Source of the DNA: Sphingomonadales bacterium
GTDB lineage: Bacteria > Bacteroidota > Bacteroidia > NS11-12g > UBA955
Reading direction: 5' to 3'
Length of the DNA: 55,505 nt
Assembly (NCBI GenBank): GCA_016872175.1
Contig: VHBA01000011.1
Location: 1-55,505, forward strand
Shown here one piece after another: positions 1 to 55,505 of this stretch (positions are counted from its first letter, which is position 1; every line of letters begins with the position of its first letter). Below the pieces are notes generated by a model that worked only from the letters and a program-made list of their open reading frames with translations, searched no databases and was not told the origin of the DNA. A program made the position numbers and the translations under genes.

Positions 1-1
1 G

Positions 2-895
2 GGCGCTGCAGGAATTTCTTTAGGCATTATACTGCTTGCCTATGTTGGTGCAGCCGCTTATGAGCAAAAAATCTGGTGGCAATATCCATTATCGGATGCC
101 ATGAATGGCACCGTTTCTCTTATTCCCGGATTTGACAACCTGAAGTTCACTGTCATTAACAGCATAAGAACCTGGATACAGGCGCACGGAAATATTCCTT
201 ATTTTCTGATAGAATGGCCTTTATTATGTCTTTTCCCTGCGCTTTCAATCAGATATGTGGTGGTTGCAATTTTTGCAAAAAAACCAAAAGTGCATTATGA
301 AAAATTGCAAATCAATTCCATAGACCTTCGTTGGTTAAGGTTTGGCTTCCTATTTCAGTTTCTGTGGGCGGCGTATTCTGTAGGAAATGCTGAATTCATG
401 GTTATGATTCCGTTTTTGGTGATATTTTCATTACCCAACTTACTATTGAAACTGCAGCACAGATTACTTCCCGCTGCATTGGCAATGCTTTGCTGGAATA
501 TGGGTGTTTTTTTAATTCCCAACGCGTATATCAAAACCATGCTGTATGGCGCTGAATTGAATTTACTCATGAAGATTGCAGAAGAAGAGAAGGCTGACAC
601 CCTGATTTTCATAGCCAGAGAGCGTGTGATGCTTGAGAATTATCTTTCGATTCAAAAACCTGATTATCAAGAGTATTTTAGAAAAGCTGGCATTAAACTG
701 ATGGATACAGATTCGATATTCACATCTCAAAAATACCCTGTTTATACGGATATATATGATTATCCTATGCCGATAAGCAGAAACAGCATGATAAAAAAAC
801 ATGCATTTCAAAAGCCTAAAAATGCCAGTTTCATTGGCTCAGAGAGAACTTTGTGTGGTAATCTTTATATTTACAAACTCGCTTCAAAAAAATGA
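2..895 (+). CDS. Polytopic membrane protein, C-terminal part (5' truncated by window edge)
   Basis: The reading frame is open from base 2, so the gene starts before the window and only about 297 C-terminal residues are present. The visible part has several hydrophobic segments (near the start, around FLIEWPLLCLFPAL, LRFGFLFQFLWAAYSVGNAEFM, and the following LPNLLL and LAMLCWNMGVFLI stretches). A soluble C-terminal tail of about 130 residues follows. A membrane-embedded core ending in a soluble tail resembles GT-C glycosyltransferases, but I see no diagnostic motif and do not assign a function. Its TGA stop overlaps the ATG of the CotH-like gene (ATGA), which suggests translational coupling and a shared envelope-related role. 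Confidence 0.75.
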   Translation, partial: GAAGISLGIILLAYVGAAAYEQKIWWQYPLSDAMNGTVSLIPGFDNLKFTVINSIRTWIQAHGNIPYFLIEWPLLCLFPALSIRYVVVAIFAKKPKVHYEKLQINSIDLRWLRFGFLFQFLWAAYSVGNAEFMVMIPFLVIFSLPNLLLKLQHRLLPAALAMLCWNMGVFLIPNAYIKTMLYGAELNLLMKIAEEEKADTLIFIARERVMLENYLSIQKPDYQEYFRKAGIKLMDTDSIFTSQKYPVYTDIYDYPMPISRNSMIKKHAFQKPKNASFIGSERTLCGNLYIYKLASKK

Positions 896-2415
896 GTCGC
901 TTTCGTTGTTTAATCCTATACCCGTTTTTAATTTCCATATTCGGTAAACTGCAGGCGCAACAGGCAGTGTGGCCTGATAATGGCATTATATACGATAACA
1001 AAATTCACCGCATAGATATATTCCTGCCAAAAGACAGTTGGGCAAAAATGAACAAGAATATATGGGATAATGTGTATTTCAATTCATTGTTGATTTATGA
1101 TCAAAAGGACAGTGTAAAAAACATTGGTATGCGGGTAAAGGGAAACTCATCTCGTGATGCCGAAAAGAAAAGTTACAGACTGGATATGGGGGCGTTTCAG
1201 ACCGGTTCTTTTCAGGGGCTGAAAAACATGAATCTCAATGGTAATCAAAATGATCCATCCGTGGTGCGTGAGTATTTAGCCTCAAAATTTCTAGCCCAGG
1301 CCGGAATTGTGGCAGCGCGCTGCAATCCTGTGGAATTGTATGTAAACGGAACCTATCAAGGCATCAGAAACAATGCGGAATACATAGACAAAACATTTCT
1401 TGGTTCCCGATTCGGTGAAAATTCCGGTAACCTTTATAAATGCAGCTGGCCGGCAGATTTGGGATGGCTGGGTTCAACAGAGCAGCCCTACAAGGATCTC
1501 ATCAATCCATCCCCATTGAAAGAGCGGGCCTACGACCTAAAAACCAATACAGGCATGGACGATTACAGTGATCTGGTCTATTTTATCAACGTAATTAACA
1601 ACAGCCCCAAAGACTCTTTTCCGGTTTGGATAGAGCAGGTTTTTGATGTGAATGCCTATCTGAAAGTACTGGCAGCAGAGGTTTTGATGGGGCACTGGGA
1701 TAATTATTTTTACAACAAAAACAATTACTTTCTCTACCATAGAATGACCGACAACCGCTTTGTTTATATACCCTACGACATGGACAACACTTTCGGAGTG
1801 CAATGGGGTGTGCCTGATATCCAGAAGAAAAATATCCATGCATGGGGCAACCTATCCTCCTCCAAAGCACCTCTGACCTATAAAATACTGAGTGTAACCA
1901 AATGGAAAATGGCTTACGAACAGGAAATGCGGAACCTGATTGAAGGTGCTTACCAAACAGACAGCCTATTTGCCGTGATAGACAACCACAAAACAATGGT
2001 AGCATCAAGTATAGCCAATGATCCGTATTACAATGGAACATTAACTTCCGATTATGGATTTAAAGTAACTGATTGGCAACAGGCCGACACCAAAGCCTGG
2101 GGAAAGCATATTAGTTTTGGCGTAAAACCATTTATTAGCGAAAGAAAAACCACAGCACTGCAGCAAATGATATATCCTGCAGCAAATGTGCAAATGCTGC
2201 ATCAAAACCTGAACATATACCCAAACCCATCATCGGGAAAGGCTTATTCGGATGTTATTGCCGGAAAATCAATACGAATTTACCAAACAAACGGCAAACT
2301 GGTAAAAACGTATAAATCAATTGGCGGTGAGCTTTTGGTGGAGGAACTTTCAGACGGAACCTACATAATGAATATAAAGGATGCAGGACAAACCCTACTG
2401 CTGATTAGGCACTAA
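892..2415 (+). CDS. CotH kinase family protein with T9SS type A C-terminal sorting domain
   Basis: A 507-residue secreted protein. Residues 1-22 form a signal peptide ending LQAQQ. The CotH core follows: the beta-strand opening RIDIFLPKDSW, then RVKGNSSRDAEKKSYRLDM, then LNGNQNDPSVVREYLASKF, and the conserved YIPYDMDNTFGV, where the acidic residues match the metal-binding active site of CotH-type atypical kinases. The last 70 or so residues begin IYPNPSSG and end in DGTYIMNIKDAGQTLLLIRH, a standard T9SS type A tail (Por secretion system), so the protein should be exported and surface-attached or released. It overlaps the upstream membrane gene by 4 nt and the convergent ftsE by 21 nt. Substrate unknown; kinase activity is inferred from the family only. 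Confidence 0.88.
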   Translation: MSRFRCLILYPFLISIFGKLQAQQAVWPDNGIIYDNKIHRIDIFLPKDSWAKMNKNIWDNVYFNSLLIYDQKDSVKNIGMRVKGNSSRDAEKKSYRLDMGAFQTGSFQGLKNMNLNGNQNDPSVVREYLASKFLAQAGIVAARCNPVELYVNGTYQGIRNNAEYIDKTFLGSRFGENSGNLYKCSWPADLGWLGSTEQPYKDLINPSPLKERAYDLKTNTGMDDYSDLVYFINVINNSPKDSFPVWIEQVFDVNAYLKVLAAEVLMGHWDNYFYNKNNYFLYHRMTDNRFVYIPYDMDNTFGVQWGVPDIQKKNIHAWGNLSSSKAPLTYKILSVTKWKMAYEQEMRNLIEGAYQTDSLFAVIDNHKTMVASSIANDPYYNGTLTSDYGFKVTDWQQADTKAWGKHISFGVKPFISERKTTALQQMIYPAANVQMLHQNLNIYPNPSSGKAYSDVIAGKSIRIYQTNGKLVKTYKSIGGELLVEELSDGTYIMNIKDAGQTLLLIRH

Positions 2416-3093
2416 TTCTTTCAAGGAATCAATTTTATTGACCATTCCATTGGCAACACGGAAGATGGTGCCACCAAACTCTTCGATAAGCCTGTAATCG
2501 TGGGTTGCCATAACTACTGAACGGCCTTCCCTGCATACATCCTGCAGCATGCGCATTACTTCATCGGAAACATCAGGATCCAGATTACCGGTGGGCTCAT
2601 CTGCCAGAATTACCTCGGGATTATTTAGCAGTGCACGTGCTATAACCAGTCTTTGTTGTTCACCACCGCTCAATTCTGCCGGAATTTTATACCCTTTGGT
2701 TTCCAGTCCAACTTTAGCCAGCACTTCATTGGCCCTGTCGAGGCGCTCCTGTTTGTTTTTCCAGCCTGTGGCCTTTAGCACGAATAAGAGATTATCCAAA
2801 GCGCTGCGATCTGTAAGTAACTGAAAATCCTGAAATACGATGCCCAGTTTTCTTCGCAGGAAAGGAATTTGTGACTTTTTGAGGTTTTGCAAACCCATTC
2901 CGGCCACCTGTCCGCTGCCTTCTGTTAGGGACAGTTCGCCGTATAATGTTTTAAGCAGGCTTGATTTACCCGAACCTGTTTTACCAATCAGATAGGCAAA
3001 TTCTCCCTTATTAATGCGAAGGTTTACGTCTGTCAGCACCGGTATACGGCCCTGAAATATGGTTGCGTTTTGGATTTCTACCGGAAATTCCAC
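2395..3093 (-). CDS. ftsE: Cell-division ABC transporter ATP-binding protein FtsE
   Basis: A 232-residue ABC ATPase. Walker A GKTGSGKS is at residues 37-44, the Q-loop at VFQDFQLL (about 87-93), the ABC signature LSGGEQQ at 141-147, Walker B VILADEP at 161-167 and the H-loop at ATHD. The overall pattern, including GxGKSSLLKxLYG and DEPTGNLDP, is typical of Bacteroidota FtsE, which pairs with membrane FtsX and regulates septal peptidoglycan hydrolases. ftsX is not adjacent. The start is GTG at 3093; no ATG lies in a suitable position before the first beta strand. It follows ung on the same strand after 65 nt. A LolD/MacB-type ATPase is the alternative, but no permease gene is nearby. Confidence 0.82.
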   Translation of the reverse strand: MEFPVEIQNATIFQGRIPVLTDVNLRINKGEFAYLIGKTGSGKSSLLKTLYGELSLTEGSGQVAGMGLQNLKKSQIPFLRRKLGIVFQDFQLLTDRSALDNLLFVLKATGWKNKQERLDRANEVLAKVGLETKGYKIPAELSGGEQQRLVIARALLNNPEVILADEPTGNLDPDVSDEVMRMLQDVCREGRSVVMATHDYRLIEEFGGTIFRVANGMVNKIDSLKELVPNQQ

Positions 3094-3158
3094 ACTTCAA
3101 AGAAAAGCTACCTCAAGAAAGATTGTGTGACAAGATGTCCACACCCTGCGGGAAACTG

Positions 3159-3863
3159 TCAGGGTTGCAACGGATTCCAGTCTATGGGCTCAATGCCATG
3201 ATCCTCCAACCAATGATTGGTGCGGCTAAAGTGCTGATTACCAAAGAAACCTTTTTCTGCAGAATACGGGCTGGGATGGTGTGATTTTAAAATCAGGTGC
3301 TTGGATGAATCGATGAGTTCTTCTTTCATCTGCGCTTCACGGCCCCAAAGGATAAATACAAGGTGTTCGTGCATATCACTTAACTTTTGAATGGCGGCGG
3401 CGGTAAATTCTTCCCAGCCATGACCATGGTGAGATTTAGGCTGACCTGCCCTTACAGTTAATATGGTATTGAGCAACAATACACCGTTGTGCGCCCATGG
3501 CTCAAGGTTTCCGCTGTATGGAATCGGGCATCCGATGTCGTCGTGTAATTCCTTGAAAATATTTACCAGCGATGGTGGCTTCTTTTGTCCATCGCTAACC
3601 GAGAAGCAAAGACCATTGGCCTGCCTGGGACCATGGTAGGGATCTTGCCCTACAATAACGCATTTGACATCCCAAAAAGGCGTGTAATCAAAGGCGGCAA
3701 AGATGCGCGAACCGGGAGGATAGATTACGTAACCTGCCTGCCTTTCCTTTACCAAAAACTGCTTTAAATAATGAAAATAAGGGTTTTCAAATTCGTCCTT
3801 CAGAATTTCATACCAGCTGTCTTCAATCTGAACCGATTTTTCTGCTCTTGCTGCTGCTTCCAT
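3159..3863 (-). CDS. ung: Uracil-DNA glycosylase (family 1 UDG)
   Basis: A 234-residue protein of normal length for family 1 UDG, which removes uracil from DNA to start base-excision repair. The water-activating loop GQDPYH is at residues 72-77 with catalytic Asp74. The uracil-binding LCFSV follows, then LLLNTILTVRAGQPKSHHGHGWE, and the DNA-intercalation loop HHPSPYSAEKGF near residues 194-205 carries the catalytic His. All key residues are present. The ATG at 3863 is preceded by a well-formed promoter. The next gene on the same strand is ftsE, 65 nt away, probably co-transcribed by chance rather than function. Confidence 0.97.
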   Translation of the reverse strand: MEAAARAEKSVQIEDSWYEILKDEFENPYFHYLKQFLVKERQAGYVIYPPGSRIFAAFDYTPFWDVKCVIVGQDPYHGPRQANGLCFSVSDGQKKPPSLVNIFKELHDDIGCPIPYSGNLEPWAHNGVLLLNTILTVRAGQPKSHHGHGWEEFTAAAIQKLSDMHEHLVFILWGREAQMKEELIDSSKHLILKSHHPSPYSAEKGFFGNQHFSRTNHWLEDHGIEPIDWNPLQP

Positions 3864-3904
3864 GGTTTCTATAATTGGTTGTAATAAATATACAAAATAA
3901 AACG

Positions 3905-3935
3905 CAAAGATGCAAGTTTTTATTGGGATTTCAAA
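3905..3935 (-). promoter_or_regulatory. Predicted ung promoter (TTTG-N19-CATCTTTG)
   Basis: On the minus strand TTTG (3935-3932) is followed after 19 nt by CATCTTTG (3912-3905), one mismatch from the Bacteroidota -7 consensus TAnnTTTG at the expected spacing. Transcription would begin near 3900, leaving a leader of about 37 nt before the ung ATG. Confidence 0.5.
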
Positions 3936-3953
3936 GGAAAACAGAGCATGCCA

Positions 3954-6900
3954 TTAAGCAAGCAGATCTTCCAATTCCTGCACATTCAGGCCCGATAAAA
4001 TGCTATCTTCATCAGGAATAATGCTTTCTGCGAGGTGTGTTTTCTTTTTCTGCAAATCAAGGATTTTCTCTTCGATAGTATTTTTGGTAATAAACTTATA
4101 CGAAAAAACCGCTTTCTCCTGACCAATACGATGTGCTCTGTCCTCGGCCTGCCTCATGGTAAAGGGATTCCACCATGGGTCGGCAAGGAAAACATAATCT
4201 GCTGCAGTCAGGTTCAGACCGGCATTTCCGGCGCGTAAACTCAGCAGAAACACCTTGACATGGTCGTTTTCCTGAAAACGCTTAATGGCCTCTGCCCTCT
4301 CCTTTTCGTCCATGCTGCCATCAAGGTAACTGTACTCAATTCCATCTGCCTGTAGCATATCTTCAAACACGGAAAGGTAGCTAACAAACTGACTAAACAA
4401 CAAAACCTTGTGCCCACCTTTGACTGCTCTTTGTAGCATTCGTCTTATTTCATCGTCTTTACCCGATTGTCCTTCGTAATCACCATCTTTCAGTACAGGA
4501 TTTAACGCCAGCTGACGTAAATGCATTAATCCATTAAAGATTTTCAGCCTGGAACGTGCCATTCCTACCTGACTTACATGCTCCAAAATTTCGTTTCGGT
4601 ACGTGCTTTTGGTTTTTTCATAGCACTCTGCCTGTTCGGGCGCCATTTCGCAGTAATGCACTTTTTCCACCTTTGGTGGCAGTTCTTTGGCCACCTGCTT
4701 TTTGGTTCTGCGCAGCACAAACGGGTTCAGAATTCGTTTTAATTCTGTGGTGCGGCCGGCATCCTGATTTCTCTCTATAGGACGAATAAAATTCTTTTCA
4801 AAATAACCATAAGATCCCAGCAGTCCGCGGTTAAGGAAATTCATCTGACTCCAAACATCAAGTAATGTATTTTCTATGGGTGTGCCAGTAAGAGCCAGTC
4901 TGTAAGCTGAACCAATCTTAAGGAGGCTTCTTGCGGTTAATGATGTTGGATTTTTAATTGCTTGGCTTTCGTCGATAACCACCAGCCTGAAAGGAATTCG
5001 CTGTAGTTCTTCAATATCGTTTCTCAAGGTGCCATAGCTCATGATAATCAGGTCATTTTGTGCAAATTTTGGCAAAAGTCTGTTTCGCGATATACCTGTG
5101 TAAATAAGGGTTTTAAGGGATGGGCAGAATTTTTCTGCTTCAGCTTGCCAGTTGTAAAGCAAAGATTTGGGGGCAACCACCAGGCAAGGCATTGGTTTGT
5201 CTGCAATTTCTGTCTCCGGAATTGTGCCATTTAGCACTGCTTCAGCCGGAGTAAATAAATCCAGTTGCGGAATTTCGGCAGAAACCGGTGTTTCGCAGGC
5301 AACCATAACGCTTTCTCCCATGATTTCAGATACAGGCAGGCCGGAAATATGCTTAATAACAGCCAGGGTTTGAAGGGTTTTACCCAGCCCCATGTCATCT
5401 GCCAACAGTGCACCAATCCGGTGTTCAAACAGAAAACGTATCCAATTGTAACCTTCTACCTGATAGTGCCGCAATTCGGCATTCATGCCTGCAGGCAATG
5501 GATATTCGGGGATGTTCTCGGATTGCAGCAGTTTTTCCCATCCTGATTTTGCCACGTCTACATCTACGTAATCCGATAAATCATCCAGCAATGAAAAGTG
5601 CATATTCCTCACCCGGAAGCAATCTCCCTCCACATCGGCCAGGTGGGCTATTTTCCCGAATCGGGTAAACCATTCATCGGGCAGAATGGCAATTTCTCCG
5701 TTGGGTAAAATAAATTCTCTTCGTTTTTCCAGAATATTCTTTTTGAGACGTATAAACGGAATCTCAAATGTGCCAAAGCGAACCACAGCAAGCACATCAA
5801 ACCAATCTGCCCCTTTGGTTAATTTCACATCCAGGCTAACCGCTCCCAGATAAAAGCGGACATCCGAAGCCTCCTGATCCACCTGAAAACCATTGCGCTG
5901 TAGCAACTCTGAATGGGTGTTGAGCCATGAAATGAGTTCATAGGATTGACCTTCATTTTGCAAGGCAAACAAACTGCCTTCTACGTTTTCAAGTCCCAAC
6001 TCTTTTAACAATGCAATTTTCTCACTTTCCAGGCTAAGTGATCGGCGAATACGGTGAAAAATAAAATCATTACCCTTTTTCTCAAGCGACACATTCACCT
6101 TTTTGTGAATATGGAACGGAAAATTCCAGCCACCATACTGAAAATAAAGGCTGAGATATTGTTTATCCTGAAATAGCTTATTCAGTCTTATTACAGGCCT
6201 TGCAGGTAATTGCTCAGTAACAATCTGCAAGCCTTTGGCAAAAACATCGTGGTTTTCCAATAGGGGCTTCACAAACTTATCCATGTAGCTATCTTCCTGA
6301 TGAGGTTCCACATGGATATGTTTTTTAGTTAAAAAAGGTCTGATTTTCTTGCCATCTATGTGTTTGGGAAAGTATAGGAGCCTGTTGGGGGTAATTAACC
6401 AGGCGGGGTTTTCTGATATTATTTCTGAATCGTTGTGGTAAAATTCAACTTTTTCATTGTTGTTGCGGATGGTGGCAAAATAATTGGTGCCTTGCTCATT
6501 TCTTCTGAAATGAAACAAAACGGTAGCAGGTTCTTCGGAATAGTGAATTTCCTCACCCTGCGCCTGACCTGTTTTCCCTGCCCAATACATGGGATAATTT
6601 TTAATAATATCCAGCACCTTAGACAGCTTTTTTTCTATATAGGGTCGAACTTGCTTGTGCAAATCAGGAGTGTAGTGTTTCAGGAGAAATTCACTGCTAC
6701 GAATGCGTTTATTTCCGGTATAAAAACGCTTCATTAGGCTATCCACCTCAAACTCTTCCAGTATTCGCACTACCTCGGTCTGTTCTTTATTCAGGTTGAA
6801 ATAGGATGTTGTTTGTTGCCTGACTCGCTGGTAGGTAAGGGAATAATCACCGTTGGCAAGCAATTGCACGGCATTGGCTTCCACCAACAGACCAAAATAA

Positions 6901-6962
6901 GGATGTCTTACAAATGTAAAAACGACCTCAAACGGCTGGGTATTGACTACTTCCATCGCCAT
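3954..6962 (-). CDS. SNF2-family DEAD/DEAH-box helicase (RapA/SNF2 type)
   Basis: A 1002-residue SNF2 ATPase. An N-terminal half of about 490 residues has no motif I recognise. Then comes the helicase core, starting LRHYQVEGYNWIRFLF. Walker A DDMGLGKT is near residue 520, the Walker B-like box DESQAIKN near 663, the motif III region ALTGTPIENTLLDVWSQMNFL next, and the C-terminal lobe has LLSLRAGNAGLNLTAADYVFLADPWWNP and QAEDRAHRIGQ. This is the bacterial SNF2 class that translocates on duplex DNA. Partner and role are unknown. An ATG at 6956 is an equally possible start to 6962. It is divergent from the msrC-like gene. Confidence 0.92.
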   Translation of the reverse strand: MAMEVVNTQPFEVVFTFVRHPYFGLLVEANAVQLLANGDYSLTYQRVRQQTTSYFNLNKEQTEVVRILEEFEVDSLMKRFYTGNKRIRSSEFLLKHYTPDLHKQVRPYIEKKLSKVLDIIKNYPMYWAGKTGQAQGEEIHYSEEPATVLFHFRRNEQGTNYFATIRNNNEKVEFYHNDSEIISENPAWLITPNRLLYFPKHIDGKKIRPFLTKKHIHVEPHQEDSYMDKFVKPLLENHDVFAKGLQIVTEQLPARPVIRLNKLFQDKQYLSLYFQYGGWNFPFHIHKKVNVSLEKKGNDFIFHRIRRSLSLESEKIALLKELGLENVEGSLFALQNEGQSYELISWLNTHSELLQRNGFQVDQEASDVRFYLGAVSLDVKLTKGADWFDVLAVVRFGTFEIPFIRLKKNILEKRREFILPNGEIAILPDEWFTRFGKIAHLADVEGDCFRVRNMHFSLLDDLSDYVDVDVAKSGWEKLLQSENIPEYPLPAGMNAELRHYQVEGYNWIRFLFEHRIGALLADDMGLGKTLQTLAVIKHISGLPVSEIMGESVMVACETPVSAEIPQLDLFTPAEAVLNGTIPETEIADKPMPCLVVAPKSLLYNWQAEAEKFCPSLKTLIYTGISRNRLLPKFAQNDLIIMSYGTLRNDIEELQRIPFRLVVIDESQAIKNPTSLTARSLLKIGSAYRLALTGTPIENTLLDVWSQMNFLNRGLLGSYGYFEKNFIRPIERNQDAGRTTELKRILNPFVLRRTKKQVAKELPPKVEKVHYCEMAPEQAECYEKTKSTYRNEILEHVSQVGMARSRLKIFNGLMHLRQLALNPVLKDGDYEGQSGKDDEIRRMLQRAVKGGHKVLLFSQFVSYLSVFEDMLQADGIEYSYLDGSMDEKERAEAIKRFQENDHVKVFLLSLRAGNAGLNLTAADYVFLADPWWNPFTMRQAEDRAHRIGQEKAVFSYKFITKNTIEEKILDLQKKKTHLAESIIPDEDSILSGLNVQELEDLLA

Positions 6963-7056
6963 GCTTCACAAATTAAACCTTCAAACTAACGACATTCAAC
7001 GGATGCTGACAAACGTTTTGGTCTTATTTTCGCAACCACTTATCCACGTATTGAGC

Positions 7057-7530
7057 ATGGGCCACAAATACACAACTGAGCAAAAGGAAAATCTATACCA
7101 AGAATGCCTAACCCTGATTCATGGGTTAGTGGAGGAAGAAAATGATCTAATTGCAGGACTGGCAAACGTTTCGGCGGTATTGAAAGATGCTTTTCATTGG
7201 TGGTGGGTGGGTTTTTACATAGTAAAAAATGATGAACTTGTGCTTGGGCCTTTTCAGGGACCGGTGGCGTGCACCCGAATTGCTCATGGCAAAGGGGTTT
7301 GCGGCACGGCATGGGCTAAAAATGAAGTACAGATTGTTGAGGATGTACACCAATTTCCGGGGCATATTGCCTGTTCGGCAGAAAGCAACAGTGAAATTGT
7401 TGTTCCGCTGCGCAAAAATGGTAAGGTGGTGGCTGTGCTGGACGCGGACAGCGAACGTTTTTCGAGTTTCGATGAAACAGACCGCTTGTTTCTGGAAAAA
7501 ATTTGTGCAACTTTGGAAAATCTCTTTTGA
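7057..7530 (+). CDS. msrC: Free methionine-(R)-sulfoxide reductase, GAF-domain (fRMsr)
   Basis: A single GAF domain of 157 residues from the ATG at 7057. The frame is open further upstream, but the extra 38 residues are not GAF-like and would overlap the SNF2 gene's start. The three redox cysteines of fRMsr are present at positions 72, 82 and 106 (ACTRI, GVCG, HIAC). Their 10 and 24 spacing equals that of the E. coli enzyme (84, 94, 118). The family reduces free Met-R-sulfoxide with thioredoxin as electron donor. The MFS gene follows after 9 nt. A possible -7 element TATTTTCG lies at 7025-7032, consistent with this start. Confidence 0.9.
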   Translation: MGHKYTTEQKENLYQECLTLIHGLVEEENDLIAGLANVSAVLKDAFHWWWVGFYIVKNDELVLGPFQGPVACTRIAHGKGVCGTAWAKNEVQIVEDVHQFPGHIACSAESNSEIVVPLRKNGKVVAVLDADSERFSSFDETDRLFLEKICATLENLF

Positions 7531-7539
7531 TTGAGAATT

Positions 7540-8805
7540 ATGGCAGAAAAAAAGAACATTGCATTGCTGATTGTGGTGGCCTCACTGGGCTATTTCGTGG
7601 ATATATATGACCTGATTCTTTTTAACATCATCAAAAAAGAGAGCATGGCCTCCTTGAACATTGCTCCTGAATTTGAAACCACACTTTTTAACTGGCAAAT
7701 GACCGGAATGCTGGTTGGAGGATTACTCTGGGGGATTTGGGGTGACCGAAAAGGGCGTGTCTCCGTCCTTTTCGGCAGTATACTGCTCTATAGTTTTGCC
7801 AATATTGCCAATGCATTTGTAAGTAACCTGGCAGAATATTCGATCTGGCGGTTTATTGCAGGCGTGGGCCTTGCAGGTGAACTTGGTGCCGCCATAACAT
7901 TGGTGGCTGAAAGCATGCCTACCAAAAAGCGGGGTATAGGCACCATGATTATTGTAACCTTTGGTGCGCTGGGTGCAGTATTCGCTTTCTGGGTTTCAAA
8001 CCTTAGTCAGCTGAGTGCGTTTATACAGGATTTTGCAGTCATAAAAATTGAAAATTGGCAAACAGCCTACATCATGGGAGGTGTTTTAGGATTGGTATTA
8101 TTGGCATTGAGAGCCGGAACCTTTGAAAGTTCCATGTTTCATGAACTTAAAAAAACCAATGTAGTAAAAGGCAACTTTTTCATGCTGCTGCGCGACTGGC
8201 CTACATTCAAAAAATACCTGGCATGTATTGTAATAGGATTGCCCGTATGGTTTGTGGTGGGCATACTGATTGCCTTATCCCACAAGTTTATTGCGGAAAA
8301 CCACCCCGGTGCGGTGGGTCAGATAAAAACTTCGGAGATGGTTATGTGGAGCTACCTGGGTTTGAGCAGTGGAGACTTATTATCCGGACTGCTTTCTCAA
8401 ATTTTCAAAAGCCGAAGACGGGTAATTTTCATCAACCTGATGGGCATTGCTGTACTAACCTGCGTTTATTTATTTAATCATAACCTTACGCCAACAGGAC
8501 TAAAAACCATGAGCTACTTATTGGGACTGGCAACAGGCTACTGGGCTTTGTTTGTAACCAACGCGAGCGAACAATTCGGCACCAATATTCGCAGCACGGT
8601 TACGGCTACTGTTCCTAACTTTGTGCGGGGCGGTGTGGTGCCAATTACGCTTGGCTTTACAGCATTGTCTGAATTAAAAATTGGCGGAATGCCTAATTCC
8701 TATGCTGCTATAATTGTGGGGGCGGTTTGCATACTGCTTGCTGTTTGGGGCACTTATACCGTAAAAGAAAGCTTCCACAAAGAATTAAATTACGTAGAGG
8801 AGTAA
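7540..8805 (+). CDS. Major facilitator superfamily transporter
   Basis: A 421-residue polytopic protein with about 12 hydrophobic segments. The MFS signature between TM2 and TM3 is visible as GDRKGRVSVLFGS, and a second conserved stretch, VAESMPTKKRG, follows TM4-5. The opening LGYFVDIYDLILFN has the acidic residues seen in TM1 of metabolite:H+ symporters. A TTG lies nine bases upstream, but the ATG at 7540 gives the natural MAEKKN start. Substrate cannot be read from sequence. It is the second gene after msrC in the same direction and is convergent with the phosphoribosyltransferase gene, with 1 nt between stops. Confidence 0.9.
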   Translation: MAEKKNIALLIVVASLGYFVDIYDLILFNIIKKESMASLNIAPEFETTLFNWQMTGMLVGGLLWGIWGDRKGRVSVLFGSILLYSFANIANAFVSNLAEYSIWRFIAGVGLAGELGAAITLVAESMPTKKRGIGTMIIVTFGALGAVFAFWVSNLSQLSAFIQDFAVIKIENWQTAYIMGGVLGLVLLALRAGTFESSMFHELKKTNVVKGNFFMLLRDWPTFKKYLACIVIGLPVWFVVGILIALSHKFIAENHPGAVGQIKTSEMVMWSYLGLSSGDLLSGLLSQIFKSRRRVIFINLMGIAVLTCVYLFNHNLTPTGLKTMSYLLGLATGYWALFVTNASEQFGTNIRSTVTATVPNFVRGGVVPITLGFTALSELKIGGMPNSYAAIIVGAVCILLAVWGTYTVKESFHKELNYVEE

Positions 8806-8806
8806 T

Positions 8807-9301
8807 TTACACCAAATAAACAGAGAGATTATCGGGATCAGCGTTATCGAATTGCACGTGCTCCTGAAGTGTGGTGGCTATGGAAATACCCACATAATCG
8901 GCTTTTACGGGGAAATTGCGGTGTTCGCGTTTGGCGAGAAAAACAGTGCCTATACTCACGGGCTTTTGACGGTAAATTTCCGATAAAACGAGCATCAGCG
9001 TGCTTCCTGTATTGATTACATCATCCATCACAAGTACGTGCTTGCCTGCAAACCCTGACGAAGGCAAAAATGATACAGAATTTCCTTCCACCATTGCGTT
9101 GATATTTACAACTGTTAACTCACTTTCTATGGCTTTAATTTTTTCGCCCAGCAACTTTGACAATGCAAAACCACGGCTGTTAAGACCACAAATAACCAGT
9201 TCGCCGCTGTTGATGTGCTTTTCACAGATTTCACAGGCCATTCTTTCCAACTTGGTAAGAATCTCGATATGACTGAGAATATGGGTTTTGGCGGTTGTCA
9301 T
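8807..9301 (-). CDS. Phosphoribosyltransferase (PyrR-like type I PRTase)
   Basis: A 164-residue type I PRTase. The PRPP-binding loop VLVMDDVINTGSTLM is present, and the flexible-loop region and NINAMVE strand fit the fold. Bacteroidota genomes often annotate such proteins as PyrR-like. Whether it is a uracil PRTase, a regulator or a purine enzyme cannot be told here. It is the last gene of the rseP-hscB-PRTase run on the minus strand, 31 nt after hscB. A TAAGTTTG -7-like element (9322-9315) just upstream could give it its own transcript. Confidence 0.85.
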   Translation of the reverse strand: MTTAKTHILSHIEILTKLERMACEICEKHINSGELVICGLNSRGFALSKLLGEKIKAIESELTVVNINAMVEGNSVSFLPSSGFAGKHVLVMDDVINTGSTLMLVLSEIYRQKPVSIGTVFLAKREHRNFPVKADYVGISIATTLQEHVQFDNADPDNLSVYLV

Positions 9302-9314
9302 TGCATTTATTCAG

Positions 9315-9322
9315 CAAACTTA
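9315..9322 (-). promoter_or_regulatory. -7 element (TAAGTTTG) upstream of the phosphoribosyltransferase gene
   Basis: A perfect TAnnTTTG match on the minus strand, 13 nt before the ATG. No clear -33 partner is visible, so it may be weak or fortuitous. Confidence 0.3.
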
Positions 9323-9332
9323 CGAATTCTGC

Positions 9333-9848
9333 TCAGAGTTCTGTAATTCCTGAAAGATTTTTACGCAGGCGCGACAGGTAGCGGTGTTGTTGGTATAATG
9401 CGGTCGCTGTGAGCAATATATCATTTGACAAGCCCGATGAATCGGCATCTTCCGAAAGAGCACCTAGTGTTTTTTCGTTTTCTTGGAAATACCGACCCAA
9501 TTCGGCCTCTGCTTCTTCCCTGCTGTTTTGATTGCCGCAAAGAGCATCCTCAATCAGGTCACTTAATTCCATCATTTCAATAAGAAAAGACTGAGGCAGT
9601 ACCTGTTCTTTTTCTGCATCTATACCATTAAGTGAAAGTACACTTTTAACCCTGCTGTAGGTATCAGACAACATAGCATATGCCTTATTGTTTATGGAAG
9701 TTTGTTCCAATGCCTGTTTATAAATTTCAGGATTGGCAGCATGAAAATCCGGGTGCCATTTACGCTGATTGGCCAAAAAGAGTTTGCGCAGAGCCTGATT
9801 ATCGATCTGAAATCGAGGCTCTAAACCAAAAAAGGCAAATGGATTCAT
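9333..9848 (-). CDS. hscB: Fe-S cluster co-chaperone HscB (J-domain)
   Basis: A 171-residue protein matching HscB: an N-terminal J domain with the HPD motif at residues 32-34 (KWHPDFH), NNKAYAMLSDTYSRVKSVLSLNG closing the J domain, and a C-terminal three-helix domain with LPQSFLIEMMELSDLIEDA, the region that binds IscU. HscB delivers the scaffold IscU to HscA for cluster transfer. Neither hscA nor iscU is in the window. It sits 6 nt after rseP and is probably co-transcribed with it. Confidence 0.93.
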   Translation of the reverse strand: MNPFAFFGLEPRFQIDNQALRKLFLANQRKWHPDFHAANPEIYKQALEQTSINNKAYAMLSDTYSRVKSVLSLNGIDAEKEQVLPQSFLIEMMELSDLIEDALCGNQNSREEAEAELGRYFQENEKTLGALSEDADSSGLSNDILLTATALYQQHRYLSRLRKNLSGITEL

Positions 9849-9854
9849 TGCACT

Positions 9855-11201
9855 TTAGAAACCAAGGGCTCTGGCAATATCCACCCAAAAGATAAATATC
9901 ATGAGAGAGCCGAGAATGACCATACCGATTACCTGGCCTATGTACAATGCTTTGTCGCTTACAGGTTTGCGTGTAATCATTTCCCAAAGCAGGAACATAA
10001 CATGACCACCATCGAGTGCGGGGATGGGCAAAATATTCAGAAATGCCAGACCCAATGATATCATGGCTGTAAGTCCCCAGAAGTTAATCCAGTCCCAGGT
10101 AGATCCATACATCTGCGCCATTCCCACCGGCCCCGCCAGTGATTTGCGAGGATCAATATCACCACTGAGCATTTTACCAAAACCCATAGCATTCGCTGCT
10201 AGAAATGAAAATGCTTTTTTAGCACCCATTCCTGCAGATTCAAAAAATCCGTAATTGATTACTTTTTCTTTCTCTTCAAAACCAAATAATATCGGCTTAA
10301 AACCGATGGTTCCATCAGCTTCTACCTTTAGAGACACATTATCAGTCTCAGTGGCTTTATCCTTAAGCACTGTCAGCAAAATATTCTTGTTTTTTTTCTG
10401 CTGAATAATTTCTTTAAAATCCAGAAAACCTGCCACCTTCTGGCTATCTATTGCGACAATTATATCCTCCTTTGCCAAACCAGCCTTGGCTGCGGGTGTT
10501 CCTTCTACAACAGAAGCTATCTTAAAATTAAATCTTGGAGAAATTATTGGTAAATCAGATTTCTCAGCGAGCACTTCTTCAAGTTTAGACGGAAGAATCA
10601 AGGTTGTATCTTTCCCGTTTCTGTTAATCTGAATTTCATGTTTAGCTCCCATGATAAAATCCGGATTGGCAAATTCTTCCAGAAAATTTTCGCTGGGTTT
10701 TCCGTTGAATGCAATGATTTTATCGCCTGTCTGAAATCCTATTTTCCTACCTAAAGGACCTGCGTAAATACCACCTGACTCATTTACTGCCTGGGTGGGC
10801 ACATACTTTTCACCCTGACTCCAGGTCATCATCCAAAAGATGAAAATACCAAGCAAAAGATTCACAACCACGCCCCCTACCATTATGATTAAACGTTGCC
10901 AAGCCGGCTTGCCCCTGAATTCCCATTGCTGCGGCTCTGTTTTTAATTGTTCGGTATCCAAACTTTCGTCAACCATACCGGCAATTTTCACATAACCGCC
11001 CAGTGGCAGCCATCCGATGCCGTATTCGGTATCTCCTTTTCTGAATTTGAATAATTTTATTCCCCAGGCATCAAAAAACAGGTAAAATTTCTCCACCTTT
11101 ATGCCGAAAAACCGGGCAGCAAGAAAATGACCCAGCTCATGAAGAATAATTAGAATAGACAGTGCCAGTAAAAACTGCGATACAGTTATCAGGGTTCCCA
11201 T
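9855..11201 (-). CDS. rseP: RIP metalloprotease RseP (site-2 protease)
   Basis: A 448-residue membrane metalloprotease with the zinc motif HELGH at residues 21-25 in the first membrane helix, a central PDZ region (GTPAAKAGLAKEDIIVAIDS), and the C-terminal third-ligand motif NILPIPALDGGH near residue 398. RseP cleaves anti-sigma factors and other transmembrane substrates inside the bilayer after a site-1 cut. Two PDZ-like stretches are visible (GPLGRKIGFQTGDKIIAFNGKPS is the first). It is the first gene of the rseP-hscB-PRTase unit. A -7 element lies only 7 nt before the ATG, predicting a very short leader. Confidence 0.96.
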   Translation of the reverse strand: MGTLITVSQFLLALSILIILHELGHFLAARFFGIKVEKFYLFFDAWGIKLFKFRKGDTEYGIGWLPLGGYVKIAGMVDESLDTEQLKTEPQQWEFRGKPAWQRLIIMVGGVVVNLLLGIFIFWMMTWSQGEKYVPTQAVNESGGIYAGPLGRKIGFQTGDKIIAFNGKPSENFLEEFANPDFIMGAKHEIQINRNGKDTTLILPSKLEEVLAEKSDLPIISPRFNFKIASVVEGTPAAKAGLAKEDIIVAIDSQKVAGFLDFKEIIQQKKNKNILLTVLKDKATETDNVSLKVEADGTIGFKPILFGFEEKEKVINYGFFESAGMGAKKAFSFLAANAMGFGKMLSGDIDPRKSLAGPVGMAQMYGSTWDWINFWGLTAMISLGLAFLNILPIPALDGGHVMFLLWEMITRKPVSDKALYIGQVIGMVILGSLMIFIFWVDIARALGF

Positions 11202-11208
11202 AAAGGTG

Positions 11209-11216
11209 CAAATATA
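11209..11216 (-). promoter_or_regulatory. rseP -7 element (TATATTTG), near-leaderless
   Basis: A perfect TAnnTTTG on the minus strand ending 7 nt before the rseP ATG. The predicted start of transcription falls within a few bases of the start codon. Only a weak TTG lies upstream as -33. Confidence 0.45.
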
Positions 11217-11347
11217 CAGCTATGTGAAAAGCAATGGCTTTTATCGGATTAAAATAGCAGAATAACCGACCAGTAAGTTAGTGACAGGTATTACCCCCTG
11301 TTTAACCTTAGATCATTAGTTTTTACAGTAATCAAAGCCATTTTGCA

Positions 11348-11851
11348 ATGGTGAAAAAAGGTATTGTATTAAGCATCTCTTTGGCCTATTTATTAGCAAA
11401 TTTTATGGCTTAGCCGGTAGCACAAATAAAACCGGCAATGCAGCTGGAATCAGAAAAAGTGCCTGGGGGTATGGGAGTTTCTGTGGTATGGAATCCGGGT
11501 ATAAAAACCTATTATGCTGCCATTTCAGGATCAGGCGAAAAATGGTTGTTATTGTTATAAAACCCATCATGCAAGACATCGAAACCCTATTCACCTGGAT
11601 ATTGAGGATTTTGAAAATGAACTGAACAGCATGGAATGGTCTTTACAGGCAGTAAAAACCGAGAAATAGGGCTTTATGACCGTGGGCAGCAACGCATTTT
11701 ATTATATAGCAGTCATAGTGGAAAATGTACCAGAATATTAAAAATTCTGGATGAAAACGGGCCCAAACCCTTGTGTGGTGATTTTGCCTACGCCAATGGA
11801 ATTTACTGGCTACATAACCGGGAAACCGGAAACTGGCATGGTTATCAATAA
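11348..11851 (+). pseudogene. Decayed secreted-protein gene (stop codons, frameshift, probable internal deletion)
   Basis: An ATG at 11348 starts a good signal peptide (MVKKGIVLSISLAYLLANFMA) that runs straight into TAG at 11411. The same frame then continues PVAQIKPAMQLESEKVPGG and GVSVVWNPGIKTYYAAISG, reaching TAA at 11558. A second frame carries about 30 plausible residues (HLDIEDFENELNSMEW). The original frame reopens at about 11630 with FTGSKNREIGLYDRGQQ and ends DFAYANGIYWLHNRETGNWH. Signal peptide, beta-rich N-part and beta-rich C-part in one frame, interrupted, are best read as one disabled gene missing its middle. From memory, Bacteroidota have secreted proteins of about 250-300 residues with such ends; the family name is not certain. 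Confidence 0.6.
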
Positions 11852-11852
11852 A

Positions 11853-12290
11853 TCAAAGTTGAAGGAACATTTTTACGTGCGGAATACCCACTTCCTCAAA
11901 TTCTTCACCCTCAGAAGCATATCCCAGTGAAAGATAAAATGGAACTGCAGACGTTCGTGCGTGCAGTTCTATCGTTTCTACACCTTTCCGGCGGCAAAAT
12001 TCTTCTGAGAATCGAACGAGTTCTTTGCCAATACCTTTTCCATGAAGAGCTTCAGCCACTGCCACCTGACGCATTTTTACTATTTTACCATCTATGTTTT
12101 TCAATAAAAGGACCGCCACTACCCTGTCTCCATGCACCATACCCAAATGCCACTGATAAAATTCATCACCCAATTCTTCAGGCTTAAAAAACAATCCCAG
12201 CGGTCTTCTTAGCACTTCATAGCGCAACCCTATACTTTGAACCTGAAGCTTACTGCCCCATTCGAGCAGTTGTGGTTTTGGTACACTCAT
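11853..12290 (-). CDS. GNAT family N-acetyltransferase
   Basis: A 145-residue single-domain GNAT. The acetyl-CoA-binding motif A is [19 protein letters not shown] (Q/RxxGxG/A variant HGKGIGKE), preceded by beta4 and followed by [21 protein letters not shown], a standard motif B. The substrate is unknown; the ElaA/YitI-like small-molecule GNATs are the closest impression. Its start codon overlaps the maeB stop (12287-12290, ATGA), so the two are translationally coupled. No functional link to malic enzyme is obvious, although both use acetyl-CoA-related chemistry. Confidence 0.9.
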
Positions 12291-14548
12291 GACTTCTCCT
12301 GAGCCTCACAAACAGCCAGTGCCACCATATTCACAATTTCACGAACATTGCTGGTATGATGAAGTACATGAACACTTTTTTCAAAACCCAGCAATACCGG
12401 ACCAATAATATCTACCATGCCCATTCCACGCATAAGCTGGTAAGCGGCATTTCCACTGTTTAGACCCGGAAAAATAAGGGTGTTGGCCGGTTTATTGCCC
12501 AACTTGTTAAAGGGATATTGTTTAGCACGTGCTTCACCATCCATCGCATAGGTAGTTTGCATTTCACCGTCCACAATAATTTGCGGATGATGTTCGTGCA
12601 GCAATTCTACAGCTTTGCGCATTTGTATTGGGGCGGGACCACGGCTGCTGCCAAAATTGCTATAGGTAACCAGGGCTATCCGGGGTTCAATCTGAAATTT
12701 GCTCACCCGCTCATGCACCTTAAGCACCAGGTCTACCAGTTCCTCAGGTTTGTAATCAATATTGACTGTTGTATCCGACAGAAAAACAGGACCATTTTTG
12801 GTCATCACAATGTGCATGCCTGCAATACGTTTGGAAGCGCCAGTAACAGGGATACATTCCAGCATAGGACGCAACGCTATGGGATAATTGCGTGTTAAGC
12901 CGCTGATGAGCGCATCGCATTTGCCTGTTTCCACCAGCATGGCACCAAAATAATTGCGATAGCGCATGTTTTTTACAGCCTCCGTTTGGGTGAGTCCACT
13001 GCGCTTCCGCTTCTCGTATAACAGCGCCCCAAATTCTTCACACAATATATCTTCAGACCACGGATCCAACATGGTTACCTGCCCCAAATCTATGTTGTTC
13101 TCTTCCATAACCTTTTTGATGAGTTGGGTTCGACCGAGTAAAACCGGTGTTGCAATGCCCTCATTGATACAAATCTGGGCGGCACGGAGGATTTTCACAT
13201 CTTCTGCTTCAGAGAATACAACACGCTTGGGCTGTTTTTTAGCTCGTTGCACTAATCGGTTTACAAAATCATTATCAATACCTAAGCGTTTTCTGAGTGT
13301 GGCCTTGTAAGCATCCCAGTCTGTAATGGTGTTTCTGGCTACGCCACTATCCATCGCTGCTTTGGCCACAGCAGGTGCTACCGTGGTAAGCAAACGAGGA
13401 TCCATGGGCTTGGGAATAATGTAATTGTTTCCAAAATCAAGGTCATAATCGTTGTAGGCCATCATCACCACTTCCGGAACCGGCTCAAGTGCCAAATCTG
13501 CTATGGCGCGGACAGCGGCGAGTTTCATTTCTTCGTTGATGGCAGTTGCCCGCACATCGAGCGCACCGCGGAATATGAACGGAAAGCCCAATACATTATT
13601 TACCTGATTGGGATAATCGCTGCGACCCGTAGCCATCAAAATATCGGGGCGGGTGGAAACAGCCAGTTTATAGTCAATTTCAGGGTCCGGATTTGCCATG
13701 GCAAATACAATGGGCTTTTCAGCCATGCTGAGGATCATTTCCGGAGAAAGGATATTGCCTTTGGAAAGACCCACAAAAACATCCGCTCCTGCCATTACTT
13801 CTTCCAATGTTCTGGCCTCCGTGGTATTTACAAACTGGTTTTTGTATTTGTCAAGATCATTCCTTCCAGCATGGATAACCCCTTTGCTGTCAAGCATAAT
13901 CAGGTTTTGGGGATTTACACCAAGACTGACAAACAATTTAGAACATGCAATAGCACTGGCACCGGCGCCGTTTACCACCAGTTTCACATGTCCTATTTCT
14001 TTATTTACGATGCGCAAGGCATTGAGCAGTGCGGCCCCGCTGATGATGGCCGTTCCATGCTGATCATCATGCATTATGGGAATATTCAGCTCGGCTTTCA
14101 GACGCTCCTCTATTTCAAAACTTTCAGGTGCTTTTATGTCTTCCAGATTAATGCCACCAAAAGTGGGCTCCATGGCTTTTACAGCGCGCACAAACTCATC
14201 CACATCCTTGCAGTTGAGTTCAATATCAAAAACATCGATATCGGCAAAAATTTTAAACAGAACGCCTTTGCCTTCCATTACCGGTTTTGAGGCTTCCGGG
14301 CCAATATCGCCGAGACCCAGCACGGCTGTTCCATTGCTGATAACCGCTACCAGATTGCCTTTCGCTGTATACTTGTATACATCTTCCGTATTTTCTGCAA
14401 TCTTGAGGCAAGGTTCGGCAACACCCGGGCTGTAGGCCAGGGCAAGGTCAAACTGGGTTTGAGTGGGCTTGGTTGTAACTACTTCTATTTTTCCGGGTTT
14501 GCCATCAGAGTGATAACTTAGGGCATCCAGCAATTTCTTATCCGCCAT
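12287..14548 (-). CDS. maeB: NADP-dependent malic enzyme with C-terminal phosphotransacetylase-like domain (MaeB)
   Basis: A 753-residue hybrid enzyme. The N-terminal malic-enzyme part (about 1-420) has [20 protein letters not shown], the metal/malate region [19 protein letters not shown] and the NADP Rossmann stretch [16 protein letters not shown]. The C-terminal part (about 430-753) is PTA-like: [19 protein letters not shown], then [14 protein letters not shown] and [14 protein letters not shown]. It decarboxylates malate to pyruvate and makes NADPH; the PTA-like domain is regulatory, responding to acetyl-CoA in E. coli MaeB. Length is normal. It is divergent from fumC, so two malate-handling enzymes share a promoter region of 167 nt. 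Confidence 0.97.
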
Positions 14549-14558
14549 ATTCAGGCAG

Positions 14559-14566
14559 CAAAGATA
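14559..14566 (-). promoter_or_regulatory. maeB -7 element (TATCTTTG)
   Basis: A perfect TAnnTTTG on the minus strand, 10 nt before the maeB ATG. No convincing TTTG lies 19-20 nt upstream. Confidence 0.45.
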
Positions 14567-14692
14567 CAGCCTTTGAAAACATTAATAACCCGGATACAGA
14601 CAGCATTGTTTCAGTACTTATTTATTTTGATTAATTTTCATTACTTGTATAATTGTTTTTGGCAAAAATGCACAGCTTAAGTATTCCCTGTA

Positions 14693-14700
14693 TAAATTTG
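14693..14700 (+). promoter_or_regulatory. fumC -7 element (TAAATTTG)
   Basis: A perfect TAnnTTTG 15 nt before the fumC ATG at 14716. It supports that start over the in-frame TTG at 14653, which would lie upstream of the promoter. Confidence 0.5.
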
Positions 14701-14715
14701 CATACTTTATACATC

Positions 14716-16128
14716 ATGCCAAATTTCCGGATTGAACACGATACCATGGGCGAGGTAAAAGTGCCCGCAAAGCGCTACTGGGGAGCGCAAACAGAGCGAA
14801 GCAGAAATAATTTTAAAATTGGACCCGAAGGCAGCATGCCTGTGGAAATTATCCGTGCATTTGGAGTTGTGAAAAAATGCGCGGCACTGGCAAATTACCA
14901 GCTTGGTGCATTGAGTGAGGAAAAGAAAAACCTGATTGTTGGAATATGTGATGAAATTATTGAAGGCAAACTTGACAGTGAATTTCCACTGGTAATCTGG
15001 CAAACAGGCAGTGGTACCCAGAGCAACATGAATGTAAATGAAGTGATTGCCAATCGTGCGCATGTGCTTTCAGGCGGGCAGCTCACTGATGAAAAAAAGG
15101 TTCTGCATCCCAACGACGATGTAAACAAGAGCCAGAGCAGTAATGATACCTTCCCAACTGCCATGAGCATTGCAGTGTTCAAACAGGTGGTGGATTATAC
15201 ATTGCCCGGAATTCAGGCGCTGAAAACCACCCTGAAACATAAATCCCGCGATTTTAAAAACATTGTAAAAATTGGTCGCACCCACTTCATGGATGCCACG
15301 CCACTTACATTGGGTCAGGAATTCAGCGGATATGTAACCCAGCTTGAGAATGGTATAGCCGCCATTAACAAGGCATTGCAGCCTGCCGCTGAAATAGCAC
15401 TGGGCGGAACGGCAGTAGGCACTGGACTGAATGCACCCAAGGGTTATGCCACGCTGGTTGCGAAACTCATAGCCGAAGAAACAGGATTACCCATGGTATC
15501 CGCACCCAACAAATTTGAGGCACTGGCAGCGCATGATGCCATGGTTGAATTGCACGGTGCCATTAAAAGGGCCGCGGTGAGTTGTTTTAAAATCGCCAAT
15601 GATATACGCATGATCAGCAGTGGTCCGCGCAGTGGAATAGGTGAAATTATCATTCCCGAAAACGAGCCAGGAAGCAGTATTATGCCCGGCAAGGTAAATC
15701 CCACACAGCCTGAAGCGCTGACCATGGTTTGTGCGCAGATTATGGGCAACGATGTAGCGGTTTCTTTTGCCGGTTCTCAAGGACACTTTGAACTGAACGT
15801 TTACAAACCTGTGATTGCGGCCAACCTGTTGCAGAGCGCCCGCCTGCTGGGACAAGCCTGTCTGAGTTTTGATACTTACTGCGTGCAAGGTATAGAACCC
15901 AACCTTACCCGCCTACAACAATTGGTGGAACAGAGCCTGATGCTTGTAACGGCTTTAAACACCCACATCGGCTATGAAAATGCGGCTAAAATTGCAAAAA
16001 AAGCTCACAAGGAAAATATGACCCTACGAGAGGCTGCCTTAGACTCTGGGTTGTTAAATGCAAAACAGTTTGATGAATGGGTAAAACCTAAAAACATGGT
16101 AGGAAACCCTGATGAATCAGTAAAGTAG
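14716..16128 (+). CDS. fumC: Class II fumarate hydratase FumC
   Basis: A 470-residue homotetrameric enzyme interconverting fumarate and malate in the TCA cycle. Visible class II signatures are [22 protein letters not shown] near the N-terminus, [18 protein letters not shown], the substrate loop [37 protein letters not shown], and the superfamily signature [15 protein letters not shown] holding the catalytic Ser. The frame extends upstream to a TTG at 14653, but those residues are unlike FumC and the -7 element lies inside them, so the ATG at 14716 is chosen. Divergent from maeB. Confidence 0.97.
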
Positions 16129-16313
16129 GATATTGAAAGTTTAATTATTAAGTGTGAACAAGACCGTCTTATGAATTGTAAATATTGAAATGAAAACACC
16201 AAACAATCCCCTGCTTCAGTTATTAACTGCAAAGCAAGAGGAATTACTCGCAATAGAGCGATTCTTCCTCGCCACTCTCAACTGTTAACTAAAAATATAA
16301 ATTATAATCTAAA
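16129..16313. other. Intergenic stretch fumC-bestrophin with a possible 32-codon ORF
   Basis: No promoter consensus or terminator stands out. A 32-codon plus-strand ORF (16190-16288) reads MKTPNNPLLQLLTAKQEELL then AIERFFLATLNC. It is amphipathic but has no supporting initiation signal and could be chance. Confidence 0.3.
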
Positions 16314-17297
16314 ATGTACATTTACAGAAATTTACCACTTAGTCTCGTATGGCGGTTTGGCTGGAAAAACTTTGCCATTTTCATTGGGTGGGGCAGCCTA
16401 ATTTATTACATCAATCACAATGTAACACCAATTTATTTGCCTTTTGAACTCATTGGAACTGTAGGTGTGGCCGTAACCATTTTTCTCAGTTTTAAAAACA
16501 GTCAATCTTACGATCGACTGTGGGAAGCGCGGAAAATCTGGGGAGAATTGGCATCAGCAAGCAAAATATTAACTAATCAATTAAGCATTTACATTAGCAG
16601 TACTGACAAGGATTTACATTCAAACTCAGTAAAAAAAATTGTTTACCGGCAAATTGCCTTTTTAAATGCATTGCGTTTGCAATTGCGCAATAAATTTCCA
16701 CACAGCAGAGAATATAAAGGGGCAATAAGCGTCTACTATTATGGGGAGGCTAACGAAAAGAACTGGACCGAAGAAGTAGGAAAATTTCTTGAGGAGAGCG
16801 AATTTGCAAAATTGAAACAAAAAACAAACTTTGCTTTGAATGTTTTAAATTTTCAATATATTGATTTTTTATGGTTAAAAAATAAAAATTTGATTGATGA
16901 GATTAAACAAATAGAATTGAATAAAACCATTGATAAATGCATAGAAGCTCAAGGTAAATGCGAAAGGATAAAAAGCACACCGTTCCCACGTCAGTATGGA
17001 TTTTTCAGCAAAGCATTTGTCTGGATTTTCATACTCATGTTGCCCTTGAGTTTAATAGATATCAATCTAAAAAAAATAGACTATTTTGTTGTATTTGTAG
17101 GACTGAATACCCTTATTTCATGGATATTTATTACACTTGAATTGGTTGGTGATTACAGCGAAGATCCCTTTGAAAACTTTGCATCCGACGTGCCAATCTC
17201 TTCGATCTGTCGAAATCTGGAAATTGATCTAAAATCCATGATTGGCAATACAGATATTCCTGGAAAAATAAAAGATGAAAATGGTTATTTGATGTGA
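16314..17297 (+). CDS. Bestrophin family (UPF0187) ion-channel protein
   Basis: A 327-residue membrane protein of the bacterial bestrophin family, which form pentameric channels selective for cations or anions. The N-terminal region matches well: LSLVWRFGWKNFAIFIGWGSLIYY, then PFELIGTVGVAVTIFLSFKNSQSYDRLWEARKIWGEL, the most conserved stretch of the family. Later come PRQYGFFSKAFVWIFILMLPLSL and DPFENFASDVPISSICRNLEIDL, the conserved C-terminal gating/assembly region. Length is usual for bacterial members. folP follows after 19 nt, probably in one transcript without functional meaning. Confidence 0.9.
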   Translation: MYIYRNLPLSLVWRFGWKNFAIFIGWGSLIYYINHNVTPIYLPFELIGTVGVAVTIFLSFKNSQSYDRLWEARKIWGELASASKILTNQLSIYISSTDKDLHSNSVKKIVYRQIAFLNALRLQLRNKFPHSREYKGAISVYYYGEANEKNWTEEVGKFLEESEFAKLKQKTNFALNVLNFQYIDFLWLKNKNLIDEIKQIELNKTIDKCIEAQGKCERIKSTPFPRQYGFFSKAFVWIFILMLPLSLIDINLKKIDYFVVFVGLNTLISWIFITLELVGDYSEDPFENFASDVPISSICRNLEIDLKSMIGNTDIPGKIKDENGYLM

Positions 17298-17316
17298 AAA
17301 ATGAAATATTGAAATT

Positions 17317-18156
17317 TTGAATTTCACTACTTACGCACTCAAAAGCAAAGATCGGGTGCTTTTGATTTCAAAACCCATAATAATGGGAATCTTGAATGTA
17401 ACCCCTGATTCTTTCTTTGAAAGGAGCCGTATAGCTAAAGATAAAATTGTTGACACAGCAGGCCTAATGCTGCAAAACGGCGCCTCAATTCTCGACATCG
17501 GTGGACAAAGCACTAGGCCGGGTGCAGAGCAGATTGAAGCTGAGACAGAATCACAAAGAGTGATTCCAGCCATTCTAGCTTTGCGTTCTGCATTCCCTGA
17601 TTGCTGGATTTCAATTGATACATATAATACTTCTGTTGCTAAAAATGCAGTCAACTGCGGAGCGGATATTGTAAATGATATTTCTGCCGGTGATTATGAT
17701 GCGGAAATGTTGCCTTTTATCGCAGAAAACAAAATCCCTTATGTGGCCATGCACAAGCAGGGAAACCCGCAAACTATGCAAAAAAATCCGGATTACAGGA
17801 ACGTAACCGATGAGGTGATTTCCTATTTCAACAGAAAACAGAAATTATTCCAATCTATCGGTATCGACAACTGGATTGTAGATCCGGGATTTGGCTTTGG
17901 GAAAACCATTGAACACAATTTTCAACTGCTTCGTGAGCTGCAACAATTCAGGATTCTAGAGAAACCCATTTTGATTGGAATTTCCAGAAAAAGCATGATA
18001 TGGAAAACATTGCAAACGACGGCCGAAAAAGCCCTGAACGGCACAACAGCACTGCACATGACAGCTCTCATAAATGGTGCTGACATTTTGAGGGTACACG
18101 ATGTGAAAGAGGCCAAGGAATGTGTTACGCTTTACCAAGCTTTACATGGAAAATAA
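17317..18156 (+). CDS. folP: Dihydropteroate synthase FolP
   Basis: A 279-residue TIM-barrel enzyme that joins p-aminobenzoate to dihydropterin pyrophosphate in folate synthesis, the sulfonamide target. Signatures present: GILNVTPDSFF, DIGGQSTRPGAEQI, SIDTYNTSVAKNAV, VNDISAG, YVAMHKQGNPQTMQ and DPGFGFGKTIEHNFQLLREL. The start is TTG at 17317; a stop lies in frame at 17302 and no ATG precedes the conserved core, while the N-terminal strand (YALKSKDRVLLISKPIIMGI) aligns naturally from this TTG. It overlaps the next gene by 11 nt. Confidence 0.95.
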   Translation: MNFTTYALKSKDRVLLISKPIIMGILNVTPDSFFERSRIAKDKIVDTAGLMLQNGASILDIGGQSTRPGAEQIEAETESQRVIPAILALRSAFPDCWISIDTYNTSVAKNAVNCGADIVNDISAGDYDAEMLPFIAENKIPYVAMHKQGNPQTMQKNPDYRNVTDEVISYFNRKQKLFQSIGIDNWIVDPGFGFGKTIEHNFQLLRELQQFRILEKPILIGISRKSMIWKTLQTTAEKALNGTTALHMTALINGADILRVHDVKEAKECVTLYQALHGK

Positions 18157-18601
18157 CATACAAATATTCCAAGCCTATTTTGACAGTGTAACAGAAGAAA
18201 AGGCAGGTGATTTGAAAAACCTAGCAACTGTAGTTGCGGAGGCGCTGCCTGAGGGATTTGAACCACAAATTCAATACAATATGCCTTCCTGGGTAGTGCC
18301 TTTGACCTTATATCCGGCAGGTTATCATTGTAAAGCAGATACCCCGCTTCCCTTTATTAGTATCGCCGCCCAAAAAAATCATCTGGCTTTGTATCACATG
18401 GGTTTGTATGCAAGCCCCTCGCTGATGCAATGGTTAGAGAATCAATGTAAGAATGCAGGTATAAAATTGCCTGATAAGGGCAAAAGCTGCCTGCGATTTA
18501 AGTACCAATCTGATATACCGTTCAATATTATTGGAGAACTTTGTAAAAAAACAAGCCCGGAAGCATGGATTCAGCTATATGAATCGGCATTTAGAAAATA
18601 A
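18146..18601 (+). CDS. DUF1801 domain protein (YdhG/YdeI-like)
   Basis: A 151-residue protein from the ATG at 18146; a GTG at 18122 is possible but deeper inside folP. The DUF1801 pattern is visible: a helical start (IFQAYFDSVTEEKAGDL), ALPEGFEPQIQYNMPSWVVP, then FISIAAQKNHLALYHMGLY and GKSCLRFKYQSDIPFNIIGEL. The family is small and soluble; structures exist but no settled biochemical role. It overlaps the folP end, suggesting co-translation. Confidence 0.82.
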   Translation: MENNIQIFQAYFDSVTEEKAGDLKNLATVVAEALPEGFEPQIQYNMPSWVVPLTLYPAGYHCKADTPLPFISIAAQKNHLALYHMGLYASPSLMQWLENQCKNAGIKLPDKGKSCLRFKYQSDIPFNIIGELCKKTSPEAWIQLYESAFRK

Positions 18602-18646
18602 ATAGGCTCCTGCCTTTCCAATACGTTCAGTTCTCAATAAATATTT

Positions 18647-18654
18647 TACCTTTG
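18647..18654 (+). promoter_or_regulatory. rpe -7 element (TACCTTTG), predicted leaderless
   Basis: A perfect TAnnTTTG ends 5 nt before the rpe ATG at 18660, so the transcript start should coincide with the start codon. The -33 partner is weak. Confidence 0.5.
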
Positions 18655-18659
18655 CCATT

Positions 18660-19319
18660 ATGTCAGTCATCATTGCTCCCTCGGTACTTTCAGCCGATTT
18701 TGGCAACCTTCAGCGCGATTGCGAAATGATAAACCAAAGTGATGCCGGCTGGTATCATGTGGATGTAATGGACGGGGTTTTTGTTCCCAATATTTCTTTT
18801 GGTTTTCCGGTGATGAACGTGCTGAAAAAGCATGCCACAAAAACCCTGGACGTGCACTTGATGATTGTGGAACCCGACCGCTACATTCAGCGTTTTGCAG
18901 AAGCCGGCTCAGCAGTTTTAACCGTTCATTACGAAGCCTGTACACACCTCCACCGCAGCCTGGCTGAAATCAAAAAACACGGTATGAAAGCCGGTGTGGC
19001 TTTGAATCCACATACCCCCGTTTCAAATTTGAATGATATTATTCAGGATTGTGACCTGGTGCTGGTTATGAGCGTTAATCCAGGTTTTGGCGGACAGGCA
19101 TTTATCGAAAACACATATCGTAAGGTATCTGAACTAAAGGAACTGATATTAAAAAACAACGCCCATACGCTTATTGAAATTGATGGTGGCGTATCTGAAC
19201 AAAATGCACTAAGCCTGTCAAGGGCCGGGGCCGATGTATTGGTTGCCGGAAATGCCGTTTTTGCGACCCCTGATCCTTCCGCTACGATAGCAGCATTGCA
19301 TAAAACAGCCAATTCATAA
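18660..19319 (+). CDS. rpe: Ribulose-phosphate 3-epimerase
   Basis: A 219-residue TIM barrel interconverting ribulose-5-P and xylulose-5-P in the pentose phosphate pathway. Motifs: IAPSVLSADFGNLQRD at the N-terminus, WYHVDVMDGVFVPNISFG with metal-binding His and Asp, LDVHLMIVEPD, VLVMSVNPGFGGQAFIE, and the phosphate-binding EIDGGVSEQNA and VAGNAVF. Standard length and all catalytic residues are present. The TonB receptor gene follows after 31 nt. Confidence 0.97.
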   Translation: MSVIIAPSVLSADFGNLQRDCEMINQSDAGWYHVDVMDGVFVPNISFGFPVMNVLKKHATKTLDVHLMIVEPDRYIQRFAEAGSAVLTVHYEACTHLHRSLAEIKKHGMKAGVALNPHTPVSNLNDIIQDCDLVLVMSVNPGFGGQAFIENTYRKVSELKELILKNNAHTLIEIDGGVSEQNALSLSRAGADVLVAGNAVFATPDPSATIAALHKTANS

Positions 19320-19350
19320 AAGAAAAATCAACCGTTTTCGTTTCATATCT

Positions 19351-21804
19351 GTGCTGAAAAAATCTTACTTCGCGCTGCTTTTATGCATCATCGGACAACT
19401 ACATGCACAGCAAAAACCCATGTTTTGGGCAAAAGTCAAGCTAATCAGCGGCGATCCTGCGGTTGGCATTGTCATTAAAAACAGCAATGGTGAAACACTG
19501 GCTATAACGGACAATAACGGTGATTTTACGATACCCTTAACCAACTTGATTTTCGGATATCAGGGAAACCGTAAGATTTTTGGCTATCGGCTGCCTAAAG
19601 ACTGGGCTGCACAACTGGAAAGGGTCATTTACGAAGGAACCGGACTGGATTTCTTACCCCAAATTGATATTTCCGGCCGCGAAGAATACAACCCATTTCT
19701 GGACGAAATCAAGCCCCGTGATTTGCGCATGAATCCAACTACAGGGGGGATTGAGGCAATCATCAAAACACTGGGTGCCAACAGCAACAGTGAATTATCA
19801 TCGCAATACAGCGTAAGAGGAGGCAATTATGATGAAAATTTGGTGTATGTGAATGATATAGAGATATACCGTCCACAACTCATTAGCAGCGGTCAGCAGG
19901 AAGGACTTAGCTTCATTAATCCCGATTTGGTTAAGACCCTCAAGTTTAGTGCGGGTGGCTTTGAAGCTCAATATGGTGATAAAATGAGCAGTGTACTCGA
20001 TGTTGAATACATTCAACCTACTGCATTTGCCGTTTCTGCAACCGCAGGCTTATTGCTCAACAGCTTTTCCATTGAAGGGAAAACCCGAAAAACATCAGCC
20101 GTTTTGGGTGTTCGTCATTTCAGCAATTCATTGCTCACCGGCAGCCTGGATTTACAGGGTGCTTACCGAATGAACTTCGCAGACGTACAAACGCTCGTTA
20201 GCCGCAAATTATGGCGAAGATGGAAAGTAGAGTTTCTTGGTAACCTCGCATTAAACCGCTACAACCTAACACCGGAAAGCCGACGCACGGAATTTGGGAC
20301 TGTTTCGCAGGCATACCAGCTGGACGTGGGCATGGCCGGTGCTGAACAGATGAACTACGACTATGCAATGGGGGCGCTAACCTTAAAGTTCAATCCTGAT
20401 GCAGGTAAAGAGTTTAAATGGATATTGAGCGCTACCGGTACTACCGAGCAGGAACTTTTTGATGTGGAGGGTGGATATCAACTGAGTCTGCTAGACAGAG
20501 ACATGGGCAGTAAAACCTATGGAAAACCACTTAAAACACTTGGTTTTGGCTACTTTCTAGATCATGGACGGAACCGTCTGCAGAGCCGAATCCTAAACTT
20601 TTCGCATATTGGCACATTCACCAAACCTGATAAACGCAATATTTTTAAATATGGCATAAGGCTTAACCATGAGCGTATTGGTGACAGATATAAAGAATGG
20701 CGATATAATGATAGTGCCATGTACAATATACCCCCATTTGGATTTGCTACCGACAGTATTATACTAGACGATCAGGTAAGTTCCCGCAATAAGCTTGAAA
20801 GTTTTAGGCTACAGGGTTTTTTACTAAACAAATTCAGGCTTGATAAACAAAAAAGTATGTGGCTGAATGTAGGTCTTCGAGGCCATTGGTGGCAGGCAAA
20901 CAATGAGATATTTGCGACACCCCGCGTACAGTTCAGCTGGGAACCCAATAAAAGATACAATGCTTATCTGCCCGATAGTCTGAAGAAAAAAGACAAAATT
21001 ATAAAACTGGCGGCAGGTGGTTATTTTCAGCAAGGTTTTTTTCGCGAATTGCGCGACTTTTCAGGTGCATTAAACCATCAGCTTAAGGCACAGCGGGCAT
21101 GGCACCTTGTTGCAGGAACCGACCGATTTGTGAATATGTGGAGCCGCAAGTTCAAATTCACTACAGAAGCTTATTACAAACATTTGGACAGGCTGGTTCC
21201 TTATCTCTATGATAATATCCGTGTTCGCTATTATGCCCAAAACAGCAGCCAAGGCTATGCATGGGGAGTTGACAACCGCTTAAACGGAGAATTTATCAAA
21301 GGACTGGAAAGCTGGTTTACGCTGAGCGTGCTGCAAACCCGCGAAAAGATTAACTACCTGAACAAATCCGGAGAAATGGTGCAAAGCGGCTGGCTTAGAA
21401 GACCAACCGACCGTCGTGTCAATTTTGCAGCTATGCTGCAGGACCAATTGCCGGGAAATCCAAGTTTCAGGTTGAATTTAAACATGATTATTGGCACAGG
21501 AATTCCGTATTTCCTTAATGGTCAGGGGCGCTATGCCGAAAAACCCAATACTATACCACCGTACAGAAGGCTGGATATAGGATTTAGCAAGGTTTTGCTA
21601 AACCGAAATGATAAAGACCGCCCAAGAATCGGAATGCTGAAAAAACTACAGGAATCCTGGATTAGCGTTGAGATTTTCAATATTCTGGGGATTAACAATG
21701 TAATTTCATACAACTGGGTAAAAGACATAGAAAACAATGTATATGGTGTGCCGGAATACCTAACCGCAAGACGCTTAAACATAAGACTTAGGGCTGAATT
21801 TTAA
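19351..21804 (+). CDS. TonB-dependent receptor with plug domain
   Basis: An 817-residue outer-membrane receptor. The signal peptide ends LHAQQ, followed by an abbreviated carboxypeptidase-regulatory-like strand set (DPAVGIVIKNSNGETLAITDNNGDFTIP). The plug includes SSQYSVRGGNYDENLVYVNDIEIYRPQ and FSAGGFEAQYGDKMSSVLDVEY. A beta-barrel of roughly 580 residues then ends in the usual terminal aromatic (RLRAEF). Such proteins import chelates or oligosaccharides with TonB energy; no SusD partner is adjacent, so the substrate is open. The start is GTG at 19351; no in-frame ATG lies near. Convergent with the DUF5723-like gene. Confidence 0.9.
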   Translation: MLKKSYFALLLCIIGQLHAQQKPMFWAKVKLISGDPAVGIVIKNSNGETLAITDNNGDFTIPLTNLIFGYQGNRKIFGYRLPKDWAAQLERVIYEGTGLDFLPQIDISGREEYNPFLDEIKPRDLRMNPTTGGIEAIIKTLGANSNSELSSQYSVRGGNYDENLVYVNDIEIYRPQLISSGQQEGLSFINPDLVKTLKFSAGGFEAQYGDKMSSVLDVEYIQPTAFAVSATAGLLLNSFSIEGKTRKTSAVLGVRHFSNSLLTGSLDLQGAYRMNFADVQTLVSRKLWRRWKVEFLGNLALNRYNLTPESRRTEFGTVSQAYQLDVGMAGAEQMNYDYAMGALTLKFNPDAGKEFKWILSATGTTEQELFDVEGGYQLSLLDRDMGSKTYGKPLKTLGFGYFLDHGRNRLQSRILNFSHIGTFTKPDKRNIFKYGIRLNHERIGDRYKEWRYNDSAMYNIPPFGFATDSIILDDQVSSRNKLESFRLQGFLLNKFRLDKQKSMWLNVGLRGHWWQANNEIFATPRVQFSWEPNKRYNAYLPDSLKKKDKIIKLAAGGYFQQGFFRELRDFSGALNHQLKAQRAWHLVAGTDRFVNMWSRKFKFTTEAYYKHLDRLVPYLYDNIRVRYYAQNSSQGYAWGVDNRLNGEFIKGLESWFTLSVLQTREKINYLNKSGEMVQSGWLRRPTDRRVNFAAMLQDQLPGNPSFRLNLNMIIGTGIPYFLNGQGRYAEKPNTIPPYRRLDIGFSKVLLNRNDKDRPRIGMLKKLQESWISVEIFNILGINNVISYNWVKDIENNVYGVPEYLTARRLNIRLRAEF

Positions 21805-21832
21805 AGAAAAAGGGCGCCAGTTACGGCGCCCC
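21803..21832 (-). terminator. Rho-independent terminator of the DUF5723/coiled-coil gene
   Basis: A perfect 7-bp GC stem (GGGCGCC, 6-nt loop, GGCGCCC; 21812-21831). On the minus strand it is followed by TTTTTCTTT, so it suits the minus-strand gene. It may also stop the convergent TonB receptor transcript, though no T run follows on plus. Confidence 0.75.
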
Positions 21833-21853
21833 CTCTCCTGTTTTAATGACATT

Positions 21854-24800
21854 TTACTTTCCTGCTTCCTGACACTCTTTTAGTTGCTGCTGTAGTGCAT
21901 TCACCTGGTTTTTCAGGGCACTTACCTCAGCCTGTAATCCGGTAATCTTTTTACCTAATTCAGTGTTGGTGCTTTCCAGTTTATCATACGCTGTCTGAAG
22001 TTCATCCAATGATCTCTGTCGTGCTGCAACCTCTGCATTCAGCTCGGCAATGGTAAGTTTCAGCTTGTCAATTTCAGCCTGCAATTGCTGTTCCTTGCTA
22101 CTGCTTCCTGTGCAATTTTTAAGCTTACCCTCACAAACAGAAAGTTTGGTTTTTAAGGCTGCCAAATCTTTTGTACATGCCTGGTATTCTTCCATAAGCG
22201 CATTGTAGGCACTTTCCTTCTGCGAAAACTTAAGTTTCCACTGCTCCAGCTCTTCTTCACATGCCTTGCAGTCCGAGCCTTTTCCTTCACACTCTTTCAG
22301 CTTGGCCTCCAAAACTGAAAATTTATTTTTGTAAACATCCAGATCAGATGCATACTGGTCTCGCTGCTTCTTTACATTGGCCAATTCAGCTTCCAGCTCT
22401 GCATTTCGTTTTTTGGCAGCATCCAAATCTGCTTTACATTTGGTGAGCTCATCCGAGTTACCGCAATTTTTAAGTTTTGCCTCCAGGTCGGCAATAATCT
22501 TAGCTTGCTTATCCTTATTGGCTTTCAAGTTTACAGTCTCAGCTTCTAGTTCGGCAATTTTTGTCTTATATGGACCACAATCACCGGTATTTTTTAGCAT
22601 GGCTTCCAATTCTGCAATACGTTTTTTGTCATCAACGGTTGCTTTTCTGCAGGCATCCAAATCCAGTTGAAGTAAAGCGTTTTTCTTAATCTCAGCATCC
22701 AGTTTCACCTTTGTATCAGCAAGCTCTTTCTGCAGATTGGTGTTTTTCAACTTTTCTGCAGCTATCTGTGCTTCGAGTTGTTTTACCTTATTCAGGCAAT
22801 CTGCATTGCTGCCAGCATTTCCTAGTCTGCAATTTGATAATTCTGTTTCAAGCGCGACAATTTTCTTCTTTCCATCCGCCACTTCAGCTTCCAGCACAGC
22901 CACACGCTTTTTGGTATTGTCCAGTTCCTTCTGTACAACATCGCAGTCCAGCTTTTTCTTGTCCAGTTCGGCCTGCAGGCGTGCATTTCTGTCTCTTTCA
23001 ACAGCCAACAGAGAGTCACGGCTTTTAACCTGTTTGTCGCAAGGATTGTTATTGAGTTTCAAAACTGCATTTTCTCGCTTTAGTTTATCTACCTCAGCTG
23101 TTAAAACTGCATTTTTCTTTTTCAAATCCTCATTCTCCGCCGTAATCAGAGCCTTGTTTTTATTGCATTCATCCAGTTGAACGCGCAATTTGGATAATTG
23201 ATCTCGTGTATCAGCGAGTTGTTGTTTTACAATAATCAGCTCATCCTGACAAGGTTTACAATTACCAGAACCTGTACCCAAATTCTGCTCTCGCTTGCGC
23301 AGATCCTCTTCTTTGGCCTTTAGTTCTGCCTCTTTTTTACGCAACTCCTCCTCTTTTTTCTTAAAATCGGGTCTAACCTCAATATTCTTGTATTTCACCA
23401 CTGTGTCTGTTTTGCGGAGTGTATCACGTTTAATCACGGTAATGGTGTCCCGCTTCCAGAAGGTATCGTTCTTTTGAACTTCTGATTTGGTTTTTCGAAC
23501 CGAATCTTTGTATTCCTTTGACTTGTAATACCACCAGCCACAAGCTTCCAGTTTGAGACGGATTCCAAAATAAATATTAGCGCCGGTGTATTCTCCTTTA
23601 GCCGCATATTTCATAATACCCGACAGGTTATCCGTTCCCAAGGTAAAAGGACCCAGTCTTCCATATACACCCAAATTCAGATCCTGATAGTCCCGGGTAA
23701 GTGTTATGGGAACACCAATTTCTGCATGCTCGGTTTCCCAGCGAGGTATTACACTCAGGAAAGAAGCGCGGCGAACGCCCCATGCGTAATCCCCTTTCAG
23801 GCTGCGGGTCCAGTTAAAACCAAGGTGGTAATTATTTCTGTATCTGCGATCGAATTGCACATTCAAAGCAGCGGGTGTTGTAGTAATAAAATTATTACCC
23901 TGATCCGCATTTAGCTGGTCATAAAATCCGGTTGTAACATTGTTTAGCGGATCTGCACCAAATCCCTGATAAGTATTAATCAGATTGCGGTTCACATTCC
24001 ATGTTGAAGTGGCGCCTTTATCGTTTATCACCCTGCGCTGGCCATTATAGGCAATAAAACCGATATCAGTTAAACTGGCTCCAAATCGCCATTTGTACTC
24101 GTTATTATCTTCGTCTATGCATGAATACCATGGATTATTGAAGCGTTTACGACCTTTTGCAGGGCGGTTTTCATACATAAAACCAATATCAGCGCCCAAA
24201 CCGGCTCCTTGAAGAAAGTCAAACTTCATCCCAAAAGGACTGGTAAGCGTCCGGGTTGCGCTTTGGTCGTCTGTATGAAAAAAAGAAGAGCGTAAATCGG
24301 TAAATTGTACCTGATTATAATTATTGAAGCGGTAGCTACCACCCCCTACGCCCATGTGCGCTGCACCCATACCCAACAACATTTTACCGGTTGCTCCCCA
24401 TTTAGTGAAATGACGTCCTTTATCGCGGGTAACCCCGGCAATCGAGAAAAACCATTCCTGCCATTTGTCTGTATTGATTGAGAATCTCGATAAATTATAA
24501 TCAACACCGGTTTGAATTCCGTTTACACCGGAGAAACCTTGTCCGCTACTATCAAGTCCAAACCTGAAAAGGTTGCCCATGTTTTTATCTACACCGGTAA
24601 TGCTCATACCAGCTACAGATTTAATCCCCATGCCCATAGCCACACGGTTGGTAACCCTAAAGTGCATGGAGGGTCCGTAGGTTTCATCCAGATAATAGAG
24701 TTTCCAGTTATCAGTGTTAGGATTTAATGTCAGCCAAGATTGATTGAAATTAAGGTTACCGGTAGAATTTTTATACTTGTCGGGATAAGTACCGGCCCCC

Positions 24801-25042
24801 ATTTGCCAAAGACTGAACGGAGCAGAATACGTCAGAAAGTTGTTTGTGAATCCTGCCCCCGCACCCCAAAAATTGAAGTAAAATCGATTCTTGTCTGAAT
24901 ACGTCTGTGCAGGATTTAATGCATAGGCATAAGATGCATTGTGATTTCCCATTTGCAAACCAATGGTTTGTTGCGCTTGTAGTTTTGGGATGAGACTGAC
25001 TGCTGAGAGCAGTGCGATTGTTTTGGTAAAGATGTTTTTCAT
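21854..25042 (-). CDS. DUF5723-like outer-membrane protein fused to a long cysteine-rich coiled coil
   Basis: 1062 residues from the ATG at 25042 (a TTG 45 nt upstream is less likely). The signal peptide is MKNIFTKTIALLSAVSLIPK then LQAQQ. Residues of roughly 25-510 form a beta-rich region of DUF5723 type (RFGASLTDIGFIAYN, LGADIGFMYENRP, LNLGVYGRLGPFTLGTDNLSG). A short linker rich in DT repeats (RDTITVIKRDTLRKTDTVV) leads into about 500 residues of heptad-rich coiled coil. That part holds 18 cysteines, some in CxxC or CxC-like pairs (NCKPC, DCKACEEE). Exported to the periplasm or outer membrane, where cysteines can form disulfides. Function unknown. It has its own terminator and is divergent from sppA. 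Confidence 0.72.
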   Translation of the reverse strand: MKNIFTKTIALLSAVSLIPKLQAQQTIGLQMGNHNASYAYALNPAQTYSDKNRFYFNFWGAGAGFTNNFLTYSAPFSLWQMGAGTYPDKYKNSTGNLNFNQSWLTLNPNTDNWKLYYLDETYGPSMHFRVTNRVAMGMGIKSVAGMSITGVDKNMGNLFRFGLDSSGQGFSGVNGIQTGVDYNLSRFSINTDKWQEWFFSIAGVTRDKGRHFTKWGATGKMLLGMGAAHMGVGGGSYRFNNYNQVQFTDLRSSFFHTDDQSATRTLTSPFGMKFDFLQGAGLGADIGFMYENRPAKGRKRFNNPWYSCIDEDNNEYKWRFGASLTDIGFIAYNGQRRVINDKGATSTWNVNRNLINTYQGFGADPLNNVTTGFYDQLNADQGNNFITTTPAALNVQFDRRYRNNYHLGFNWTRSLKGDYAWGVRRASFLSVIPRWETEHAEIGVPITLTRDYQDLNLGVYGRLGPFTLGTDNLSGIMKYAAKGEYTGANIYFGIRLKLEACGWWYYKSKEYKDSVRKTKSEVQKNDTFWKRDTITVIKRDTLRKTDTVVKYKNIEVRPDFKKKEEELRKKEAELKAKEEDLRKREQNLGTGSGNCKPCQDELIIVKQQLADTRDQLSKLRVQLDECNKNKALITAENEDLKKKNAVLTAEVDKLKRENAVLKLNNNPCDKQVKSRDSLLAVERDRNARLQAELDKKKLDCDVVQKELDNTKKRVAVLEAEVADGKKKIVALETELSNCRLGNAGSNADCLNKVKQLEAQIAAEKLKNTNLQKELADTKVKLDAEIKKNALLQLDLDACRKATVDDKKRIAELEAMLKNTGDCGPYKTKIAELEAETVNLKANKDKQAKIIADLEAKLKNCGNSDELTKCKADLDAAKKRNAELEAELANVKKQRDQYASDLDVYKNKFSVLEAKLKECEGKGSDCKACEEELEQWKLKFSQKESAYNALMEEYQACTKDLAALKTKLSVCEGKLKNCTGSSSKEQQLQAEIDKLKLTIAELNAEVAARQRSLDELQTAYDKLESTNTELGKKITGLQAEVSALKNQVNALQQQLKECQEAGK

Positions 25043-25325
25043 AAGCGACTCCTTTTGTATATTAAAGTGAACACAAATACTGTACAATAAGTTAAACTAA
25101 ACTCTTTAAAAATGAATTAAAAGGCTCTCTTTATCGTATTTAACACTTGTTTTTGCATTCTAATTAATTACAAAAGTCCAAATTGCGTGCCCAAATTTCA
25201 ATGTTATTGTTGGAAAGTGCAAAATATTGATAAAAAAGCACCTTAATCGCAATATAGTTGCGGTTAAACGATGAAGCATTGCATTGGTGTTTAAAGCTGA
25301 GTTAACTTCGTGTAAATAATAAATC
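25043..25325. other. 283-nt divergent intergenic region upstream of sppA
   Basis: AT-rich and without an ORF of note. It should hold both promoters. On the plus side the sppA promoter candidate is listed separately; on the minus side I see no clean TAnnTTTG. Confidence 0.5.
25284..25310 (+). promoter_or_regulatory. Predicted sppA promoter (TTG-N16-TAACTTCG)
   Basis: TTG at 25284-25286 and TAACTTCG at 25303-25310, one mismatch from TAnnTTTG with a slightly short 16-nt spacer. The ATG follows 15 nt later. Confidence 0.4.
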
Positions 25326-27086
25326 ATGGGATTCCTAAAAAATTTACTGGCCAGTATTCTTGGTTTTTTCATAGGCATGGTGCTGTTTGTTGTGTTTTTT
25401 GCTGTCATTATTGGTGGTATTGCAGGCAGCTTGAATGAGAAACCGGAAATCAAAAACAATACAGTACTTGAACTTACACTCACAGGTGATATTCCGGATC
25501 GCGCCGTGGATGATCCCTTGTCAGACTTGGCAATTGCCAGTGAAGATTTATCACCGGTCGGATTAAATTCTATTCTATTCGGGTTGGACAAGGCCGCAAA
25601 AGACGAAAAAGTTAAAGGAGTGTATTTACGCGCAGATCTGTATGCAGGTAGTATGGGTACAGCAGAGGAAATCAGGCAGAAAATACTTGAATTTCGAAAG
25701 ACCGGTAAATTTGTTGTGGCCTACGCAGAGCTTTATTCTGACGCAGGTTATTACATTGCATCAGCCTGTGATAAGATTTATCTGAATCCCAAAGGTATTC
25801 TGGAATTTAATGGATATGCCGGACAAACGGCACTTTATAAAGGCCTGCTAGATAAAGTAGGACTGGAAGTAGAAGTATTCAAGGCAGGCAAATACAAAAG
25901 TGCCGTTGAACCTTTTATGCAAAACAAAATGAGCGATGCGAACCGAGAGCAGGTTCGTGATTATGTTTTCAGCTTGTTTGGTTATTGCATGAAAAATATA
26001 GGAAAATCCCGGGGAATTGATTCTGGTGCCATTGCAGACATAGCCAATCAGTTTAAAGCGCGGAATGCTAAACTGGCATTGCAATATAAATTAATTGATG
26101 GCCTTAAATACGAAGACGAAGTTGAAGCGGAGCTCATTACTCTTTCTCAGGGTAAAAAAGGTAAAAAATTACAACGTGCTGATTTTGCGAAGTATGCAGA
26201 TGATAGCTGGAATGCAGGCGACGGAGCAGATAAAATAGCTATCATTTATGCATCAGGTGAAATTAACATGGGCACCAATGAATCAGGCGAAGGCATAGGC
26301 AGCACATCATTGGCAGCGACATTGAAAAAAGCAAGACTCGACAGCCATATCAAAGCTGTTGTTTTGCGCGTAAATAGTCCAGGTGGCAGTAGCAATGCAA
26401 GTGATATTATAGCCCGTGAAATTGAACTTTTACGCAAGGTTAAGCCTGTAATAGCCAGTTTTGGCGGTGTAGCGGCAAGCGGGGGTTACTACATTGCCTG
26501 CCTGGCAGACAGCATTTTTGCGCAGCCAACCACAATCACCGGAAGTATTGGTGTTTTTGCCATGATTCCCAATACATCCAAAATGTATAAGGACAAACTT
26601 GGGCTTAGTTATGAAACGGTCCCCACAGGTGATTATGCCGTAACCTGGAGACCCGACGAACCATTGAGCCCGGCTATGCGCGGATATTTTCAAGGAATGG
26701 TTAACGACATTTATGATGACTTTACAGGAATAGTGGCAAAAGGCCGGAAAATGGATACAGGCAGGGTAAAACAATTGGCAGAAGGTCATGTTTACACTGG
26801 TATTTATGCCAAAAACCTCAAACTAACAGACGGATACGGTGGCATGCAACGGGCAATTCAAAGCGCAGCCCTAAAAGCAAATCTTAAGAAATACCGCATA
26901 GTAAGTATGCCTAAGCAAAAATCAACATTGGAACAGCTTTTTGGCAAAGCCAATACAAGTGAGGTCAAAGAAAAGTGGATTAAAGAAGAAATGGGCTCCT
27001 TACACCTTCCCTACTCTGAGATAAAGAGAATAATGAGTAGCCGTGGTGTTTACATGCGAATGCCTTTCAATCTCAAAATAGATTGA
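25326..27086 (+). CDS. sppA: Signal peptide peptidase SppA (67K type, S49)
   Basis: A 586-residue membrane-anchored serine protease with two S49 domains. An N-terminal membrane helix spans about residues 9-33 (LASILGFFIGMVLFVVFFAV). The catalytic lysine sits in the first domain (FKAGKYKSAVEPFMQNKM, near residue 195) and the nucleophilic serine in the second (FGGVAASGGYYIAC, near residue 385), the split Ser/Lys dyad of long SppA. The family degrades cleaved signal peptides in the membrane. Length matches E. coli SppA. It stands alone, with tetR 86 nt downstream under its own promoter. Confidence 0.96.
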   Translation: MGFLKNLLASILGFFIGMVLFVVFFAVIIGGIAGSLNEKPEIKNNTVLELTLTGDIPDRAVDDPLSDLAIASEDLSPVGLNSILFGLDKAAKDEKVKGVYLRADLYAGSMGTAEEIRQKILEFRKTGKFVVAYAELYSDAGYYIASACDKIYLNPKGILEFNGYAGQTALYKGLLDKVGLEVEVFKAGKYKSAVEPFMQNKMSDANREQVRDYVFSLFGYCMKNIGKSRGIDSGAIADIANQFKARNAKLALQYKLIDGLKYEDEVEAELITLSQGKKGKKLQRADFAKYADDSWNAGDGADKIAIIYASGEINMGTNESGEGIGSTSLAATLKKARLDSHIKAVVLRVNSPGGSSNASDIIAREIELLRKVKPVIASFGGVAASGGYYIACLADSIFAQPTTITGSIGVFAMIPNTSKMYKDKLGLSYETVPTGDYAVTWRPDEPLSPAMRGYFQGMVNDIYDDFTGIVAKGRKMDTGRVKQLAEGHVYTGIYAKNLKLTDGYGGMQRAIQSAALKANLKKYRIVSMPKQKSTLEQLFGKANTSEVKEKWIKEEMGSLHLPYSEIKRIMSSRGVYMRMPFNLKID

Positions 27087-27111
27087 TTGATAATTTTCCT
27101 TGATGACACCC

Positions 27112-27162
27112 AGGAAACTTTGCAAACTCCTTTGGTTTCCTCGGTTTATTTAGCTACATTTG
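27112..27162 (+). promoter_or_regulatory. tetR-efflux operon promoter with overlapping inverted repeat
   Basis: TTTG (27131-27134), 20 nt, then TACATTTG (27155-27162), a near-ideal Bacteroidota promoter with the ATG 10 nt downstream. A 7-bp inverted repeat AGGAAAC (27112-27118) / GTTTCCT (27135-27141) brackets the -33 box, the right place for TetR autorepression. Confidence 0.6.
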
Positions 27163-27172
27163 CACCGAATTT

Positions 27173-27790
27173 ATGGAAGTGCAGGTTAGGATTCTTGGAG
27201 CGGCCACTAAATTATTTATGGAACTGGGTGTGCGCAATATATCCATGGACGATGTAGCCAAATCAATTTCCATTTCTAAAAAAACCATCTACAAGTATTA
27301 TCAGGATAAAGACCAGTTGGTCTATAACACAATTTCAGCGCACATCGCCGAAATGGAAAAAAACATCACACAGATAATGACTGCAGAATCGAATCCGGTA
27401 CTGCAAATTGCAAAAATTGCAGATTTTGTGCTGGAGATGAACAAAAATGTGCATCCTTGTGTATTACTAGATTTGCAAAAGTTCTATCCTGAAAGCTATA
27501 CACATTTGACAGAACACCGAAACAAATTTGTATTTCAAAGCATCAATCAAAATATAAAAAACGGTATTGAAGCCGGGTTATTCCGCAGCGACCTTCACCA
27601 CAACAGGGTTACCAGAATTTATATGTGTCTCATATTTTCTATGTTTCAAAACACCCTTTTTGAAGGTGAGGAACAACGAGACTTCAGGGAGGAATACATA
27701 GAAACCATCAAATATCATTTATATGCTGTCACAACGGAAAAAGGGAAAGCCCTGTTCAAAGAGATCAGTTGGCTCAGCATCCAACCATAA
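27173..27790 (+). CDS. TetR/AcrR family transcriptional regulator
   Basis: 205 residues. The N-terminal TetR helix-turn-helix is clear: AATKLFMELGVRNISMDDVA then KSISISKKTIYKYYQDKDQL, residues about 7-47. The C-terminal ligand-binding part is helical and unique. It is the first gene of an efflux operon (TolC-like, adaptor, RND pump), so it most likely represses that operon and releases on binding a pump substrate. An inverted repeat over the -33 box fits autoregulation. Its 3' end precedes the TolC start by 8 nt. Confidence 0.92.
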   Translation: MEVQVRILGAATKLFMELGVRNISMDDVAKSISISKKTIYKYYQDKDQLVYNTISAHIAEMEKNITQIMTAESNPVLQIAKIADFVLEMNKNVHPCVLLDLQKFYPESYTHLTEHRNKFVFQSINQNIKNGIEAGLFRSDLHHNRVTRIYMCLIFSMFQNTLFEGEEQRDFREEYIETIKYHLYAVTTEKGKALFKEISWLSIQP

Positions 27791-27798
27791 ACATTGTA

Positions 27799-29157
27799 AT
27801 GAACACCTTTAAAAATATACTTATCATCGCCACCGTGTCTGTCTTCAGCACCCACATAAAAGGACAGGACACATTAAAAATGAGCCTTTCCGATGCTCTT
27901 AAGTATGCCGAATCAAACAGCACCGCCATACAAAATGCAGCGACGGATGTTGAAATCAGCCGACAGGCAGTAAATCAGGTTACGGCTGCTGGTTTGCCTC
28001 AGATTGGTGTAAATGCCGGATTTATGCAGTATTTGCAGGTTCCCGGTAACTGGGTAAAAAACTTCGTTCCAAGTGCTGGTGCGCCTGAGTATATTTTTCT
28101 TAGGTTCCAGCAACCCATTGCTTCCAATGCCACCGTTAGTATGAATCAACTTATATACAGCGGAACATTTTTACTGGGTCTTAAAGCAGCCCGTGAGGTT
28201 ATAGATTTAAGCAGAACTATGGCAGGAAAAACCCGCAATGATGTTGCACTGGGAGTATCAAAAGCATATTTGATGGCACTCACACTTCAAAAAAACATCA
28301 CCCTCATAAACAGCAATATAACCTTGCTCGAAAAAAGCCTGAGTGATGTAAAAGCACTTTACAAGGAAGGTTTTGCTGAAAAACTTGATGTTCAGCGACT
28401 GGAATTCAGCCTAACCAATCTAAAAGTGAGCAGAGAAAAACTTTTGCTTGCTTCAAATGCTGCGCTTAACCTACTGAAAATTCAAATAGGAATGCAGGTA
28501 GCATCTCCGCTTATTCTTACAGATGACCTTGAAACTTTGGACAAGACCATTCCTGTAGGCGATGAGTCCTTCAACATAAATAACAGATTTGAATATCAAC
28601 TTTTAAATCAGTCACTTTCTATAAGTTTTCTGGAAGAAAAACGCTACAAGGTAGGTAAATACCCGACGCTGGTTGGTTTTTTGCAACACCAGCAAACAAC
28701 ACAGCGGCCGGAATTTAATTTCTTCAATTCCAATCTTACACCAAATAATAGCTGGGTTCCCAGTTCAGCATTTGGATTAAATCTAAGCATGACTTTGTTT
28801 GATGGTCTCAGGGCAAAGGCAGCCATTGCCGATGTGAAGCTCAGACGCAGCAAAACCATAAATGATTTAAAAACCTTTCAAAATGCGGCAAACATGGAAT
28901 ATGAAAATGCTTTGAAAACATATCAGACGCAGCTGGAAATGGTAGCCGTACAAAAACAAAATGTGCAATTGGCAAACAACATTTACAACAATACTGTTTT
29001 CAAATACAAAGAAGGGGTTGGCAGTGCACTGGAAATGCTGCAGGCCGAAACCGACTTAAAAACAGGTCAGGCAAATTACCTAAATGCCTTATATGACCTG
29101 GTAATGGCTAAAATTGATCTGAAAAAAGCACTTGGAAATGATTTGCTTAAACCCTAA
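27799..29157 (+). CDS. TolC family outer-membrane efflux protein
   Basis: 452 residues from the ATG at 27799. The frame runs upstream into tetR, but the signal peptide (MNTFKNILIIATVSVFSTHI then KGQ) begins here. The TolC fold is shown by two similar halves of coiled-coil helices and strands: LSLSDALKYAES-type openings, AAREVIDLSRTMAGKTRNDV, and in the second half QNVQLANNIYNNTVFKYKEG and GVGSALEMLQAETDLKTGQA. It forms the outer-membrane duct for the RND pump encoded downstream. The next gene begins 10 nt after the stop. Confidence 0.94.
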   Translation: MNTFKNILIIATVSVFSTHIKGQDTLKMSLSDALKYAESNSTAIQNAATDVEISRQAVNQVTAAGLPQIGVNAGFMQYLQVPGNWVKNFVPSAGAPEYIFLRFQQPIASNATVSMNQLIYSGTFLLGLKAAREVIDLSRTMAGKTRNDVALGVSKAYLMALTLQKNITLINSNITLLEKSLSDVKALYKEGFAEKLDVQRLEFSLTNLKVSREKLLLASNAALNLLKIQIGMQVASPLILTDDLETLDKTIPVGDESFNINNRFEYQLLNQSLSISFLEEKRYKVGKYPTLVGFLQHQQTTQRPEFNFFNSNLTPNNSWVPSSAFGLNLSMTLFDGLRAKAAIADVKLRRSKTINDLKTFQNAANMEYENALKTYQTQLEMVAVQKQNVQLANNIYNNTVFKYKEGVGSALEMLQAETDLKTGQANYLNALYDLVMAKIDLKKALGNDLLKP

Positions 29158-29167
29158 CAACAAGAAA

Positions 29168-30298
29168 ATGAAAAAACAATATTTAATATTACTCAGCATC
29201 GGTTTACTATTCAATGCGTGTGGCGGTAAAAAAAATAATGTGCAACAGAAACGCGCAGAACTTGACAAAATAAAAAAAGAGATTGCGAGTCTTCAAAATC
29301 AGGCAGAAAAACTTGAGGCAGAAATCGAAGCACTGGAGCCAAAAAAGGATAAAACAAAACTCGTAGAGACAGAAGTGGTTGAGGCAGCAGCTTTTGAAAC
29401 ATATTTAAATATTGAAGGAAAGGCAGATGCAGAACAAAGTACCATTGCTACTGCCCAACTTCCCGGAACAGTTACACAGGTTTTGGTAAAACCTGGTGAC
29501 GCGGTTTCAGCCGGACAGGCACTCGCTTATATGGACAACAGCACACTAAGGCAGAGCCGCGGACAGATTGAACAACAATTGACTTTTGCCAACACACTTT
29601 TTGAGAAACAGAAACGACTCTGGCAGCAGGGTGTGGGCACTGAAATTCAGTATTTATCCGCCAAAAATCAAAAAGAGGCGCTGGAAAAAACCCTTGCTAC
29701 GCTGGATGCACAGTTGTCTATGTATACCGTAAAAGCTCCGATAAGTGGCACCGTTGAAAGTGTTGACACAAAAATCGGACAAGCCGCTGCACCCGGAATT
29801 CCCATGTTTAAAGTGGTAAACCTTAGCAACCTCAAGGTAGTGGCGGATATTGCTGAATCGTATTCTAGCAAAATTAATAAAGGCGATAAAGTGAAGATTG
29901 TTTTTACTGATGTCAATAAAACCATTGAGAGTAGAGTCTCCTTTGCTTCCAAAGTTATCGATCCTCTCAATCGTTCATTTAAAATTGAAATTCGCTTAAA
30001 TGGGGCTACAGAAATAAAGCCCAACATGCTGGCTAAATTAAAAATTGCAGATTACCGCAATGAAAACGCCATAACTGTTCCGACAAACGCCATAACAGCC
30101 GGTGTAGATGAAAAGTATGTAATGGTTAAAATCATGCAAAATGGAAAAGTGGTTGCGGCTAAACGCATTGTCAAACCCGGACACACAGGAGAAAGCAGAA
30201 CAGAAATCCTGGAGGGAATACAGGCAGGTGATGAAATTATTGTTACCGGTTTTCAGGAACTAAACGACGGTCAGATTATTGAGACATCAGGCAAATAA
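29168..30298 (+). CDS. RND efflux periplasmic adaptor (membrane fusion lipoprotein)
   Basis: 376 residues from the ATG at 29168. The signal sequence MKKQYLILLSIGLLFNAC ends in a lipobox, so the mature protein is lipid-anchored at Cys18. A coiled-coil linker (about 25-65) precedes the barrel-sandwich domain, split by a hairpin: LPGTVTQVLVKPGDAVSAGQALAYMD, then VKAPISGTVESVDTKIGQAA. A beta-barrel and a membrane-proximal domain follow (GDEIIVTGFQELNDGQIIET). It bridges pump and TolC-like duct. The RND gene starts 7 nt after its stop. Confidence 0.94.
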   Translation: MKKQYLILLSIGLLFNACGGKKNNVQQKRAELDKIKKEIASLQNQAEKLEAEIEALEPKKDKTKLVETEVVEAAAFETYLNIEGKADAEQSTIATAQLPGTVTQVLVKPGDAVSAGQALAYMDNSTLRQSRGQIEQQLTFANTLFEKQKRLWQQGVGTEIQYLSAKNQKEALEKTLATLDAQLSMYTVKAPISGTVESVDTKIGQAAAPGIPMFKVVNLSNLKVVADIAESYSSKINKGDKVKIVFTDVNKTIESRVSFASKVIDPLNRSFKIEIRLNGATEIKPNMLAKLKIADYRNENAITVPTNAITAGVDEKYVMVKIMQNGKVVAAKRIVKPGHTGESRTEILEGIQAGDEIIVTGFQELNDGQIIETSGK

Positions 30299-30305
30299 AT
30301 AAAAC

Positions 30306-33300
30306 ATGAACCCATTTAAGGAGTTTAAACCTACCAGCTGGAGTATAGACAACAAGACCAGCATTTATATACTCACTGTATTTCTGTCGATTGCAGGTAT
30401 TCTGTCTTACATAAAACTACCAAAGGAACGATTCCCTGACATTGTTATTCCAACCATTTATGTACAGACCATTTACCCGGGATCTTCTCCAAAGGACATT
30501 GAAAACCTCATTACTAAGCCCATCGAAAAAAAGATAAAATCCATAAGCGGTGTTAAAAAACTAAAAAGCCAAAGTATTCAGGATTTTTCAATCATTACTG
30601 TTGAATTCAATACAGATGTAAAGGTTGATGAGGCTAAACGCAAGGTAAAAGATGAGGTTGATAAAGCTAAAGCAGAGCTGCCCAATGATCTGAAAAAAGA
30701 CCCCACCGTTATGGAGGTAAACTTCAGTGACATGCCCATCATGTATGTAAACATTAGCGGTAATTACGATCTTTCAACACTCAAGAAATACGCAGAGGCT
30801 GCCAAAGACAGGATAGAGAGTTTGTCAGAAATAACCCGGGTGGATATGGTTGGAGCACTTGACAGAGAGATTCAAATAAACCTTGATTTGGCTAAAATGG
30901 GTGCAGCAGGGCTGGCACTCGATGATGTAAGCCGCGCCATTCAATTCGAAAACATGCGCATTTCCGGCGGCAATATTGATGTTGACCGCATGAAAAGATC
31001 TTTGAGTGTAGGCGGTGAATTTCAAACCAAACAGGACATTGAAAACATAATTATCCGAAGTGGTGCAGGTGCTACACTTTATCTAAGGGATGTGGCTGAA
31101 GTAAAAGATGGTTATGCAGAAAAAGAAAGTTATGCAAGACTGGAGGGCAATCCAGTTATAACACTCAATATAATTAAACGTTCAGGCGAGAACTTGATTG
31201 AAGCCAGTGATAAATGCCGAGCTGTTATAGATGATTTATACAAAAACAAGATCCTTCCGGAAAACGTGAAGGTTGTTTTCACAGGCGATCAGAGCACACA
31301 AACACGTATCACATTGCACGATTTGATAAATACCATTATCATTGGCTTCATTTTGGTTACCATCATTCTTATGTTCTTCATGGGTGCTACCAACGCCATA
31401 TTTGTTGGACTGAGTGTGCCATTGAGTATGTTCCTTGCCTTCTTAGTCATGCCCACTTTGGGTTTCAGCTTAAACATGATTGTTTTGTTTAGTTTTCTGT
31501 TGGCATTAGGCATAGTGGTGGATGATGCCATCGTAGTAATTGAAAACACGCACCGTATTTTTTCTCAATCAAAAGAAAAAATGCCCATTGTGACTGCTGC
31601 TAAAAAAGCTGCGGGGGAAGTTTTTCTTCCTGTTTTAAGCGGAACTCTCACTACCCTGGCTCCTTTTGTGCCGCTTGCTTTCTGGCAAGGAATTGTTGGA
31701 AAGTTTATGTTCTTTCTGCCTGTGACGCTAATTATTACATTGCTGGCATCTCTTCTTGTTGCCTATATCATAAATCCGGTGTTTGCAGTTGATTTCATGG
31801 CGCATAGTAACGAAGATCACAGTAAAAAGCCGGGAATAACGCCCGGATTCAGAAAAACCGGCTTCGTATTTATCGGATTATCCGTAATTGGCTATGTAAT
31901 GGGGGGCTTAGGTTTGGGAAATTTTGTGGTATTGTTATTCTTATTGTACACGCTTCATCATTTCTGGCTAAAACGCATCATCCACAACTTCCAGCACATT
32001 ACATGGCCTAAGGTACAGGATTCATACAAACAACTAATCACCTGGGCTTTGGTGGGCAAGCGCCCTGTATTGCTCCTGGTTGGAACATTTGTACTCATGA
32101 TAATGTCTTTTGTAATTACCGGTCTGCGTAAGCCTGGTGTGGTTTTCTTCCCTCAGGCTGAACCCAACTTCACCTATATTTACATTGCAACACCTGTGGG
32201 CACATCTGCTCAATTTACCGATAGCATTGTAAAGAAAATTGAAACAGATGTTTTTTCTCTTATTGGTAAAAAGAACCCGGTAGTTGAAAGTATAATTTCG
32301 AACGTGGCTGTGGGTGCCACAGACCCTAACAGTGGCGACCGCTCAGTGGCAAGTAATAAAGGAAAAATTACCGTTGCCTTTGTTGAGTTTAGTAAACGTG
32401 GCGGCAAAAGCACACAACAATTGCTCGAGAAAATCCGCAAGGGTATAAAACCAATAGCCGGTGTAGATATTATTGTGGAACAAGAACGAAACGGCCCTCC
32501 TGTTGGTAAAATCGTAAATATTGAAATTCGCGGTGATGAATTCAATACCCTTGTAAAAACCTCTTCAGAACTAAAAACATACCTGGACAACCTGCAAATT
32601 GCAGGCGTTGAAGAATTGAAAAGTGATTTTATCAGCAGCAAGCCTGAAATAATTGTTAAAATAGACCGTGAACGCGCCAATAGACAGGGTATCTCTACTG
32701 CACAGATTGGCATGGCACTCAGAAACTCTATTTTCGGTACTGAGGCCAGCAAATTCAAAGATGCCAACGAAGATTACCCTATTATGGTGAGAGTGAGTAA
32801 AGAACAGTCTAACAACCTGGATGCTTTGCTTAATATGAAAATTATTTACCGCGACATGAACTTAGGCGGTATGCTCAGACAGGTTCCGCTTTCGGCCGTA
32901 GCTACTGTAGAATATGGAAATACATTTGGTGGTATAAACCGACTTAACCAGAAACGCGTTATCACCCTAGCTAGCAATGCTCTTCCGGGTTACGCGCCCA
33001 ACGAGGTTGTTTCTCAGGTCCAAACTGCAATTAATGCTTTTGGAAGTCGCAATGGTGTAGAAATCATTATGACAGGTGAACAGGAAGAACAGAAAGAGAC
33101 ACAGTCATTTTTGGGGATGGCAATGCAGGCATCAATAGGTCTTATCATTCTTATACTGGTAACACAATTCAACTCTACCAGCAAACCCATACTGATATTA
33201 ACAGCCATATTTTTTTCCATTATAGGTGTATTGCTTGGTTTCGCTATTTTCAACATGGATTTTTCTGTGGTGATGACCGGTATTGGTGTAGTTGCACTGG

Positions 33301-33731
33301 CAGGCATTGTGGTTAGAAATGGCATATTGCTGGTAGAATTCACCGATTTGCTTAGATCTAAAGGTGTTCCGCTTAGAGAAGCTATCATAGAGGCTGGCAG
33401 AACAAGGATGACGCCTGTTTTACTAACAGCAGGTGCAACCATCCTCGGTTTAATTCCGCTGGCTGTAGGCTTAAATATGGACTTTGCCAAACTTTTCACA
33501 GAATTCAATCCGCATATTTACCTTGGTGGAGATAGCGTTGCCTTCTGGGGTCCTTTAAGCTGGACAATGATTTTTGGGCTGAGCTTTTCAACCTTTCTCA
33601 CACTGGTGCTGGTTCCTTCCATGTATTTTCTAAATGAAAAAAGCAAGGTTAGGGTATTGGGATGGTTTGGCAAAAACTATAATCCCGATGAGAATAAATC
33701 TGCTGATGCATTGAGAAACCTGGAAGTTTAA
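30306..33731 (+). CDS. RND-type efflux transporter (inner-membrane pump)
   Basis: 1141 residues, larger than AcrB (1049). It shows the RND signature in TM4, LALGIVVDDAIVVIENTHR, with the two adjacent Asp residues needed for proton relay. N-terminal porter segments (VQTIYPGSSPKDIENLITKP), a second membrane half (GIGVVALAGIVVRNGILLVE) and LLTAGATILGLIPLAVGLNMD in the last helices are present. Extra residues around 500-590 include two more hydrophobic stretches (KTGFVFIGLSVIGYVMGGLG and NFVVLLFLLYTLHHFW), an insertion between the porter halves. Likely exports drugs, dyes or bile-like compounds; the substrate is not readable. Confidence 0.95.
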   Translation: MNPFKEFKPTSWSIDNKTSIYILTVFLSIAGILSYIKLPKERFPDIVIPTIYVQTIYPGSSPKDIENLITKPIEKKIKSISGVKKLKSQSIQDFSIITVEFNTDVKVDEAKRKVKDEVDKAKAELPNDLKKDPTVMEVNFSDMPIMYVNISGNYDLSTLKKYAEAAKDRIESLSEITRVDMVGALDREIQINLDLAKMGAAGLALDDVSRAIQFENMRISGGNIDVDRMKRSLSVGGEFQTKQDIENIIIRSGAGATLYLRDVAEVKDGYAEKESYARLEGNPVITLNIIKRSGENLIEASDKCRAVIDDLYKNKILPENVKVVFTGDQSTQTRITLHDLINTIIIGFILVTIILMFFMGATNAIFVGLSVPLSMFLAFLVMPTLGFSLNMIVLFSFLLALGIVVDDAIVVIENTHRIFSQSKEKMPIVTAAKKAAGEVFLPVLSGTLTTLAPFVPLAFWQGIVGKFMFFLPVTLIITLLASLLVAYIINPVFAVDFMAHSNEDHSKKPGITPGFRKTGFVFIGLSVIGYVMGGLGLGNFVVLLFLLYTLHHFWLKRIIHNFQHITWPKVQDSYKQLITWALVGKRPVLLLVGTFVLMIMSFVITGLRKPGVVFFPQAEPNFTYIYIATPVGTSAQFTDSIVKKIETDVFSLIGKKNPVVESIISNVAVGATDPNSGDRSVASNKGKITVAFVEFSKRGGKSTQQLLEKIRKGIKPIAGVDIIVEQERNGPPVGKIVNIEIRGDEFNTLVKTSSELKTYLDNLQIAGVEELKSDFISSKPEIIVKIDRERANRQGISTAQIGMALRNSIFGTEASKFKDANEDYPIMVRVSKEQSNNLDALLNMKIIYRDMNLGGMLRQVPLSAVATVEYGNTFGGINRLNQKRVITLASNALPGYAPNEVVSQVQTAINAFGSRNGVEIIMTGEQEEQKETQSFLGMAMQASIGLIILILVTQFNSTSKPILILTAIFFSIIGVLLGFAIFNMDFSVVMTGIGVVALAGIVVRNGILLVEFTDLLRSKGVPLREAIIEAGRTRMTPVLLTAGATILGLIPLAVGLNMDFAKLFTEFNPHIYLGGDSVAFWGPLSWTMIFGLSFSTFLTLVLVPSMYFLNEKSKVRVLGWFGKNYNPDENKSADALRNLEV

Positions 33732-33737
33732 AGCAAA

Positions 33738-34490
33738 ATGGATGCCTTTGAGGATTTTTCCTGCGCTTTAACCAAGTTAGGGTTTATCCCAAATCAGCAC
33801 GAATTTCATTTTAAACACGCGGCAGGAACAGAAATAATCTTTGTACCTACAATTTCCGAATACCCACAAAGACCTCAAACTTCGCATCCAATTATTGTTC
33901 ACGAGGATATCTGGCGAAGTAAAAAGGAAGCCGTTCTAAACCGGCTAATGGCCTTAACAGGCCATTCAAAACGAATGCATGGACGACAATGCATAGTAAA
34001 AAGGATTGATAACCTAACTGCTCAGCAGTTCCTAAACCATTACCATACAGGCGGGTTTGTAAATTCTTACTTCAAATATGGGCTTTTTGGGGCCGATGAA
34101 CTTTTGGCAGTAGGTTTGTTTAGCAAAGTCAGAACCTTTCATAAAGACACGGATTCGCCTTACAGAAGTGCCGAGCTAACACGCTATGCCTGCAAAACTG
34201 GAATTAGGGTAACAGGAGGTTTGGACAAACTACTCAACGCATTTTGCAATGAGAACAAAGTCTTTCATTTGATGACCTATGCAGATAAAGAATGGACGGA
34301 TGGTAAATCCTATTTCACACTGGGTTTCGAAAAAGTAGGTGATACTACTCCCCTGCTTTTCCGAATTCATAAAATCTCAGGGGAAAGGAATGTTATTCAT
34401 AAAAATCAATCTGAATTCAATGAGGATTGGGTGCTAAAAAGCAACCTTGGCAATATAAAACTCGTAAGAACAAAAAATCCCCGGAACTAG
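33738..34490 (+). CDS. Phage-type acyltransferase-like (homing-endonuclease-associated) domain protein
   Basis: 250 residues starting 6 nt after the RND stop. An N-terminal region of about 65 residues is followed by a domain with the pattern FLNHYHTGGFVNSYFKYGLF, ELLAVGLFSKVRTF, SAELTRYACKTGIRVTGGLDKLL and MTYADKEWTDGKSYFTLGFE. This is the motif chain (ELxRF, VxGGxxKL, YxDxxWxxGxxYxxLGF) I know from T4-like phage proteins and homing endonucleases, likely with a GNAT-like fold. Function in bacteria is not established. No endonuclease motif is seen. An efflux role is not implied, but the operon position is striking. It ends inside the loop of a terminator. Confidence 0.7.
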   Translation: MDAFEDFSCALTKLGFIPNQHEFHFKHAAGTEIIFVPTISEYPQRPQTSHPIIVHEDIWRSKKEAVLNRLMALTGHSKRMHGRQCIVKRIDNLTAQQFLNHYHTGGFVNSYFKYGLFGADELLAVGLFSKVRTFHKDTDSPYRSAELTRYACKTGIRVTGGLDKLLNAFCNENKVFHLMTYADKEWTDGKSYFTLGFEKVGDTTPLLFRIHKISGERNVIHKNQSEFNEDWVLKSNLGNIKLVRTKNPRN

Positions 34491-34503
34491 CTGGGGATTT
34501 TTA
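34473..34503. terminator. Bidirectional rho-independent terminator between efflux and lon operons
   Basis: A 10-bp stem (AAAAATCCCC / GGGGATTTTT, 34473-34502) with a 10-nt loop that contains the stop codon of the upstream gene. A and T runs on either side give a terminator on both strands, serving the convergent lon-operon end as well. Confidence 0.8.
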
Positions 34504-34521
34504 GTTAATATTTTAAATTAT

Positions 34522-35457
34522 TTAATACAGCTCGAATGTATTCTTCTGCTTCAGCAATCCACGGGTCCAGAGCTCAGTGCTGTATTTACCCTTTTTCAAT
34601 TGACCTGCGAGGGTACCTGATGAAGGATAGTACCATTTAACAACATTCTTCTCTCCATCAGATATGATAGTTTGTTTGATACTGAAAAGACTGCTCTTAT
34701 CAGCCAAACCTTTGTTTCCTGTGGTGAGCACTTCATCTTCAGGACCAATAATTCGGATTGTTACTTCTTCTTCTACCGGTTCTTTAATAAAAGGATTTTC
34801 TAAAACATCAAAGGTTATGCGCAATTTCTCTGATCCCTTGGATTTCGTAGTTTCAACTTGCAAAGTTCCTTTTTTACCAATGCCAGTAGTCAGTAATGAA
34901 CCGAATTGAGGAATAGCACCTTTATTTACCCTATCTTTCAAATCAGTATTCTCGTCAATAAGGGCGATTTTACCTGCCTTTTCTGACTCAACTTCTGTGG
35001 TCAGTGCAGCTATTTTGGCCATCAAATCAGAAATTTCCTTTTGCTTATCCTCAAGCTGCTTTTTCAATTCAGCCAATTTTTTCTGATCTTCCTTGCTCAG
35101 CCCGGCAGTACTTCCGCCTCCTGCAGACCCTGTGGGTACACCTGATCTGGCAATAATAGCCCTAAGTGAATTGATTTGTCCCATAAGCTCAACCACTTTT
35201 GGATTACCTGGTCCTTCAAGTTCTTCTATTTTTCCTGTCAGGCGGGAATTTTCATCTTGAAACTGGGTAACCATTCTACTGAGAGAATCCTGCATGTTTT
35301 GAAGCTGTCTCTGTAAAGAGTCTTTCAATTGCAAAACCTGCATTCTTTCTTTCTCTGCTTTAGACAACTCGCCTTTCTTGGAGTAAAAATAGGCATTTCC
35401 GCCGATTGAGGCTAACAAAAGGACTCCCAAAACTGCGGCCAAAACGTTTTTATTCAT
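34522..35457 (-). CDS. Membrane-anchored coiled-coil protein
   Basis: 311 residues. An N-terminal membrane helix (LAAVLGVLLLASIGGNAYFY, about 4-25), a coiled coil (about 30-95), a flexible Gly/Ser linker (VPTGSAGGGSTAG), a second coiled coil (about 120-175) and a C-terminal beta domain (TGIGKKGTLQVETTKSKG to the end TRGLLKQKNTFELY). It would sit in the inner membrane with coils in the periplasm or cytoplasm. No family is recognised. It is the last gene before the terminator in the lon-peptidase gene run and resembles other envelope coiled coils in the window. Confidence 0.75.
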   Translation of the reverse strand: MNKNVLAAVLGVLLLASIGGNAYFYSKKGELSKAEKERMQVLQLKDSLQRQLQNMQDSLSRMVTQFQDENSRLTGKIEELEGPGNPKVVELMGQINSLRAIIARSGVPTGSAGGGSTAGLSKEDQKKLAELKKQLEDKQKEISDLMAKIAALTTEVESEKAGKIALIDENTDLKDRVNKGAIPQFGSLLTTGIGKKGTLQVETTKSKGSEKLRITFDVLENPFIKEPVEEEVTIRIIGPEDEVLTTGNKGLADKSSLFSIKQTIISDGEKNVVKWYYPSSGTLAGQLKKGKYSTELWTRGLLKQKNTFELY

Positions 35458-35502
35458 AGCTTGATTTAAGTATGCAATATTATTGATTTTTTTTCAAAAA
35501 AA

Positions 35503-36795
35503 CTACTGCTGTTTATTGTTGCTGCTTACTTTCAGATATTCAAGAACTTCCGATGGCGAAATTGCTGCATCCATAATTCTTTGCCTTTTATTGAGAAGTA
35601 TTCCAGTTGGGATTTTCCGTATCTTTAGTTTTCTATTTACCTTATTGGAACTAAAACCCTGAAATATCGCGGTTTCATATCTGCGTGAATACCTATGAAG
35701 ATATTGGCTGCTGGCACCATAATTAAGCATTAGAATTTTCATCCCAGAATTTTTTATTCTCCCTAATGCATGAAGCGCAGCACTGTCTTGAATGTAATCA
35801 GATGCCTGATCGTGCCATATATAAACATATAAATCTTCACCCCTAAAACGCCGGATTTTTCTCTTTTTTATTTTTTCCTTTTCAGTGGGTTCTGCGTATC
35901 TAAATTTAGGCAATTTCTTTCCTTTGTTTAAAATGTATTTTAAAGCCGCTGAAGTATCCCTTCTTACTTTGATATATTTTCCGTCAGGATGTACAAATTC
36001 TATATAAAATGCTGCATTATTCCATTCCAGATAACCTTTACCGCCTTTTAGCACACAACTTTGAAGATTTTGAAAAGCATAACCGTTATCGGCAATCATA
36101 ACCTCATCCACACCGTTATCAGAATATGTTCCGTTGCAGTTTGCGTCTTTTACACAAAGGGCAAAGGTTTCTTTTCCATTGCTCCATGTACCAAAAAGTA
36201 TATTCATGCGCCTGATGCGGAATGAATTTTCAGTACCTGAATAAAGTCTGCTTCCTTGCAGCTGATACATTGCCTTATCATTCATAATCGCAAACTGTTT
36301 AAATTGAGAAGCAGGAAAATGTTCCAGCATTATCTTAAAACCATTAGGCCTGTTATCAATTGCTATGATTGCGGTTTTATGAGGCTTTATAGTGTCTGGT
36401 AAACCATCATCTGTCAAATCATAATTGTGATTCCTGTCGGTCCAAATAATTGTATTGTAGGCAGTCCATCCGGGATTTTCTATCAGCATCAACGTATGAT
36501 TGGCTGCAAAATCATCTGTTTTGATTGCACTGAAAATCCAGGTAAAACCTCTCCTGTAGGCCTTACTCACAACCGGAGCTTTTACTTTTTTCCATTCAGT
36601 GACATCTGACACTTTAGCGGAGGCAAAATCCACTGGATTTGCAACAGAATCTCCCCTGAATTCAAATACATTGGCCATCATCATGGTTTTGGTAAACTCA
36701 GCATCGGTACCTCTGTCTGTCAATGTCAGCTGAATATTTTGGGCGGATATCGTTCCAATACCCAATCCCAGGATTACTGTAAGCCAATTAATCAT
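35503..36795 (-). CDS. Secreted protein with C-terminal thioredoxin-like domain lacking CxxC
   Basis: 430 residues with signal peptide MINWLTVILGLGIGTISAQN. The middle is beta-rich and unassigned. Residues about 317-425 resemble a TlpA/thioredoxin fold: DLYVYIWHDQASDYIQDSAA replaces the WCxxC strand-helix, MKILMLNYGASSQYLHRY follows, and KIRKIPTGILLNKRQRI holds the cis-Pro loop. The usual cysteine pair is absent, so any redox role is lost; a binding or structural role is more likely. It overlaps the YugP-like peptidase by 8 nt. Assignment of the fold is my inference. Confidence 0.6.
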   Translation of the reverse strand: MINWLTVILGLGIGTISAQNIQLTLTDRGTDAEFTKTMMMANVFEFRGDSVANPVDFASAKVSDVTEWKKVKAPVVSKAYRRGFTWIFSAIKTDDFAANHTLMLIENPGWTAYNTIIWTDRNHNYDLTDDGLPDTIKPHKTAIIAIDNRPNGFKIMLEHFPASQFKQFAIMNDKAMYQLQGSRLYSGTENSFRIRRMNILFGTWSNGKETFALCVKDANCNGTYSDNGVDEVMIADNGYAFQNLQSCVLKGGKGYLEWNNAAFYIEFVHPDGKYIKVRRDTSAALKYILNKGKKLPKFRYAEPTEKEKIKKRKIRRFRGEDLYVYIWHDQASDYIQDSAALHALGRIKNSGMKILMLNYGASSQYLHRYSRRYETAIFQGFSSNKVNRKLKIRKIPTGILLNKRQRIMDAAISPSEVLEYLKVSSNNKQQ

Positions 36796-37486
36796 CTTTA
36801 CCCGCTCCTATAAACTGTAAAAGAAAATATAATAGATTAACCAAAGCACCTGCCGCTGCCGCAACATAAGTCATGGCAGCCCACTTCAAACAATCCCCGG
36901 CATCATGAAGTTCTGCTTCTGAAACCAAATTTCTTTGTTTCATCCATGCCAAGGCCCTGTTGCTTGCATCAAATTCTACGGGTAGTGTTACCAGTGCAAA
37001 CAGCGTAATAACGGCGTAACATGCGAGAATAATTCCCAAAATAAGTTGTGCCCCCCCCCCGATTCCGAAGCCGATAAAGGCCGCACCGAAAATAATAATG
37101 TTAAGAATAGTGGCACTAATATTCTGAATAGGAACCAATTTGCTCCTCAACTGAAGCATTGTGTAGGCCGTAGCATGCTGGACGGCATGTCCGCATTCAT
37201 GAGCAGCAACTGAAGCTGAGGCCGCATTTTCTCCATAATACACTTCCCTGCTGAGATTCACGGTTCGGTTTACCGGATTATAGTGGTCTGACAACTGTCC
37301 ATCAACCTGAATTATCTGCACATTTGAAATTCCATGATCTCGCAGCATTCTCTCTGCAATTTCTTTACCCGAAAGCCTGTTGGATAAATGAATATTTGAA
37401 TACTGCGTAAACTTTGCTTTCAGCTTGTGCTGCACAGCCATGCTTATCAGCATCATGACAATCATTATTAAAAAGTATCCTGACAT
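36788..37486 (-). CDS. Zinc metallopeptidase, YugP family
   Basis: 232 residues, a membrane zinc peptidase. A hydrophobic N-terminus, then VNLSREVYYGENAASASVAA and the zinc motif HECGH (about residues 97-101). Two or three further membrane stretches follow, and the conserved LVTLPVEFDASNRALAW supplies the third ligand candidate (Glu). The family is widespread and its substrates are unknown. The coding sequence contains ten consecutive G residues on its strand (37060-37051) inside a Gly-Gly-Gly stretch, a potential slippage site. It starts 12 nt after the small membrane gene. Confidence 0.88.
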   Translation of the reverse strand: MSGYFLIMIVMMLISMAVQHKLKAKFTQYSNIHLSNRLSGKEIAERMLRDHGISNVQIIQVDGQLSDHYNPVNRTVNLSREVYYGENAASASVAAHECGHAVQHATAYTMLQLRSKLVPIQNISATILNIIIFGAAFIGFGIGGGAQLILGIILACYAVITLFALVTLPVEFDASNRALAWMKQRNLVSEAELHDAGDCLKWAAMTYVAAAAGALVNLLYFLLQFIGAGKDD

Positions 37487-37498
37487 CGAAATTATGTT

Positions 37499-37651
37499 TT
37501 ACTTACAAAAACGAACCAGCATTACTATTACGGCTATTAAAAACATAATAATACTGATTCTATTTATTCCATGCATCATACTCAGGTAAGAACTTTTTGG
37601 CCCATCCTGTTTGCGAAAGGTTAAATACGATAAAAATTTCTTTATAATCAT
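37499..37651 (-). CDS. Small membrane protein (DUF6728-like), 50 aa, in the lon operon
   Basis: A 50-codon ORF whose ATG (37651-37649) overlaps the lon TGA (37650-37648) as ATGA. The protein begins [20 protein letters not shown] and continues MMHGINRISIIMFLIAVIVM, with one membrane helix near the C-terminus. A basic start, a short charged segment and the MHxINxISIIMFL helix match small Bacteroidota proteins I recall as DUF6728. It is 12 nt upstream of the peptidase gene. Overlap with lon and family resemblance support it as real despite its size. Confidence 0.75.
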   Translation of the reverse strand: MIIKKFLSYLTFRKQDGPKSSYLSMMHGINRISIIMFLIAVIVMLVRFCK

Positions 37652-40152
37652 TTTTTTACAATTAGATTTTCGGATTTTAACATCGACTTCCTTACCGGCT
37701 CCATCAAATCCAGCGGGTTATCAGCAAACTCCTCAAGCAAGGCAATATCAAGCACCTGCAACATATTACTTACATAGTGAAACTTCATATCCTTAAGGTA
37801 ACTTTCATTGATTTCCTGCACATCCTTGCGGTTTGCTTCGCACATAATCACATCAGTAATTCCGGCTCTCTTTGCTGCCAGAATTTTTTCTTTAATCCCG
37901 CCAACTGGCAGTACTTTACCCCGTAGGGTTATTTCACCGGTCATGGCAACATGGCTTTTTACCTTTCTTTGTGTGAACAGTGATGCCAGCGATGTTAAAA
38001 TGGTAATACCGGCAGAGGGTCCATCTTTCGGAATAGAACCTGCCGGAAAATGCACATGCACATCCCACTGATCGAAAACTCGGTTATCAATCTCCAAATA
38101 GGATGAATGGGCTTTTAAAAATGTTCGTGCTAATGACACACTCTCTTTCATTACATCGCCCAGTTGCCCTGTAACCGTAAGATTGCCTTTGCCTTGCATT
38201 AATGTGCTTTCTACAAATAGTACTGACCCGCCCATTGGGCTCCACGCCAAACCCGTAACAACACCCGGGGTAAGGTTATTCTCGTAGGTTTCCGGCTCCA
38301 TCTTTTCAGCACCTAGTATTTCTTGCACAGTTTCAATGCTCATGGCCTTGGCATATTTCTCACCCGTCGCCAGGCTTTTTGCAGCTGATCTGGCCAATGC
38401 TGCGATTTTCTTATCCAATCCACGCACCCCACTTTCACGTGTATATTGCTCCACAACCATTTCCAGCGCTTTGTCGGTTACCTTTATATCAGAAGCTTTA
38501 AGTCCGTGCGCCTTGCGCTGCTTGGGTATTAAGTATTTTTTAGCAATTTCAATTTTCTCTTCCAGGCTGTATCCGCTTATTTCAATGATTTCCATCCTGT
38601 CCAGCAACGCAGGCTGAATGGTATCAAGATTATTGGCAGTGGCTACAAAAAGCACCTTACTCAAATCATAATCCAGTTCAAGGTAGTTATCATAGAAAGT
38701 GCTATTTTGTTCAGGGTCCAGCACTTCCAGCATAGCGCTGCCAGGATCTCCCCGAAAATCCCTGCCCATTTTATCTATTTCATCCAAAACGAAAACAGGA
38801 TTGCTACTTCCTACTTTTTTCAGATTTTGAATAACACGGCCGGGCATGGCACCAATATAGGTTTTACGGTGTCCTCGGATTTCGCTTTCATCATGCAAAC
38901 CGCCCAGACTCATTCGCACATATTTTCTACCCAACGCACGCGAAATGCTCTTACCAAGGCTGGTTTTACCTACACCGGGAGGTCCGTAAAGACAGATAAT
39001 CGGACTTTTCATATCACCCTTGAGTTTCAATACAGCCAAATATTCAAGTATGCGTTTTTTTACTTTATCCAGTCCAAAATGGTCCTCATCCAGCACTTTT
39101 TCAGCAAACTTCAGATCAAAATTATCGGTGGTATAAGTGTCCCAAGGCAATTCAATCATGAGCTGAACATAATTCAATCCCACGCTGTAATCAGGAGAAG
39201 CTGGATTTACCCGCATGAGCCTGTCCAGTTCCTTATTAAAGTGCTGATGAACTGTTTTTGACCATTTTTTCGCATTTCCTTTTTCGCGTAAATTCTGAAT
39301 TTCCTTGTCAGGCGTTTCGCCGCCCAGTTCTTCTTGTATGGCCCGAATTTGCTGATGCAGGAAATATTCTCGCTGCTGCTTGTCAATATCTGTTCGAACT
39401 TTGTTTTGAATCTCGTCTTTCAGCTCCAGAATCTGCAGTTCTTTGGTGAGCATTTCAAGCACCTTTACCGCCCTGTCTTTGGGATTTACGTTGGCCAGTA
39501 CAAGTTGTTTTTCGGCCACGCCAATATTGAGATTACTGGCTACAAAATGCACTAGAAAATTATTGCTGTCAATATTTCTGATGGCAATATTTGCCTCCGT
39601 GGGAATATTGGGCGCCAGGTTAATTATCTTCTCTGAAATATCGCGAATACTCTGAATAATGGCATCAAATTCACCGTCTTCATTGACCGGCTCATCTACC
39701 AAATTGCTGATTTTTGCTTTGAAATACGGTTCATTTTGCGTATATTCATCAATATTGATGCGCTTACGTCCCTGAATAATCAGCGTGGTAGTTCCATCCG
39801 GCATGCGCATGGTACGTATGATGTGAGCCAGAGTGCCAACCGAATACAGGTCTTCCTGAGCAGGATCCTCGATATCTGGATTTTTCTGGGCAATAACTGC
39901 AATAATTTTGTCTTTTTTGGCTGCCTCTCGAACAAGCCTTATGGACTTATCCCTGCCGAGCGTAATCGGAAAAATCACCCCTGGAAACAAAACCGTATTG
40001 CGTATAGTTAAAACAGGTACTTCCTCTGGAAGTTGCATTTTCCCAAAATCTTCTTCATCCTGCTTTGAAAATAAAGGCATGAATTCCGGATTATCATCTC
40101 CTCCGTCAAAATCAGAATGTAAACCCTGGTATAATTCTTTCGTATCAAACAT
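37648..40152 (-). CDS. lon: ATP-dependent protease Lon
   Basis: 834 residues with the full Lon architecture: N-terminal substrate domain ([20 protein letters not shown]), AAA+ domain with Walker [10 protein letters not shown] near residue 394 and Walker [12 protein letters not shown], and the C-terminal Ser-Lys protease with PKDGPSAG (Ser near 710) and [21 protein letters not shown] (Lys). Lon degrades misfolded and regulatory proteins in the cytoplasm. Heat or stress control is likely but no CIRCE-like repeat is seen upstream. First gene of a minus-strand run: lon, small membrane protein, YugP peptidase, thioredoxin-like protein, coiled-coil protein. Confidence 0.98.
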
Positions 40153-40393
40153 TACTTTTTTATTAGGTCAACCCATGTGCCAATTTTAACAAACCAATGT
40201 AAAATTGTAAATCCTCGAATCAATGGATATAAAATATCATTAAACTGGCGAAGACCTCCGCTAAAATAAAGAAAATCCATGACATTATGGCAAGTTTGCT
40301 GACACAATTTGGCACATTGATATTTTCGATGAAGTTTATTTGCAATTTCGTTCACTTTCCCGAAATTTGCTGTTAAACTAATCACAAAGAAAC
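40153..40393. other. Divergent intergenic region lon / lipoprotein gene
   Basis: 241 nt without a convincing gene. It includes a small palindrome (GATAT-AAA-ATATC near 40228) and the promoter of the plus-strand lipoprotein gene. On the minus side TAAAATTG is a one-mismatch -7 candidate for lon. Confidence 0.4.
40339..40369 (+). promoter_or_regulatory. Predicted lipoprotein-gene promoter (TTTG-N19-GAAATTTG)
   Basis: TTTG at 40339-40342 and GAAATTTG at 40362-40369, exactly 19 nt apart and one mismatch from TAnnTTTG. The ATG follows 24 nt later. Confidence 0.55.
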
Positions 40394-41245
40394 ATGAAAA
40401 TGAAGCATTTACTTTTTGCCCTAGCCATTCCGGCTTTGGCATTTCTGACCTCTTGCGACGGTGGTTCAGATCCTGATGCAGCGCCTAAGCCCACATTGTC
40501 TTTCCAAACCGGTAGCGGATTCACATTTGCCGATGCACAGGCCGGCGTTAATGACATTTTGAAAATTGGTGTTATTGCAAAAAGCAATGACTCCAAACTT
40601 ACCAAAGTAACCATCAACCTTAGCACAAACGGCGGAACACCCGGTGTTATATTTGATACAACAGTAAATGCAAACGGTGCTACCTTTACCTACAACTATA
40701 AAGTACAAGGCAGTGTAGCTGATGTTTTGAAATTGACCGTGACCGCCAGCGATGCCAACGGAACAACTGCCGAGCAGAGCCTGAGCATCGAAATCACACC
40801 TGCAACCGTAGCTATCGGACTTCAGCAAAACCAGCAAATTTACAACTTACAAAGCCCTGCCGGCTATAACGGTGCATATGATTTGACCAAGTCTGATGCT
40901 AAATATAATGCCGACAAACCCACTGAAAAAGACATCGTTGATGGCACTCCGAGTTCTGCGGTATTCAGCAGGTCATGGACAACCTTAAATGGCAGCAAAT
41001 TCGTGAAAGTTTCTGCTAATGATTACAACCTGTCAACAAGCAGTTCCTTCATCTACAACCTTTGGAAAACCAATGCAGCCAATGCAACTGCCACAGTTAC
41101 CGATATCAAGCTTGGCAATGTTATCCTTGTAAAATCAGGTCAGAGTGTTCCTTTCGGACTTTACATCATTAAAGTAACCGAAGTTAAAGAAACCACCACC
41201 GATAACCTGGATTACATCAAATTCGAATACAAAGGCGATATTTAA
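40394..41245 (+). CDS. Lipoprotein with Ig-like domain, unknown function
   Basis: 283 residues. The signal sequence MKMKHLLFALAIPALAFLTS ends in a lipobox (LTSC), then the charged DGGSDPDAAP tether typical of surface-exposed Bacteroidota lipoproteins. Residues about 35-135 look like an immunoglobulin-like or PKD domain (TKVTINLSTNGGTPGVIFDT, TVTASDANGTTAEQSLSIEI). The C-terminal half is beta-rich without known motif (FVKVSANDYNLSTSS, VILVKSGQSVPFGLYIIKVT). It is monocistronic, with its own promoter and a strong terminator. Confidence 0.8.
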   Translation: MKMKHLLFALAIPALAFLTSCDGGSDPDAAPKPTLSFQTGSGFTFADAQAGVNDILKIGVIAKSNDSKLTKVTINLSTNGGTPGVIFDTTVNANGATFTYNYKVQGSVADVLKLTVTASDANGTTAEQSLSIEITPATVAIGLQQNQQIYNLQSPAGYNGAYDLTKSDAKYNADKPTEKDIVDGTPSSAVFSRSWTTLNGSKFVKVSANDYNLSTSSSFIYNLWKTNAANATATVTDIKLGNVILVKSGQSVPFGLYIIKVTEVKETTTDNLDYIKFEYKGDI

Positions 41246-41262
41246 TCTGCATCAAATCATTT

Positions 41263-41296
41263 AAAAAAACCCCGGCTCAGTGAGTCGGGGTTTTTT
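41263..41296 (+). terminator. Strong rho-independent terminator after the lipoprotein gene
   Basis: An A-tract, then CCCCGGCTC / GAGTCGGGG with a 3-nt loop and one G-T wobble, then TTTTTT. Symmetric A/T runs mean it can act on both strands. It separates the lipoprotein gene from pfkA and shows that pfkA cannot start at the open GTG at 41280. Confidence 0.9.
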
Positions 41297-41297
41297 G

Positions 41298-41330
41298 TTG
41301 AAAAACAAACCTGAAATTTTGTTTCTTTTG
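41298..41330 (+). promoter_or_regulatory. Predicted pfkA promoter (TTG-N22-TTCTTTTG)
   Basis: TTG at 41298-41300 and TTCTTTTG (41323-41330, one mismatch from TAnnTTTG), ending 6 nt before the pfkA GTG. The transcript should be leaderless or nearly so. Confidence 0.4.
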
Positions 41331-41336
41331 CATATC

Positions 41337-42305
41337 GTGAAAAGAATAGGAATTTTTACTTCAGGCGGCGACTCTCCCGGCATGAATGCCTGCATCAGAG
41401 CGGCTGTAAGAACCTGTCTGGCATACAACATAGAGCCATATGGAATCAGACGTGGTTACGAAGGGATGATTGACGATGATGTTCATCCTTTACATGCGGG
41501 CAGCGTATCCAATATTATTCAATATGGCGGCACCGTTTTAAAAACGGCCAGAAGTGCAGAATTCCGAACCCCGGAAGGAAGAGCAAAAGCTGCAGAAAAC
41601 CTGAAAAAACATAAAATTGAAGGTCTGGTCTGCATTGGTGGAAATGGCTCCTATACCGGAGCACTTTTTTTACAAAAAGAACATGGCATTCCAACTGTAG
41701 GATGCCCCGGAACCATAGACAACGATCTGGCAGGAACCGATTATACCATTGGATTTGATACCGCTGTAAACACTGCTGTGGAAGCCATAGACAGAATTCG
41801 TGATACGGCAGAAAGCCATGGCCGCGTTTTCTTTGTGGAAGTGATGGGACGTGATTCGGGTTACATAGGTCTATACGCGGGCCTTGCAGGCGGTGCGGAA
41901 GGAATTCTGATTCCGGAGAAAGGAAATCAGTTTGACGTGCTGATTAAACATTACAAGCAGAAGAGCCGTAAGAAAGAGTTCTCCATTTACGTGGTCGCCG
42001 AAGGTGACGAAGAAGGCAAAGCCCTGGAACTTTCGCACAGATTTCTGCAGCACTATCCCCAAAGCGATACACGTGTGGTGGTGCTGGGGCATATACAACG
42101 GGGCGGTAAACCCTCGGCCAGCGACAGAATTTTGGCAAGCAGACTGGGAGCCCATGCTGTGAAAGGACTTACAGAAGGACTAAACAATTGTGCCGTAGGT
42201 GTAATACGCGATGAAATCGTTTACACATCTTTTGAAGAAGCCATAAAAGGCAAAAAAGAACTAAACAACAACCTTTGGGTACTTAACGAAATGATTTGCC
42301 GTTAA
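41337..42305 (+). CDS. pfkA: 6-phosphofructokinase PfkA
   Basis: 322 residues from the GTG at 41337, which yields the standard KRIGIFTSGGDSPGMNA start. An upstream GTG at 41280 lies inside the terminator. Motifs: GGDSPGMNACIRA, VGCPGTIDNDLAGTDYTIGF with the catalytic TIDND, EVMGRDSGYIGLYAGLAGGA and HIQRGGKPSASDR. One key position differs: the ATP/Mg loop reads GGNGSYTG, with Asn at residue 103 where E. coli PfkA has Asp103. The glycine at 104, typical of ATP-dependent enzymes, is kept. Commits fructose-6-P to glycolysis. recN follows after 1 nt. Confidence 0.93.
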   Translation: MKRIGIFTSGGDSPGMNACIRAAVRTCLAYNIEPYGIRRGYEGMIDDDVHPLHAGSVSNIIQYGGTVLKTARSAEFRTPEGRAKAAENLKKHKIEGLVCIGGNGSYTGALFLQKEHGIPTVGCPGTIDNDLAGTDYTIGFDTAVNTAVEAIDRIRDTAESHGRVFFVEVMGRDSGYIGLYAGLAGGAEGILIPEKGNQFDVLIKHYKQKSRKKEFSIYVVAEGDEEGKALELSHRFLQHYPQSDTRVVVLGHIQRGGKPSASDRILASRLGAHAVKGLTEGLNNCAVGVIRDEIVYTSFEEAIKGKKELNNNLWVLNEMICR

Positions 42306-42306
42306 T

Positions 42307-43974
42307 ATGCTGCTTCAACTTAGGGTAAAAAACTTTGCCCTTATCCGCTCCCTTTCATTCTCTCCCCAAAAAGGCATGAATGTAATCACCGGTGAGACCG
42401 GTGCGGGTAAAAGCATATTATTGGGTGCCCTGGGATTGGTAACGGGAAACCGTGCCGAAATGTCGGCCCTGCTGAATCAAAATGAGAAATGTATTGTTGA
42501 AGCGGATTTTGACATTCAAGCCCTGAACCTAAAGGACTTATTTGAAGCACTGGAACTGGATTATGAACCCGTTTGCATTGTAAGACGCGAGATTAGTGCT
42601 CAGGGAAAAAGTCGTGCCTTCGTGAATGATACACCCGTTCAGCTTTCCACACTCAAACAGCTTTCCGGACACCTTGTGCAGGTTCACACCCAAAATACAG
42701 GCACCTTTATTTCAGATACGCTCGAGCAATTGCTGGTTATTGATGATTTTGCGGGAAATACATCGCTAAAAATAGAATATCAAACCGCGTTTAGAGAATG
42801 GAAAACTGAAATTAAAAACCGGGATTTGCTGCTTGAAAAGCAATCTTCTTTTGAACGTGAACAGGATTTTATCCGCTTTCAGCACGAGGAGCTCTCTGGT
42901 TTTGCACCCGCAGAAAACGAAGAAAACGAGTTGGAAACCCAGATACTAATTTTGGCCAATGCCGATGAAATCAGCAGAACATGCCGGCAGGCCGTGGACG
43001 AACTTACAGAGTCTGAACTTTCCATCACTGACAGAATCAACGGTGTTAAGCAATTATTCAGACAGGCAGAACGCTTTCTTAGCAGTGCCGATGATTATAA
43101 AAACCGACTTCAAGGCCTGGCCGAAGAGTTGAAGGAATTATCACGAGAAATAGAACGCACAGGCCAACTGGCCGAAAACAAACCCGATTTGCTGGAATCC
43201 CTGCAGGATAGACAGGCACGTATGCAATTGTTGTTTAGGAAACACGGTGTGGACAACAGTGAGGCTTTGCTGGGTATTTCACAAAGTCTGGAAGAGAAAC
43301 TGCAGGAAGCCCATTATTTGGATGAGGCTATTGATAACTCAACAGCACGTATCGCTGCGTATGAGAAAAAAGTACTATCGAGTGGACTTGTGCTTCAAAA
43401 TAGCAGAGAACAAGCCGGTGATTTATTGATGGTTGCCGTAGGCGAACAATTGCAGAAACTGGGCATGCCCCATGCAAGGTTAGCTTATGAATGGATTGAC
43501 CATTCAGAAAAACCAGACATAAATGGCCTGTCTACGCTGCGAATGACCTTCAGAGCCAACGCCGGCTCTCCCCTGCTGCCGCTTGAAAAAGTGGCCTCGG
43601 GCGGAGAACTATCGCGTGTAAATTTCTGTTTGAGAAGCCTCACCGCCATGAAGAAAACATTGCCAACCCTTATTTATGATGAGGCAGACACAGGCATCAG
43701 CGGTGAGATAGCTTTGCAAATGGCCCGCATGATGCGAAATATGGCCATGGCACATCAGCTTATTTGCATCACACACCTTCCCCAGGTAGCAGCAGCCGGC
43801 AACAATCATTTCCGCATATTCAAAGAAGAATCTGAGGCTTTTACCGAGAGTAAGATGACATTGTTAAACTCCGATGAAAGAACACAGCAACTGGCATACA
43901 TGCTGTCGGGTAGCACCGCCGGAACAGCCGCTGTGGGCAATGCCAATGAGCTCATTCAATTGTTCGCTGATTAA
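42307..43974 (+). CDS. recN: DNA repair protein RecN
   Basis: 555 residues, an SMC-like ATPase. Walker A is GETGAGKSI near residue 33, an interrupted coiled coil fills the middle (about 150-370), and the C-terminal lobe has VASGGELSRVNFCLRSL (signature) and LIYDEADTGISGEIALQMAR (Walker B), followed by ITHLPQVAAAGNNHF. RecN acts in recombinational double-strand break repair. Length is normal. It starts 1 nt after pfkA, presumably co-transcribed, and its stop overlaps the convergent rnhA stop by 4 nt. Confidence 0.97.
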   Translation: MLLQLRVKNFALIRSLSFSPQKGMNVITGETGAGKSILLGALGLVTGNRAEMSALLNQNEKCIVEADFDIQALNLKDLFEALELDYEPVCIVRREISAQGKSRAFVNDTPVQLSTLKQLSGHLVQVHTQNTGTFISDTLEQLLVIDDFAGNTSLKIEYQTAFREWKTEIKNRDLLLEKQSSFEREQDFIRFQHEELSGFAPAENEENELETQILILANADEISRTCRQAVDELTESELSITDRINGVKQLFRQAERFLSSADDYKNRLQGLAEELKELSREIERTGQLAENKPDLLESLQDRQARMQLLFRKHGVDNSEALLGISQSLEEKLQEAHYLDEAIDNSTARIAAYEKKVLSSGLVLQNSREQAGDLLMVAVGEQLQKLGMPHARLAYEWIDHSEKPDINGLSTLRMTFRANAGSPLLPLEKVASGGELSRVNFCLRSLTAMKKTLPTLIYDEADTGISGEIALQMARMMRNMAMAHQLICITHLPQVAAAGNNHFRIFKEESEAFTESKMTLLNSDERTQQLAYMLSGSTAGTAAVGNANELIQLFAD

Positions 43975-44450
43975 AGCAGTTTATCCGGTGCGGCTACGTT
44001 GGTTTCGTACCATACATCCTTATCAAACGGCCCATTGGCAGCGGCCTGCGTTGCCAGCACATCACATCGTTCGTTTTCGGGAACGCCTGAGTGCCCTTTC
44101 ACCCAGTGAAACTGGGGTTTAAGCAGTTCATACAAAGGATAAAAGCGCTGCCACAAATCCGGGTTTTTTACTTTTGTCCAGCCTTTCTTTTTCCAGCCAA
44201 ACAGCCAACCTTTGAGTATGGCATTGCATACATACTGGCTGTCTGAATATATGTGAACAGGAATTCCACGACTTTTGATATTATCCAGCGCACGAATTAC
44301 CGCAAGCAATTCCATGCGGTTGTTGGTGGTGAGGGCATAGGCACCAAAAATCTCCTTCCGTTTATCGCCATACATCAGCACTGCGGCAAAGCCACCCGGA
44401 CCGGGATTTCCCAGTGCAGCACCGTCTGTATACACCACTATTGGCAGCAT
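43971..44450 (-). CDS. rnhA: Ribonuclease HI
   Basis: 159 residues, with the type 1 RNase H core: VYTDGAALGNPGPGGFAAVL (first Asp), TTNNRMELLAVIRAL (Glu), VHIYSDSQYVCNAI (second Asp) and VKGHSGVPENERCDVLATQA (His loop and last Asp). It degrades the RNA of RNA-DNA hybrids. All four metal ligands are present. The 23-bp palindrome 27-49 nt upstream of its start covers the likely promoter. Confidence 0.97.
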   Translation of the reverse strand: MLPIVVYTDGAALGNPGPGGFAAVLMYGDKRKEIFGAYALTTNNRMELLAVIRALDNIKSRGIPVHIYSDSQYVCNAILKGWLFGWKKKGWTKVKNPDLWQRFYPLYELLKPQFHWVKGHSGVPENERCDVLATQAAANGPFDKDVWYETNVAAPDKLL

Positions 44451-44476
44451 GCAGGCAAAGTTGAAATACGTTGCAC

Positions 44477-44499
44477 TTATTCACAAAATTTGTGAATAA
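44477..44499. repeat. Perfect 23-bp palindrome, arms TTATTCACAAA
   Basis: 11-bp arms (TTATTCACAAA and TTTGTGAATAA) around a single A. Each arm contains TTATTCACA, matching the loose DnaA-box form TTATNCACA, in inverted orientation. It overlaps the probable rnhA promoter and an AAAATTTG -7-like box on the plus strand. Likely a dimeric regulator operator. Confidence 0.65.
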
Positions 44500-44605
44500 C
44501 TCAGGCAAAAAGGTTGATAACCTCAAAAAAGTGTCTTTTAATGTTGTGGAGTTGATTTGCACATTCAAATCAACCGAAATAGCACCCTTTTTCCTTTTCA
44601 TTATA

Positions 44606-44640
44606 GAAAGCCCGACCGGAAACGGCCGGGTTTTCTCTTT
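44606..44640 (+). terminator. Intergenic rho-independent terminator with GAAA tetraloop
   Basis: Stem CCCGACCG / CGGCCGGG (one A-C mismatch), loop GAAA, then TTTTCTCTTT. No annotated plus-strand gene lies immediately upstream, so it must end a small RNA, a leader, or act as an attenuator. Confidence 0.75.
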
Positions 44641-44689
44641 ACTAATGGCTATGATGATGTGAAATAGGCCGAATATAGACGGACTGTTA

Positions 44690-44697
44690 TATTTTTG
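44690..44697 (+). promoter_or_regulatory. cinA -7 element (TATTTTTG)
   Basis: A perfect TAnnTTTG 48 nt before the cinA ATG. The -33 partner is not clear. Confidence 0.4.
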
Positions 44698-44745
44698 TAG
44701 AGCCTGAACTGAAACATACCGTGAATTCAACGGTTTATAGTATAC

Positions 44746-45999
44746 ATGAATGCCGAAATTTTAACCATTGGAGATGAATTGCTGATTGGGCAAACCATAG
44801 ACACCAACAGCGCTTGGATCGGCAAAAACCTGGCATTGTTTGGCATTCAAATTTCCAGAAAAACTGCTGTAAGTGACAGTAAGATAGAAATAGTTACTGC
44901 CATCACTGAAGCCTTTAAGCGGGTGGATTTCCTATTGGTAACAGGTGGTTTGGGGCCAACCAAAGATGACATTACCAAAAAAACACTGGCCGGATTTTAT
45001 GGTTGCGGCTTCAGGCGCGATGAAAGCGTTGCTGCGCATCTTGAAAACATCTTTGCCCGCAGAGGCCGGCAATTGCTGGAAATAAACAAACAACAAGCCG
45101 ATGTGCCTGAAATCTGCGAAGTGCTTTGCAACGAGGTCGGAACAGCCCCCGGAATGTGGTTTGACCAAAAGGGGAAAGTGCTTGTAAGCATGCCGGGGGT
45201 TCCGAATGAAATGGTGCATATTATGGAAAACAGGGTTTTTCCACGCATCAAAGACCGGTTTAAAACACCTGAAATATTGCATTGTACGGCTGTAACGGTG
45301 GGCATACCCGAAAGCCTGCTCAGCAAACAGCTGGAAGATTTTGAGAAGACTCTCCCGCCTCACATCAAACTGGCTTATTTGCCGGCGCTCAATACGGTAA
45401 AACTTCGGCTATCGGGACAATCCGATGATGCCGCGCTGCTGAAAGCAGAGATGACCGGTTATTTTGACAATTTATGCGAAGTTTGCGGCGAGGCCATTTT
45501 CGTGCGGGAAGACATCAGTCCGGTTAAGTATATTGCTAGACAGTTGATCCATAACAAAATCAAAATTTCACTGGCTGAAAGCTGCACAGGCGGCTTCATT
45601 GCCAATCAGTTGGTAACAGAGTCGGGAATTTCAAAGGTTTTTAATGGTAGCATTATCTCCTACGCCAATGAAATCAAGCACCGTGAGCTTGGGGTTCCGA
45701 ATGAAATATTCAGCACCGTTGGCGCTGTGAGTGAAAAATGTGCACGATACATGTGCGAGGCGGCCCTTAAAAAATTCAATGCAGATATTGCCATTAGCAC
45801 CACAGGTATTGCCGGTCCGGGTGGCGCCACCGATGAGAAACCGGTTGGACTTATTTACATTGGCATTGCAACAGCAAAAGGTTCACGGGTAAAGAAATAC
45901 CATCTTTTTGGCACACGCGAACAATTCATGCAGCGTGCCGCTAATTGCGCTATGATGCTGGTGAAAGATACACTGCTACAAGAGTTTGGCGTACATTAA
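44746..45999 (+). CDS. cinA: CinA/PncC family nicotinamide-nucleotide amidohydrolase
   Basis: 417 residues in two domains. The N-terminal MoaB-like part has EILTIGDELLIGQTIDTNSA and TGGLGPTKDDITKKT. The C-terminal deamidase part has LAESCTGGFIANQLVTESG and STTGIAGPGGATDEKPVG. The family recycles NMN to NaMN (PncC) and, in the N-terminal domain, hydrolyses ADP-ribose. Both domains appear complete. A short gap separates it from the split surface-protein gene, which has its own promoter. Confidence 0.96.
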   Translation: MNAEILTIGDELLIGQTIDTNSAWIGKNLALFGIQISRKTAVSDSKIEIVTAITEAFKRVDFLLVTGGLGPTKDDITKKTLAGFYGCGFRRDESVAAHLENIFARRGRQLLEINKQQADVPEICEVLCNEVGTAPGMWFDQKGKVLVSMPGVPNEMVHIMENRVFPRIKDRFKTPEILHCTAVTVGIPESLLSKQLEDFEKTLPPHIKLAYLPALNTVKLRLSGQSDDAALLKAEMTGYFDNLCEVCGEAIFVREDISPVKYIARQLIHNKIKISLAESCTGGFIANQLVTESGISKVFNGSIISYANEIKHRELGVPNEIFSTVGAVSEKCARYMCEAALKKFNADIAISTTGIAGPGGATDEKPVGLIYIGIATAKGSRVKKYHLFGTREQFMQRAANCAMMLVKDTLLQEFGVH

Positions 46000-46024
46000 A
46001 AACTACGGGCAACATTAATTTAAG

Positions 46025-46032
46025 TACATTTG
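46025..46032 (+). promoter_or_regulatory. -7 element (TACATTTG) of the split surface-protein gene
   Basis: A perfect TAnnTTTG 13 nt before the first possible start (TTG 46046) and 28 nt before the second (TTG 46061). No clear -33. Confidence 0.45.
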
Positions 46033-46045
46033 TCTTAAAATTAAT

Positions 46046-47524
46046 TTGGGAAAAGCCCTATTGCATACTGCCCGTTTTCTTTTTTTAACATGTATTTTTC
46101 TTGCATGGTCAGCGCCACTGATGGCATTTGATTTACCTAAAAATCAAAACCTTGAAACCGGCAGTCAGGCTTTTATGAAGAATCAGGGACAATGGGAAGA
46201 TGGTTGTCTCTACCATTTCCGCAGTGGATTATTTCAGGCCAGTTTTTATAGCGACAGAATTGTTTTTACGGTAGCAAATCCAAAAGACAAGTTTGCAGCG
46301 CCTCCTAAACCCAATCCCGAGCATCCGGAACCTCCAAATCCGCGGTTTATGCTGCAGGTATGGGAAATTAGTTACCAAAATGCACTCCCCTTTCAATTTG
46401 AAGTCCAAGCACCCTTGGAGAATAAAATTGGATATGCCAAAATTCATAAAAACGGAAAAATTGTTTACCCTGAACAGTTTGAAAATTTGCGCATCAAGAA
46501 CCTATACGAAGGTGTAGATGCTGTTTTCAGCAACTACAATGGGGTATTGAAAATAGATTACATTATAAAACCGGGTAGTAAACCCAATATTGTATTTACC
46601 GTAAATGGCTTCACGGAAACCCGTGTTGATGAGCGAGGCAATATTGTATTGAAAAGCGAATTTGGTCAGCTGGTAGACAGCATTCCTTACAGTTATGAGC
46701 AAAACGGCACCCGTACACCGATTGATGTGAGATATGCACAAACCGGAAAACACACTTTCGCATTACAGTTTCCGGAGGATTTCAACAATGAAAACGGCGC
46801 GGTGGTAGATCCATTTTACCTGGATTACAGTACTTATTTTTATGGTAACAACCTGACAAACATACTTACCTACATCTATGATGTAAATGTAGATGCCAAT
46901 AATAACAGCTACATTACCGGTCTCACCACAGACAAATACCCGGGTAAGCCAGGCACCTATGACACCACTTTGGCAGGCAGTTATGATGCATATTTATGTA
47001 AAATGCCATCGGGTGGTGGAAAACCTGATTATTTCATTTATTTGGGAGGAACTTCTACCGATTATGGATATGCAATGGCAACAATAGATAACGGCGATAA
47101 TTATCTAACCGGTTACACCAGCTCTGTAGATTATCCCATAACCTCCGGAGTACTTGAACCCACAAGACCTAATACCACTTCTTACGTAAGCTATGTTACC
47201 GGGATAAAATCTGATGGCAGTGCTTTAATTTATTCAACTTATTTAAAAGGTTATTGCTGGGTAATTGATGTTAATAGCCAGGGACAGGTTTATGTAGCTC
47301 CATACGGAAACAACCCCTACACGGTTACAAAGGACATTAATCCGCCCGGACAGGTGGGTGGTGGGTTTGAGGCAAACATTATAAGATTAAACAGCACCGG
47401 CTCTGCCATCTTAAATTGTGTTGAATTAAAAGGATTCGGAAGTGAATACTTATATGCATTAACCATTGACAAAAAAACCAGGTTTATGCTGCAGGTTGGA
47501 CCAGCAGCGACAATCTACCTGTAA
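46046..47524 (+). CDS. 5' part of the split surface protein: DUF7948 and SBBP repeats
   Basis: 492 residues as it stands. The signal peptide (ARFLFLTCIFLAWSAPLMAF) starts at TTG 46046 or TTG 46061; no ATG is available. DUF7948-type domain (about 35-260): FMKNQGQWEDGCLYHFRSG, IRIKNLYEGVDAVFSNYNG, LKIDYIIKPGSKPNIV. SBBP-like beta-propeller repeats begin near VDANNNSYITGLTTDKYPG and DAYLCKMPSGGGKPDYFIYL. The final 15 residues (RFMLQVGPAATIYL) are out of frame, caused by the A7 tract. Alone it would be secreted without its sorting signal and probably non-functional. Confidence 0.75.
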   Translation: MGKALLHTARFLFLTCIFLAWSAPLMAFDLPKNQNLETGSQAFMKNQGQWEDGCLYHFRSGLFQASFYSDRIVFTVANPKDKFAAPPKPNPEHPEPPNPRFMLQVWEISYQNALPFQFEVQAPLENKIGYAKIHKNGKIVYPEQFENLRIKNLYEGVDAVFSNYNGVLKIDYIIKPGSKPNIVFTVNGFTETRVDERGNIVLKSEFGQLVDSIPYSYEQNGTRTPIDVRYAQTGKHTFALQFPEDFNNENGAVVDPFYLDYSTYFYGNNLTNILTYIYDVNVDANNNSYITGLTTDKYPGKPGTYDTTLAGSYDAYLCKMPSGGGKPDYFIYLGGTSTDYGYAMATIDNGDNYLTGYTSSVDYPITSGVLEPTRPNTTSYVSYVTGIKSDGSALIYSTYLKGYCWVIDVNSQGQVYVAPYGNNPYTVTKDINPPGQVGGGFEANIIRLNSTGSAILNCVELKGFGSEYLYALTIDKKTRFMLQVGPAATIYL

Positions 47525-47784
47525 CAGCCGGAAGAAATAACTTTGGTGGATTCTTTAAGGGTGGGTCATGGGATGGATTTCTGTTAAAGATAGACTCGGC
47601 CTTCACAAAATTCTTAATCAGTAAATATATTGGAACATCCGGCTACGATTATATTTCTGCTATTACCGTAGATGATAACGAGGATATTTTTATTCAGGGT
47701 ATTGCCGGTGCAAACGATTTACCAGCCACAACCAACGCATTCCCTGGAGGCTCTACCACAGGATGGAGCGGAGCATCTTTTATC

Positions 47785-50187
47785 ATGCGGATTTACAAAA
47801 CCGGCTATTTCCCGAAATGGACTACCCATATCACCAATAGCACCTATGCATGGCGTCAGCGAATCAGCGTAAACGCAAAAAACGAATGTGTATTTGCAGG
47901 TAGTACCACTAACAGCAGCCTGTCGGTAACAGCTGATGCTTATCAAAAAACCCTAAAAGGCGGATGGGATGCTTTTATCGGAAAATTATCCATCGACGGT
48001 GATAAACGTTACCTTTCATATTTTGGAGGTGATGGAACGGACTACTTTTTTGCCGTTCAAACTCGTAGAATCGGATGTGTTACCCATATTGTGATAGGTG
48101 GCTGGGGAACAGGTACAGGCTATCCAACCTACAAAGCATGGAAATCCACATTGCCAATAGGAATATCTTATGTAGGCAGGATTGCCAAATGGAGGGACAC
48201 ATTGAAAGAAGACCCCATAGATTTTGGCCCGGATGCCATGCAATGCGACCGCAACTACCGCATTATTGAAGCTGGAAATCCGGGGGCGTCCTACCTGTGG
48301 CAGGATGGCAGTAAACTCTCCTATTTCATAGTAGATAAACCCGGCAAATACTGGGTTACGGCCAGCTATGGATGTGGTAAAAAATCAGATACAATTTCTT
48401 TTAGTATTGCTCCCGGCGCCAAACCGCATTTTCCAAAAGACACCCTCATTTGCGACAAATACGGACTGCTGCTGGATGCCAGAAATGACACCATCAAAGG
48501 CATTAAATACGCCTGGAATACAGGCGATACAACCCGGAAAATATTTGCAGATACTTCCGGAAAATATACGGTTGCTATGTGGACTCCCGTTTGCCAGTGG
48601 CGGTATGATAGTATTCAGGTAACCAAACAGTATAAACCCATTCGGGGCATCTGGCAAAAAGATACAGTTCTCTGCAAACCCTTCACCATTAATTTGCGTT
48701 CGGGAAGCGATACCATTTCTGCGGCGTATGCATGGAATACGCTTGATTCTGTTCGCCATATTACAATTTCAAAAGCCGGATTGTACAACATACAAATCAG
48801 CAATCAGTGCGGTATTTTGAAAGATACAGTGCAAATAGATACAGACGGTATTCCCATCATTTCCTACAAAACCGATACCCTGATTTGCGATAAAGACAGT
48901 TTCCGTATTTCACGCAAAGGATTCTCCCACTGGACAAGCCTTACATGGAACGACGGAAGCAAAGACACATCGCGCATTCTGACCAAGGCTGGTGTTTATA
49001 CCATAAATATTAGCAACAGTTGCAAAGCTTACACAGACACTATCAAACTGAAGATGGGGAAAATCCCAAAAACCTTTTCGTTGGGCAATATGCTGTGGTG
49101 CGACAATTTCCAGTTGATACAAACCGTAAACGACAACAGCTTTGCCAACATCCGCTGGAGCACAGGCGATACCGGCAGACAATTAAAAATAAAAGACACC
49201 GGTATCATTACAGCCACAGCCGAAAGTATATGTGGTACAAGCAGCGCCAGTTTCAGGGTAGAACGGGGTTTCAGCCCGGAAATAAAACTTGGGCGCGATA
49301 CGCTGATTTGCAATGCCGCCTCCTGGCAAATTATGCCTAAATCCATCAAATTCCTGAACCAGATTCAGTGGGAAAATGGTTCTTTATCCAATAACAGAAC
49401 CATTAATACACCCGGAAAATTCTGGGCTACGGGCACCAATAATTGCGGAACCATATCAGATTCCATTACCATTGTATTTCTAAATTCACCAAAAGTAACA
49501 GCACCTTCAGATCGCACTTATTGCGATTTTGTAAGCCCCATCCCCTCCCTGACAGCAAATGCTTCCGGAGGTATGGCTGCATTTACCTGGAATACCGGTG
49601 AAACCGGTTTAAGTATAAAAGGCAACACGGCCGGCATGTATGTGGTTACAGGTTCAAATGCCTGCGGCAACAGCAGCGATACTGTTTACATTAGTGTTGT
49701 TCCCTCTCCCAAACCCGATTTGGGCATTGATACCGCATTCTGTGGCGTATTTGCTTACCCACTTACCGTTGGTAAAGGATATCAATTTGTCGCCTGGAGC
49801 AATGGCTCTTCTGCAAAAATGATTACTGCTACGGATTACGGAATATACAGTGTGAAAGTTACCGATTTCAATGGCTGCTCAGGCACAGATGAAATGATTA
49901 TTGGTAGTAACTGCAAGCTTATCTGGTATATGCCGACAGCCTTCACACCCAATGGTGACGGCAAAAATGATGTGTGGGGTCCAACAATCAAGGACGTGCA
50001 GGAATTGAAAATTGCCATCTACAACCGCTGGGGTGAAAAAATTTGGGAGAACCGCGATGGTCAAACATCATGGGATGGAAACTACGGAAATGTGCTTGCA
50101 CCTGAAGGTGTCTATACCTGGACCGCCAGCTTCAGAAGCAACTTCAAACCCTATTACAAATCCGGGGTATTGACGCTGTTGCGTTAA
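47785..50187 (+). CDS. 3' part of the split surface protein: eight Ig-like repeats and T9SS type B domain
   Basis: The frame is open from 47479; 47785 is only the first ATG and has no signal peptide, so this part is unlikely to be expressed by itself. After the last SBBP unit come eight tandem units of about 70-85 residues. Each has one Cys after the first strand (TLICDK-type) and one near the end (NSC, NNC, NAC), probably disulfide-linked Ig/PKD-like domains. The C-terminus WYMPTAFTPNGDGKNDVWGP, then IYNRWGEKIWE and APEGVYTWTASF, is the CHU_C type B T9SS signal, which attaches the protein at the surface. Role likely adhesion or gliding. Confidence 0.8.
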   Translation: MRIYKTGYFPKWTTHITNSTYAWRQRISVNAKNECVFAGSTTNSSLSVTADAYQKTLKGGWDAFIGKLSIDGDKRYLSYFGGDGTDYFFAVQTRRIGCVTHIVIGGWGTGTGYPTYKAWKSTLPIGISYVGRIAKWRDTLKEDPIDFGPDAMQCDRNYRIIEAGNPGASYLWQDGSKLSYFIVDKPGKYWVTASYGCGKKSDTISFSIAPGAKPHFPKDTLICDKYGLLLDARNDTIKGIKYAWNTGDTTRKIFADTSGKYTVAMWTPVCQWRYDSIQVTKQYKPIRGIWQKDTVLCKPFTINLRSGSDTISAAYAWNTLDSVRHITISKAGLYNIQISNQCGILKDTVQIDTDGIPIISYKTDTLICDKDSFRISRKGFSHWTSLTWNDGSKDTSRILTKAGVYTINISNSCKAYTDTIKLKMGKIPKTFSLGNMLWCDNFQLIQTVNDNSFANIRWSTGDTGRQLKIKDTGIITATAESICGTSSASFRVERGFSPEIKLGRDTLICNAASWQIMPKSIKFLNQIQWENGSLSNNRTINTPGKFWATGTNNCGTISDSITIVFLNSPKVTAPSDRTYCDFVSPIPSLTANASGGMAAFTWNTGETGLSIKGNTAGMYVVTGSNACGNSSDTVYISVVPSPKPDLGIDTAFCGVFAYPLTVGKGYQFVAWSNGSSAKMITATDYGIYSVKVTDFNGCSGTDEMIIGSNCKLIWYMPTAFTPNGDGKNDVWGPTIKDVQELKIAIYNRWGEKIWENRDGQTSWDGNYGNVLAPEGVYTWTASFRSNFKPYYKSGVLTLLR

Positions 50188-51254
50188 AAATCAATACGGA
50201 ATTTTTCTCTCCTCAATTCTGCGTACGGCAGGGGATTTTCATAATCCTCATGATGCTGCAAACGGTTACGCACAATACCGATGGCTTCATAAATGGCGTT
50301 GCGGAAAGAGAGCGTTTCGCAAGAGCCCTTCCCTGCAAGGTCGTATGCAGTTCCGTGATCCGGACTAGTTCGCACCACATTTAAACCTGCGGTATAATTG
50401 ACTCCATCGTAAAAAGCAAATGTTTTAAAAGGAATCAATCCCTGGTCGTGGTACATGGCCAGAACACCATCAAAAGTCTTGTAGGCGCCGCTTCCAAAGA
50501 AGCTGTCGGCCGAATATGGCCCGTAAACCAATTTACCTTCGCCAAAAACTTTGGCAATGGCAGGTTTGATGATTTCTATTTCTTCTTTACCCAGCAAACC
50601 ACCATCCCCGGCATGGGGATTTAATCCCAACACAGCGATGCGGGGCTTGGTACAGGCAAAATCTTCACGCAGTGAAGCATGAAGTATGTTTAACTTGGCG
50701 ATAATTTTATCGGTGGTGATTGCCTGTGCAATCTGGCTAACCGGCAAATGTTCCGTTACCAGCCCCACACGCAGTTTTTCACTCACCAGCACCATCGCAT
50801 AGCGCTCCACACCTAGCTTTTCGGCAATATAACCGGTATGGCCACTGAAGCCCGGTAGATTGGCCGCTACAGTGTTTTTGTCCAGCGGTGCGGTAGCCAT
50901 GGCATGCAAATGACCGGCAGCGGCATCTACCAAGGCTTTATCCAGTGCCAGTAATGCTTCTTTACCTGCTGCATCGGAAGGCTGACCCGGAGTAATTTCC
51001 ATGCCTGCATCGCTGCTAACCACCAGGTTCAGTCGACCTTCTTTGGCTTCAGCAGCGCTGTGAACCAAATGGTACATGGGTTCCTGAAGATTCAGTTGCT
51101 TTTTGTAAAATACAAAGTTTTTGGGTGAAGCGTACACAACCGGCGTGCAATATTTGTAGATATGCTCATCGGCAAAAGTGCGGATGATAAGTTCCATGCC
51201 CACACCATTGGGATCGCCCTGGGTTATCCCGATTACAGGTTTTTTATTATCCAT
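50184..51254 (-). CDS. pdxA: 4-hydroxythreonine-4-phosphate dehydrogenase PdxA
   Basis: 356 residues, oxidising 4-phosphohydroxy-threonine in pyridoxal phosphate synthesis. Signatures: IGITQGDPNGVGMELIIRTF, ATAPLDKNTVAANLPGFSGH, GYIAEKLGVERYAMVLVSEK, metal ligands in LGLNPHAGDGGLLG, VLAMYHDQGLIPFKTFAF and VVRTSPDHGTAYDLAGKGSC. Its ATG overlaps the aminopeptidase stop by 8 nt, so the two are coupled. It converges with the split surface-protein gene, overlapping by 4 nt. Confidence 0.97.
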   Translation of the reverse strand: MDNKKPVIGITQGDPNGVGMELIIRTFADEHIYKYCTPVVYASPKNFVFYKKQLNLQEPMYHLVHSAAEAKEGRLNLVVSSDAGMEITPGQPSDAAGKEALLALDKALVDAAAGHLHAMATAPLDKNTVAANLPGFSGHTGYIAEKLGVERYAMVLVSEKLRVGLVTEHLPVSQIAQAITTDKIIAKLNILHASLREDFACTKPRIAVLGLNPHAGDGGLLGKEEIEIIKPAIAKVFGEGKLVYGPYSADSFFGSGAYKTFDGVLAMYHDQGLIPFKTFAFYDGVNYTAGLNVVRTSPDHGTAYDLAGKGSCETLSFRNAIYEAIGIVRNRLQHHEDYENPLPYAELRREKFRIDF

Positions 51255-52638
51255 TCGCTTTGTTCATTAAAAACTGCACTACCATGCGCACCCCCACACC
51301 TGTTCCGCCTTTTACACGGTAGGCATCGGGTGCATGGTTAAAAGCTGTGCCGGCAATATCAAAATGCAGCCAGGGGTAATCCGTAAAATATTTCAGGAAA
51401 GCACCGGCTGTTTGGGCGCCACCTTCAGCTTTACCCAGGTTTTTCAGGTCGCTGATATCGCCTTTCATTTCTTCGCTGTATTCATCCCACAAAGGAAATT
51501 CTGCCAGACGCTCATAGACCGAATCTCCGGCAGCCATTACAGCTTGTTTAACCGATTGATCTGCCGTTCCCATCATAGCACTTCCATATGCGCCTAAGGC
51601 ACGCGCAGCAGCACCGGTGAGTGTGGCAAAATCCATTACCAGTTCGGGTTCATATTTTTTAGCAAACGCCAATGCATCGCAAAGGATTAATCTGCCTTCG
51701 GCATCAGTATTCAGCACTTCAACGGTGGTTCCGTCGAATGTGGTAATAATATCACCGGGGCAAATGGCATTTTCACCGGGACGGTTGTCTGTAGCCGGGA
51801 CCAAACCAATTACCCAAAGTGGCAAGTTTAATTTCCCAACGGCATACATCACCCCACCAACTACGGCAGAACCCGCCATATCGCATTTCATGTAATCCAT
51901 GCTGGCCGGGGTGGGTTTCAGGCTTAATCCGCCGGTATCAAAAACCACGCCTTTTCCCACCAACACGATTGGTTTGGTATTTTTGGCATTGGCAGGCTTG
52001 TATTCCATAATGCTGAACGTAGGTGGGTCCTGGCTGCCTTTATTCACAGACAACAAACCGCCCATTTTCTGACTCTCAATTTTAGCTTTGTTCCAAACTT
52101 CAACGCTGAAACCGGCTTGTTGTCCCAATTGAACGAACTTATCTGCCAAACCGGTAGCATTAAGGCCTAAAACAGGCTCATTCACCAGATCACGGACCAC
52201 AAAAACAGACTCCACAATGGTTTGAATTTCGTTCCATTTTTCTGCACCTGCACCATGGTAGTCTATGGTTTTCAGCGACAGGGCCGTTTTTTCACGGTCT
52301 TTCAGGTATTTGTCAAATTTATAATTGGTAAGTGCCAAACCCTCAGCAAGTGCCAGTCCAAAACCGGCATCTGCATCTGCATTGTGGATTTTCACAGCAT
52401 TTTCTTTATCGGCGTTTAGCGATTTAGCGATGTTACTGCCTGCTTTTCTCAGTCGTTCCGTTTCGGTATGTCCCTGGTTTTTACCTGCTTTTTCAAGGTA
52501 AAAAACGCCTTCCTGACCACGGTAAACATGGCTCCAGTTTTCGCCGTTCAGGGCATTGGAAAAATATTGTTTTACGGCCTCGGGAATTGACACACCCGCA
52601 ATGGCCTCTTTGGATTGAAGTAAAAGGACGGTTGACAT
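51247..52638 (-). CDS. Leucyl aminopeptidase, M17 family
   Basis: 463 residues from the ATG at 52638; the open frame extends nine codons upstream, but MSTVLLLQSKEAIAG is the better start. The M17 catalytic core is intact: VLVGKGVVFDTGGLSLKPTP (metal-binding Lys and Asp), MKCDMAGSAVVGGVMYAVG, and the signature NTDAEGRLILCDAL with catalytic Arg. A dinuclear metal exopeptidase of the cytoplasm, normally hexameric. A TAATTTCG -7-like element lies 14 nt upstream (52660-52653). Coupled to pdxA. Confidence 0.96.
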   Translation of the reverse strand: MSTVLLLQSKEAIAGVSIPEAVKQYFSNALNGENWSHVYRGQEGVFYLEKAGKNQGHTETERLRKAGSNIAKSLNADKENAVKIHNADADAGFGLALAEGLALTNYKFDKYLKDREKTALSLKTIDYHGAGAEKWNEIQTIVESVFVVRDLVNEPVLGLNATGLADKFVQLGQQAGFSVEVWNKAKIESQKMGGLLSVNKGSQDPPTFSIMEYKPANAKNTKPIVLVGKGVVFDTGGLSLKPTPASMDYMKCDMAGSAVVGGVMYAVGKLNLPLWVIGLVPATDNRPGENAICPGDIITTFDGTTVEVLNTDAEGRLILCDALAFAKKYEPELVMDFATLTGAAARALGAYGSAMMGTADQSVKQAVMAAGDSVYERLAEFPLWDEYSEEMKGDISDLKNLGKAEGGAQTAGAFLKYFTDYPWLHFDIAGTAFNHAPDAYRVKGGTGVGVRMVVQFLMNKANG

Positions 52639-52746
52639 ATTGAAAAGGACTGCGAAATTAAGCATTTACGGGTAAAAACCGCCCTATTTTCAACACGCAT
52701 CCACAGCATGTGCATTACATCAGCTCAAAAGCAGGCAGGCATAGCA

Positions 52747-52754
52747 TAAATTTG
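52747..52754 (+). promoter_or_regulatory. ddl -7 element (TAAATTTG), predicted leaderless
   Basis: A perfect TAnnTTTG ends 5 nt before the ddl ATG at 52760, the same spacing as at rpe. The transcript start is expected at or next to the A of the ATG. Confidence 0.5.
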
Positions 52755-52759
52755 CAACA

Positions 52760-55459
52760 ATGACATCCAAAATCCGTGTCGGAATTTTCTTTGGTGGTGC
52801 CTCACGGGAACGTGAAGTTTCTTTTGCCGGTGGCCGAACCGTATATGACAACCTGGATAAAAACCTGTTTGAAGCTGTTCCCATTTTTGTGGACTCGTTT
52901 GGAAACTTTGTAATATTGAACTGGGAAAATGTGTATAAAGGCAGTATCCGTGATTTTTTTCCGCCGGCATCATTCCTGCCCGATTTGCCCAATGGTTTTC
53001 AGGTGTATGCAGAAAGCCTGAATCCGGATACTGAAATGCAGCAGCAAATGTTGTCAGTCCTAGGAAAAACCATCACAGCCAATGATTTAAAAAAACATAT
53101 CGACTTTGCATTTCTGGCATTACATGGCACGCTGGGGGAAGATGGCACCATTCAAGGCTTACTGGAATGGCACAATATTCCATATTCAGGTTCCGGAATT
53201 TTCGCTTCCGCGCTGGGTATGAACAAAGCGAGGCAGAAGGATTTTCAGGAAAGAGCAGGGCTGTACGTAAACCATTATCAGACGCTAAAACGCGATGCCT
53301 GGCTTCAGGCTGATGAAAGGGAAAAAGGAAATCTTTTTGTTTTTTACAACCGCGAATTCAAGGAACATTTTGTGGTAAAGCCTGCCAATCAGGGCAGTTC
53401 GCTGGGTGTGAGTGTGCTTAAAAACTCAGATTTCCACACATTTGAAAAGGCAGTTGACCTGGCATTCTTCCGAATGCACCTGAATAACGAGGAGTGGATG
53501 GTTTTATCGGAAGACGAGAAAATTGAATTTATAAAGGAAATTACCGACATACGCAGCGGTTTGGGACTTCCATTGTTAATTAACGATGAATGGTCTTTCA
53601 TGCCCGATGACCTGATGAATCGCCTGAACACTTTACTGTCAGGAACGGGCAGCAGCATCCTTCTGGAATCTCCTGATGCCGAAACGGAAATTGTATTTGA
53701 GGAGTTTATTCAGGGCCGTGAATTCAGTTGTATCGTTGTTCGAGACGATAGCGGCAATCCCATTGCCCTGCCACCCACTGAAATTCGCAAGAAAACCGAT
53801 TATTTCGATTACCGCAGCAAATATTTGCCAGGACTGAGCCACAAAATCACGCCGATGCCCGGTTCGGCCGAATTGCTGGAAGAGATAAGAACAGCCTGCA
53901 CCGCGCTTTACGATTTCTTTGGCTTCAATGTATATGCACGCATTGATGGCTTTGTTTCGGATAGCGATGAAGTTTTTCTGAACGATCCCAACACCACCAG
54001 CGGTATGATGCCCAGCAGTTTCTTTTTTCATCAGGCCGCTGAAATTGGGCTGAATCCTTCAAAATTCCTGACTTTCATTACACGCAATTCTTTGGCAGAG
54101 TGTATTGAAACCCAGCCACGCTCTCAATGGCTGCGCGACACCCTGACAGGTTTGGACCGCCAAATAGATGCTCTGTCATCCGGGCAGTCTATGCAGCAGA
54201 AGATTGCCGTTATCATGGGTGGTTACAGCTATGAGCGCCACATTAGCATGGAAAGCGGGCGTAATATTTATGAAAAACTCAGCAGCAGCGCGGAATATGA
54301 GCCTGTGCCTATTTTCCTAACTGGCAATGCCGAAAATCTCAGGTTATTTCAGCTTCCGCTTAATATTATGCTAAAAGACAATGCAGATGACATCCGTGAC
54401 AAGGTCATGCATTTTGATCATAATCCTGTTTTGGATAGCATTGCCTCAGAGGCAAAACATGTTACGGCAAGATACAACCCCAGCGGAATGCTTACGTTTC
54501 CCAAAGAAATTTCTTTTGCTGATTTAGTCAACATGGTATCTGGTGTCTTTATTGCCCTTCATGGCAGACCCGGAGAAGACGGTACGCTGCAACAGGAACT
54601 CGAAAAATATGGCCTGTATTATAACGGAAGCCGTCAGTATAGCGCTGCCATAACAATAAACAAATTTGTCACCAACCAAAAGTTGCGAGAAAACGGATTT
54701 TTGGTAGCAGACCACCGAATGTTGTCCAAACAGCAGTGGCTGGGCAATGAAGCTGCTGAAGAACAAAGTATTATCAATCGATTTGGCCTGCCCCTGATTG
54801 CCAAACCTGCAGATGATGGTTGCAGTGCAGCGGTGCGAAAGGTTAAATCAGCCGAAGAACTTCACAATTTCATATCGGGTATTTTCCGCAATCCCGGTGA
54901 GGATGACAGTGCTATCAGAAAAAAACTGGGATTAACACCCAACGAGGAATTCCCTGTAAAAAACGAACTGCTGATTGAAAAATTCATAGACAAGGGCGAT
55001 GCCGTTAAATTTCTTGAAATTACGGGCGGAATGCTTACCCACCTCGATGCAGAAGGCAAGATTCGTTATGAAGTTTTTGAACCCAGCGAGGCGCTTGCGG
55101 AAAGTGAAATTCTGAGTCTTGAGGAAAAATTTTTGGCCGGCCAGGGACAAAACATTACGCCTTCGCGTTTTAGCAGAGATGCAGCAGAACAAGCCCGAAT
55201 TAGCTCAGAGGTTCGCAAAACACTGGAAGCTGTGGCCAAATGCCTGGATGTGACAGGCTATTGCCGTATAGATGCTTTCGTGAAAATCATGCAGGACGGC
55301 AACATAGAAACATGGATTATCGAAGTTAACAGCCTTCCGGGAATGACACCGGCAACCTGCATTTACCATCAGGCGGCTATAAACGGATATAAACCTTTCG
55401 ATTTTATCCGTGATATATTGAAATTTGGTAAGGATTCGTTATCATCGAAGCATGAATAG
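52760..55459 (+). CDS. ddl: Tandem-duplicated D-alanine--D-alanine ligase (two Ddl units fused)
   Basis: 899 residues comprising two ATP-grasp Ddl units, about 1-470 and 475-899. Unit 1 starts VGIFFGGASREREVSFAGG, has LALHGTLGEDGTIQG, KPANQGSSLGVSV and GREFSCIVV, but ends LNDPNTTSGMMPSS instead of ExNxxPG. Unit 2 starts IAVIMGGYSYERHISMESG, has IALHGRPGEDGTLQQEL, an altered KPADDGCSAAV, and an intact EVNSLPGMTPATCIYHQAA. Ddl makes the D-Ala-D-Ala dipeptide for peptidoglycan. Normal Ddl is about 300-370 residues. The stop overlaps the next gene by 8 nt. Confidence 0.93.
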   Translation: MTSKIRVGIFFGGASREREVSFAGGRTVYDNLDKNLFEAVPIFVDSFGNFVILNWENVYKGSIRDFFPPASFLPDLPNGFQVYAESLNPDTEMQQQMLSVLGKTITANDLKKHIDFAFLALHGTLGEDGTIQGLLEWHNIPYSGSGIFASALGMNKARQKDFQERAGLYVNHYQTLKRDAWLQADEREKGNLFVFYNREFKEHFVVKPANQGSSLGVSVLKNSDFHTFEKAVDLAFFRMHLNNEEWMVLSEDEKIEFIKEITDIRSGLGLPLLINDEWSFMPDDLMNRLNTLLSGTGSSILLESPDAETEIVFEEFIQGREFSCIVVRDDSGNPIALPPTEIRKKTDYFDYRSKYLPGLSHKITPMPGSAELLEEIRTACTALYDFFGFNVYARIDGFVSDSDEVFLNDPNTTSGMMPSSFFFHQAAEIGLNPSKFLTFITRNSLAECIETQPRSQWLRDTLTGLDRQIDALSSGQSMQQKIAVIMGGYSYERHISMESGRNIYEKLSSSAEYEPVPIFLTGNAENLRLFQLPLNIMLKDNADDIRDKVMHFDHNPVLDSIASEAKHVTARYNPSGMLTFPKEISFADLVNMVSGVFIALHGRPGEDGTLQQELEKYGLYYNGSRQYSAAITINKFVTNQKLRENGFLVADHRMLSKQQWLGNEAAEEQSIINRFGLPLIAKPADDGCSAAVRKVKSAEELHNFISGIFRNPGEDDSAIRKKLGLTPNEEFPVKNELLIEKFIDKGDAVKFLEITGGMLTHLDAEGKIRYEVFEPSEALAESEILSLEEKFLAGQGQNITPSRFSRDAAEQARISSEVRKTLEAVAKCLDVTGYCRIDAFVKIMQDGNIETWIIEVNSLPGMTPATCIYHQAAINGYKPFDFIRDILKFGKDSLSSKHE

Positions 55460-55505
55460 GAACTGGCTCTTAAATATTGGGCTTGGCATTGCCGCTACAG
55501 GTGTC
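55452..55505 (+). CDS. Start of the next gene (3' truncated by window edge)
   Basis: The ATG at 55452 overlaps the ddl stop. The first 18 codons read MNRNWLLNIGLGIAATGV, a basic N-terminus leading into a hydrophobic segment, as in a membrane-anchored protein. In many Bacteroidota ddl is followed by a PASTA-domain protein and rluD, which would fit, but the visible part cannot show it. Confidence 0.55.
   Translation, partial: MNRNWLLNIGLGIAATGV

Follow-up and report, generated by a model that had tools for sequence, protein, structure and literature searches.

C-rich-motif small RNAs (sRNAs) such as RoxS/RsaE and FsrA are known from Firmicutes, whereas a Shine-Dalgarno sequence is missing from many genes of Bacteroidota. 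The closest described systems within Bacteroidota are Rfp18 of Flavobacterium psychrophilum, a lineage-specific intergenic sRNA (PMC9723704), and MasB of Bacteroides thetaiotaomicron, a regulator that base-pairs to an mRNA's 5' region (PMC10994844). Here we describe an RNA, located in the divergent gap between rnhA and cinA, that resembles Rfp18 and MasB in being roughly 100-180 nt long, intergenic, structured and narrowly conserved; sequence-similarity and Rfam searches found no relative of it outside its genus, and Rfp18 and MasB were compared by description only. Like RoxS/RsaE and FsrA, it has a conserved, single-stranded C/U-rich segment by which purine-rich ribosome-binding sites could be blocked, but there is no sequence relation and the phylum is different. 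6S-Flavo RNA (RF01685) is likewise a short flavobacterial non-coding RNA, and a closing stem is possible in the RNA described here, but no match to RF01685 appears at E-values up to 10 and both sequence and stem layout are unlike its consensus. We consider it probable that this locus holds a previously undescribed sRNA gene of ~140 bases whose product regulates in trans by base pairing.

The window (the whole stretch of DNA analysed, 55,505 nucleotides) contains rnhA and cinA as divergent neighbours, both names being backed by Pfam (Table 1). Relatives used for comparison are metagenome-assembled Flavobacteriales/Bacteroidetes; cinA is present in 55 of 58 of them, and where the locus is long enough to tell, the remaining members of the genus share the order recN-rnhA-cinA, as do several other genera. 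The initial annotation offered three readings of the gap: a new small RNA, an attenuator displaced from its operon, or a regulatory leader of cinA. Orthologous gaps were compared between the window genome and those of five congeneric species. An alignable gap of 293-367 bases occurs in six of the seven genus genomes (G000, G002-G006), and the element is conserved in all five other species; the gap is 174 bases in G001 and 38-165 bases in sister genera, where the element is absent. Wherever it occurs, the element adjoins cinA, and it is present as a single copy per carrier genome. As a separate observation on this contig, a secreted protein with DUF7948 at its start and a CHU_C type IX secretion signal at its end is split over two frames (46046-47524 and 47785-50187); because frame 1 carries the protein on from ~47475, the likely cause is an indel of one base, either genuine or introduced in assembly.

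Table 1. Features of the rnhA/cinA gap and its flanking genes (window coordinates)
Feature	Position	Strand	Remarks
rnhA (RNase HI)	43971-44450	minus	ORF; Pfam RNase_H, 8e-39; divergent neighbour of the sRNA block
rnhA -7-like box, CAACTTTG	44456-44463	minus	-33 box TTTG at 44484-44487
Candidate sRNA -33 box, GTTG	44460-44463	plus	21 nt before the -7-like box
Palindrome, TTATTCACAAAATTTGTGAATAA (TTATTCACAAAAATTGTGCACAA in relatives)	44477-44499	none	23 bp; perfect 11-nt arms; overlaps both divergent promoters
Candidate sRNA -7 box, AAAATTTG	44485-44492	plus	predicted start ~44497
Conserved sRNA body	44507-44641	plus	aligned gaps of six species; probable transcript ~44497-44640
5' stem-loop, AGGUU-GAU-AACCU	44511-44523	plus	DNA AGGTT-GAT-AACCT; nearly invariant
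Single-stranded stretch, AGUGUCUUUUAAUGUUG	44530-44546	plus	aligned gaps; moderately conserved
Apical hairpin	44551-44574	plus	arms 44551-44559/44566-44574, 9 nt, perfect; sequence varies, pairing kept
C/U-rich linker, CGAAAUAGCACCCUUUUUCCUUUUCAUUAUA	44576-44605	plus	begins GAAAUAG...; conserved; proposed pairing (seed) region
Intrinsic terminator, GAAAGCCCGaCCG-GAAA-CGGcCGGGTTTTC	44606-44640	plus	GNRA loop, U-rich tail
cinA -7 box, TATTTTTG	44690-44697	plus	four species have it equally far past the terminator
cinA	44746-45999	plus	Pfam CinA, 2e-49

Conservation among the six species is concentrated within the element, with mean pairwise identities of 95% in the 5' element (44507-44523), 91% in the linker and 91% in the terminator (44606-44641). 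Between terminator and cinA the spacer varies in length and shows no conservation, its identity (40%) being close to that of fourfold-degenerate cinA sites (41%). A 151-nt RNA spanning the element folds with z = -3.9. A covariance model built without the terminator (R2) scores 84-117 bits in the same six of seven genus genomes, whereas 63 others in the family reach no more than 28.5 bits; the weak matches elsewhere in the family that were inspected are ordinary terminators or chance. A strict two-block exact pattern searched against 395 genomes of the class matched only G000 and G005, both in the same genus. Rfam searches, at the gathering cut-off and with E-values up to 10, gave no family match, only chance matches, and the phage, plasmid and viral collections searched gave none. 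The RNA is thus restricted to six species of one genus, i.e. lineage-specific.

The GAAA-loop terminator reported in the initial annotation is present, with the correction that its stem carries one A.C mismatch on the plus strand in the window species, because of which a generic scan had listed the stem on the minus strand only. The fold is nevertheless more stable on the plus strand in every species (-17 to -20 kcal/mol, -19.6 kcal/mol in the window species, versus -7 to -17 kcal/mol on the minus strand), and the plus-strand loop is GAAA or GAGA, both GNRA. In G004 and G006 the plus-strand stems contain G-U pairs that become A.C on the minus strand, with energies of -17.1 and -20.0 versus -11.1 and -7.0 kcal/mol. 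These GNRA loops and G-U wobbles lead us to assign the RNA to the plus strand. They likewise count against a minus-strand feature, be it an rnhA leader or a short gene that opens with ATGAAAAGGAAAAAGGGTGCTATTTC (MKRKKGAIS...), which we regard as highly unlikely. In minus-strand reading the conserved linker does start with ATG, and all six species retain a readable GAIS, but codons past GAIS are unconserved, a stop follows after ~14 residues in G004 and G006, and the hairpin described below covaries regardless of codons; rnhA, for its part, has its own conserved promoter closer in.

Promoters were sought by the flavobacterial consensus, in which the -7 element is TAnnTTTG (PMC9723704). The rnhA promoter holds its position across the six species, scores 8-9 of 10 against the consensus and has its -33 box inside the palindrome. 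A candidate sRNA promoter on the opposite strand also keeps its position in all six, but its match to consensus is weak (6-8 of 10). The -7 element that had been attributed to cinA in the initial annotation is present as TATTTTTG; the box is TAATTTTG in G005 and none was found in G006, so that one or other form stands 46-48 bases past the terminator in five of six species. Because cinA has this conserved promoter box of its own after the terminator, we interpret the RNA as a separate gene. For the same reason a cis-acting leader or attenuator, in which transcripts begun at ~44497 would end at 44640 under some conditions and otherwise read through into cinA, appears unlikely. It would be consistent with the common strand, the terminator 105 bases before the cinA start codon, the linkage to cinA in all six genomes and the existence of two alternative 5' pairings. 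Against it stand not only the separate TAnnTTTG box but also the unconserved, variable spacer, the lack of any antiterminator competing with the terminator stem in per-species folds, and the lack of an Rfam riboswitch match. A regulatory leader of cinA, one of the originally proposed readings, is thus poorly supported, as the RNA ends at the terminator.

The three inverted repeats previously noted upstream of the terminator correspond to the palindrome, the 5' stem-loop and the apical hairpin. Across the six species the palindrome has 88% mean pairwise identity and 70% invariant columns. At the search stringency used, it occurs once in each of the six RNA-carrying genomes and nowhere in G001, which has no RNA, so it goes with the RNA; overlapping both divergent promoters, it is a putative operator. 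It can also be read as two copies of TTATTCACA facing each other, each a fit to the DnaA-box consensus TTATNCACA, and in most relatives it contains one exact DnaA-like box and one near box. The DnaA-box reading was rejected: TTATNCACA is no commoner than chance in the window, and there is no clear skew switch.

The apical hairpin is among the least conserved segments of the element (51% identity), yet it folds in all six species at nearly the same place with stems of 6-9 pairs. Relative to mononucleotide shuffles, the combined Fisher p for its presence in all six is 4e-8, an optimistic value that overstates independence because the species are related. In a model-fitted alignment, five pairs (four of them in the apical hairpin) show two-sided compensatory changes versus 1.4 in shuffles, none of 500 shuffles reaches the covariation score, and 98.6% of cells are paired, falling to at most 53% once partners are slid by one column. 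Because this alignment was fitted to the model, a stem table registered by hand for each species serves as the independent check. The 5' segment offers two pairings, the AGGUU-RAU-AACCU stem-loop or pairing of AAAAAGG with CCCUUUUU in the linker (44586-44593); both are possible in all six species and neither covaries.

The string PFFLFII, noted originally as part of an open frame before the terminator, is readable there, but the frame itself is not conserved: G000 and G004 keep it open, stops interrupt it in G003 and G005, and indels, either in the hairpin or of single bases, throw it out of register in G002, G005 and G006. It lacks a conserved start codon, and neither strand carries a conserved ORF across the six species. 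Because no reading frame survives, PFFLFII is not a leader peptide, and an amino-acid leader peptide attenuator parted from its operon, for which the readability of PFFLFII before the terminator is the argument, becomes scarcely credible. In-frame stops and indels (some of 4 nt) interrupt the frame, bases are conserved at all codon positions, and there is neither a conserved short ORF with regulatory codons nor a cognate biosynthesis or tRNA-synthetase gene downstream, the adjoining gene being the non-biosynthetic cinA in all six. Three properties of an independent intergenic small RNA are, by comparison, found here: its own terminator, a conserved structure with compensatory changes, and no coding potential. 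Of the readings originally listed, the new small RNA is the one that conservation, covariation and the independent terminator support.

Another possibility is that the RNA is a highly diverged 6S RNA of the genus, i.e. a promoter mimic binding RNA polymerase. A layout of closing stem, open region and apical hairpin is possible, and the 6S RNA of the genus is unaccounted for, because these genomes have no RF00013 or RF01685 match over the cut-off. Nonetheless the closing stem of ~7 pairs and apical stem of 6-9 pairs are much smaller than those of 6S RNA, rather than long stems round a central bubble, and bases outside the putative closing stem are unconserved and unpaired. No 6S family is among the sub-threshold Rfam matches (E up to 10), and the RNA is missing from the rest of the family, where a 6S RNA is expected too. 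Given these stem sizes, the narrow range and the lack of an Rfam signal, we judge a 6S identity very unlikely. Searched over the genus, its relatives and the order, the 6S models gave nothing above cut-off. Among 108 genomes of the order, a single sub-threshold 6S-Flavo match (RF01685; 36 bits, cut-off 85) fell inside the default E-value limit, at L076:1501-1635 in G052, which belongs to another family; 6S RNA of the order seems to be mostly missed by Rfam models.

For the favoured reading, a discrete base-pairing sRNA, we infer the transcript, its start site, its pairing mode and its seed from sequence. The sRNA gene would lie on the plus strand and point away from rnhA; its transcription would begin in the divergent promoter region, which holds the unique palindrome, and stop at the gene's own terminator, ~50 bases short of the cinA promoter box. 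The 5' stem-loop and the covarying hairpin would display the conserved C/U-rich single strand (GAAAUAGCACCCUUUUUCC...), which would pair with purine-rich sequence close to the point where translation of target mRNAs begins, while being partly self-masked by the 5' AAAAAGG. This architecture (5' stem-loop, hairpin, single-stranded linker, terminator) resembles that of base-pairing sRNAs, with the linker as the natural candidate seed. The seed complement GGGTGCTATTTC was searched against the seven genus genomes, giving 137 near-matches, of which 127 sites were examined; no recurring site upstream of start codons was apparent among them. Only 22 of the 127 sites lie near a possible start codon, and several are terminators. 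Predicted pairing of the sRNA with cinA or rnhA had energies like those of shuffles, or used different sites in different species, and none was convincing. Because these searches gave no conserved target and no convincing cinA or rnhA pairing, the base-pairing mode is assigned by analogy, and the RNA may instead have a protein-binding or mainly cis role. Seed-like 12-mers are ~1.5-2.7 times as frequent as a reversed-pattern control in the six carriers, versus about equal in G001, which lacks the RNA; terminators account for some of these sites.

A more elaborate scheme, which we find rather unlikely, is a self-masking RNA unlike described families. In it the invariant 5' AAAAAGGUURAUAACCU would either form its stem-loop or pair with the likewise invariant CCCUUUUU, switching the RNA between open (seed-exposed) and closed states under the control of a factor bound to the unique palindrome, which the rnhA promoter shares.

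Whichever mode applies, the RNA represents a genuine, narrowly distributed small-RNA gene family of an ordinary sort, a fresh example of a common gene type, and the general picture of RNA regulation is unchanged by it. It adds a well-supported, hitherto undescribed RNA family, spanning six species, to the uncultured Flavobacteriales, in which few regulatory RNAs have been characterised, and its alignment can serve directly as a model, with a defined candidate seed, in tests of expression and targets.
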